Origin: Pseudomonadota bacterium
GTDB taxonomy: Bacteria; Pseudomonadota; Gammaproteobacteria; Steroidobacterales; MnTg04
Assembly: GCA_022572885.1 (NCBI GenBank)
Contig: JACZVC010000025.1
Location: 1 to 42,012 of the forward strand
Direction: 5' to 3'
DNA: 42,012 nt
The notes beneath the pieces are model-generated. The model made no database searches, was not told the DNA's origin, and saw only the letters and a list, made by a program, of their open reading frames with translations. Positions 1 through 42,012 of the stretch are shown here, piece after piece; within the stretch, counting starts at the first letter, position 1, and the number at the start of each line of letters is the position of its first letter. A program made the translations under genes and the position numbers.

Positions 1-911
1 GCAGCGGCAGACGATCCAGCAGCCGGAAGAAACCGACGGGCGGACGCACCGGCGGTACTCGCGGACGGGGTCAGTCCGGCGCTGCGCGCCGTGACGACCG
101 GCAGTCAGGCGGCAGCCGAACAGCCGCAAAAAGCGACCGTCAAAGAACGGCGGGCACCGCAGAAAAAGCAGACGACAAAAGCCGGCCCAAAAAAGCCTCA
201 CGCCGCCGTGGCCGCCGTGGCCGTGGGGGCAGTGCGCAGGACAGCCAGGGCCAGGCCAGCAAGACGCAGCCATCGACGCCCAGTGAGCAGGACGGCAAGG
301 AACGGAGCGAGAGCCGCTCACGCAGGCCACAGCGCGGGCCCGGACGGACCACGCGCGGCGACCGCAGCCGAAGTCAGACTGAACGCCGCAAATCTGAAAA
401 ACCGGAATCCTCCCCGGCCGCTGCCACGCCTGACGCCACACAGACTGCCAGCCAGGCAACGGATTTCACCGACACCCAGCCGCTGAAAAAGCACGAGAGC
501 CCCAAGCCCATGCCACTGGCCGGCACGGATCAGGCAGGCGAGCGCAAAGCCGGCGGCAAGACCCCTGCCGATAGACCGGCGGCCCCCAAGGCAGCAGCGA
601 CGGAGTCAGCGTCACCACAACCGGCGGTCAGCCAAGAATCCACGCCCGAAAGCCGTCCGGCCGCAGATGAAAAGACCGCGGATACGAAAACCGAAGCGGT
701 TGCAAAGCGGACACCGGAACCGGTGGCGCAGAAAAGCCAGGCAGACATGGAAACTGCCGCCAGGGCTGCTCAGCCGGTCAGCGCCACGCAAACAGAAAGC
801 CAGGCAGCCGAGCCAAAACCCGTCGAAACGGAGAAAAAACAGACCCGCACCGTATACACCTCCAGTCCGACGGGGGAGAGAAGCGGCCCGGGCCGTCGTG
901 ACGATTGGTAA
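1..911 (+). CDS. rne: Ribonuclease E, C-terminal tail (partial, 5' end outside window)
   Basis: The reading frame is open from the first bases (codons start at position 3) to a TAA at 909-911. It encodes about 300 residues of low-complexity sequence: first a strongly basic Arg/Gly/Ser/Lys-rich part with the run RRRGRRGRGG at 201-230, then an acidic, Pro/Ala/Glu/Gln-rich part ending in GRRDDW. This is the composition expected of the disordered RNA-binding and degradosome-scaffold half of RNase E, the membrane-associated endonuclease that starts mRNA decay and matures rRNA and tRNA. The catalytic half is not in the window. The identification rests on this composition and on context: in Pseudomonas, as I recall it, rne lies near the same LMW phosphatase and kdsB-lpxK cluster. 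A different disordered basic protein is possible, because no folded domain is visible. Confidence 0.75.
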   Translation, partial: SGRRSSSRKKPTGGRTGGTRGRGQSGAARRDDRQSGGSRTAAKSDRQRTAGTAEKADDKSRPKKASRRRGRRGRGGSAQDSQGQASKTQPSTPSEQDGKERSESRSRRPQRGPGRTTRGDRSRSQTERRKSEKPESSPAAATPDATQTASQATDFTDTQPLKKHESPKPMPLAGTDQAGERKAGGKTPADRPAAPKAAATESASPQPAVSQESTPESRPAADEKTADTKTEAVAKRTPEPVAQKSQADMETAARAAQPVSATQTESQAAEPKPVETEKKQTRTVYTSSPTGERSGPGRRDDW

Positions 912-936
912 CCCGGTGGTTTGATATCAGCAAAAT

Positions 937-966
937 AGGCCGGCGATAATGCCGGCCTTTTTTTTC
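937..966 (+). terminator. Rho-independent terminator after rne
   Basis: A perfect 8-bp stem (AGGCCGGC / GCCGGCCT) encloses the 6-nt loop GATAAT and is followed by an uninterrupted run of nine T. It starts 25 bases after the rne stop codon and lies just before the stop of the convergent phosphatase gene. On the minus strand the hairpin is followed only by the weak tract TATTTTG, so it probably works mainly for rne, with possible bidirectional activity. Confidence 0.9.
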
Positions 967-973
967 CCTGATA

Positions 974-1465
974 TCAGGCAGCCTGTCCTGCGCGCAGCTC
1001 GCTGATCAGTCCCAACGCAGCGACTTCGACCAGGTCGAGCACCTGCTCAAAACCGTTCGCGCCGCCATAATACGGATCGGGAACGTTTTCCACGCCCGCT
1101 TCGACCGCGTATTCCAGGAACAGGCGCAGTTTGTGGCGCTGATCCGGCGGGCAGAAATCGACCAGCAACGCCAGGTTGTCCTCATCCATCGCCAGGATCA
1201 GGTCGAAACGGGCAAAATCGTTCGCGCTAACCTTGCGCGCCCGGATCGTACTCAAATCGATGCCGCGCCGGATTGCCGCGGCCTGGGCACGCCGATCCGG
1301 CTGGTCGCCGATGTGGTAGGCGTGGGTGCCGGCGGAGTCTATCTCCACGTCCAGCTCCGGTGCCTCGCGACCCAGCAAATGGCGGAACACCCCCTCCGCC
1401 GTCGGTGAGCGGCAGATATTGCCCATGCACACAAAAAGTACGCTACACCGTGGCTTATCGTTCAT
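974..1465 (-). CDS. Low-molecular-weight protein-tyrosine phosphatase
   Basis: A 163-residue protein, normal for the LMW-PTP family. The N-terminal phosphate-binding loop CMGNICRS contains the CX5R signature, with nucleophile Cys13 and Arg19. The general acid is Asp130 in the DPYYGG motif near the C terminus. These cytoplasmic enzymes dephosphorylate tyrosine-phosphorylated proteins; in Gram-negative bacteria some pair with a tyrosine autokinase that controls exopolysaccharide export, but no such kinase is in this window. The gene converges on rne across the terminator. The ATG start is followed directly by the hydrophobic first strand (SVLFV), so no alternative start is needed. In Pseudomonas, from memory, the homologue lies directly next to kdsB; here an accessory block of roughly 8 kb lies between them. 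Whether it acts on proteins or small molecules cannot be seen. Confidence 0.93.
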   Translation of the reverse strand: MNDKPRCSVLFVCMGNICRSPTAEGVFRHLLGREAPELDVEIDSAGTHAYHIGDQPDRRAQAAAIRRGIDLSTIRARKVSANDFARFDLILAMDEDNLALLVDFCPPDQRHKLRLFLEYAVEAGVENVPDPYYGGANGFEQVLDLVEVAALGLISELRAGQAA

Positions 1466-1631
1466 AACTTCCTGTTTTTAAGGGTTTTTAGTTCATACGA
1501 ATCCACCGAAGGCCATGGACATCCGGTTCCGCTTGTAGCGCGACAGTGATTTCATGCGGCAAATGTTAACGGCAAGCAAAGTCAAAGCGCTGACAAAGAA
1601 ACCGGGGAACGCCATGGCCTCCGGCGGCAGA

Positions 1632-1663
1632 GGACTGTATTTCCGCAAGCGGAAGAATAGTCC
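1632..1663. repeat. Imperfect inverted repeat (hairpin with 2-nt loop)
   Basis: Two 15-base arms, GGACTGTATTTCCGC and GCGGAAGAATAGTCC, are complementary at 12 of 15 positions around an AA loop. There is no T tract, so it does not look like an intrinsic terminator. It could be a structured element or a decayed repeat. Confidence 0.5.
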
Positions 1664-1806
1664 ATCCCTTTCAATCCGGGGAGGATAGCACTGGTTTTAA
1701 AACAACGGGAGGGCCAGCGTGGCAGACTATCGATCGAAAACACAGGGTTGCGAACTGTTCCATACGCCAACCGCTGCGTGAATATCAATTCACCAGCGAC
1801 AGGCTA

Positions 1807-1865
1807 TCGGGTGCGAATTACTGATGATGGGTGTGATGCCCCATGATTTTGTAATTCGCACCCGA
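1807..1865. repeat. Perfect 15-bp inverted repeat with 29-nt spacer
   Basis: The left arm TCGGGTGCGAATTAC (1807-1821) is the exact reverse complement of the right arm (1851-1865). The 29-base spacer has a second nested stem, ATGGG / CCCAT. No T run follows on either strand, so it is not a standard intrinsic terminator, although it sits 58 bases beyond the stop codon of the secreted protein gene and could still stop or stabilise that transcript. Arm length and nesting also fit a repetitive extragenic palindrome or a small non-autonomous mobile element. The integron attC core motifs (RYYYAAC / GTTRRRY) are not seen at the arm ends. Confidence 0.8.
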
Positions 1866-1923
1866 CACGTCCGTGCCAAATCAATGCCTAAAGCAGCCTC
1901 AGCGTAAACAGAGATGCCCGTAC

Positions 1924-2739
1924 TTATGGCTGTTGCGTCAATGTAAATTCGAATTCGAATGGAATGGCTTCGGGCCCATCGCCGCCGTTACTAGAACATG
2001 GGGTCGAATGTGTACACTCTATGTCGCCATTCGCGTCAATTGCGAATGCACAAGCCAGATGGTCACCGGTTGATCTAAGCGTCCATGTATCATCGCCATT
2101 TCGTTTTACTTCTATCGGGCGCGTATCTTCAAGACATGTATTATCATCAGGCGAAATTGGAGGCGATGTAGTCAGTTCCATAAACCCGAGAACACCGTGG
2201 TTTGATACATCGAAACCATCCACCGGATGACCGCCAAAATACTTGAACGCCGCCGCAACGGTACCCGAAGCACGGCCCGCTTCTAACGAACCAAGATCGA
2301 GACCAGTTGTCTGATTGAAGCGAAAGTCGATTTCATAATCTGCGATGTCACTGCCACTAGGAGCCGCACGAGGAACCGACATAGACACCACCTCCGCACT
2401 CCTCCATCGTGATAATTTGTTTACGTTTTGCGTATTGGTGTCAAAACGGAAACCATCACCGGAACCAGTAGAAATACTGACGTGTCCCCTCTTACTGTCC
2501 TGATAAGGACCGCCACTAATGTTAGGTGTTGTTGTTTCTATAGTTAGATCAAACTTAGCCTGCAGGTTCCCGCTTTCGCTATCATCATCGCATTCGATCG
2601 GGCGGTCCGCTTTCTTTCCCTTACAGTCGGATTTCGGCGCGGCAAGCGCCGTGTCCGGCACGACAATAATATTGACCGCCGCCAGCAGAAACGCTGCCAC
2701 AAACAAGGATGTGACCTGCGCAATTTTCGTGTTTTTCAT
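1924..2739 (-). CDS. Secreted cysteine-containing protein of unknown function
   Basis: A 271-residue product I do not recognise. The ATG at 2739 is chosen over an upstream TTG at 2763 because a purine-rich AAAGGGA lies about 8 bases before it and because it gives a clean signal peptide: MKNTK, a hydrophobic stretch, then an AxA-type cleavage site near residue 33 (DTALAAP). The mature part begins with a charged segment (CKGKKADRPIECDDD), has six cysteines in all (likely disulfides in the periplasm or outside the cell), alternating polar and hydrophobic segments typical of beta-rich folds, and ends EFEFTLTQQP. No catalytic motif, lipobox or membrane anchor was found. The base composition is less GC-rich than the flanking core genes, which fits acquisition with the island. 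It is transcribed divergently from the Crp-cyclase fusion gene. The function is unknown. Confidence 0.75.
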   Translation of the reverse strand: MKNTKIAQVTSLFVAAFLLAAVNIIVVPDTALAAPKSDCKGKKADRPIECDDDSESGNLQAKFDLTIETTTPNISGGPYQDSKRGHVSISTGSGDGFRFDTNTQNVNKLSRWRSAEVVSMSVPRAAPSGSDIADYEIDFRFNQTTGLDLGSLEAGRASGTVAAAFKYFGGHPVDGFDVSNHGVLGFMELTTSPPISPDDNTCLEDTRPIEVKRNGDDTWTLRSTGDHLACAFAIDANGDIECTHSTPCSSNGGDGPEAIPFEFEFTLTQQP

Positions 2740-3072
2740 CGTAGTATCCCTTTTCTCGCACAAATTATAAAATCATCAAGCCAATATTCAGAGCGTGTCT
2801 TCGCACCAGTTTAGTGCCGAGTCGGTCCCCCGCTTGATAAGAAGTATCGTCAATCGCGTTTCTCGCCCGTCCGCTTCCGCACGCAAAACAAAGCAGAATA
2901 AAAGTAGTTCGTCCTGTCCGCGATTGGTGCAAGCTACCAAAGCCCACACTTTCCGACTATGCGCGCGCGCACATTCAGCGAAAAGTCAGGGTAGTATGAT
3001 CTGAACCAGTCCTGGGGCCGGGCTGTAGCCCGGTTGCAGCGTACTTCTACAAGCGGCATGGGTGTGGGGCTG
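2740..3072. other. Divergent intergenic region (probable promoters of both island genes)
   Basis: These 333 bases separate the start of the secreted protein (minus) from the start of the Crp-cyclase fusion (plus), so both promoters should lie here. No sigma-70 pair is convincing; TATGAT at about 2996-3001 is a weak -10 candidate for the fusion gene. No clear TGTGA-N6-TCACA Crp operator was found. A GC-rich hairpin at 3018-3033 precedes the fusion gene start. Confidence 0.5.
3018..3033. repeat. Short GC-rich palindrome upstream of the Crp-cyclase gene
   Basis: CCGGGCT and AGCCCGG form a perfect 7-bp stem around a GT loop. The sequence around it (GCTGTAGCCCGG) resembles a type of dispersed short palindrome found in many proteobacterial genomes. 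It sits 39 bases before the chosen start codon, where it would be in the 5' leader or an operator. The role is unknown. Confidence 0.5.
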
Positions 3073-6000
3073 ATGGCTGAGCATATATTGCGCGTGATCG
3101 GACAAAGCGAGCTGTTCGCCGGGCTCGATCCGATATTGCTGCGCAAAATTGCTGACGTCGCACAGCGGACGAGCCTCAGCGCCGGCGAAATTCTGTTCCA
3201 GCAAGGCGACCCGGCGGATGCCGTCTGGGGCGTGTTGTCGGGCCGCATCACACAGACGATGCGCAACGAGGACGGCCGCGAAATGACCGTTGATGTCATT
3301 GAGCCGGGGCAGGTTTTTGCCGAGGTTGCCGTCCTCGATTGGGGCCCGCGGCGTTTCGAGGCGGTTGCCGCCGAGGACAGCTCGCTGTTTCGGATCAAAC
3401 GCCGTCAGTTTCTTGAGCTGTTGCAGACCAGCCCGGAACTGTGTTTCCGGGTGTTCGCGCTGTTGTGTTCGCACTTGCGCGGCACCAGCAATGCCCTCGA
3501 AGAGGCAGCCTTGCAGAAATTTCCCGCGCGCCTGGCCAAAAGGCTGACGGCCCTGGCCGCAAACCATGGCGCCGGCCCGGCCGGGAAGGCGGCGATTGCC
3601 GGGGCGGCTGTATTGCGCATTTCGCAAAGCGAGCTGGCGCGCTTGATCGGGGTCAACCGCGAAGCCGTGAATCGACACCTGCGGGCATGGGAGAAGCAAG
3701 GCTGGCTCACGCTCAAACGCCGACAAATTGAAATCAACGACCTGGCCGCATTGGCGTCGTTGGCCGCGCCGACGGACAGCAGCAACGGCATTGCCGGCAA
3801 GCGGCTCATGTTCAAGGTTCCGGATGGGCTGCCGGAGCACCGTGGCGGCAAGTCCGCGGCCGTCTCCCCAATGCATGCGCGAACCATCCGTGATATGCGC
3901 AACGTGGGTCTGATGGCGGTGGTGGTCAGCGATTATTCCCGCGCCATGATGGCCGACGCCGCGGGTACGCTGAAATCCCTGTCGACCGGTATCGCGAGCA
4001 TCTATAAAGCCGTACGCGATTGCGGCGGCACCGTCATCGGCCAAGCCGGCGACAGCATCATCGCCAGGTTCCCCGATGCATTGGCGGCTTTGCGCGCAGC
4101 GAAATCGATCCAGAAAAAAATTGCGCCCCGCTCGGCGACCGCGCCCGCCGCAAAGACGCAAGCGCTTGCCCTGTTCCGCCTGGGCGTGCACGCCGGCGAT
4201 ATCGTCGTCGACGGCGACAGGTACGTAGGCCCGGCCATCAGCATCGCCCTGCGCGTCGCCCAGTATGCGGAACCCGGCGATGTCTACCTTTCCGGAGTCG
4301 TGCGGGAACAAGTCAAGGCAGCGTCCCGCATTGAGTTCCGCTTTCTCGGCAAGCAAAGGTTTCGGGGTATCGAGCAGTCGGTACCGATTTATTCGGCCCA
4401 ACCGGTTCCCGTTTCCAGATGGCTTTGGACGCGTGTCGATTCCCTGCTCAGCCGTCGGCTGCGGCCGGCGGCGGCGCTTGGCGCCGCCGTGGTGCTGATG
4501 GCGGTGGTCTGGGTGGCGGCACAGCAATTTCAGCAAGACGCCCTGGCGACGGTTCCGACTCAGTCCGTCGCCGTGCTGCCGTTCGAAAACCTGAGCGCGG
4601 CCCCGGAGGATGCCTTCCTGGCCGACGGCCTGTCCGAGGAACTTACCCGCGAGCTGATGGGCCTCGAGGGTCTCAAGGTCACGGGGCGCAATTCGGTGCA
4701 GTACTACAAGGGGCGCGACGACGATATAGGCACGATCGGCAAGATGCTGCAGGTTGCCTATGTGCTCGAGGGCAGCGTCAGGAAACTGGGGGATAACATT
4801 CGCGTTACGGCACAGTTGACCCAGGTCGCGAACGGCTTTCGCGCCTGGTCCGGGACCTACGACAGCGATGCGGACAACATCTTCGCAGTCCAGCGAAAAA
4901 TTGCCAGCAATGTAGCGCAGGTCTTGGAAATGCGCCTCGACGCCCCTGGTCAGAGCAACCGCACATTGCCGCTGACGAGCGACTCCGAAGCCTATATGCT
5001 TTTTCTCCAGGCGCGGTATCTTTTTGGTTTACTCATGCAGGCGGATGCGCTGAAAGCCCTGCCGCTCCTCGACCGGGCCATCGAGCTCGATCCTGAATTT
5101 GCGGAAGCCCATGCTCTGCTTGCCATCATTTATCACGGTTTGGCGCCGGCAGATGAATCGTTGCCCTTCGATCTGCAGGAACGAACCAAGCGGAGCAATG
5201 CAGCGCTGGCCAGGGCTTTGTCACTGCAGCCGAATTCGTCGAAAGTGCTTGCCGCGGCCTCGCGCATTATGGCCAGAGACGGTGATCACGAAGGCGCGCG
5301 GCAAATGGCGGAGCGCGCCGTGGCCGCAAATGGCAACGATCCGGACGCCCTCTGGGCGCTGCGTATAGTTCGTTCGACCGCTGACGATTGGGCCGCTGCC
5401 CTGGAGATTCTGGACAGATTGATACGCCTGGAACCCATCTCCATAAGAGTGCTGATGAGCTACGCAATGGGTCTCCGCCAAGCGGGCAGATTGGATGAGG
5501 CCTGGGCGATGGCTGACCGGGCCAGGACCCTGAGCGCCAATCCCCGCCCGGCAAGCTCGCTGCTGGCAGCTATTGCACTGGCTCGCGGAGAGGTCGTACA
5601 AGCCATAGATTTGAGCATCCTCGGTCGCCCCTATGGCAATTACCTCGATCTCTGGTTTGGCCTTAAGGACGTGGACCTGGATAGCATACAGCCGAGGATC
5701 CGTGCCGCCGGTCCGTATGCTTATCTGGGTGAATACGACAAGGTTCGTCAGATCGTTTTGGAATCTTTTGCCAACTCGTTCGATGCACCCGAATATCTCA
5801 TCGCGCGGGGAGAGCTCGAGGTTCTCGCCGGCAACTACGAGCAGGCGATCGAGTTCTTTGATCGAGCCCGCCCGAAGTTGCCCTTTGGAGATACAGAGCT
5901 TTTCTGGTCCAAAACTTATTCCGCGTATCTGAGCTGGAGCCGGAAATCGTCGCCATCGCTGGCGCTGCTTTATGCATACCGGCAAACCGGTCAGCAGGAC

Positions 6001-6318
6001 ATGGCGCAAGAAATGGCCGCCCTGATCGAGCGCGAAATTGCCGCCCGGCGGCAAAAATTCGACTCGGTCGACGGCACAGGCGACCACCAGCTTCTTTACC
6101 GGGAGGCAGAGCTGCTGGCGATCGAGGGGCGGGTGGACGCGGCAATCGCCGCACTCCGCCGCTGGCAGAGGTTCGATCCTGAACAGTTCAACTATCTCAA
6201 GAGCGATCCTTTCCTGGTCAGCCTCCATGACGAAGCCGAGTTCTGGCAGATCGTCGCTGAGGTGGAAACCTGGTTGGCAACGGTCCGCCAACAGGTCAAG
6301 GCAGCGCGATCAGGATAA
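3073..6318 (+). CDS. Crp-type regulator fused to class III cyclase, TM segment, TolB-like and TPR domains
   Basis: A 1081-residue multidomain protein. Residues about 1-120 form a cyclic-nucleotide-binding domain (AEVAVLDWGPRR corresponds to the phosphate-binding cassette). Residues about 180-215 form a Crp-type winged HTH (SELARLIGVNREAVNRHL). Residues about 280-450 form a class III nucleotidyl cyclase domain. One transmembrane segment lies at about 463-485. A TolB/FlgO-like domain follows (VAVLPFENLS, LEGSVRK), then TPR-like helical repeats to the C terminus. The cyclase keeps both metal-binding aspartates (Asp287, Asp327) and the transition-state arginine (Arg394). The lysine and aspartate that recognise adenine are replaced by Gly323 and Arg383, and the conserved asparagine by Ser390. 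It may therefore be inactive, use another nucleotide, or pair with another subunit. A membrane-tethered DNA-binding regulator is inferred. In-frame ATG at 3058 and TTG at 3034 are alternative starts; none has a strong ribosome site. Confidence 0.88.
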   Translation: MAEHILRVIGQSELFAGLDPILLRKIADVAQRTSLSAGEILFQQGDPADAVWGVLSGRITQTMRNEDGREMTVDVIEPGQVFAEVAVLDWGPRRFEAVAAEDSSLFRIKRRQFLELLQTSPELCFRVFALLCSHLRGTSNALEEAALQKFPARLAKRLTALAANHGAGPAGKAAIAGAAVLRISQSELARLIGVNREAVNRHLRAWEKQGWLTLKRRQIEINDLAALASLAAPTDSSNGIAGKRLMFKVPDGLPEHRGGKSAAVSPMHARTIRDMRNVGLMAVVVSDYSRAMMADAAGTLKSLSTGIASIYKAVRDCGGTVIGQAGDSIIARFPDALAALRAAKSIQKKIAPRSATAPAAKTQALALFRLGVHAGDIVVDGDRYVGPAISIALRVAQYAEPGDVYLSGVVREQVKAASRIEFRFLGKQRFRGIEQSVPIYSAQPVPVSRWLWTRVDSLLSRRLRPAAALGAAVVLMAVVWVAAQQFQQDALATVPTQSVAVLPFENLSAAPEDAFLADGLSEELTRELMGLEGLKVTGRNSVQYYKGRDDDIGTIGKMLQVAYVLEGSVRKLGDNIRVTAQLTQVANGFRAWSGTYDSDADNIFAVQRKIASNVAQVLEMRLDAPGQSNRTLPLTSDSEAYMLFLQARYLFGLLMQADALKALPLLDRAIELDPEFAEAHALLAIIYHGLAPADESLPFDLQERTKRSNAALARALSLQPNSSKVLAAASRIMARDGDHEGARQMAERAVAANGNDPDALWALRIVRSTADDWAAALEILDRLIRLEPISIRVLMSYAMGLRQAGRLDEAWAMADRARTLSANPRPASSLLAAIALARGEVVQAIDLSILGRPYGNYLDLWFGLKDVDLDSIQPRIRAAGPYAYLGEYDKVRQIVLESFANSFDAPEYLIARGELEVLAGNYEQAIEFFDRARPKLPFGDTELFWSKTYSAYLSWSRKSSPSLALLYAYRQTGQQDMAQEMAALIEREIAARRQKFDSVDGTGDHQLLYREAELLAIEGRVDAAIAALRRWQRFDPEQFNYLKSDPFLVSLHDEAEFWQIVAEVETWLATVRQQVKAARSG

Positions 6319-6407
6319 CAGGCCGTTGCCGCCATCCGCCTGAATCACGCTAACAGGAGGAACTCGCTTATTTCTTTGGCCAAGGCCATCTATCCAAACT
6401 GGAGAAA

Positions 6408-6439
6408 ACTGCACCGGTGCCTGGCAACACCGGTGCAGT
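6408..6439 (-). terminator. Intrinsic terminator of the TonB-dependent receptor gene
   Basis: A perfect 12-bp inverted repeat, ACTGCACCGGTG / CACCGGTGCAGT, flanks an 8-nt loop (6420-6427). On the minus strand it lies 11 bases after the receptor stop codon and is followed by TTTTCTCC, giving a short U tract. On the plus strand it follows the Crp-cyclase gene by about 90 bases but is followed by CTTGG, so it serves that gene poorly. Confidence 0.75.
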
Positions 6440-6450
6440 CTTGGGGTGAA

Positions 6451-9045
6451 TCAGAAAGCAGCCGAAATTCTCGCGTACCAGAAACCGCCATTGAAACCAA
6501 ATGGTGAGGTCAGCGATCCCGTCACACCCAGAAATTGCAAGACCGGGTCTTGCTCGGCATCCGGTGCGTTATCGAAGATGTTTTCCCCACCGATGGTAAT
6601 GGTGAAGTTATCCTGGAACGAAAATCTCGCTTCGATATCGACCAGAATTTCAGCACCGTAAGACGAAACATCGGAGGCATCGCCCGGGCTGAACAGACCG
6701 CCGGTGGTTTTCCATTCGCCATAACGGTTGAAGCGCACGTAACCACCGAACAACCCGCCGGTGTCGTAATCGAGCGTCAACGTCGTCCTGTTTTCCGGCA
6801 CCTGGTTTTCCAGGTCGAATACCCGTGAGGCATTGATCGAACCCGGCGCAACATTACTGACATCCTGGTCGTTGATGTTGTGCCGCAAATCCGCGGTCAA
6901 CACACCGGTTGCCAGTTCGAAATCGGTCGTGATCGCGAGATCCAAACCGCTGACATCGGACTCGAAGCCATTGACAAAAAAGTTGGCAATGCTGCCATCG
7001 AGCAGGTTCGCGTTGGGTATGCCCGCGGCTGTCAACAACACCACATCAGCCGCAGTAATGGTGTTATTGAGCAACGCCAGCCGGTCTTCGATGTTGATAT
7101 CGTAATAATCGACCGTCACGCTGGTGTTGTCCGATGGCAAATACACCAGGCCCAGCGTGAAGCTGGTGGATTCTTCCGGCTTCAGCGGCTGAGACCCCAG
7201 GACGATGGCAACCGGATGACTGACCGGGTAGACGCCGCTGGGAATCAGGTTACCGGCGGTATCGGCGCTGGTGGTGATGTTGAGCGTGTTCACCTGGCCC
7301 GGGGTGGGCGCGCGGAACCCGGTGCTGAAAGTCGAACGAATCGCCACGGTATCGCTCACCTCCAGCCTTGCGGATATTTTAAAATCGGTAGAGGAACCAA
7401 ACTCGTCGTAATCCTCAAAACGAATTGCCGCGCCAGCCGAGAATTGATCGGTGAAGTCCGCCTCCACATCGATATAGCCTGCGAAACTCTCGCTGTCGAA
7501 GCTGCCGGAAGATTCGACCGGGAATCCCTGGAAGCCGTCCGATCCGACGCCAAAGAACGCCGCTGTCGGCCCCGCTTCTATCGAAGCCTGGTCGCCCGCG
7601 CCGATGATGTAGGTTTCGTCGCGAAACTCAGCGCCAAAGGCCACGTTCAGCGGTGACACCAGGCCATCGACATCGAATGTTTTCACAAAATCGACGTTGA
7701 TGCCGGTCTCTTCCTGGGTCAGCGTCCCGGGACGGAAGCTGGTCGGCGACAGCGAACCCAGGCTCGGGTTGATGGTCTCGGAGATGATGTAATCCACTTC
7801 GCTTTCCGCAATGCGCCCGCGGATATCCCACCTCAGACCACCGGCGGACTCGCCGCGGATACCGAATACATAGGACTGGTCCTTGATAGTCGCCCCGAAA
7901 TTCGGGTTGTAGCCACCCGGGAACATGGTGTGGATCGGATTGAGCAGCACGAAACCGCTGGGGCTGGCCACATCGGCCGTCAAGTAATTGGACGGGGTCA
8001 GACCGGCGGCAATAATGTCGTCGACCAGCGATTGCGGCGCCGGATCGGGCAAAAAATCCCCATCGTTATCGGTTTGCAGGGTCGTGCGTGCAGCAAACAT
8101 CTCTGCCGGCGGCAACACCGGACCCCGATAGAAGAAATCGGAAATCGTGTCATTGTCTGAATAGCCGATATTGCCGTACAGTTCCACATTGTCATTGAGT
8201 TCATAAGCACCGTTGACAAAAAGCTTGATAGTCTCCACGTCCGGGTCACCCCAACGCTGACCCAAACCATTCAACGGCACCAGCGAAGCTCCGACAACCC
8301 CTGCCACTTGCACCGCATCGGGACGAGCGACACCGCGTGAGGTTTTGTCGGCCGTCGAATATTCAATGGTGGTGTTCAAAAAACCTTTGCCACCCAGGCT
8401 GAAGCCCGCGTTGGCGCCAATGGTCGTGCGAGCACCGTCGCCCTCATAATATTCACCCGTTTGTGCAAAAACGGTGACGCCTTCGTCAGCGTCTTTCAAA
8501 ATCACGTTAATCACGCCGGCGATGGCATCGGAGCCATACTGTGCCGACGCACCATCGCGCAAAACCTCAACTCGCTTGATCGCACCAGAAGGCAGTGCGG
8601 AGAAATCCACCGCCTGCGCACCCTGGTTTACCGTGCCCAGGGGGGCCAATTGCAGATTGACCAGTGCCGAGCGATGGCGCCGGGTACCGTTGACCAGCAC
8701 CAGGGTTTGATCCGGCGACAGATTGCGCAGGGTCACCGGGCGAATGAATGCAGTGCCGTCAGCGATCGGAAAGCGCTGGGTATTGATCGATGGCGAAATT
8801 TTCGCCAGACTTTCGGTCATATCGAAGGTGGCTTGATTGGCCAGTTCCGCGCCACCGAACACATCGATAGGCGAAAGGGTTTCCGTTGGCGATTGCCCTT
8901 CTTTGCGCGTACCGGTAACCACAACCTCCTCGATTTGATCGGCCCCTTCGGCTTCCTGGGACAACACCGTCGAGGGCGACATTGCAACGGACGCGGCAAC
9001 GACCAACGATAATGCGCAAGATTCAAATTTTGTAATTAGTTTCAT
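6451..9045 (-). CDS. TonB-dependent outer-membrane receptor
   Basis: An 864-residue precursor. The ATG at 9045 has GGAG six bases upstream and gives a signal peptide of about 29 residues; the frame extends further upstream but without this support. The mature N terminus carries the TonB-box-like EEVVVTGTR, followed by the plug domain (about 45-170), with hallmark segments VLVNGTRRHR and VEVLRDGASAQYGSDAI. The rest is a 22-strand-type beta-barrel rich in Asp/Asn/Gly turns and ends in a C-terminal phenylalanine (WYARISAAF), the outer-membrane insertion signal. Such receptors import large or scarce ligands (siderophores, cobalamin, glycans, peptides) using energy from TonB-ExbB-ExbD. The ligand cannot be read from the sequence, and no transport or degradation genes accompany it. 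It is convergent with the Crp-cyclase gene and may belong to the same acquired island. An ExbB/ExbD pair is encoded about 4 kb away but lies in a lipid A operon. Confidence 0.95.
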   Translation of the reverse strand: MKLITKFESCALSLVVAASVAMSPSTVLSQEAEGADQIEEVVVTGTRKEGQSPTETLSPIDVFGGAELANQATFDMTESLAKISPSINTQRFPIADGTAFIRPVTLRNLSPDQTLVLVNGTRRHRSALVNLQLAPLGTVNQGAQAVDFSALPSGAIKRVEVLRDGASAQYGSDAIAGVINVILKDADEGVTVFAQTGEYYEGDGARTTIGANAGFSLGGKGFLNTTIEYSTADKTSRGVARPDAVQVAGVVGASLVPLNGLGQRWGDPDVETIKLFVNGAYELNDNVELYGNIGYSDNDTISDFFYRGPVLPPAEMFAARTTLQTDNDGDFLPDPAPQSLVDDIIAAGLTPSNYLTADVASPSGFVLLNPIHTMFPGGYNPNFGATIKDQSYVFGIRGESAGGLRWDIRGRIAESEVDYIISETINPSLGSLSPTSFRPGTLTQEETGINVDFVKTFDVDGLVSPLNVAFGAEFRDETYIIGAGDQASIEAGPTAAFFGVGSDGFQGFPVESSGSFDSESFAGYIDVEADFTDQFSAGAAIRFEDYDEFGSSTDFKISARLEVSDTVAIRSTFSTGFRAPTPGQVNTLNITTSADTAGNLIPSGVYPVSHPVAIVLGSQPLKPEESTSFTLGLVYLPSDNTSVTVDYYDINIEDRLALLNNTITAADVVLLTAAGIPNANLLDGSIANFFVNGFESDVSGLDLAITTDFELATGVLTADLRHNINDQDVSNVAPGSINASRVFDLENQVPENRTTLTLDYDTGGLFGGYVRFNRYGEWKTTGGLFSPGDASDVSSYGAEILVDIEARFSFQDNFTITIGGENIFDNAPDAEQDPVLQFLGVTGSLTSPFGFNGGFWYARISAAF

Positions 9046-9338
9046 TGATGTCTCCAAGTTTTCACGACCAGGGAAATAGCAAGCGAACATGATGAAAGGA
9101 ATGCCATCCCCTGTGCAGAGCCTGCAATATGACTCAATGACTTTTTATACGCAAAAAAAAGGGTGGTGTACAGACACTTGGCTGGCGGATTGTCCGGAGG
9201 TTTCTCAAATGGCCTCCACCGATGAGATCTGGTCACTCATTTATTGTTTATTTTCAGTTATATACTATTACTTTCTAGAGTCATTTATCGATAAAGGCCG
9301 CACCATACTTTGTACTGCCGGCGCCCGTGCCGCTTTCT
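9046..9338. other. Upstream region of the TonB receptor; AT-rich
   Basis: These 293 bases hold the leader and promoter of the TonB receptor (minus strand) and the sequence beyond the kdsB stop codon. The part at about 9235-9295 is clearly more AT-rich than the surroundings. On the minus strand, TATAAA near 9148-9153 is a possible -10 element for the receptor, without a convincing -35. No Fur box was recognised. A short plus-strand frame crossing this area shows no protein-like features. Confidence 0.5.
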
Positions 9339-10103
9339 TCAACGCCGCGCTGCGAGCAGTGAGCGCGCCCTGTCCAGATCCTCGGCGCTATCCACACCGG
9401 GCCCCATCGGCTCTGCGGCAATCGCGACCTGGATACGCATATTGATCCACAGCGCCCTTAGTTGTTCAAGACGCTCCGCGTCTTCCATCGGGGTCGCCGG
9501 CGTTTGCGCCAGGGATTGCAGGGCCGCTCCGCGGTAGGCGTATATACCTAGATGGCGCAGCGCCTGCCCGTGGCATTGTTGCGACAGCAGGTCACCGCCG
9601 GCCCCGTCTCGTTGCCAGGGTATCGGCGCACGGGAAAAATACAATGCGCGTCCCGTTTCATCGATGACCAGCTTGACGACATTGGTATCCAGGAATTCGC
9701 TGACAGAATGCACCGCTGTCGCCAGCGTGGCGAGCTGCGCGTCCGGCTGGTGCAAAAGAGTTTCTGCCGCCTGGCGTATAAGCCCCGGCGGCATCATGGG
9801 TTCGTCGCCTTGCAGATTGACGATGATCTCGTCGTCGCCCAGACCCATCTGCGCCGCTGCTTCTGCAACCCGGTCGGTTCCAGAGCGGTGTTGCGCACCG
9901 GTCATGATGACCTCCGCGCCGAAACCGGTCGCCGCCTGCTCTATACGGGGGTCATCGGTCGCAATCACCACCCGGTCCGCCCCGCTTTCGATGGCGCGCT
10001 GCCAGGTATGCCAGATCATCGGCTTGCCGCCGATATCCAGCAATGGCTTGCCGGGCAGCCGCTGGGAGGCAAAGCGTGCGGGAATGATGACGGAAAACTT
10101 CAT
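9339..10103 (-). CDS. kdsB: 3-deoxy-manno-octulosonate cytidylyltransferase (CMP-KDO synthetase)
   Basis: A 254-residue enzyme, the usual family length. It activates KDO with CTP to CMP-KDO in the cytoplasm, the donor for attaching the inner core to lipid A. The N-terminal nucleotide-binding segment [15 protein letters not shown] and the metal-binding VNLQGDEP are intact. The ATG at 10103 overlaps the stop codon of the upstream ycaR homologue by four bases (ATGA), which fixes the start and suggests translational coupling; upstream in-frame codons lie inside ycaR. It is the last gene of the comEC-exbB-exbD-msbA-lpxK-ycaR-kdsB run. Its normal downstream neighbour in Pseudomonas, the LMW phosphatase, has been displaced by the island. 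Confidence 0.97.
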
Positions 10104-10288
10104 GCAGGCGGGTCTGCGGATTCCAATGGCTGCGCTTCTTCTTCCAGCATTACGGGTATCTCGTCGCGAATCGGAAAGGCGAGACGGTCGAACTTGCAGA
10201 TCAGCGCTTCGGGCTCGGCCCGGTACTCGACCGGCCCTTTGCACAGCGGGCAGGCAATGATATCGAGCAGTTTCTTATCCATGGTCAT
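10100..10288 (-). CDS. ycaR: YcaR/Trm112-like small zinc-ribbon protein
   Basis: A 62-residue protein (60 if the second ATG at 10282 is used). It begins [18 protein letters not shown], has the CPLC knuckle and a second Cys ([15 protein letters not shown]), and ends with the IPVMLEEEA segment, matching the UPF0434/YcaR family related to the eukaryotic Trm112 methyltransferase activator. The function in bacteria is not settled; it is nearly always encoded between lpxK and kdsB, as here. The first ATG overlaps the lpxK stop codon (ATGA), suggesting coupling, while GGAG is better spaced for the second ATG, so the exact start is uncertain by two codons. Confidence 0.93.
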
Positions 10289-11301
10289 TCTCCGGCAGGT
10301 GTTTGATGCGAGCGAAGCATTTCGTTGAGCTGCTTGCGTATTTTTTCTTCCCCATCCTCTGAAAATTGCGTGCGTACCGGCAGGTACCAGGCGTTGCCGA
10401 GTTCAAACCCGCGACACTTCACGGCATCTTTTTCGGTCATTACGATGGCAAAGTCCCCGGCAAATACCAAATCCTTTTGACGATAGCTGAAGTGATCGGC
10501 AAAAGCATGGCGCTCGATCGTCAAACCGGCCTGCTCCAGGCCTGCAAAAAACCGGTTCGGATTACCGATACCGGCGACGGCGTGAACCGGTCCCGACCAG
10601 GCATCCAGGTCGATTTTTTCCGAATCATCAAGCCGGTGAAATTTGTCGCCAACCAGCTTCATCCGGTAAACCGGGCCATCGTAGCCAGGCCCTTCGCCTG
10701 ACCCGTTTACCACTACGCAATCAACGCTACGAGCGCGTTTTGGCGATTCGCGCAGCGGACCGGCGGGCAGCCGGCTGCCATTACCGAATCCGCGCCGGCC
10801 ATCGATGACCAGGATTTCGAAATCGCGGACCAGGCGATGGTGTTGCAAGCCATCGTCGGCAATCAATACGTCACAGCCAAGACCGATCAGCTCTTTCGCC
10901 GCGGCAACCCGGTCGCTGCCCACGACGACCGGGCAACCGAGCCGGCGCACCATCATCGCCGGCTCATCGCCGCAATAATCCGGCTCCATGTCAGGGCTGA
11001 CTCGAACAGGCCCTTTGCCAACCCGTCCGCCATAACCGCGACTGATGATACCCGGCCGCGTACCCATTGCCTGCAGGCAAGCGGCCAGCCACATGACCAG
11101 CGGGGTCTTGCCGGTCCCGCCGGCTGTCAAGTTGCCGACCACGATAAGCGGCACCGACAGCGGTTCCGGTCGCAGGATACCTGCGCGCCAGAGAGAGCGA
11201 TGCAGCCAGGACAACAATGTGTAAAGTCCGCTGAATGGCAGCAACAACAGCCAGCCGATGTTCCTGTCGGAATACCAGATCCCGTTAAGCCATCGGTGCA
11301 T
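10285..11301 (-). CDS. lpxK: Tetraacyldisaccharide 4'-kinase
   Basis: A 338-residue kinase that phosphorylates the 4' position of the lipid A disaccharide precursor at the inner face of the cytoplasmic membrane, giving lipid IVA. An N-terminal hydrophobic helix (about residues 15-30, [14 protein letters not shown]) anchors it to the membrane. The Walker A loop [12 protein letters not shown] is at residues 56-67, followed by the family motifs ISRGYGG and ADDGLQH. It lies 18 bases after msbA and overlaps the next gene by four bases, so msbA-lpxK-ycaR-kdsB form one expression unit linking lipid A phosphorylation, KDO activation and flipping. Confidence 0.97.
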
Positions 11302-11319
11302 GGCTACGCGCGCTCGCGC

Positions 11320-13074
11320 TCAAACCTCGTGGAACTGCATCTGGTATAGCGCCGCATAGTGCCCTTCCCGGGCCAGCAACTCCTGGTGACTGCCGATTTC
11401 CACGATCCGCCCCTTGTCCAGCACCAGGATGCGATCGGCGTTTTCAACGGTTGACAGCCGGTGCGCAATAACCAGCGTGGTCCTGTCGTGCATGAGCTGG
11501 TCCAGCGCTTGTTGAATTTTTCTTTCCGACTCCGTGTCCAGCGCCGAGGTCGCCTCATCCAGGAGCAACACGGGTGCGTTGCGCAACAAGGCGCGCGCGA
11601 TCGCAATTCTCTGCCGCTGGCCGCCCGACAACAACACGCCCTTGTCGCCGACCATGGTATCGAGGCCAGCCGGCATGTCGTCGACAAACTCCATCACATG
11701 CGCGGCCGCGGCCGCCTGGCGTATCTGCCCCTCACTGGCAACGCCAAGCGCGCCATAGGCAATATTGTTTGCGATGGTGTCGTTGAACAACACCACATCC
11801 TGGCTGACCAGGCTGATCTGGGCGCGCAAATCCGACAACGCGTAGTCGCGAATATCGAAACCATCCAGCCTGACGCTGCCATCATCGGGATCGTAGAAAC
11901 GCGGCAATAGGCTGACCAGGGTCGATTTCCCGCTGCCTGATCTGCCCACTATGGCCAGCGTTTCGCCGGCGCTGATGGTCAGCGACAACCGATCGAGGAC
12001 CTTCTCCCGGCTCGATGGGTATCTGAACGTGACCTCGACGAACTCCAGCTCCCCACGGGCTTTCCCCAGCGGCACATCGCCACCGCAATCCTCCACCGGC
12101 TGGTCCAGGACCTCGAATATGCTCTGCCCGGCCGCAATACCCTGTTGCAAGGGCGCGTTGATATTGGTCAGCCGTTTCAGCGGCGCCATCAACAACAGGA
12201 CAGCACCGAGAAACGAGACAAAGGTGCCAACCTCGATCGGCTCGCTCAGGATATCGGAAATCGCAACATAGACCACCCCCGCGATCCCGCACGCCGCGAG
12301 AAGCTGGACGACCGGCATGCTACCGGTGCGGGCGGTAATCAGTTTCATGTTCATCCGCCGGTTGTACTCGTTAGCCACTTCGAACCGGTCGCGCTCGTAT
12401 TCCTGGCCATTGAATACTTTGATGACTCGATGTCCGTCCACGGCCTCGTCTGCAACCCGGGTGACCTCCCCCATGGAATTTTGTATGCGGCTGCTGTAGG
12501 ACCTGAACTTGTGACTCAAATAGCGCATCAGGACAGCTATCAGCGGGGCGATAACCACCATGAACAGGGTCAGGAAAGGGTTGTAATAAAACATCAGTCC
12601 AAGCAGGGCCAGGATGGTCAGCGTGTCCTGGACCAGCGTCTTGACGACATCGGTCGTTGAATTCGCGATCTGCTCGATGTTGAAAGTGATTTTTGACAGC
12701 AACACGCCGGACGCACTCTGATCGTAATAGGCAGTTGGCATGTTCAGGTAATGAACAAACAATTGCTGACGCAGATTCTTGATGGCCTGGCGCCCTATCC
12801 AGCCCAGGCAGTAACCCGAGGCAAAACCGGCAAAGCCACGGATCATGAAAATCGCGACGATCGCCCAGGGCAACCAGCGGATGACCGCGGAGTCACGCTC
12901 GACAAAGCCGCCATCGAGCAAGGGTTTCATCAGCGCGGCGAAAGCCGCTTCGGAGAGCGCGTACGCCACCATGCCGATGCCGGCCAGAATAAACATCGGC
13001 CAATAACCCGCCGCGTAGGAAAACAGCCGCTTGTAGACCGCCCAACCCCCGCTGCCCAGGGTATTTTGCTGCAT
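11320..13074 (-). CDS. msbA: Lipid A export permease/ATP-binding protein MsbA
   Basis: A 584-residue ABC half-transporter, matching E. coli MsbA in size and layout: six transmembrane helices in about residues 20-320, then a nucleotide-binding domain with Walker A GRSGSGKST, signature LSGGQRQRIAIARA, Walker B VLLLDEATSALD and the switch histidine in IAHRLST. It flips core-lipid A across the inner membrane as a homodimer. It starts five bases after the exbD stop codon and is followed closely by lpxK, the usual partner. Nothing is missing. Confidence 0.97.
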   Translation of the reverse strand: MQQNTLGSGGWAVYKRLFSYAAGYWPMFILAGIGMVAYALSEAAFAALMKPLLDGGFVERDSAVIRWLPWAIVAIFMIRGFAGFASGYCLGWIGRQAIKNLRQQLFVHYLNMPTAYYDQSASGVLLSKITFNIEQIANSTTDVVKTLVQDTLTILALLGLMFYYNPFLTLFMVVIAPLIAVLMRYLSHKFRSYSSRIQNSMGEVTRVADEAVDGHRVIKVFNGQEYERDRFEVANEYNRRMNMKLITARTGSMPVVQLLAACGIAGVVYVAISDILSEPIEVGTFVSFLGAVLLLMAPLKRLTNINAPLQQGIAAGQSIFEVLDQPVEDCGGDVPLGKARGELEFVEVTFRYPSSREKVLDRLSLTISAGETLAIVGRSGSGKSTLVSLLPRFYDPDDGSVRLDGFDIRDYALSDLRAQISLVSQDVVLFNDTIANNIAYGALGVASEGQIRQAAAAAHVMEFVDDMPAGLDTMVGDKGVLLSGGQRQRIAIARALLRNAPVLLLDEATSALDTESERKIQQALDQLMHDRTTLVIAHRLSTVENADRILVLDKGRIVEIGSHQELLAREGHYAALYQMQFHEV

Positions 13075-13079
13075 GGAAA

Positions 13080-13502
13080 CTATGGTTCCTGCTCGTTACT
13101 CGTGGCGATGTTGACCTGGCTGAATCCCAAGCGTGCGATCACGTCCATCGCAGTAACGACATCCTGATGGGTAGCACGGGCATCGGCCCTGATCGTCACC
13201 GGCAGTTCTCGGTCTTTGCCCGCGATTTCGGCCAACGCAATGCGCAGCGTCTTCGGGTCGTTGTTGATCAGTTGCCGGTCGTTCACCCAAAAATCGCCAT
13301 CCGCGGTAATGATAATTTCCAGCAACGGTATCATCTGGGCCGGTTCGACTTCGCTGCTCGCTGCCGGCAAACGCACCTTCAACTGTGCCTGGCGCACGAA
13401 ACTTGTGGAAACCATAAAAAACACCAGCAACAACAGCACCACATCGATCAGCGATGTCAGGTTGACCTCGGGCTCATCGGTCAGCTGCCGTCGAAGGTTC
13501 AC
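13080..13502 (-). CDS. exbD: Biopolymer transport protein ExbD/TolR family
   Basis: A 140-residue protein with a short cytoplasmic N terminus, one transmembrane helix (about 16-36, LIDVVLLLLVFFMV) carrying the proton-path aspartate Asp20, and a periplasmic domain, the standard ExbD/TolR design. With ExbB it uses the proton-motive force to drive a periplasm-spanning partner. The start is GTG at 13502, which overlaps the exbB TGA (GTGA). The location between exbB and msbA in a lipid A operon is typical of the ExbBD-like pair in Pseudomonas-type genomes, whose partner is not certain to be TonB. No tonB or tolA gene is in the window. Confidence 0.94.
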   Translation of the reverse strand: MNLRRQLTDEPEVNLTSLIDVVLLLLVFFMVSTSFVRQAQLKVRLPAASSEVEPAQMIPLLEIIITADGDFWVNDRQLINNDPKTLRIALAEIAGKDRELPVTIRADARATHQDVVTAMDVIARLGFSQVNIATSNEQEP

Positions 13503-14107
13503 TTGTGGTTACCTTCCAGCGTGTCAACCAACCGCATCGCCTCTTTTTCCATCTGGATGACGAGGCTATCGACCCGGCTGCTCAGGTAGCGGTAACCGAT
13601 CAGCGCCGGTATGGCGACCGACAGGCCGGCGCCGGTCGTGATCAGCGCCTCGGAAATGCCCTGTGCAAGCACGGATGGATCACCGACCCCATGCGTGGTG
13701 ATCGCGGCGAATACCTTGATCATACCGATAACGGTACCGAGCAAGCCGAGCAATGGCGTGATCGCGGCAATGGTTCCCAGCGAATTGAGGAAGCGCTCGA
13801 GATCATGGATGACATGCCGTCCGATATCTTCGATACGCTCCTTCATCACTATGCGATCACGATCCCTGTTCATCAAGCCGGCAGCCAATATCGCTCCCAG
13901 TGGCGAACTTTCGTCAAGCGCCTTGATGTTTTTTTCGTTGAGCTGTTTCTTGTCGACCCATTTCCAGACCGTGCGGGAAAGATTGTCCGGCAACACTCTT
14001 TTCTGCTGCAACGTCCACAAACGCTCAATGATGATGGCGGCGGCGACTACCGAACAACCCAGTATCGGGATCATCAGCAACCCGCCCGACTTCACGATTT
14101 CAAACAT
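13499..14107 (-). CDS. exbB: MotA/TolQ/ExbB proton channel family protein
   Basis: A 202-residue inner-membrane protein with three transmembrane helices: one near the N terminus (about 8-27), and two in the second half around ITPLLGLLGTVIGMI and LITTGAGLSVAIPALIGY, the conserved ExbB/TolQ channel helices. It forms the pentameric motor around ExbD. The ATG at 14107 is preferred over the longer frame upstream because it follows a GAGGGA ribosome site and begins with the family-typical MFEIVKSGG; the extra 33 upstream residues would extend into the end of comEC. The gene starts 25 bases after the comEC stop codon. Confidence 0.94.
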   Translation of the reverse strand: MFEIVKSGGLLMIPILGCSVVAAAIIIERLWTLQQKRVLPDNLSRTVWKWVDKKQLNEKNIKALDESSPLGAILAAGLMNRDRDRIVMKERIEDIGRHVIHDLERFLNSLGTIAAITPLLGLLGTVIGMIKVFAAITTHGVGDPSVLAQGISEALITTGAGLSVAIPALIGYRYLSSRVDSLVIQMEKEAMRLVDTLEGNHK

Positions 14108-14132
14108 AGTCCCTCGTGTTGGTCGCGCTGTA

Positions 14133-16493
14133 TCAGCTTGGCTCGAATTCGCGGCATGATACCGCACCCGAAGCGGAGCCGGAAACCTCGATACCCGCGT
14201 TGCCACGGTCGGCCGGGTACAATTCCTCTTCTGCGATTCGCCACACCGGCAGGCTGTCTGCGCGCGCTCTGCGTATGCGCAGAAAACTGCCGGCTGCTGG
14301 CAGGAGCAGGCTGATCGCTCCGGAATGGCCGGTGTCCAGCACCTCGGCCCCCGCGTTGCGCCAGCGGCTGACTACATCCGGTTTTGGAAACCCCCAACGA
14401 TTACGATAACCGCTCGAAACCACAGCCAGCTTTGCACACAGGGCAGACACCCAGGCCGCGGTGGATGAGCCTGAACTGCCGTGGTGGGTTACCAGCACCA
14501 CATCGGTCCGCCCGACCATGTCCAGCAGGTATTTTTCGGCTGGCGCCTGTATGTCTCCGGCGAGCAATGCGCTGCCAGCGGCGGTGCGTATCAGCAGCAC
14601 ACAGGATGCATCATTGCCTTGCCAGGCTGGGCTATCCGGGTGGAGGACCTGAAAATCGACACCGTCCCATTGCCAGCGTTGGCCGAGCATGCACGGCTCG
14701 GTCGCGGCCGGTCGCCGGTCGCCGCCACCGGCCAGGATCCGCGCCTCGGGGTACGCGTCTCGCAACGAGTCGAGCCCGCCGCTGTGATCGGCATCGCCAT
14801 GACTGACCATGATCAGGTCCACCGTGCGCTGCCCGCGGCTGACCAGGTACGGGATGACCGTCCGGCTTCCGGCATCGGCGCCGGATCCATAACGCGGCCC
14901 CGGGTCGTAAACCAGCAGATGGCTCGACGTCTCGACGATGACCGACAGTCCCTGGCCGACATCGAGAAACACGATCCGGGCAGCGCCCGCCGGCAGCCTT
15001 TCTGTCACCGGCAGCAAGATCGGTAAAAGCATGAACAACCCCAGCCAACGGCCCGGCCAGCCCGGCGCCAGCAGGTAAACCGTTCCCAGCGCCGCCAACA
15101 GCAAAAACTGGGGCTGGCTGGCAGGAAATGTCAGCGGTGGAATGTTGGCCGCCAGCCATTCCAGCCATGGCCAGGAAAACGCAAAAATTTCACCGACGAG
15201 TTTCAGCACGACTGCCGCCAGACTGTCGAGACCGGCGAGCGCGGCGGCAACCGAAAGCAGGATCAGCGGGACCAGGCAAACCGTGAACAACGGTATGAAT
15301 ACCAAGTTGGCAACGAGCCCCGCCGGCGCCGACAAAGCGAAAACAGCCAGGCCCACCGGCAGCAGCCCGACAAACACCGCGGCCTGAGCCCGCAGCAAGC
15401 CACGCCACCAGGCCGTTTTTGACGCGCGGCCCGACAACACCAGCAACAAACTGGCAACGGCACCGAAAGAAAGCCAGAACCCCGGCTCGATCGCGGCCAG
15501 CGGATCGAGCAGCAGAATAACGATCAGGGCGAGCGCCATGCCCTGCCCCACGCTCGTCGAGCGTCGCCACCACAAGGATAGCCCGATCGATAGCAGCATG
15601 ATCAATGCGCGCTGGGTCGGCAGGCTCAAGCCGGCCAGCAACGCATAAACCACAGCAATTGCGAACCCTGTCATCAAGCTCATGTCGCGGCGGGCAAGCC
15701 GCCGGCTCAGCATCGGTATCAGCATCCACAAAGCCGCGCCGCCGAAGCCGCCGACCGCGGCCGCGATACCGATATGCAGACCGGAAATCGCCATCAGGTG
15801 CACGGTGCCGGTGGCTCGCAACACCTGCCATTGGCGTTCACTGATGTCGCGCCGGTCCCCGAGCGCAAGCCCATTGACCAGTCCGTGCCATTCCGCTGCC
15901 ACCGGGTACTGTTTCAATTTATGCGCGAGCCGGAACCTGAACGCCAGCCAACGGCTGGACGCACTACCGTCATCCGCCAGCTTGCGGTTGTCCGCCTTGT
16001 TGTCGACATAGGCGGTCGCGCCGATATTTTTTCTGAATAGCCACCCTTCATAGTCGAACCCGCCGGGATTGACGCCGCCTCTTGGCGGTCGCAGGCGCAA
16101 CCCCAACTGCCAGATCTCGCCCGGCGCCGGCGCGAACTCGCTTCGATACCAGGACACCACCAGGCGCTCCGGTACTTTCCGGGCCGCGGACAAAGGCCGG
16201 AATTCGAAGCGATATGCGCCGGGCAGCTTCATCGGCATGCTGTCAACCACGCCGGTGACCACCGTGGTCCCGCGGTCCGTGGAGGGGGCCAGGCGGTCGT
16301 CCAGCCGCTGGTCGACCGCCGCAATTGCCAACGCGAATCCCAGCGCAAAAACGAAAACGGCCTGGCGCTGAAAAACCCAGACACCAACGAGCAACCCGGA
16401 CAGCAACGGGAAAACCGCGGACCCAGGCCAAAGCACCATCAGGCCGAGCAGGTTGCCGGCCAGTAAGGAAAATGCGACCAGCAGCACTGTCAA
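14133..16493 (-). CDS. comEC: DNA internalization competence protein ComEC/Rec2
   Basis: A 786-residue integral membrane protein. It has an N-terminal hydrophobic and DUF4131 part (about 1-180), the multi-helix Competence domain (about 200-480, with the family segments ALGDRRDIS and ISGLHIGI), and a C-terminal metallo-beta-lactamase-like domain with FLDVGQGLSV, the metal motif SHGDADHSGG and the later THHGSS. ComEC forms the inner-membrane channel for single-stranded DNA in natural transformation, and its C-terminal domain is proposed to degrade the non-transported strand. No other competence gene is nearby; in this neighbourhood comEC is a conserved fixture. The start is uncertain: TTG at 16493 with a weak GGA upstream, or GTG at 16487. 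Confidence 0.95.
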   Translation of the reverse strand: MTVLLVAFSLLAGNLLGLMVLWPGSAVFPLLSGLLVGVWVFQRQAVFVFALGFALAIAAVDQRLDDRLAPSTDRGTTVVTGVVDSMPMKLPGAYRFEFRPLSAARKVPERLVVSWYRSEFAPAPGEIWQLGLRLRPPRGGVNPGGFDYEGWLFRKNIGATAYVDNKADNRKLADDGSASSRWLAFRFRLAHKLKQYPVAAEWHGLVNGLALGDRRDISERQWQVLRATGTVHLMAISGLHIGIAAAVGGFGGAALWMLIPMLSRRLARRDMSLMTGFAIAVVYALLAGLSLPTQRALIMLLSIGLSLWWRRSTSVGQGMALALIVILLLDPLAAIEPGFWLSFGAVASLLLVLSGRASKTAWWRGLLRAQAAVFVGLLPVGLAVFALSAPAGLVANLVFIPLFTVCLVPLILLSVAAALAGLDSLAAVVLKLVGEIFAFSWPWLEWLAANIPPLTFPASQPQFLLLAALGTVYLLAPGWPGRWLGLFMLLPILLPVTERLPAGAARIVFLDVGQGLSVIVETSSHLLVYDPGPRYGSGADAGSRTVIPYLVSRGQRTVDLIMVSHGDADHSGGLDSLRDAYPEARILAGGGDRRPAATEPCMLGQRWQWDGVDFQVLHPDSPAWQGNDASCVLLIRTAAGSALLAGDIQAPAEKYLLDMVGRTDVVLVTHHGSSGSSTAAWVSALCAKLAVVSSGYRNRWGFPKPDVVSRWRNAGAEVLDTGHSGAISLLLPAAGSFLRIRRARADSLPVWRIAEEELYPADRGNAGIEVSGSASGAVSCREFEPS

Positions 16494-16572
16494 CGGCGTC
16501 CTGGAACGGAGATAATCCCGAGAGCCCTGATCTTAATCAGGCATCTTTGCCAACGCATGAGCCATTTCTGCT

Positions 16573-17067
16573 ATGCCACGCCGGTTTTTCAAACGAATTT
16601 CACCGAAATACAAAGACATCAAGGAAGCGTGGTACCTGCGCCCTTTCCAGGCACTGATCCATGACCCGGCGCTTTGGGCCACCCATCGAAAGGCCGTGGT
16701 CCCGGCGGTGGCGCTGGGCATTTTCGTGGCGTTCATTCCTCTGCCCATACACCCGCTGCTCACGGCTGGCGGCGCCATTTTGATGCGGGTGAACCTGCCG
16801 ATCGCCCTGGTTGTAGTCTGGATCAATAACCCGCTGACGATCGCGCCGATATACTATTCTGGTTATGTGCTGGGGTCGTTTTTGCTTGGCCAGCCGCCGC
16901 CGGCAACCACGGACTGGCAGGTCCTGATTGCTGAAGGCCTGTGGCCAATGTTGGCCGGCCTGCTGTGCCTGGGGTCGCTGCTGGCGTTGCTGAGCTATTT
17001 TGGCCTGAACGCGTTCTGGCGCTGGTCGATGGCCTCGCGTTTGAAACGGCGCCGCAAAGCAACCTGA
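16573..17067 (+). CDS. DUF2062 domain membrane protein
   Basis: A 164-residue protein with a basic, amphipathic N terminus (MPRRFFKRISPKYKDIKEAW), two to three transmembrane segments (around 45-60, 75-100 and 125-150), the conserved segment GIFVAFIPLPIHPLLTAG with the following VVWINNPLT, and a basic C-terminal tail (RLKRRRKA). This matches DUF2062 (PF09835), an inner-membrane family of unknown biochemical role that is commonly encoded between comEC and the lol genes. It is divergent from comEC and ends exactly where the lolD stop codon begins on the other strand, with no base between the two genes. Confidence 0.93.
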   Translation: MPRRFFKRISPKYKDIKEAWYLRPFQALIHDPALWATHRKAVVPAVALGIFVAFIPLPIHPLLTAGGAILMRVNLPIALVVVWINNPLTIAPIYYSGYVLGSFLLGQPPPATTDWQVLIAEGLWPMLAGLLCLGSLLALLSYFGLNAFWRWSMASRLKRRRKAT

Positions 17068-17784
17068 TTATTCGCTGAGCCCTTCTTGCAAGCGGCCGTC
17101 GCGAAGGGTCATGACCCGGCTCATGCGACGCGCTATGGCCAGGTCGTGGGTGACCAGGACCAGGCTGGTCATCAATTCCTGGTTCAACTCGAGCAGCAGG
17201 GAAAATACCCGCTCGCCGGTCCGCCCATCCAGGTTCCCGGTGGGTTCGTCCGCCAGCAGAATCCGCGGCCGGCTGACCAGCGCCCTGGCAACCGCCGCGC
17301 GCTGGCGTTCACCGCCGGAGAGCGCGCCAGGACGATGGTCCAGCCGCTCGCCGAGACCAACCCGCTGCAGGAGTTCGCGCGCCGCGTTGCGCGCTTTGGC
17401 CGGCGGCTCCCGGCGTATCAGCAGCGGCATCGCCACATTTTCCAGCGCACTGAATTCCGGCAACAAATGGTGAAACTGGTAAACGAAGCCGACCGCAGCG
17501 TTGCGCAGATCGCCTTTTTCGGCATCATTCAATTCGGTCATATTGTGGCCGGCAATGCTGACGGTGCCGGAACTCGGCGCATCCAGCCCGCCGAGTAATT
17601 GCAGCAGGGTGGTCTTGCCGGAACCCGATGCGCCGACGATCGCGACCGTCTCACCCGCCGCCACCTTGAAATCGATACCGCGCAATACTTCCACTGTCTT
17701 GTGGCCCTGGCGGAAGTTCTTTACCAGGCCCCGGCATTCGAGTACCGGGGTACTGCTGTCGGTCTCCGACCGGCCTTCACTCAT
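17068..17784 (-). CDS. lolD: Lipoprotein-releasing ABC transporter ATP-binding protein
   Basis: A 238-residue ATPase with Walker [10 protein letters not shown], signature [15 protein letters not shown], Walker [10 protein letters not shown] and an H-loop in VLVTHD. The segments [16 protein letters not shown] and [15 protein letters not shown] are typical of LolD rather than of MacB or FtsE. With the two membrane subunits encoded upstream it releases outer-membrane lipoproteins from the inner membrane to the LolA chaperone. Its ATG overlaps the end of the upstream permease gene by eight bases. Confidence 0.95.
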
Positions 17785-19045
17785 ATCGCAACACCTCAGC
17801 GGGCTGAATCCGGGCCGCTCTCCAGGCCGGGTACAAGGTCGACAAAAATGACAGGCCGAGAGCGGTCGTACAAATCCTTATCAGGTCGGTTACATGCACG
17901 CGCGCGGGCAGATCACCGATGAAATACACATCCGCGGCCAGCAGATCGGTCTTCAGCAGGGTTTCCACACCCTGGATCAGGTATTCGAGGTTGACCGCGA
18001 TCAGGATGCCAAGAAGCAGCCCGCCCAAGGTACCCAGAACACCGATCAGGACGCCCTGCACCATGAATACCTTCATCACACTGAACGATCGTGCGCCCAT
18101 GGTCCGCAAAATGGAAATATCGCCTTGCTTGTCCCTGACCACCATAACCAGCGTCGATACGATGTTGAACGCGGCAACGCCCATGATCAGGAGCAGGATC
18201 GCGAACATCATCGACTTGGTAATCTGGATGGAGCGAAAAAAATTGGCATGGCTGCGGGTCCAGTCGGAAATGTACATGGCGCCATCGAGGCGCGGGGCCA
18301 CATCGCGGACGACCTCCGGCGCGATCAGCGGGTCGATGATGCTGAGACGGACGCCGCTTACCCGTTCGCCCAGTTGATAAAGCCGGGCCGCATCGCTCAT
18401 GTGGATGAAAGCCTGATTGCGGTCGTACTCGTACATGCCGGCATGAAAAATTCCGCTGACCCGGAATCTTCTCACAGGCGGAATCACGCCGGCCGGTGTC
18501 ACGCGGCCGCGGGGGATGACCATGATCACGTGGTCGCCCACCTCGGTTGCCAGGTGTCGCGCAAGATCGCTGCCGAGCACGATCCGGTAACTGCCCGCCT
18601 GCAGGTCGTCCAGGCTTCCTTGCACCAGCAAGTTCGCCACGGCGGACACTTCCCGCTCACGCTCCGGCACGATTCCCCTGACCAGCACGCCGCTGACCTG
18701 GTCAGCGCCGACCAGCATCGCCTCGCCTTCTATGAACGGCGCCGCCGAGCGCACGCGCGGATCCTGTTCGACCAGGGTAATGGCGCTCTCCCAGTCATCG
18801 AGTCCCTGCTCACCGCCGGATACGGTCGCGTGCGCCGTCATCGACAGAATGCGGCTGCGCAGCTCTTCCTCAAAGCCGTTCATGACCGACAGCACAACGA
18901 TCAGCACCGCGACTCCCAGTGCGATCCCGAGCATGGAGATCATCGAGATAAACGAAATAAAGCGGTTGCCGCCGTGCGAGCGGATATACCGCAGACCAAT
19001 AAAATACTCATACCGGAGCTGGAGCTTGGGACGCGAGCTAGTCAT
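17777..19045 (-). CDS. lolE: Lipoprotein-releasing ABC transporter permease, LolC/LolE family (second subunit)
   Basis: A 422-residue MacB/LolC-type permease: one N-terminal transmembrane helix ([20 protein letters not shown]), a large periplasmic domain of about 200 residues, and three C-terminal helices, ending in the family signature [18 protein letters not shown]. It forms a heterodimer with the preceding paralogue and LolD. The ATG at 19045 is chosen because it overlaps the upstream gene by only eight bases and begins the conserved [12 protein letters not shown] segment; the longer frame would run deep into that gene. Assignment as LolE rather than LolC is by order only; both paralogues look alike, and the gene order (permease, permease, ATPase) differs from the E. 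coli order C-D-E. Confidence 0.9.
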
Positions 19046-20291
19046 AGCGCAACGCCTCGGCTGGCTCGACCCTGGCGGCGCGGCGGGCCGGGAAAACGGT
19101 TGCCAGTGTCGACAACACCAGGGCGGCCGCGGCAATAAACAGCACATCGGCGGTATGCAGATCGGATGGCAACTGGCTGATGTAGTAAACATCCGAGGGC
19201 ATGACCTGGAAACCGAACCAGGCCTCCAGTCTTGGCATGATGACGCCAACATTGAGGGCCAGGACTACGCCGAGCGCGACTCCGCTCAGCGCCCCGACCC
19301 AACCGATTACCAGGCCCTGGATCATGAAAATCCTGACCACGGATTCGGCTCTCAGCCCCAGCGTGCGCAGGATCGCGATCTCCGCTCGCTTGTCGGTCAC
19401 CACCATCATCAAGGTAGCGACTATGTTGAAAACGGCAACCGCGACCACCAGCAGCAAAATAATGCTCATCATGGTTTTTTCGATGCGAATTGCGCGGAAG
19501 TAACTGGCGTTCTCCACGGTCCAGTCGCTGAACCGGTAGCGGTCGGCGCTGGCCAGACTGCCGGCGAAGGTTTTTATCCCGGCCGGTGCGGCAAACACAT
19601 CGTCAAATTGCAGCCGTATGCCAGTGACCGAATCACCGAGCCCGACCAGCCTTGCCGCATCGTCAATATTGACCAGCGCCAGTGATCCATCGTGTTCCTG
19701 GATGCCGGCTTCAAAAATCCCGCTGACCGTAAAACGACTTATTCTGGGCCTGATGTCACCTGCGGCGAGACCGGTTCGCGGCACCAGCAAATTCACCCGG
19801 TCGCCGACATCGACGCCGAGGCGCAATGCCAGCAAGCGCCCAAGCACGATGTTGTTGCCAGCAGTATTCAGGTTGTCCAGGGATCCCCGCAGCATGAAGC
19901 TGTCGATCCGGTCCACGGTCTTTTCCAGCCGCGGGTTTATCCCACGCACCAGCGCGCCGTTCAGCTTCGAACCATTTGCCAGCATCCCCTGCAACTGCAC
20001 GTAGGGAGCCGCGCCAACCACATTCTGCTGCTGCTGCGCGCTGGCGATGAGTTCCCGCCAATCGCTGATACCGCCGCGAGCGGCCGCCACCGTCGCATGA
20101 GAGGTCATCGACAACAGGCGGCCGCGCAACTCGTTTTCGAATCCGTTCATGATCGACAGCACGACGATCAGGGCGGCGACGCCAAGCGCTACGCCGATCA
20201 GGGAGGCCAGCGTGATAAACGAAACAAAGCTGTTTTGTTGCCTGGTGCGCAAATAACGCAGACCAATGAAAATTTCCAATGGTTGGAACAT
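19038..20291 (-). CDS. lolC: Lipoprotein-releasing ABC transporter permease, LolC/LolE family (first subunit)
   Basis: A 417-residue permease beginning MFQPLEIFIGLRYLRTRQ, close to the usual LolC opening. The first transmembrane helix (VALGVAALIVVLSIMNGFE) is followed by a periplasmic domain and three C-terminal helices; the end [18 protein letters not shown] is the conserved cytoplasmic tail. The periplasmic part (APYVQLQGMLANG, VRGINP) also resembles LolE, so the symbol is by operon position and not certain. It is the first gene of the lol operon; a 227-base divergent intergenic region (20292-20518) should carry its promoter together with that of the small exported protein. Confidence 0.9.
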   Translation of the reverse strand: MFQPLEIFIGLRYLRTRQQNSFVSFITLASLIGVALGVAALIVVLSIMNGFENELRGRLLSMTSHATVAAARGGISDWRELIASAQQQQNVVGAAPYVQLQGMLANGSKLNGALVRGINPRLEKTVDRIDSFMLRGSLDNLNTAGNNIVLGRLLALRLGVDVGDRVNLLVPRTGLAAGDIRPRISRFTVSGIFEAGIQEHDGSLALVNIDDAARLVGLGDSVTGIRLQFDDVFAAPAGIKTFAGSLASADRYRFSDWTVENASYFRAIRIEKTMMSIILLLVVAVAVFNIVATLMMVVTDKRAEIAILRTLGLRAESVVRIFMIQGLVIGWVGALSGVALGVVLALNVGVIMPRLEAWFGFQVMPSDVYYISQLPSDLHTADVLFIAAAALVLSTLATVFPARRAARVEPAEALRYD

Positions 20292-20518
20292 GGCCCGCGA
20301 TTAAATCACAATGGCGCAGTTCTGAATAACGCGGCCCATCGATAGCCCGGCGCGGAGCCGCCTCCTCACCTCCGCCACTGTAGGAAACCGCCACCCGGCG
20401 ATTGCCGCCCGATACCGGTCAATCTCCTCAAAACTGGTGGAAAGCAATGATATTTCACGCATTTTTTTTCTCTGGCCACAGTGTTATATTCGCGCACAGG
20501 GACTCAAGGAGAGACGCC

Positions 20519-20800
20519 ATGAACAAACGGACGATTGTACTCGCCACTTTACTTGGACTTGGCATGGCCGGCCCGCTCATTATGGCCACCGCGGTTTCCG
20601 CAGAAACTATCGCCCAGTCTGCAACCGGTCCCGGCCGCGGCATGAGCATGGAACAGGTGGAAACCCGTTACGGCACACCGAGCTACCGATACGCATCCGT
20701 TGGCGACCCGCCGATCACCCGCTGGGAGTACGCAGACTTTGTGGTTTATTTTGAGTACCGCTACGTCATCCATTCGGTCTCGAAGAAAAAATCCGGCTGA
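20519..20800 (+). CDS. Small exported protein with OmlA/BamE-like signature, function unknown
   Basis: A 93-residue precursor. The ATG at 20519 has a near-ideal AAGGAG seven bases upstream, much better than any upstream in-frame start. A signal peptide covers about residues 1-29 (hydrophobic LATLLGLGMAGPLIMATAV, cleavage near VSA-E). The mature 64 residues contain GMSMEQVETRYGTPSYR, which follows the GMTxxxVxxxxGxP pattern of SmpA/OmlA/BamE-like domains, then PPITRWEYADFVVYFEY and a basic tail. There is no lipobox cysteine, so it is probably soluble in the periplasm. Database entries of this type are, as I recall, sometimes labelled phosphodiesterase without support in the sequence. It is the first gene of the plus-strand run leading to aguA. 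Confidence 0.82.
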   Translation: MNKRTIVLATLLGLGMAGPLIMATAVSAETIAQSATGPGRGMSMEQVETRYGTPSYRYASVGDPPITRWEYADFVVYFEYRYVIHSVSKKKSG

Positions 20801-20835
20801 GCCGCGGAACACCAGCCATTCGAGCCTGCAAGCTG

Positions 20836-20852
20836 CGCCGCCGGGCGCGGCG
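20836..20852 (+). promoter_or_regulatory. GC hairpin abutting the aguA start codon
   Basis: CGCCGC (20836-20841) and GCGGCG (20847-20852) form a perfect 6-bp all-GC stem around CGGGC, ending two bases before the aguA ATG at 20855. It occupies the place of the ribosome-binding site, for which no good purine-rich sequence is present. It may lower or regulate translation initiation; this is inference from sequence only. Confidence 0.4.
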
Positions 20853-20854
20853 GG

Positions 20855-21928
20855 ATGAGCGTTGCCCTGTCCGGCCGTTTGCCAGCGGAATGGGAACCGC
20901 AGTCCGGCATCATGCTGACCTGGCCACGTCAGGACGGGGATTTTGCCCGTGCCGGCAACGACCGGTTGCGCGGTGCCGAGGTCTCTTTGCTGAAAATTGC
21001 GGCGCTTGCCAGCCGGCATAAACGCGTACTGCTGATTATAGAAGACCAGGGCATGGCAGCCCGGCTGAGCGTCCTGATCGACGAAGCCGGCGGCTCTGCC
21101 GGCAGAGTCAACTTCATCGAGGCGCCTGCCGATGACATCTGGGCCAGGGATCACGGCCCGGTGACCATTATTCAACAGGGCCGCCCGCTGCTATTGAATT
21201 TTCGTTTCGACGGCTGGGGGAAAAAATTTCCGGCAAGCCAGGATAACGCGATTAACGAGGTGGTGCACGCTGCCAGTGGCTTTGGCAACGCCGAAATGCT
21301 GACCGTGGACCAGGTGCTGGAAGGCGGCGCTATCGAGACGGACGGCGAGGGAACCCTGATCAGCACCCGGCGCTGGCTGCAGCGTTGCTGCCCGGACCGC
21401 CAACTTTTAATGAATTACATTAAATTTATCTCACAACTTTTTGATATTCAACATTTTATTATCTTGCAGGATGGGGAAATACACGGCGACGACAGCGATG
21501 GCCATGTGGATATGCTGGTCCGGTTCGCAGATGCGGAGACCCTGCTGTACCAATCCTGCGACCAGCCAGATGATCCTCATTATCAAAGCCTGCAAGCCCT
21601 GGGGAACGAGTTGCGAGAACTGCGTCGTAAAGACGGACAAGCCTTTGTTGTGCACCCGCTACCCTTTCCAGGCAAAATAACCGGGCCGCACGGAAACCGC
21701 CTGCCCGCCAGTTATGCAAATTTTCTGCTCACCGATACGCACGTCCTGGTCCCCGGATTCGGGTGTCCGGCTGACCAGGAAGCGCGCGAACTGATCTCTC
21801 GCTGTTTCCCGGACCGGCAGGCGGTCAGCATCGACTGTCTGCCATTGATTATCGAAGGTGGCGGATTGCACTGTGCAGCAATGCAATTGCCTGCCGGATT
21901 GCTAGACCGGCCGGAGAACCCGCAATGA
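20855..21928 (+). CDS. aguA: Agmatine deiminase
   Basis: A 357-residue enzyme of the guanidino-group-modifying (PAD_porph) family that hydrolyses agmatine to N-carbamoylputrescine and ammonia in the cytoplasm. Visible motifs are WEPQSGIMLTWP at the N terminus, the substrate-binding DDIWARDHGP, EGGAIETDGEGTLIST, GDDSDGHVDMLVRF with the catalytic His/Asp, and GGGLHC with the nucleophile Cys340. The downstream partner aguB overlaps by four bases, supporting agmatine rather than peptidyl-arginine as substrate. One segment (codons at about 21400-21470, LLMNYIKFISQLF) is strikingly AT-rich within an otherwise GC-rich gene but aligns in length with the family. No ribosome site is obvious. Arginine decarboxylase, which would supply agmatine, is not in the window. 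Confidence 0.94.
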   Translation: MSVALSGRLPAEWEPQSGIMLTWPRQDGDFARAGNDRLRGAEVSLLKIAALASRHKRVLLIIEDQGMAARLSVLIDEAGGSAGRVNFIEAPADDIWARDHGPVTIIQQGRPLLLNFRFDGWGKKFPASQDNAINEVVHAASGFGNAEMLTVDQVLEGGAIETDGEGTLISTRRWLQRCCPDRQLLMNYIKFISQLFDIQHFIILQDGEIHGDDSDGHVDMLVRFADAETLLYQSCDQPDDPHYQSLQALGNELRELRRKDGQAFVVHPLPFPGKITGPHGNRLPASYANFLLTDTHVLVPGFGCPADQEARELISRCFPDRQAVSIDCLPLIIEGGGLHCAAMQLPAGLLDRPENPQ

Positions 21929-22821
21929 ATAACGGTAAACATTTGCCGGTCGGCCTGGTCCAGCATGCCTGCACCGCCAGCCGGGAAGAGAATCTTGAGC
22001 GCAGTCAGCGCGGTATCCGGCAGGCGGCGGCAGATGGCGCCAGGCTGGTGCTGTTGCAGGAACTGCATACCTCGGTCTATTTTTGCCAGACAGTGGATAG
22101 CCGGGTCTTTGAGATGGCTGAAACTGTGCCGGGCCCAACCAGCGACCTCCTGGGGAACCTCGCCAAAGAACTGGGCATCGTCATCGTCGGCTCGGTCTTT
22201 GAAAAGTGCGCAGCCGGTCTTTTCCACAACACTGCCGTGGTTTTGAACCCCGATGGAACACTGGCTGGAAATTACCGGAAAACCCATATTCCGGACGACC
22301 CGGGGTATGCAGAGAAATTCTATTTCACGCCAGGCGATCTCGGTATCCACGCGATCGAAACGCCAGTGGGCCGTCTTGGCGTCCTGGTGTGCTGGGATCA
22401 GTGGTATCCGGAAGCGGCCAGGCTGATGGCGCTGGATGGAGCGCAACTGCTGCTCTATCCCTCGGCGATCGGCTGGGACGCCAGTGACCAAGCGGACGAA
22501 AAAGAGCGTCAGCTGGAAGCATGGGTTACGGTTCAACGTGGCCACGCGATAGCCAATCAGTTGCCGCTCCTTTGCTGCAACCGGCCGGGTACAGAATGGG
22601 CAGCAGACGATTCGGGTTCAAACATCGAATTCTGGGGCTCCAGTTTTGTCTGCGGTCCGCAGGGCGAGATGCTCGCCCGCGCAGCCAATGCCGATCAGGT
22701 GCTGTTGGCCAATGTGGATCTCGGCCGCAACGAAGAACTCGACCGCGTCTGGCCCTTTTTCCGCGACCGGCGAACCGATTTGTACGGAGATCTTGTGAAA
22801 CGCCGCCGGGTACACAAGTAG
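21925..22821 (+). CDS. aguB: N-carbamoylputrescine amidase
   Basis: A 298-residue carbon-nitrogen hydrolase (nitrilase superfamily) with the complete Glu-Lys-Cys triad: Glu46 (LLQELH), Lys119 (YRKTHIPDD) and Cys156 (VCWDQWYPEAAR). The segments FYFTPGD, YPSAIGW and the C-terminal RRTDLYGDL are typical of AguB. It converts N-carbamoylputrescine to putrescine, CO2 and ammonia, completing the two-step agmatine route with aguA. The ATG overlaps the aguA TGA (ATGA), so the two are translationally coupled. mfd begins 80 bases downstream on the same strand. Confidence 0.96.
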   Translation: MNNGKHLPVGLVQHACTASREENLERSQRGIRQAAADGARLVLLQELHTSVYFCQTVDSRVFEMAETVPGPTSDLLGNLAKELGIVIVGSVFEKCAAGLFHNTAVVLNPDGTLAGNYRKTHIPDDPGYAEKFYFTPGDLGIHAIETPVGRLGVLVCWDQWYPEAARLMALDGAQLLLYPSAIGWDASDQADEKERQLEAWVTVQRGHAIANQLPLLCCNRPGTEWAADDSGSNIEFWGSSFVCGPQGEMLARAANADQVLLANVDLGRNEELDRVWPFFRDRRTDLYGDLVKRRRVHK

Positions 22822-22901
22822 GGCCCATCAAACTCCCCCGCTCGGCCTGCCCGGCCTGTGCAATAATCGCCAGCCCCAGCACTGGTTTGGATCGCATTGC
22901 C

Positions 22902-25900
22902 GTGAGCGATGGAAAGACATACAGCGATATTTTCTCCCCACAACTACCGGCATTGCCTGCCTCGGTAGTTCGCTGGGGCCGTCTTTATGGGGCGGCGCCG
23001 GCGCTGGCAATCAGTGCCGCTGCCGATAAGCACGGCAAACCGGTCATCGTGGTTTGCAATAGCGCGGCCGAAGCGGCGAAGCTCTGTGACGAGCTCCGGT
23101 TTTTTGCCCCGCCGGACTTGCCGGTCAGTCAGTTCCCCGACTGGGAAACCCTGCCATACGATGTATTTTCGCCGCACCAGGACATTGTTTCGGAACGCCT
23201 CGCGACGCTTCTGCAAATCCCCAGCCTGGAGCGCGCTGTAATCGTCGTGCCCATCGCCACGCTGATGCAGCGCCTGGCGACACCCGCGTGGGTACGCGGG
23301 CGATCCTTGCTGCTCGAAAAGGGGCAGCAACTGGAGCTCGGCAGCTTGCAACAAGAGCTGGTTGCGGCCGGTTACCGGCGCGTGCCGCAGGTATTCGAAC
23401 ACGGCGAGTTTGCGATACGCGGTTCACTGGTCGACCTGTTTCCGATGGGCGGCCATTCTCCATTGCGGATAGACCTGCTCGATGACGAAATCGACACCTT
23501 GCGCTACTTCAATGCAGAGACGCAACGATCCGCGGAAAGCGTGAACCGGGTGCGGTTGTTGCCGGCGCGCGAATTTCCGCTGGACGAAAACGGCATACGG
23601 TTTTTTCGGCGACGTTTTCGGCAGCGGTTCGAAGGCGACCCCAGCGCCAGCCAGCTATATCAGGAAGTTTCGAAGGGCAATGCGCCGGGCGGCACCGAGT
23701 ACTATTTGCCATTGTTTCACGAACAAATGAGTTCCCTGCTGAATTATCTGCCTGCCGGGTCCCTGGCCATCCTGCCAGCGGATCTCGACGCTGCGCTGGG
23801 CGCGGCGTGGAGCGAAATCGTCGACAGATACGAACAGCGGCGTCACGATACCGCGCGCCCCATCCTCAGACCCGATGAAATCTGCTGCCCGCCGGAAGAA
23901 CTCCAGGAACTTTTCCAGGCGATGCCACGTATCGTCTGGCAACCATTCGAATGGCCGGGTGCAGACCCGGGCAATTGGCATTTTGCGAGCAACAAACCAC
24001 CGGCGCTGAACCTCGACCCCAGGGCCGTGGAGCCGGCCGCGGCATTGCAGCGCTACCTCGCATCCTTCTCTGGGCGCATCCTGTTCGCGGCCGAATCGGC
24101 GGGCAGGCGGGAAACCTTGATCGAGATACTCGCCGGCCACGGCATCAGCCTGCCGGCTTGCGAGAACTGGCAGGCATTCATCGCCTCCAGCCAGAAACTG
24201 GCGGTCACGGTGGCGCCGGTCCAGCAGGGCCTGCAACTTCAACAGCCGGCACTGGCTTTGATTGCCGAAGACCAGCTTTTCGGTGAACGGGTGCGGCAAA
24301 GCCGCCGCCGGCGACGGGCCGCGCGCGATCCCGAACAGATCATTCGCGAGTTGACCGATCTGCAGACAGGGTCCCCGGTGGTGCACGAAGATTACGGTGT
24401 CGGGCGCTATCTCGGGCTGGTGACAAAAACCATCGACCAGACACCCTTGGAAATGCTGGTCCTCGAATACGCCGGCGGCGACAAACTCTACGTCCCCGTC
24501 CATGCCTTGCGACTGATCAGCCGTTATACCGGCGGGTCACCGGATTCCGCCCCTTTGCACCGGCTCGGCGGCAACCAATGGCAAAGAATCCGCCAGAAGG
24601 CGCGTGAGCGCATCCACGATGTCGCTGCCGAGCTGCTCGAACTTTATGCGACCCGCGAATCCCGAACCGGCCATCGATGCGAATACGATGAGCGCGACTA
24701 TCGCGCATTTTCCGCCGAATTCCCATTCGAGGAAACCGCCGACCAGGAGCAGGCGATCGTCGAGGTCCTGCGCGACCTGCGCGATGGCAAACCGATGGAC
24801 AGGGTGGTCTGCGGCGATGTCGGTTTTGGCAAGACCGAGGTCGCGTTGCGCGCCACTTTTGCCGCGATCAGCGGCGGCCGCCAGGTCGCCTTGCTGGTCC
24901 CGACGACCTTGCTTGCACAACAGCACTACCAGACTTTTTGCGATCGTTTTGCCGACTGGCCGGTCAAGGTTGAAATGCTGTCACGATTCAGGAAAGGCAA
25001 GCAGGCCAGGGAAATCATCGCCGAACTGAAAAGCGGCATCGTCGATATCGTGATCGGCACGCATCGCCTGCTCCAGCCAGAAGTCGCTTTTGCCAATCTG
25101 GGCCTGGTCATTATCGATGAGGAACAACGTTTCGGCGTGCGCCACAAGGAACGGCTCAAGTCCCTGCGCGCTGAAGTCGATGTGCTGACCCTGACTGCCA
25201 CGCCAATCCCGCGCACGCTGAACATGGCCATCGGCGGGTTGCGGGAAATGTCGCTGATCGCAACACCGCCCGCCGAGCGGCACGCGATCAAGACTTTTGT
25301 CAGTCAATGGGATGACGCGCTGATCAAGGAAGCCTGTATGCGAGAAGTACGCCGCGGCGGGCAGATCTTTTTTGTCCACAATGAAATCCGGACGATTGAA
25401 AATATGGCGGCAAGGCTCGCCCGGCTGCTCCCCGATCTCAGCATTCGGATCGGCCACGGCCAGATGCGTGAAATAGAACTGGAACAGGTCATGCTCGATT
25501 TCTACCACCAGCGTTTCAGCCTGTTGCTGTGCACGACCATCATCGAAAGCGGTCTCGACTTGCCCGCCGCCAACACCATCGTCATCAATCGCGCGGATAA
25601 GCTTGGCCTGGCCCAGTTACACCAGTTGCGGGGCCGCGTGGGCCGTTCCCATCATCGTGCCTACGCCTACCTGATCGCCCCGCCCCTCTCGACGATTAGC
25701 GGTGATGCCGCGCGGCGGCTGGAAGCCATCGAATCGCTGGAAGAGCTGGGCGCCGGCTTCACGCTGGCCACCCACGATCTGGAAATCCGGGGCGCCGGGG
25801 AACTGCTCGGAGAGGAACAAAGCGGACAAATTCACGAACTGGGCTTTTCGCTATACATGGACATGCTGAAAAAAGCGGTCCATGCGATGCGCTCCGGGCA

Positions 25901-26366
25901 AGCGCTTTCAGCGGACGAGAATGCCAATCCGGGCATCGAAGCGGAACTGCGCGTGGCCGCGCTGATCCCCGAAGATTACCTGCCCGATGTCCACTTGCGG
26001 CTGATCCTTTACAAGCGCATCGCCAACGCGGACAGCGAGGAGGCTCTGCGGGAACTTCAGGTCGAAATGATCGATCGCTTCGGCCTGCTGCCAGCACCAA
26101 GCAAAGCGCTGTTCCGGCTGGCAAGAGTCAAATTGCGCGCCCAGGCATTGGGGATTCGCAGACTCGAAGCGACCGCGAAAAGCGGCAGTCTCTGGTTTTC
26201 CGGCAAAACGCCGGTTGAGCCGCTGACGCTGATCCAGCTAATCCGCAAGGAACCATCCCGTTATCGTCTTGACGGCCAGGACCGTCTGCGCTTCACGGTC
26301 GACATGCCCGACGAGGAAAGCCGTTTTGCGGAGCTTGAAGCCATTTTGTCTTTGTTGGCAGCCTGA
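22902..26366 (+). CDS. mfd: Transcription-repair coupling factor Mfd
   Basis: A 1154-residue protein with GTG at 22902 as start (E. coli Mfd is about the same length); the frame is open further upstream, but that part overlaps aguB and is not protein-like. Domains in order: a UvrB-homology region for UvrA recruitment (about 1-330), a linker, the RNA-polymerase-interacting domain beginning near VHEDYGVGRYLGL, a RecG-like translocase with Walker A GDVGFGKTEVA, the DEEQ box (IIDEEQRFGVRHKE), TATPIPRTL and QLRGRVGRSHH, then the TRG motif (DLEIRGAGELLGEEQSG) and the C-terminal autoinhibitory domain. Mfd removes stalled RNA polymerase and recruits excision repair. No strong ribosome site precedes the GTG; TTG at 22887 is an alternative. 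Confidence 0.97.
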   Translation: MSDGKTYSDIFSPQLPALPASVVRWGRLYGAAPALAISAAADKHGKPVIVVCNSAAEAAKLCDELRFFAPPDLPVSQFPDWETLPYDVFSPHQDIVSERLATLLQIPSLERAVIVVPIATLMQRLATPAWVRGRSLLLEKGQQLELGSLQQELVAAGYRRVPQVFEHGEFAIRGSLVDLFPMGGHSPLRIDLLDDEIDTLRYFNAETQRSAESVNRVRLLPAREFPLDENGIRFFRRRFRQRFEGDPSASQLYQEVSKGNAPGGTEYYLPLFHEQMSSLLNYLPAGSLAILPADLDAALGAAWSEIVDRYEQRRHDTARPILRPDEICCPPEELQELFQAMPRIVWQPFEWPGADPGNWHFASNKPPALNLDPRAVEPAAALQRYLASFSGRILFAAESAGRRETLIEILAGHGISLPACENWQAFIASSQKLAVTVAPVQQGLQLQQPALALIAEDQLFGERVRQSRRRRRAARDPEQIIRELTDLQTGSPVVHEDYGVGRYLGLVTKTIDQTPLEMLVLEYAGGDKLYVPVHALRLISRYTGGSPDSAPLHRLGGNQWQRIRQKARERIHDVAAELLELYATRESRTGHRCEYDERDYRAFSAEFPFEETADQEQAIVEVLRDLRDGKPMDRVVCGDVGFGKTEVALRATFAAISGGRQVALLVPTTLLAQQHYQTFCDRFADWPVKVEMLSRFRKGKQAREIIAELKSGIVDIVIGTHRLLQPEVAFANLGLVIIDEEQRFGVRHKERLKSLRAEVDVLTLTATPIPRTLNMAIGGLREMSLIATPPAERHAIKTFVSQWDDALIKEACMREVRRGGQIFFVHNEIRTIENMAARLARLLPDLSIRIGHGQMREIELEQVMLDFYHQRFSLLLCTTIIESGLDLPAANTIVINRADKLGLAQLHQLRGRVGRSHHRAYAYLIAPPLSTISGDAARRLEAIESLEELGAGFTLATHDLEIRGAGELLGEEQSGQIHELGFSLYMDMLKKAVHAMRSGQALSADENANPGIEAELRVAALIPEDYLPDVHLRLILYKRIANADSEEALRELQVEMIDRFGLLPAPSKALFRLARVKLRAQALGIRRLEATAKSGSLWFSGKTPVEPLTLIQLIRKEPSRYRLDGQDRLRFTVDMPDEESRFAELEAILSLLAA

Positions 26367-26439
26367 TTGCTGCGCACGCGATCGTGGCTGCACGCGCTTC
26401 GGCTATCGATTCAAGGCTGATTTGGCCATAATAACCAGC

Positions 26440-27351
26440 ATGCAGCATGCAAAGTCCTATCGGTCGCGCACACCAACACTGATCACACTGGCTTTATGTT
26501 TGACGATCCCCGTCCTGGCGTTCGGCCAGGCTCAAAAAAACGATCCGCAGGCATCGGAACCCATCGAATATCCACCTCGGTACCAGGTTGAGCTTGTTGT
26601 TTTCAGACAGCTTGATCCGGCGCCAGGGAACGAGCAATTCGCCCCGCCATACGATCGGTTTGCCACCGCTTCGCTGGCTGAACTCGACGCCTTGTTGTCA
26701 GGGATCGGCGATCCTGATGGCTTCGCCTGGACAGATCCCGCTGCCATTACGGACCCGCTGTCGGTTCCGCCCGGCAACGATGAAGACGACGCACGGTTCA
26801 CCGGCGGAGATCTGGCAATCGGAAAATCCGGCAGGCTTGCGGCGGGCCTCGATGAAGCCGAAGAACCGAAACCTGGAAGAGAACTGCAGATCATCGAAAA
26901 TAAAGAACAATGGCAACTTGCAGATGTCGTCGAGCGCATCAACAATTCGAGGGATTTCCAGCTATTGGCTTATCAAGTCTGGCAGCAAGATGGCGTCCTG
27001 TTCGATGAAGCAGAGCCTTTCGTATTGCCAACCCTAAACAATGACGAGGGCTTGCTCGAGGGCACTGCGACTTTGAGCCTGAGCCGTTTTTTGCATTTGT
27101 TGGTGGAAATCGACTGGTTGCCGCGGGAAATGAATGAGGGTTTCGCACTGTACCCGGGACTTGCCGGCCTGATTGCAAGACCGACCCCGTATTCGATCAG
27201 GGAAAGCCGCCTGATGCAGCGCGGCGTTATCCATTATTTCGATCACCCGCTGTTTGGCGTCGTCGCGCTGATCACCCGGGTCGAAGAAGCCGAGCCGGAA
27301 CTGGATGAAGACGGTAACCCGGTCGATGCCGCGGCGGTCGCTAGTTCTTGA
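26440..27351 (+). CDS. csiV: CsiV-family exported protein
   Basis: A 303-residue precursor. A signal peptide (about residues 10-34, LITLALCLTIPVLAFGQA) is followed by YPPRYQVELVVFRQL, the N-terminal hallmark of the CsiV family, a middle part rich in Asp/Glu/Pro, the segment ATLSLSRFLHLLVEIDWL, and a C-terminal part with RLMQRGVIHYFDHPLFGVVALITR. CsiV was described in Vibrio cholerae as a periplasmic peptidoglycan-binding partner of the protease DegS/effector lipoprotein system involved in lipoprotein-linked stress, and it is typically encoded next to mfd, as here. The family link is by motif and position. The ATG at 26440 lacks a clear ribosome site. Its last 11 bases overlap the convergent GGDEF gene. 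Confidence 0.8.
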   Translation: MQHAKSYRSRTPTLITLALCLTIPVLAFGQAQKNDPQASEPIEYPPRYQVELVVFRQLDPAPGNEQFAPPYDRFATASLAELDALLSGIGDPDGFAWTDPAAITDPLSVPPGNDEDDARFTGGDLAIGKSGRLAAGLDEAEEPKPGRELQIIENKEQWQLADVVERINNSRDFQLLAYQVWQQDGVLFDEAEPFVLPTLNNDEGLLEGTATLSLSRFLHLLVEIDWLPREMNEGFALYPGLAGLIARPTPYSIRESRLMQRGVIHYFDHPLFGVVALITRVEEAEPELDEDGNPVDAAAVASS

Positions 27352-28270
27352 ACAGGCGGGTCAATATGCGTCTGCCTCCGCGGGAGATCGCCTCGTCGAG
27401 CGCGTCTCTGGCCTCTTCTAACGCCTGTCCGGGGACAGTCCCCGGGGCTGGCGATGCGTTAACCACCCCGACACTGATACTGACATAATGGTGAACCGCC
27501 GAATGCGGGTGGTGTATGCACAAGCGACTGACCTGGTCGACAAAACGCTGGCCAAGCTGCGCACACTGACTCTCGTCCATGTTCCTGGCCATGGCGACCA
27601 GAATTTCATTCTCGAAGCGGCCGGCCAGATCGCTTGAACGCCTGGCGACCGCTTTCACGGCACTGCCAATCTGCCGCAAGCAGGCATCGGCCGCCTGGCG
27701 GCCAAAGGTCTTGCTGTACTCGCCAAACTCGTCAATCTGGATCAGAAACAGCGCAACCGTCCCTTTGTCCCGAATAGCGCTGCCCCACTCACGGTTCAGG
27801 ATGCGCTCAAAATAGCGACGCTGATACAAGCCGGTCAAACGGTCGTTACGGATCGCCGATTCAAAATCGGCCGACGCGAGGTTCTCGCTGGCAAGCTCCG
27901 GATCGTGGATCTCGCGTATATAGACCACGATATGGGAAACCTTGTTACTGCGGGTCTCTATGCAACTGATATGCATCGCGCCATGAATCGCGCGGCCATC
28001 CGGCCTGACCCCGCTGATCAGTTTATCGGTCGACGAATCGCTGCCCAGGCAACGCTCACAATCGGCAACGATATCCGTATCCGCGAAAATACCGGCGAAT
28101 TCATCCAGGCCGTTGTGCTGAAAACCGGATTTTGGCACGCCGGTCAGCCTGGCTAGTTCGTCATTGACAAATACGACCGGCCGCTCGTCTGAGCTCACAT
28201 CGATAACCATTACGCCTTGGCCGCTGGCGTCGATCACTGCCTCCAGCGCGGTAACGGTGAGTTGCTTCAC
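27341..28270 (-). CDS. PAS-GGDEF protein with degenerate active site; possible c-di-GMP receptor
   Basis: A 309-residue cytoplasmic protein without membrane segments. A PAS domain (about 7-120: VIDASGQGVMVID, VFVNDELARLTG) precedes a GGDEF-fold domain (about 140-305, opening with DRLTGLYQRRYFE). The catalytic GGDEF motif is replaced by ENEIL at 220-224 (context AGRFENEILVAM), so diguanylate cyclase activity is very unlikely. The inhibitory-site motif RxxD is kept as Arg211-Ser-Ser-Asp214 at the usual five-residue distance. This pattern is known from c-di-GMP effector proteins such as PelD, so a receptor role is inferred. Start GTG at 28270 with GGAG seven bases upstream. It is the last gene of the long minus-strand run and overlaps the csiV 3' end by 11 bases. 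Confidence 0.85.
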   Translation of the reverse strand: MKQLTVTALEAVIDASGQGVMVIDVSSDERPVVFVNDELARLTGVPKSGFQHNGLDEFAGIFADTDIVADCERCLGSDSSTDKLISGVRPDGRAIHGAMHISCIETRSNKVSHIVVYIREIHDPELASENLASADFESAIRNDRLTGLYQRRYFERILNREWGSAIRDKGTVALFLIQIDEFGEYSKTFGRQAADACLRQIGSAVKAVARRSSDLAGRFENEILVAMARNMDESQCAQLGQRFVDQVSRLCIHHPHSAVHHYVSISVGVVNASPAPGTVPGQALEEARDALDEAISRGGRRILTRLFKN

Positions 28271-28298
28271 CCGGCTGCTCCAGACTTCAGGTTCAAAA

Positions 28299-29033
28299 TC
28301 AGCCCGCCAGAAACTGCTGCAAAAGTTGCATAAATATTGCCATTCCCTCGGCTTTTGTCACTTCGATTTCCATATGGATACTCCCGCTGCCGATGCCCGC
28401 CGCCTGGTTTACGACAATCCCGCAACAAGCATAAGCGACCCCGATTTCCCTGGCCAGCGCCGCCTCGGGCATGCCGGTCATCCCGACGATATCGCAACCA
28501 TCCCGTTTGAGCCTTTTGATCTCCGCAGCCGTTTCCAGCCGGGGACCTTGCACCACGCCATGGATGCCATCGGGAATTATCCCTATGCCTGCAGTCGATG
28601 CCGCGGCGCATAATCGCTGTCTCAGTTCCTCATCATAAGGCGGCGAAAACTCTATATGCTGCAGATCCTGCCCGGCGCCATCGAAAAAGGTCTGATCCCG
28701 CCCGTGCGTGTAGTCGATCAGGTCGTCCGGGATAATCAGGCTTCCGCTGACGCAACGCTCGCTGATGCCACCGACGGCATTGACCGCGAGTACCCGCTCC
28801 ACCCCGGCATGCTGGAAAGCCCAGAGATTGGCTCGATAATTAATCAGGTGAGGCGCGATGCTTTGTCCCTTACCGTGGCGAGCCATGAAGATGACCGGCT
28901 CGCCGAAAAGCTGCCCATGCACCAGGCGATTCGACGGTTCACCATAAGGGGTCGTTTCACTGCTCGCACGAGATCGCTCGAATCCCGGCAGATTGTCCAT
29001 CGCTGAACTGCCAATAATGCCCAGGGCGCTCAC
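28299..29033 (-). CDS. mtnP: S-methyl-5'-thioinosine phosphorylase (MtnP/PNP family)
   Basis: A 244-residue purine nucleoside phosphorylase of the MTAP branch. Motifs: IIGSS at the N terminus (phosphate), ARHGKG, NAVGGI, GPRLETAAEIKRL and MTGMPEAALAREI. In MTAP, the residues that bind adenine lie in an Asp-containing DYD segment; here that position reads VVNQAAG, with Asn, as I recall for the Pseudomonas methylthioinosine phosphorylase, suggesting a 6-oxopurine substrate. It would recycle methylthioinosine, the deaminated polyamine by-product of methylthioadenosine, to hypoxanthine and methylthioribose-1-phosphate. It starts with GTG and has GGAGG five bases upstream. nagZ is immediately upstream, as in Pseudomonas. 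Confidence 0.9.
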   Translation of the reverse strand: MSALGIIGSSAMDNLPGFERSRASSETTPYGEPSNRLVHGQLFGEPVIFMARHGKGQSIAPHLINYRANLWAFQHAGVERVLAVNAVGGISERCVSGSLIIPDDLIDYTHGRDQTFFDGAGQDLQHIEFSPPYDEELRQRLCAAASTAGIGIIPDGIHGVVQGPRLETAAEIKRLKRDGCDIVGMTGMPEAALAREIGVAYACCGIVVNQAAGIGSGSIHMEIEVTKAEGMAIFMQLLQQFLAG

Positions 29034-29081
29034 GAAATCCTCCGGCTGTCCGATGTGTTGTTGCTGCCCGCTGTATTTTTC

Positions 29082-30125
29082 TCAGGCGTCCAGCCTCAGC
29101 CCGGGTTGAGTCTCGGTACGGCTGATCATCGCTGTCGCTTCCTGCCAGCGCTCGCTGGCAAAAAGCTCATCGCGGGTCACGCAGTTTTGCCCGTGCAACC
29201 GGGTCAGGCGCAACGCGCTGACGGGATTGTCATACACTGACAGTTCTTCCACAACTCCAATTGCGCCGCGACGATCGTTACAAACCAGGACCATGTCCGC
29301 ACCGGCAGCCAACGCGGCGCGCGCGCGATCTGGCAGACCGCCAACCCCGGCCGCGCCTTGCATGCATAGATCGTCAGCAAACACGACGCCGTTAAATTGC
29401 AGTTTCCCCCTGAGTTCGTCGTTGATCCAGTAGCTCGAAAAAGACGCGGGCAGCAAATCCATCCGCGGATACACGACATGCGCAGTCATGACCGCGGCCA
29501 GACCGCGATCTGTCAGTTTTTGGTAGGGAAGAATATCCTCGAGTACATCGCCATATTCGCGCCGGTCCCGCGGCAATGCCAGGTGCGAGTCGGCGCTGAC
29601 CGCTCCGTGACCCGGCCAGTGTTTGCCCACAGCCGCCATGCCCGCAGATTTCATCGCGCGCATATAGGCGCCGGCAAGTTCGGCTACGCGGTTCGGGTCG
29701 CTGTGAAACGAACGGTCGCCAATCACCTCCGACAGACCCCAGTCGAGATCGAGGACCGGCGCAAACGAAAGATCGACGCCACAGGCCCTGAGCTCGGCTG
29801 CCATAACCCAGCCACAACTTTCTGCCAGCAACAGCCCCTGTTTCCGGTCCAGATCGGATTGCCTGCCCACCAGGTGCGCGGCCGGCAAGCCAGTCAAGTC
29901 CTTGCGGAACCTTTGTACCCGGCCGCCTTCCTGATCGACTGCGATCAGCAACGCCGGGGTTCGCAAACTGTGAATGTCACCGCCCAGGATTTGCAACTGA
30001 TCGGGGTCCAGGTAATTCCGGCTGAACAAAATTACTCCGCCAACCAGCGGATGGACCAACAGGTCGCGATCCTCGGCGGTCAACTCGGGACCTTCGATAT
30101 CCAGCATCAGCGGGCCCAGCGTCAC
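29082..30125 (-). CDS. nagZ: Beta-N-acetylhexosaminidase NagZ
   Basis: A 347-residue cytoplasmic glycoside hydrolase family 3 enzyme that removes N-acetylglucosamine from anhydromuropeptides during peptidoglycan recycling. It starts MTLGPLMLDIEGPELTAEDRDLL, contains QEGGRVQR, the catalytic KHWPGHGAVSADSH loop with its His/Asp dyad, and the nucleophile Asp in VFADDLCMQGA. The GTG start is preceded by GGGGAG eight bases upstream. It follows rlmD by 25 bases and precedes the methylthioinosine phosphorylase by 48. NagZ products feed the AmpR signalling route in species that have inducible AmpC; no such gene is in the window. Confidence 0.96.
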   Translation of the reverse strand: MTLGPLMLDIEGPELTAEDRDLLVHPLVGGVILFSRNYLDPDQLQILGGDIHSLRTPALLIAVDQEGGRVQRFRKDLTGLPAAHLVGRQSDLDRKQGLLLAESCGWVMAAELRACGVDLSFAPVLDLDWGLSEVIGDRSFHSDPNRVAELAGAYMRAMKSAGMAAVGKHWPGHGAVSADSHLALPRDRREYGDVLEDILPYQKLTDRGLAAVMTAHVVYPRMDLLPASFSSYWINDELRGKLQFNGVVFADDLCMQGAAGVGGLPDRARAALAAGADMVLVCNDRRGAIGVVEELSVYDNPVSALRLTRLHGQNCVTRDELFASERWQEATAMISRTETQPGLRLDA

Positions 30126-30150
30126 AGCTTTTTCTCCCCGGGAATGGTTG

Positions 30151-31464
30151 CTACCGCCTTACAAACAACGCGATCGCCTCCGCATGACTGGTGTGCGGAA
30201 ACATGTCCATGATTCCTGTCGCCTTGAAATCATATCCCATTTGCACCAGGCTGGCGGCATCGCGCGCAAGGCTGGCGGGGTTACACGAAACATAGACGAT
30301 ACGCTGAGCCCCTACAGACGGCAGGAACGGAATAATCTGACCGGCTCCGCTGCGCGGCGGATCGAGTACCACGCAAGGGTACTGGCCGGTCATCCATGGC
30401 TCTTCGGCTGATGGAAAAAACAAATCGGCCGGCAGAAATTCCGCATTAGTGATCTGGTTGCGGATCGCGTTGCCGTGGGCGCGTTCGACCAGGCCCATGT
30501 CTCCTTCGATGCCGGTTACGCCGGCGCAGTGCCGGGCCAGCGCCAGGCTGAAATTACCAAGACCGCAAAAAAGATCGAGCGCCTGCTCGTTATCGCGTGG
30601 CGACAACAACTCGAGCGCCAGCTCGATCATTTTCTCGTTGAGCGCCCCGTTTACCTGGATAAAATCGACCGGCGAAAATTCCAGTTCCAGGTCGAAAGCC
30701 GGCAGGCGGTAACGCAACGGGTCTTGCCCCTCGATCAGGGCCTGCACGCTGTCGAGACCACCTTCCTGCAGGTAAAACCGCACTTGGTAGCGCTCGGCAA
30801 ATTGTCTCAGTGCTTCGAGATCGTCCGGTTCTGGCGGATCGAGGACACGAAGAACCAGCGCCGTGGCATTATCCGCAACCGCCACTTCTATTTGCGGAAT
30901 CCGCTCGCAGATGCTGAGCCCGTCGATTAACTGGCACAGCGGGCCAATCAGCCGCCCGACATTGCCCGCGAGAATTTCACAGCCGTCCATGTCGGCGACA
31001 TAGGATTTGTAGACCTCGCGAAAGCCGACCAGCACCCTGCCCTTACCGGCGACTTTCTTGACCCCCAGCCTGGCGCGACGGCGGTAACCCCACCGTGGAC
31101 CGGACAAAGGCTCAAGCCAGCGTTCCGGCTCCAGCTCGTGTTCGGCGAGAATTTCACGATACCAGCCCTGTTTGAGCACGATCTGCTGCTGAGCGTCTAT
31201 ATGCTGCATCGTGCAACCGCCGCAGTTGCCGAAATGCGGGCAACGCGGCTCGACCCGGTGCTCCGAAGGTCTGAGCAGTTCGACAATTTCCGCTTCGTCG
31301 AATCCGCGCCGGCGGCGCCGGCGCTTGAAAGTGACTCGTTCGCCCGGTAGCGTATGGTGCACCCTGGCCGACCGGCCAGGGACATCGGCTACACCACGCC
31401 CCTTGTGGTCGAGGCGAATAATATCAGCGGTTTGCTCGGGACGAGACGCCAGACCACGGCTCAT
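30151..31464 (-). CDS. rlmD: 23S rRNA (uracil-1939-C5)-methyltransferase RlmD
   Basis: A 437-residue SAM-dependent methyltransferase. An N-terminal TRAM domain (about 10-65) is followed by the [4Fe-4S] ligands Cys75, Cys81, Cys84 and Cys162, the SAM loop LDLFCGLGNFSLALA, DPPRSGAG, and the catalytic Cys394 in VSCNPASLARD. All are intact, and the numbering nearly equals that of the E. coli enzyme. It methylates U1939 of 23S rRNA. Its ATG overlaps the stop codon of the upstream exonuclease gene by four bases. A run of basic residues (RRRRRR near 48-53) in the TRAM region fits RNA binding. Confidence 0.97.
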   Translation of the reverse strand: MSRGLASRPEQTADIIRLDHKGRGVADVPGRSARVHHTLPGERVTFKRRRRRRGFDEAEIVELLRPSEHRVEPRCPHFGNCGGCTMQHIDAQQQIVLKQGWYREILAEHELEPERWLEPLSGPRWGYRRRARLGVKKVAGKGRVLVGFREVYKSYVADMDGCEILAGNVGRLIGPLCQLIDGLSICERIPQIEVAVADNATALVLRVLDPPEPDDLEALRQFAERYQVRFYLQEGGLDSVQALIEGQDPLRYRLPAFDLELEFSPVDFIQVNGALNEKMIELALELLSPRDNEQALDLFCGLGNFSLALARHCAGVTGIEGDMGLVERAHGNAIRNQITNAEFLPADLFFPSAEEPWMTGQYPCVVLDPPRSGAGQIIPFLPSVGAQRIVYVSCNPASLARDAASLVQMGYDFKATGIMDMFPHTSHAEAIALFVRR

Positions 31465-32249
31465 GGGTGCTTGCCGTTCGCTTGCCAGGCGCTCAGGAAT
31501 TCGCTCAGATGCGGATGGCCGGATTCCGCCAGTTCCTTTGCCAGCAACTCGTGCTCCCTGGCGAGCTTTGCGCCGTCGATGCGTCCCCTGATCATCTCAA
31601 ACTGCAGATAAACGAGATAAGTATTGAGTACATCGGCCTCACAATAATGACGGATTTTAACGATCCCGCCATCGACAAAACATGGCCAGACCTGGTCCCC
31701 GCTCATCCCCAGTTTACCGGGAAAGCCTAGCATCAGCGCGATATCCTGCAACGGGGCACGGCCCCTGGGCTGGTACCCGGAAATGACATCCATCAGATCG
31801 GTATGCCGCCAATGAAAACGGCTTTGGTAATTATTCCAGCGGAAACTCTGGTCGTCGTCGCCGGTTTCCCAGTACCTGGGTGCACTCACGCCGTGCAGCA
31901 AACTGCGATAATGCAGGATCGGCAAATCGAACCCACCGCCATTCCATGACACGATTGTCGGTGTGAATCGTTCTATGCCGTCGAAAAAACGCGTAATGAT
32001 CTCTTTTTCGTCTGAGTCTTCTTCACCCAGGCTCCATACCCTGAAACCCGAACGGTTGCGCATAGCGACCGCAATGGCCACGACCCGGTGTTGATGCAGA
32101 GGCAAAAATTCACTACCGGATTTTTCCACCTGCCGGTGAAACATCGCCTGCGCGATCTCTTCGTCTCCCAGGCCATCGAGACTGAATAGCCGGCGACCCA
32201 GATCGACGTCCGGCACAGTCTCGATATCGAACACCAGGCAATCAAGCAT
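31461..32249 (-). CDS. Predicted 3'-5' exonuclease, PolB-exonuclease-like (PF10108 type)
   Basis: A 262-residue protein with the DnaQ/PolB exonuclease fold: the first motif LVFDIETVPD (Asp8, Glu10), the second SWNGGGFDLPILHYR, and a third in CEADVLNTYLVYL. It has no polymerase domain. The family is common in proteobacteria and often lies near rlmD or other housekeeping genes, but the physiological substrate is unknown. The gene overlaps acpS by eight bases and rlmD by four, so it is translated as part of the same transcript. Confidence 0.9.
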   Translation of the reverse strand: MLDCLVFDIETVPDVDLGRRLFSLDGLGDEEIAQAMFHRQVEKSGSEFLPLHQHRVVAIAVAMRNRSGFRVWSLGEEDSDEKEIITRFFDGIERFTPTIVSWNGGGFDLPILHYRSLLHGVSAPRYWETGDDDQSFRWNNYQSRFHWRHTDLMDVISGYQPRGRAPLQDIALMLGFPGKLGMSGDQVWPCFVDGGIVKIRHYCEADVLNTYLVYLQFEMIRGRIDGAKLAREHELLAKELAESGHPHLSEFLSAWQANGKHP

Positions 32250-32655
32250 TTGAGATTCCCGGCGCCTGGTAATCCGGGTCTTTCATCAGGACCGCCATCG
32301 CCAGCACCATGCCGTCTTGATCGCTCAGGGAAACAAAGCCACCGCCTATACCCAGGCGCCGGCAAACCGCAAGACCCCGCACTGAAAAAACAATCTCAGG
32401 CTTACCCCGCGCATCCTGAACGATGCCGACATCGCGTATCCATACACCATGGGAAAAACCGGTGCCCATCGCTTTGACAACCGCTTCCTTGCCGGCAAAA
32501 CGCATGGCCAGAAAACGGGCCTTGCGTTTGACTTTGAGGAACTGCTTTTTTTCTTCCGGCAACAACAGGCGATCGACAAAGCGTTCACCGAAGCGGCGAT
32601 AAACATGCTCCACCCGTTGCGTATTCAACAAATCGGTTCCGATACCGAAAATCAT
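32242..32655 (-). CDS. acpS: Holo-[acyl-carrier-protein] synthase
   Basis: A 137-residue phosphopantetheinyl transferase, slightly longer than E. coli AcpS. The metal-binding residues Asp8 (GIGTDLL) and Glu57 ([14 protein letters not shown]) and the C-terminal [14 protein letters not shown] are present. It transfers 4'-phosphopantetheine from CoA to apo-ACP for fatty acid synthesis. It overlaps pdxJ by four bases, the usual pdxJ-acpS pairing. Confidence 0.96.
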
Positions 32656-33407
32656 CGGTGGCGGGCTTCCATCATCAGGTGTTTCATTTCTGAAACCGCA
32701 GTGCCAAGACCATCGAAAACGGCCCGGGCAATTATCGAGTGGCCGATATTCAATTCGGCAAGTTCTTTGATCGCCGCTACCGGCACAACATTGTGATAAT
32801 GCAGACCGTGACCTGCATGCACCGACAGACCCATACTGGCCGCCTGCGCCGCCGCGGTAACCAGTCGTTGCAACTCCCCGGGCCTGGCTTCTTCGCCGCT
32901 ATCCGCGTAGGTCCCGGTATGCAACTCAACGACTTCAGCGCCGACTTCCAGCGCCGCTTCTATCTGCCGTTGATCAGGATCGATAAACAGCGAGGTCCTG
33001 ATACCATAACCGCGCAGGCGCGCACACGCATCCTTGATCAATGCCACTTGGGCGCACACATCAAGGCCCCCTTCCGTGGTCAGTTCCTCGCGCCGCTCGG
33101 GCACCAGGCAACAGTCGGCCGGCCTCGTCCGTTCGGCGATATCCAGCATTTCTTCGGTCGCCGCCATTTCCAGGTTCATGCGGGTCTGCAGCACGCCTTT
33201 GAGGTTATCGAGGTCCTGATCCTGGATATGCCGCCGGTCTTCGCGCAAATGCAAAGTAATGCTGTCCGCCCCCGCCTGCTCCGCCATCAACGCGGCATAA
33301 ACCGGGTCTGGATAGCGGGTGCCGCGCGCCTGGCGCAAAGTCGCCACATGATCGATATTGACGCCAAGCAGAATGCCGCGCAGGTTTTTGTCACTGGTAC
33401 TTACCAT
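32652..33407 (-). CDS. pdxJ: Pyridoxine 5'-phosphate synthase
   Basis: A 251-residue TIM-barrel enzyme that condenses 1-deoxy-xylulose-5-phosphate with 3-amino-2-oxopropyl phosphate to pyridoxine phosphate. The N-terminal [34 protein letters not shown] and C-terminal AGHGLHYHN and [15 protein letters not shown] are characteristic. The ATG overlaps the recO stop codon by seven bases. The order recO-pdxJ-acpS is conserved in gammaproteobacteria. Confidence 0.97.
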
Positions 33408-34117
33408 GAGCGCATAGAATACAGTATCTGCCTCGATTTCAGCGGTTTATCACCGAGGTAATAATCCAGCGTATGGCGCAGGAGGCGCCTTGCATCTTGC
33501 AGGCTGCGCGCATCCGTGAGGTCCTCTCTGGCCAGTGACAACAACGAACGACCAGCGTAACTGGCCGAATTTTCCGCCACCGAAAGTTGCGGCCCGCGCT
33601 CAACCTGGTATGTGTATTGGCGGCTCGCATCAACCTGGTGACTGTCACCGGCGGTCTGCTCCAGATTCAAGCCATAACCCAGGCATTCCAACAGTCTTTT
33701 TTCGAATATTCTCAGGGCGCGGGATTGATTTTCACCCTGGTCCAGACGCTCCAGCGTGGCGTGGTATATCGCAAACAATTCCGGGTGAGGATCGTGTTTC
33801 TGGGTAAGGCGGAGCAGAAGTTCGTTCAGGTAATAGCCGGAAAACAATACTGACCCGGTTAATGCAAAGGCCTCGCCGGCAGCCTCTACCGAATTCAAGG
33901 TCTTCATTTCACTGCGCCCGGACCAGGAAACCAGCAATGGCCGAAATGGCTGGAGCAACGCCCCCTGACCGCCGCGCCTGGAGCGGATACCCCGTGCGAC
34001 CAGGCTAACCCGGCCAAATTCAGCGGTCAGCAAATCGGCAATTCGACTGCTGTCCCGGTATGGCCTTTGGTGTAGTACAAACGCAGCATTCAGTTGCCCG
34101 CGCCGTCCAATACTCAC
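33401..34117 (-). CDS. recO: DNA repair protein RecO
   Basis: A 238-residue recombination mediator of the RecFOR pathway that anneals DNA and loads RecA. The N-terminal OB-fold starts [21 protein letters not shown] and has SLVARGIRS, followed by the helical domain with the segment [13 protein letters not shown]. The start is GTG at 34117, sharing one base with the era TAG. The zinc-binding cysteines found in some RecO proteins are absent, as in many gammaproteobacteria. It ends in the standard lepA-to-acpS gene order. Confidence 0.95.
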
Positions 34118-35010
34118 TACAACTCATACCCCATGCTTTTGAGCGCCATTTCATTGTCCGCCCATTTTTCCTTGACCTTGACCCACAGTTCCAGGTGTAC
34201 CGGTTCCCCGACAAAGCGCTTCAGGTCCTTGCGTGCCGCTTCGCCGATTTTTTTCATCATACTGCCTTTGGCCCCGATCACTATTTTCTTCTGTCCGGCC
34301 CGCGCTACCCAGACCAGGGCGGAAATTACATATCCCTTGCCGCCTTTTTCAAAGCGCTCGATCTGCACGGTCGTTCCGTAGGGCACTTCCTCCTGCAACA
34401 TCAGCATCAACTTTTCGCGAATAATTTCCGCGGCCCGGAATTCGCGACTGCGATCGGTAAGCTGCGAACTGTCGAACAAAGCTGGAGATATCGGCAGCCT
34501 TGGCAGAATTTCGGCGCTGAGGCTGTCCAGGCCGATCGATTTCCTCGCCGACACTGGTACGATGGCGATGAAATCCGCTTTCTTGCTGAGCATCGCAATG
34601 AATGGCAGCAGCTGCCGCTTGTCCCGAACCTGGTCGATCTTGTTGATGACCAGAATAACGTCCCGATCGCGGCTTTGCAGAATTTCCAGCACCCGCTGAT
34701 CCTTTTCATTCCAGCGTAAAGCTTCGGTCATGAACAAAACCAGGTCAGCGTCGTCCAGCCCGGCTATCGCCGCTTGGTTCATCAGCCGGTTCAGATAGCT
34801 GGAGTCGTTGCGGTGCAGACCGGGCGTGTCGACCAGGATCAACTGCGCATCCGATCGGGTGACAATCCCCAAAATGCGGTGCCTTGTGGTTTGCGCCTTC
34901 GGCGTTACGATGCTGATCTTTTGGCCGACCAGGCGGTTGAGCAACGTCGACTTGCCGACATTGGGCCGGCCTACCAGCGCAACGAACCCACAACGAAATT
35001 CTTTAGCCAT
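34117..35010 (-). CDS. era: GTPase Era
   Basis: A 297-residue ribosome-assembly GTPase. G motifs: GRPNVGKST (G1), DTPGLH (G3), NKID (G4). The C-terminal KH domain contains VIGAKGSMMKKIGEAARKDL, which binds the 3' end of 16S rRNA. The ATG at 35010 overlaps the rnc stop codon by eight bases and starts the conserved FRCGFVALVGRP; a longer frame upstream lies inside rnc and is not used. Confidence 0.97.
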   Translation of the reverse strand: MAKEFRCGFVALVGRPNVGKSTLLNRLVGQKISIVTPKAQTTRHRILGIVTRSDAQLILVDTPGLHRNDSSYLNRLMNQAAIAGLDDADLVLFMTEALRWNEKDQRVLEILQSRDRDVILVINKIDQVRDKRQLLPFIAMLSKKADFIAIVPVSARKSIGLDSLSAEILPRLPISPALFDSSQLTDRSREFRAAEIIREKLMLMLQEEVPYGTTVQIERFEKGGKGYVISALVWVARAGQKKIVIGAKGSMMKKIGEAARKDLKRFVGEPVHLELWVKVKEKWADNEMALKSMGYEL

Positions 35011-35689
35011 GATCGATTTTTTCCAGGACATTCGCTGCCGCGCGCTGTTCGGCGCGCCGCCTGTTGCTACCCGTGCCAGATTCCGCCAGGCCGAGATCTG
35101 CAGCATTGCAACTGACCCGGAAAGTCTGCTCGTGCGCCTGTCCCATTGTCTCCGTTATCTGGTAAACGGGCAACGCCAACCCTCTCGATTGCAAATACTC
35201 CTGCAGGCGAGTCTTGGGATCTTTTAGTTCGCCGGTCGACCCATCCACCATGCGCTGATAAAAAAGCGAATCGACGATTTCTTCAACCGCATCCAACCCG
35301 CCATCGAGATATATTGCGCCAAACAAAGCTTCCAGGCTGTCTGCGAGTATGGAATCCCGCCTTATACCTCCTGATTTCAATTCGCCCGAGCCCAGTCTGA
35401 GCTGTGCGCCAAGATCCAGTTCCACGGCGATTTCAGCCAGCGTTTCTCTGCGCACCAACGCCGCGCGCCGGCGCGTCAGCTCTCCTTCACTGGCCCCTGC
35501 AAAAAAATGATAGAGATTTTTTGCCACCAAAAAACCGAGTATCGCATCGCCAAGATACTCGAGCCGCTCATTGTTGTGACCACCCGCGCTGCGGTGGGTC
35601 ACCGCAGCCAGAAACAGGCTGGCGTCAGAAAAGCGGTAATTGAATGTCTGGGCTAACCATTTGGCCGGCAGATCCGCCGCCTGTATCAC
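35003..35689 (-). CDS. rnc: Ribonuclease III
   Basis: A 228-residue double-strand-specific endoribonuclease that processes rRNA precursors and structured mRNAs. The signature ERLEYLGDAILGF gives Glu41, Glu44 and Asp48; the second acidic pair is Asp117 and Glu120 in ADSLEALFGAIYLD. A C-terminal dsRBD covers about 155-225 (DPKTRLQEYLQ). It sits between DUF4845 and era, with overlaps of four and eight bases. Confidence 0.97.
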   Translation of the reverse strand: MIQAADLPAKWLAQTFNYRFSDASLFLAAVTHRSAGGHNNERLEYLGDAILGFLVAKNLYHFFAGASEGELTRRRAALVRRETLAEIAVELDLGAQLRLGSGELKSGGIRRDSILADSLEALFGAIYLDGGLDAVEEIVDSLFYQRMVDGSTGELKDPKTRLQEYLQSRGLALPVYQITETMGQAHEQTFRVSCNAADLGLAESGTGSNRRRAEQRAAANVLEKIDHG

Positions 35690-36054
35690 CGCACGATCTC
35701 TACTGTCTTGCTGAAATCCACGACAAAATTAATATTCGCAATATATGGCGCTTTGTGCGCGTATTTTACCTGCAATATATAGCCACCGGTGTCGCTCTTG
35801 CTCAGATGAATATCCTGAACGCGAATAATCGATACGGCTTCGACGTCAAAACGTCTCTGGATAGAACGCCTCAACATCCCCAGTTCCACCGACGTGCCAT
35901 CGAATTCTTTCTTGGCGCCATCAAGGACCGATACGATTTTCATGTATTCCAGGTACACAGGCGTCAGGCGGAGACCTGCGAAAACCAGCATGCCCGCCAG
36001 CATCCCAATCACCAGGAACCCAAGAAAGGTCATTCCATTTTGTTTGTTACGCAT
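35686..36054 (-). CDS. DUF4845 membrane-anchored protein
   Basis: A 122-residue protein with one N-terminal transmembrane helix (about 8-28, MTFLGFLVIGMLAGMLVFAGL) and a small extracytoplasmic domain with the family segment YLEYMKIVSVLDG. This matches DUF4845 (PF16137), regularly found between lepB and rnc. The start resembles a type IV pilin leader (GMTFLGFLVIG), but no pilus gene is nearby. The function is unknown. It overlaps rnc by four bases and follows lepB by 22. Confidence 0.92.
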   Translation of the reverse strand: MRNKQNGMTFLGFLVIGMLAGMLVFAGLRLTPVYLEYMKIVSVLDGAKKEFDGTSVELGMLRRSIQRRFDVEAVSIIRVQDIHLSKSDTGGYILQVKYAHKAPYIANINFVVDFSKTVEIVR

Positions 36055-36076
36055 GACTCTCTCCTGTTGGTAACGA

Positions 36077-36847
36077 CTATTTTATTTTCTCGCCTACGCG
36101 ATGCCAAAGCGGTCCATCCTCCGGGAAATTCCAGTTCATCCAGATACTGACCGCCCTGCCGACCAACTGCGATTCGGGGATCGCGCCGACACCCGGAAAC
36201 CGGCTGTCCCTGCTGTTGTTGCGATTGTCTCCCATGACAAAATAATGCCCCTCCGGAACCTGCCATTCGCCTTCACGGCTGTATCGTTGGGGCACCAGGA
36301 GCAATTCATGCTCGATATCGCCAATCGACTCCACCACCAGGTTAGCCTGGTAGCCAAATTCCCGGTAGGCGCCACGCATATTTGTCGGCATCAGGTCGCC
36401 GTTGATATACAGCCGGTTTGCTCTATACGCAATACGATCGCCCGGCAGACCAACGACGCGCTTGATGTAATTCGTATTTGGCTTCGCCGGCAGACGGAAT
36501 ACCACCACATCCCCACGCTCGGGTTCATCGATTTCGACTATCTTCTTGTTTATCACTGGCAGACGTATGCCGTACGCGTACTTGTTCACAAAAATAAAAT
36601 CGCCATCGAGCAAGGTCGGCATCATCGAATCGGAAGGAATCCGGAACGGTTCGAAAAGGAAAGACCGGACCAGCAGGACGACAAGGATGACCGGGAAAAA
36701 AGTACGGCAATATTCGACCAGTGTCGGCTCGTTCGCCGACTCATCGACGGCTGCCCGCCTGGACCGTAAAACCAGCACGTCAAATAGCCAGACGACGCCG
36801 GTAAACAGCGTGGCAATCGACAAAATCAGGGCAAAATCAAAAACCAT
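36077..36847 (-). CDS. lepB: Signal peptidase I
   Basis: A 256-residue inner-membrane serine protease that removes signal peptides from exported proteins. Two transmembrane helices (about 5-25 and 52-66) precede the catalytic domain. The nucleophile is Ser74 in PSDSMMPTL and the general base Lys129 in NYIKRVVGLPGD; the box MGDNRNNSRDSR is also intact. It lies 36 bases after lepA in the standard lepA-lepB order. Confidence 0.97.
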   Translation of the reverse strand: MVFDFALILSIATLFTGVVWLFDVLVLRSRRAAVDESANEPTLVEYCRTFFPVILVVLLVRSFLFEPFRIPSDSMMPTLLDGDFIFVNKYAYGIRLPVINKKIVEIDEPERGDVVVFRLPAKPNTNYIKRVVGLPGDRIAYRANRLYINGDLMPTNMRGAYREFGYQANLVVESIGDIEHELLLVPQRYSREGEWQVPEGHYFVMGDNRNNSRDSRFPGVGAIPESQLVGRAVSIWMNWNFPEDGPLWHRVGEKIK

Positions 36848-36883
36848 CTAAGCAACCTCTGCGTGATTCCGGGGCAGTATTGG

Positions 36884-38683
36884 CTATTTCTTCTCCACCT
36901 GCAATACTGCGAGAAAAGCTTCCTGCGGGACTTCCACCGAACCGATCTGCTTCATTCTCCGCTTGCCGGCCTTCTGTTTTTCCAGCAATTTACGCTTGCG
37001 GCTGATGTCTCCACCGTAGCATTTTGCGGTCACGTTCTTTCTCAGCGCGCGGATCGACGCACTGGCGATTATCTTGTTCCCGATCGATGCCTGCACGGCG
37101 AAATCGAACATTTGCCGAGGCAGAAGTTTGCGCATCTTGTCCACCACTGCCCGGCCTCGCCGATAGGCGGCATCGCGGTGCACGATAACCGACAGCGCAT
37201 CGACACATTCCTTGTTGATCTTGATGTCCAGCTTGACCAGTGGTGCAACCTGAAACCTCGCAAACTGATAATCAAACGACGCATATCCCCGGCTGACAGA
37301 TTTCAGCCGATCGAAAAAATCCAGCACCACCTCAGCCAGCGGCAATTCGTAACCCAGTGAAATCTGGTTACCGAGGTATTGCATGCGGGTCTGTACGCCC
37401 CGCTTTTCGATACAAAGTTTAATCACCGCGCCGACATGGTCCGGCGGCACCAGTATGGTTGCTTCAATAATCGGTTCGCGAATCTCGCTGACGAGGTTAC
37501 TTTCAGGCAAGCGGGCCGGATTATCGATACGCAAGGTTTCCCCTGCGCTGGTGAGTACTTCGTAAATAACTGTAGGCGCGGTCGTTATCAGGCTCAGATC
37601 GTATTCGCGTTCCAGCCGTTCCTGGATGATCTCCATATGCAGCATGCCGAGAAACCCGCAACGGAAACCGAACCCGAGGGCGCTTGAGTTTTCCGGCTCG
37701 TAATGCAGCGCGGAATCGTTAAGGGCGAGTTTTTCGAGCGCATCGCGAAAATTCCCGTAATCGTCTGATAAAATCGGGAACAAGCCCGCAAAAACCCGCG
37801 GCTGCACCTTTTTGAAACCCACCAGCGGCTCCGCACAGGGGTTTTTCTCCAGCGTCAGCGTGTCACCGACCGGAGCCCCGTGCACTTCCTTGATGCCGGC
37901 GATGACATAGCCAACTTCACCCGGTCCAAGTTCGTCGGTGTCCGACATTTTCGGCGTAAACCGGCCGATTCGATCCAACTGGTGGCTTCTGCCGGTCGAC
38001 ATGACCTTGAACTTGTCTTTTTTTCTCAACACGCCGTTGACGATGCGCACCAGCGAGACGACGCCAACATAATTATCGAACCAGGAATCGATAATCAGCG
38101 CCTGCAATGGCGCTTCCGGGTCGCCGCCGGGTGGCGGCACCCTCACCAGCAATTGTTCCAGCACCTCGCGCACGCCGGCACCGGTCTTTGCGCTGATTTG
38201 CAGCGCGTCACTGGCCTCGATGCCGATAATCTCCTCGATTTCCCGGATAACCCGCTCCGGTTCGGCCGATGGCAAATCCAGCTTGTTGAGCACCGGCACG
38301 ACCTCAAGACCCTGCTCTACCGCGGTATAACAATTGGCGACGCTCTGGGCCTCGACACCCTGTGCAGCATCGACCACCAGCAAAGCGCCTTCACAGGCCG
38401 ACAGCGATCGCGAGACCTCATAGGAAAAATCCACATGGCCGGGCGTATCGATAAAATTCAGCAGGTATTCCTGACCATCGTCGGCCAGGTAATTCAGGGA
38501 AACCGCCTGCGCCTTGATGGTTATGCCGCGCTCCCGCTCCAGATCCATGGAATCCAGGACCTGGTCGGCCATTTCACGGTCATCGAGCGCGCCACAGATC
38601 TGGATAAACCGATCCGCGAGGGTGGACTTGCCGTGGTCAATATGCGCGATGATGGAAAAATTACGGATGCGCTCGCGATCCAT
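36884..38683 (-). CDS. lepA: Elongation factor 4 (LepA)
   Basis: A 599-residue translational GTPase of the usual length. G1 is [10 protein letters not shown]3 DTPGHVDF, G4 NKLD; then domain II, EF-G-like III and V domains, and the LepA-specific C-terminal domain (around [20 protein letters not shown]). It back-translocates or assists stalled ribosomes. The ATG is followed at once by [17 protein letters not shown]. It lies 76 bases after the glutaredoxin-like gene; no terminator is apparent between them. Confidence 0.98.
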
Positions 38684-38759
38684 GCTGAAGAACGCTCCAA
38701 TAGGGCAACAGTCGGGGATTATAAACGCTGGTGGCCATACCTGCTCGAATACGCGTTAT

Positions 38760-39005
38760 TTAGCGGTGGCGACGCAGGCTTTGCGCGACCAGGTCCGGGT
38801 CTAGATGCCCTTCGCAAAGGATTTCTCCGTGGCAAAGCAACACCGGTATACGCGTGCCAAAACGGTGCATCAACTCGGCATCGCCGGCGATATCGACGAC
38901 CCTGATGCTGGCTTGGTGGGCCTGTAACAGCGGCTCCAGCCGAGCCAGCATCTGGTCGCAAAGGCCGCAGGCCTTGCCGCTATACAAGACCAGTTCCACG
39001 CCCAT
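38760..39005 (-). CDS. Glutaredoxin-family (DUF836-like) thiol protein
   Basis: An 81-residue thioredoxin-fold protein: first strand VELVLYSG, redox motif CGLC (Cys13, Cys16) and the cis-proline segment RIPVLL. It matches the short glutaredoxin-like DUF836 family found between rseC or mucD and lepA in many gammaproteobacteria. The substrate is unknown. It starts 31 bases after rseC. Confidence 0.9.
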   Translation of the reverse strand: MGVELVLYSGKACGLCDQMLARLEPLLQAHQASIRVVDIAGDAELMHRFGTRIPVLLCHGEILCEGHLDPDLVAQSLRRHR

Positions 39006-39036
39006 GTCAGCCCGGATTATTCATGAATAAGCCGAG

Positions 39037-39459
39037 CTAGGATTCCAGGATGACCGGCTGAAACCGGCGGCTGCGCGCGATCCGCTCCCTGAAGACATGC
39101 AATAAGACGAAACTGGCGAGCAAGGCAAGACCGCCGAGCAATAGCGCGGGACCATCGCCGCCCAGTAAATCGCCGATCAGCGCACCGGCAATCAAGGCAA
39201 GCAATGGCAGCAAGTACATCAGGCACGCGGCGCCAAGCAACGCCCCCTCGGAAATGCCAAGCTGGACCTGATCGCCCACGCTGATACCAGCGGACACCGG
39301 TACGCGCAACTGAAACAACCGGTCGCCAAGCAGCCTGCTGAGCAAGCCGCCTCCGCAACCCTTACCCTCGGCGCAGCGTGCACACCCCGCACGAGATTCA
39401 CAACTGACCCAGGCAAACGGGCCGGCGATACGCACCACGCAGCCGCTTTCCCTGATCAT
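39037..39459 (-). CDS. rseC: SoxR-reducing/sigma-E modulating protein RseC
   Basis: A 140-residue inner-membrane protein with the N-terminal cysteine cluster CESRAGCARCAEGKGC (Cys-rich redox or metal site), two transmembrane helices (about 78-98 and 103-122), and cytoplasmic ends. RseC/MucC is the third gene of the sigma-E regulatory operon and tunes its activity. It overlaps rseB by four bases. Confidence 0.94.
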   Translation of the reverse strand: MIRESGCVVRIAGPFAWVSCESRAGCARCAEGKGCGGGLLSRLLGDRLFQLRVPVSAGISVGDQVQLGISEGALLGAACLMYLLPLLALIAGALIGDLLGGDGPALLLGGLALLASFVLLHVFRERIARSRRFQPVILES

Positions 39460-40433
39460 CGGTTCATGGCCGAACCTGTTACTACCGAACTGGCGATATC
39501 GCGAACGGTAACCGGCGGGACTTCGCCGATGGCGGTTACCAGGTGCTCCTTGACCAGCAACGAGTACGCATTGGCTGCGCCCAGCCTGGATGGTCCGCTG
39601 CGCGGTTTCTCATCCGGCCCCGGCTTTTCCACGAAGACCGAAACCGACGCCAGGCCATCGCTAAAGAGCATGTGGACGACCGGCTGGCTTGCCTGCGGCT
39701 GAGCGTCCAGCCTATACATTGCCAGGACGAAGCCCGCGGGCAGATTGCCGGCCCGCCAGGCCTGTACCACATCGCCCCGCGTTTCCTTCTCCTGACGCTC
39801 TGGATAGCTCCAGCGATAACCGGTGGCATCTATGCCGGACTGCACGGCAGCTTCCGGAATTTCATCCGGAAACTCGATACTGGCAAACCTCATCTGTTCG
39901 ATAATCTGCCCCTGGCCACCACGTACCTGAGAGATCAGCGGCAGACCGGTCTGCTCGTCCAGCCACAACCGGTACCCATATCGAAAATGATCCTTGGGGC
40001 TGACATCGACAATCACGACGGCACGGTTTAACACGCTCTTGCCGGTTTTTACGCTGAGCAAATAGTTTTGCAACACCTCGTCGCTGAGCGCAGGGATTGC
40101 ACCCAGCAATGGCTGGTGCCCGCTTCTTTGCTCCACGACCACCGACTCCGAATCGGGGAAAAAACAGACGACCTTTTCGCCACTGGAAATAATTTCACGG
40201 CCAATGCCATCCAGTGCTATCAGCCTTTCTACGGCATGGCCATCGTGTACCCGGTGGATGACTTTCATCGGGTCGACCTTGCCGTCACGCAGGCGAACGA
40301 AAACGCCCTGATAATTCAGGGTGTTTAATGCGTGATCCATTTTGCGCAGCCAGTCAACGGCTTCTTCGGCCGGCGCCGCAAACGGCAACAGACACAGCAA
40401 TACCAGCCATTGAATCCTGCGCATCCTGATCAT
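39456..40433 (-). CDS. rseB: Sigma-E factor regulatory protein RseB/MucB
   Basis: A 325-residue periplasmic protein with a signal peptide (about 1-22). The LolA-like N-terminal domain (LNTLNYQGVFVRL) is linked to a smaller C-terminal domain. It binds RseA and protects it from DegS until it detects lipopolysaccharide or unfolded outer-membrane proteins. The ATG overlaps the rseA stop codon by four bases. Confidence 0.96.
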   Translation of the reverse strand: MIRMRRIQWLVLLCLLPFAAPAEEAVDWLRKMDHALNTLNYQGVFVRLRDGKVDPMKVIHRVHDGHAVERLIALDGIGREIISSGEKVVCFFPDSESVVVEQRSGHQPLLGAIPALSDEVLQNYLLSVKTGKSVLNRAVVIVDVSPKDHFRYGYRLWLDEQTGLPLISQVRGGQGQIIEQMRFASIEFPDEIPEAAVQSGIDATGYRWSYPERQEKETRGDVVQAWRAGNLPAGFVLAMYRLDAQPQASQPVVHMLFSDGLASVSVFVEKPGPDEKPRSGPSRLGAANAYSLLVKEHLVTAIGEVPPVTVRDIASSVVTGSAMNR

Positions 40434-41059
40434 CGACCCGAACTCTCATCCTTTGGCTCCGCCCCCGAGCCTGCCTGCTCGTTAATACCGGCGGTAGCAT
40501 CCTCCTGGCCGATGATCTCATACAGGACATTTCGCCGAACCGGGGATGGCGAAAACTCGCTGTGATCCATCAGGTAACCCGCCAGCCTTGCCGACACGCG
40601 CGGCTCTCGGGTGATCGAACCGGAATCGGGCGGCACCGTGTAACTGGGCACAGCCGTCTCGGCGATAGCCGGCGAACCATTCCCCTGCGACCAACCCGCA
40701 CCCGGCAGGTTGACGATCGCCAGCGCCGCAACACTGGCCGCGATCGCAAAACCGAGCAGCGGCCGGATCAATTTGTGATTGCCAATGCGCGGCCCGCCCT
40801 GGTGTGCAGCCTCGCCATCCAATTCAGTGTTTACCCGGTCGGCCAGGCCGAGCGCCAGCAAATCGTGTTTACCCGCGCGCATCGCGTTACCGATCAGCGC
40901 GTAACGGCCGAATTTCCCGCGGCTGACCGGATCGAGGCATAGCCGGGCAAGCAGCGAAGGCTGCTCCCGGGATGCCAGTTCATCATCGATTAGCGCCGAC
41001 AATCGATCGCCGGCCAATTCCTTGGTTTGCATGTCTTTTTTGATCCGTTTTTCGTTCAT
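40430..41059 (-). CDS. rseA: Sigma-E anti-sigma factor RseA/MucA
   Basis: A 209-residue single-pass membrane protein. The cytoplasmic N-terminal anti-sigma domain (LSALIDDELASREQPSLLARL, GRYALIGNAMRAG) is the RseA_N signature. One transmembrane helix (about 105-124) follows, and the periplasmic C terminus has segments that bind RseB and DegS. The ATG at 41059 is three bases after the sigma factor stop codon; a second in-frame ATG at 41029 is a less likely start. Its codon use (no AGA/AGG among the first ten arginines) matches the core genes, in contrast to the sigma factor upstream. Confidence 0.93.
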   Translation of the reverse strand: MNEKRIKKDMQTKELAGDRLSALIDDELASREQPSLLARLCLDPVSRGKFGRYALIGNAMRAGKHDLLALGLADRVNTELDGEAAHQGGPRIGNHKLIRPLLGFAIAASVAALAIVNLPGAGWSQGNGSPAIAETAVPSYTVPPDSGSITREPRVSARLAGYLMDHSEFSPSPVRRNVLYEIIGQEDATAGINEQAGSGAEPKDESSGR

Positions 41060-41062
41060 TGT

Positions 41063-41566
41063 TCAATCCAGCAAAGGCCTGATCTTCTTGTCGATCGCCT
41101 CACGGGCCCTGAATATCCTCGATCGTACCGTGCCCACCGGGCACTCCATGGTTTGTGCGATCTCCTGGTAACTCATCCCTTCCACGTCTCGGAGTAAGAC
41201 GACCTCCCTGAATTCATCAGGGAGCGATGTGATGGCTCGGAGAACCTCCCTGTCAGGGATTCTTTCCATCAGGCGCTCTTCGAAAGCAGGGGTTGAGACT
41301 TCTTTGGGGATCGATTCCGGGTCCTCGATTGAAAAACGCAAGCTGCTCTTTTTGAGCCAATCCCGATAGAGATTGTGCGCTATTTTCAATAACCAGGACT
41401 TAAGCGAGAAATCAGGGTTATATGAGGAGCGGTAACGAAAGGCGCGGAGAAAGGTCTCCTGGGTGAGATCCTCGGCCGTTTGCGGGTCTTCACAAAGGTG
41501 ATACAAGAAGCGGTAGATGTCTTTCAAAAAATGCGCAGCCTTCTTCTCGAAGTTTCTTTCAGTCAT
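41063..41566 (-). CDS. ECF-type RNA polymerase sigma factor, RpoE position but atypical
   Basis: A 167-residue sigma-70 family ECF factor. Region 2 (about 15-70, YRFLYHLCEDPQTAEDLTQETFLRAFR, WLLKIAHNLYRDW) and region 4 (about 110-165, SLPDEFREVVLLRDVEGMSYQEIA then CPVGTVRSRIFRAREAID) are both present. The C-terminal segment is an exact RpoE signature, but region 2 lacks the YQHRVxxLVSRY-type sequence of known RpoE and about 15 residues usually found at the N terminus. By position it replaces rpoE in the operon. Seven of 18 arginines are AGA/AGG and three are CGA, unlike rseA. Alternative start: GTG at 41623 (19 residues longer). It could be a foreign sigma factor, an RpoE variant or a chimeric assembly. 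Divergent from a zinc-finger anti-sigma gene. Confidence 0.85.
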   Translation of the reverse strand: MTERNFEKKAAHFLKDIYRFLYHLCEDPQTAEDLTQETFLRAFRYRSSYNPDFSLKSWLLKIAHNLYRDWLKKSSLRFSIEDPESIPKEVSTPAFEERLMERIPDREVLRAITSLPDEFREVVLLRDVEGMSYQEIAQTMECPVGTVRSRIFRAREAIDKKIRPLLD

Positions 41567-41645
41567 TATCTTCAATAAATACCGTTCGTCGGGAAAGATC
41601 AAGGTCGGTCGGGAATAATTCACGTCATTTTGCAGTAGTTTTATT

Positions 41646-41651
41646 AAGGAG
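41646..41651 (+). promoter_or_regulatory. Ribosome-binding site of the zinc-finger anti-sigma gene
   Basis: A perfect AAGGAG lies four bases before the ATG at 41656 and ten before a second in-frame ATG at 41662. Either could start, and this leaves the start ambiguous by two codons. The 89-base gap to the divergent sigma factor should hold both promoters; no GGAACTT-type sigma-E -35 element was seen in it. Confidence 0.7.
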
Positions 41652-41655
41652 AAGT

Positions 41656-42012
41656 ATGAAAATGGAAACGGACGAGTGTAAACAATTAGAGTCGATCATC
41701 GATCTCTATCTGGACGGACAGCTCAGCTCGGAGTCCCGATCTGCACTGGAACGACATCTTTCCAACTGCCCGCTCTGCCTTCGGAAATTGGAAGGTCGAC
41801 GGATGTTGGTGAAACGGATCCACCAGGCGGGATGGAATGTGGAAGTCCCGCCCCATCTGGCCGCGAAAACACTCGAGAGTGCCCGGGGTGAGCTCCAATC
41901 ACTGTCTCACTCCTATCGCAAGTGGATGGGTCTGGCCGCAGCCCTGTTGCTGGTGATTATGGTGAGCTTTTGGTTCTATACGCAGCCTCTGACCTGGAAG
42001 GCAGGCCAGATC
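41656..42012 (+). CDS. Zinc-finger (ZAS/zf-HC2) anti-sigma factor, partial
   Basis: An open frame with no stop before the window end (119 codons seen). The N-terminal domain has CKQLESIIDLYLDGQLS followed by HLSNCPLC, giving the Cys-x~30-His-x3-Cys-x2-Cys zinc motif of ZAS anti-sigma factors. A helical linker follows, then a hydrophobic transmembrane stretch (GLAAALLLVIMVSFWFY) near residues 95-110. Such proteins hold an ECF sigma factor inactive at the membrane. It is divergent from the sigma factor at 41063-41566, which is an obvious partner, although that sigma factor also precedes rseA. The gene is the first on the strand and runs off the window; downstream domains are unknown. Base use resembles the sigma factor more than the core genes. 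Confidence 0.8.
   Translation, partial: MKMETDECKQLESIIDLYLDGQLSSESRSALERHLSNCPLCLRKLEGRRMLVKRIHQAGWNVEVPPHLAAKTLESARGELQSLSHSYRKWMGLAAALLLVIMVSFWFYTQPLTWKAGQI

Follow-up and report, generated by a model that had tools for sequence, protein, structure and literature searches.

The gene at positions 3073 to 6318 of the window, by which we mean the whole stretch of 42,012 nucleotides that was analysed, encodes one polypeptide joining a Crp-type regulator, a class III cyclase fold, a transmembrane (TM) helix, a TolB/FlgO-like domain and TPR repeats. On balance, we regard this protein as a membrane-anchored one-component regulator, which would have arisen by fusion of a Clr-type Crp protein with a partner cyclase-TM-TolB-TPR protein and in which the dead cyclase would act as a relay. 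We give about even chances to the fuller account, in which a Crp protein and a cyclase that had used a messenger were fused, decay then set in at both the catalytic site and the messenger pocket, and the pseudo-cyclase became a mechanical relay from a periplasmic sensor to the Crp head. From the architecture, the residue losses, the conservation pattern and the gene linkage seen in the sequences, we infer the topology, the signal, the relay and the messenger independence of the fusion. Both chemical ends have been lost from a chain that now unites the two partners, yet the surface for DNA binding and the membrane sensor are kept; direct coupling in place of a messenger is the simplest account. 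The first-pass annotation had offered a dead cyclase carrying a signal to the helix-turn-helix as one of its readings, and this is the best-supported one.

The gene was found to be a single intact frame on the forward strand, from the ATG at 3073 to the stop codon at 6316-6318, encoding 1081 amino acids with no internal stop, and full-length relatives of the whole gene were found in L005/L088 and L087. The frame, the coordinates and the domain order proposed in the first-pass annotation were borne out by the 1081 uninterrupted codons and by Pfam, structural and homology evidence. The Crp cyclic-nucleotide-binding domain with its altered pocket occupies residues 1-142 (3073-3498; Pfam PF00027, cNMP_binding, 2.6e-23 over residues 34-119), and the Crp helix-turn-helix domain follows at residues 143-232 (3499-3768; PF13545, HTH_Crp_2, 6.2e-15 over residues 152-229). 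Both matches are above cut-off, and a cNMP-type beta-barrel followed by a Crp helix-turn-helix places the protein in the Crp/Fnr regulator family. A variable linker at residues 233-276 (3769-3900), with 23-30% identity among the three fusions found, leads to the pseudo-cyclase at residues 277-445 (3901-4407), which was delimited by alignments and a predicted structure. The TM helix at residues 465-483 (4465-4521) was placed by hydropathy and charge count. The remainder consists of the TolB/FlgO-like domain at residues 495-635 (4555-4977), recognized by its homology to TolB/FlgO-TPR proteins, and the TPR region at residues 636-1081 (4978-6315), matched by several Pfam TPR families; both are predicted to be periplasmic, and all of these segments lie on the forward strand. 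The predicted structure of the whole protein was poor (pLDDT 51), so no domain contacts were predicted from it.

When a profile of the three Crp heads was compared with solved structures, the best match was Clr (7PZA, 5.6e-35). The recognition helix of the window protein reads R196-E197-x3-R201, the same as in canonical CRP. These DNA-recognition residues, R-E-x3-R, are invariant in all three fusions, as is the surrounding GVNREAVNR, and the unfused relatives carry R-Q-x3-Q/H. In the window, CRP-like palindromes were not enriched (5 matches versus 10.9 expected by chance).

The cNMP contacts of E. coli CRP form the motif E...RS...R...TS (PMC4005916). At these positions the window protein keeps Glu84 (E72 in E. 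coli CRP numbering), Arg93 (R82) and Thr138/Ser139 (T127/S128), and has Arg94 at S83 and His134 at R123. Its pocket thus reads E..RR..H..TS, and the other two fusions read I..RR..G..ST and E..RR..H..TT. The S83 position is Arg in all three proteins, R123 is replaced by His, Gly and His, and E72 is replaced by Ile in P0005, a fusion truncated by a contig end, which removes 67 residues from the start of its Crp domain. Therefore, the contact set of a cNMP-activated Crp (E72..R82-S83..R123..T127-S128) is incomplete in every fusion, with both S83 and R123 changed. Nearly all of the unfused subfamily members checked read G-E..R[T/S]..R, except for a divergent second copy, L146b, and their pocket should, judged by these residues, bind cyclic nucleotide.

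The window protein retains four contact residues (Glu84, Arg93, Thr138 and Ser139), and its Crp head may therefore go on binding a cyclic nucleotide supplied by other cyclases even with its own cyclase dead, so that a cytoplasmic cNMP signal and a periplasmic one would be integrated. Possible sources are at hand, because the genome has two CHASE2 cyclases and an FHA-type cyclase with canonical metal and Lys residues; the other cyclases that PF00211 detected in this genome are on different contigs from the fusion gene. The same genome also encodes a canonical CRP as a separate protein (L050). However, the replacement of S83 by Arg and of R123 by His or Gly throughout the fusions, and that of E72 by Ile in P0005, at positions which the unfused relatives keep, make this explanation unlikely, even though it is the strongest of the alternatives.

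The Pfam cyclase model gave no match to the fusion protein. A phmmer search against PDB sequences, nevertheless, matched class III cyclases, with 3mr7 at 8.8e-17. The isolated domain was predicted by AlphaFold from the three-sequence alignment with a pLDDT of 78.7, and among solved structures the predicted domain was closest to 3mr7 (TM-score 0.80), followed by Rv1900c, Ma1120 and CyaC. Alignment and structure prediction thus uphold a class III nucleotidyl cyclase fold.

The active-site positions of the window protein are V284 (metal 1), G323 (Lys), D327 (metal 2), R383 (Asp), S390 (Asn) and R394 (Arg). In the same order, the other two fusions read K G D R Q R and S W E Q N R. The last five assignments agree with those made earlier from the window sequence, which had also named Asp287 as the first metal aspartate. 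That candidate was rejected. In the alignment with 3mr7, and in a family alignment of 40-odd other cyclases of the order and the class, the metal aspartate of the motif AADVAGYS/FADIxGFT falls on Val284, and Asp287 falls on the Gly before the Tyr/Phe of the motif. Consequently, the window protein retains a single metal aspartate out of the two.

None of the three fusions has the residue set of a class III enzyme, namely two metal aspartates, a base-recognition pair, an Asn and an Arg. The Arg394 position is kept in all of them and the Asp327 position in two. In well-aligned unfused cyclases, Asp at both metal positions and the Arg were found throughout, the exceptions being L113, a degenerate protein, and L158, whose row is not a true cyclase alignment. 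The active site of class III cyclases is formed by two chains, one of which gives both metal residues and the other the base-recognition pair, the Asn and the Arg. With one metal residue and the Arg only, the window protein should be able to complete neither half-site, whether paired with a second copy of itself or with another partner chain. Across the fusions, the metal half lacks its first aspartate, and the base-recognition and transition-state half lacks the Lys, the Asp and, in two of the three, the Asn. Since the first metal position is Val, Lys or Ser, all three cyclases should, on residue grounds, be dead. Among the observations that support the preferred reading, we note that this aspartate is lost from every fusion yet is present in every intact unfused cyclase examined.

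The pseudo-cyclase could itself be a sensor, which binds an NTP or a small ligand without turnover and thereby tunes the Crp head. The fold, the Arg394 position and, in two fusions, the Asp327 position are retained, and the direct interaction of CyaC with Clr in S. meliloti needs ATP (PMC10463352). We consider this doubtful, since the metal and base-recognition positions differ among the fusions (V/K/S, G/G/W and R/R/Q) and few parts of the protein are less conserved than the cyclase (27-33% identity). Asp327 and Arg394, together with the four Crp contact residues that remain, may allow weak nucleotide binding at either site of the window protein. The earlier suggestion that another nucleotide is used is tenable only for binding without turnover.

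An autocrine circuit, in which the cyclase makes a cyclic nucleotide sensed by the Crp head of the same chain, had been the other suggestion; both domain types are indeed in one chain and the unfused relatives pair a conserved-pocket Crp with a cyclase bearing both metal aspartates, but the first metal site, the Lys/Asp pair and two cNMP contacts are missing from all three fusions, which leaves this reading unsupported and highly improbable.

A copy of the fusion was found in a congener (G004; JADFSO010000050, isolate B92T3L11), where the contig end limits it to 1003 aligned residues (39% identity). A search of genome contigs gave a third copy of 1065 amino acids and 34% identity in JAOUCZ010000016, a MAG named 'Lysobacterales bacterium'. 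The same domain order, for which the first-pass annotation had proposed a search of other genomes, thus recurs in a congeneric MAG and in a Lysobacterales MAG. Searches covering the order (396 genomes), the class (369) and the phylum (398) gave no fusion besides those of the window genome and its congener, and none was seen in three less complete congeners (73-81%). The Crp-cyclase-TM-TolB-TPR architecture is therefore rare. No conserved neighbourhood was seen around the fusions; their neighbours differ, and the divergent neighbours are unrelated.

Between the fusions, the Crp/HTH domains share 45-58% identity and the cyclase domains 27-33%, as is expected if DNA binding is constrained and catalysis is not. 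The three proteins form one clade in the cyclase tree (100/99) and in the Crp tree (93/82). Because their branches are long in both trees, the exact sister group is not fixed by them. The long branches of the cyclase parts might also be expected of a decaying gene or an assembly artefact without function, and a join of two genes near position 3800 had been considered, but the same junctions occur with open frames in three assemblies at 34-39% identity, the recognition helix is invariant and third-position GC is even over the Crp, linker, cyclase and TolB parts, so that we give this explanation almost no credence.

The protein has one strong hydrophobic segment, residues 465-483. Four Lys/Arg residues precede it and none follow it, which predicts a cytoplasmic N-terminus. 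The match of the TolB/FlgO-like segment to FlgO in Pfam was weak (E=0.09); homology searches linked the segment to numerous TolB/FlgO-TPR proteins from its genus and order (E values down to 1e-47). Furthermore, the NCBIfam CadC model matched residues 466-695 (E=1.2e-9), a region spanning the TM helix, the TolB part and the first TPRs. As this match is below the curated cut-off, it was taken as homology to CadC and not as membership. The OmpR-type winged-helix head (PF00486) that marks CadC and ToxR gave no match in the window protein. The fusion is therefore not a CadC by its head, and it probably works like one.

The Crp subfamily close to the fusion head (E values of 1e-33 to 1e-52) was found in 25 of the 396 genomes of the order, two of which carry the fusion and 23 an unfused copy. 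The next-best Crp proteins in the compared genomes score about 1e-19 or weaker. In 17 of these 23 genomes, the unfused Crp gene has a class III cyclase gene, with both metal aspartates encoded, at a distance of up to about 1.3 kb; this arrangement of separate adjoining genes corresponds to the Clr-type module, and the fusion gene does not have it. Six of the partners are cyclase-(TolB-)TPR proteins (L094, L095, L096, L108, L109 and L110, the 249-codon frame of L108 covering the cyclase part only), and eleven are CHASE2-cyclases (L145, L146, L147, L149, L150, L152, L154, L194, L198, L199 and L200). In four of the six genomes without an adjoining cyclase, the Crp gene is at a contig end. Granting 20 cyclases per genome, the binomial chance of 17 in 23 is about 1e-15, a figure to be read with the genomes not being independent of one another. 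The pairing was seen in nine genera and four families. Its gene orientation varies among tandem, divergent and convergent, which indicates linkage and not one fixed operon. What the first-pass annotation overlooked is that members of this Crp subfamily mostly have a separate cyclase gene of intact appearance next to them, and this association explains the origin of the fusion.

Ten of the 11 CHASE2 partner cyclases carry Asp/Arg where a different base-recognition pair would normally stand. That cyclases with such unusual residues are linked to this Crp subfamily is the most useful side result of the analysis.

Among known systems, class III cyclases with a helix-turn-helix in the same chain are found in mycobacteria (Rv0386, Rv1358 and Rv2488c type). 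Those have a LuxR-type helix-turn-helix and an ATPase module, and they are not known to have a Crp domain or a TM-TolB-TPR part. The cyclase-TolB-TPR proteins of Rhizobiales and other Proteobacteria share the cyclase-TM-TolB-TPR order and detectable homology with the fusion, but they are without a Crp head, and those examined that are intact have both metal aspartates. CadC/ToxR regulators resemble the predicted layout of the fusion in having a cytoplasmic DNA-binding head, a single TM helix and a periplasmic part with a TolB-like domain and helical repeats. They differ in that their head is an OmpR-type winged helix in place of Crp plus pseudo-cyclase, and the CadC match of the fusion is far below the cut-off. 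CadC/ToxR-type regulators bind DNA while tethered to the membrane, and CadC-like wHTH-TM-TolB-TPR paralogues are encoded in the same genome as the fusion. By analogy, DNA binding at the membrane would not be unusual for the fusion.

In S. meliloti, Clr is encoded together with the CHASE2 cyclase CyaD1 and the FecR-domain protein SMc02177 (PMC5498481), and the receptor cyclases of Clr are CyaD1, CyaD2 and CyaK, with a clr-cyaD1-smc02177/smc02178 locus (PMC5498481, PMC10127613). The fusion resembles this system in its Crp head, to which Clr is nearest among solved structures. Moreover, the unfused relatives have their Crp gene beside that of a membrane cyclase, and in L145 the genes for Crp, a CHASE2-cyclase and a FecR/TPR protein stand in a row, which recalls clr-cyaD1-FecR. 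However, the fusion is a single chain, its cyclase is of the TolB-TPR type without catalytic residues, and the Clr pocket positions G85, E86, R95 and S96 (PMC10127613), together with T140 and T141, read A, E, R, R, T and S in it. The direct contact between CyaC and Clr provides a precedent for a Crp-cyclase contact within the fusion. A literature search for the Crp-cyclase-TolB-TPR architecture, with subscription papers mostly outside its scope, found nothing on point. The parts of the fusion are known already; what is new is their combination and the loss of both messenger ends. By its domains it belongs to the Crp family, and by its residues it is neither a functional class III cyclase nor a canonical cNMP-dependent Crp.

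We propose the following course for the messenger-free regulator. In the unfused pairs, by analogy with Clr and CyaD1, the membrane cyclase would make a cyclic nucleotide that the adjoining Crp protein reads. A Crp regulator would then have been fused to its partner cyclase-TM-TolB-TPR protein, and the enzyme and receptor functions would subsequently have been lost. In the present protein, the periplasmic TolB-TPR part may bind an envelope ligand or partner, and this signal would change the dimer state or the orientation of the pseudo-cyclase. Without making a messenger, the pseudo-cyclase would pass the change on to the Crp head as a dimerization or relay module, and the Crp head would bind palindromic sites close to the membrane with no need for cAMP. 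The whole protein would thus be a switch of the CadC kind, headed by Crp and a dead cyclase.

If this reading is true, a second-messenger circuit has been turned into a direct switch, and its unfused state, with separate Crp and cyclase genes, can be compared with the fused messenger-free state within one bacterial order. It would also mean that, once its chemistry is gone, a class III cyclase domain can persist as a signal relay, and that periplasmic sensors of the CadC type can drive a Crp-type head.

In the window, the fusion gene and a TonB-dependent receptor gene (6454-9090, minus strand) form a convergent pair. Upstream of the gene for the third fusion (the 1065-aa relative in a Lysobacterales MAG), two genes away, lies a homologue of pentameric ligand-gated ion channels (L087:2926-4023; Neur_chan_LBD, 3.4e-22). 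The genome of the third fusion also carries a second and unrelated Crp gene, which is divergent from the gene for a 298-aa cyclase (L112:3912-5653).

In the genome from which the window derives, the TM-TolB-TPR proteins were much expanded, with varied heads and on many contigs (L034-L044). At least 15 were sampled; two of them are headed by OmpR-type winged helices, and others by unassigned N-terminal regions. Elsewhere in the order, a 962-codon frame that has no Crp head (genome G136, L113:2187-5072) was found to contain a degenerate cyclase-like domain, with R, T, P, S, D, and S at the six positions of class III cyclases (metal Asp 1, Lys, metal Asp 2, Asp, Asn, and Arg). Pseudo-cyclases are thus also present outside the fusions.

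Among the unfused arrangements, a Crp gene, a CHASE2-cyclase gene, and a FecR/TPR gene are consecutive at L145:84-6488, a row resembling the clr-cyaD1-smc02177 locus of S. meliloti (PMC5498481). At L146:266-8108 and L200:6279-13850, an inverted pair of Crp-subfamily genes, approximately 6 kb apart, flanks a CHASE2-cyclase gene; the L146 pair also encloses a FecR/TPR/TonB-receptor protein. Ten CHASE2-cyclases (L145, L146, L147, L149, L150, L152, L154, L198, L199, and L200), and likewise the cyclase-TolB-TPR proteins L101-L107, have Asp/Arg instead of the canonical Lys/Asp base-recognition pair, with both metal Asp, the Asn, and the Arg retained. This replacement hints that cyclases adjoining a dedicated Crp gene may use an unusual substrate.
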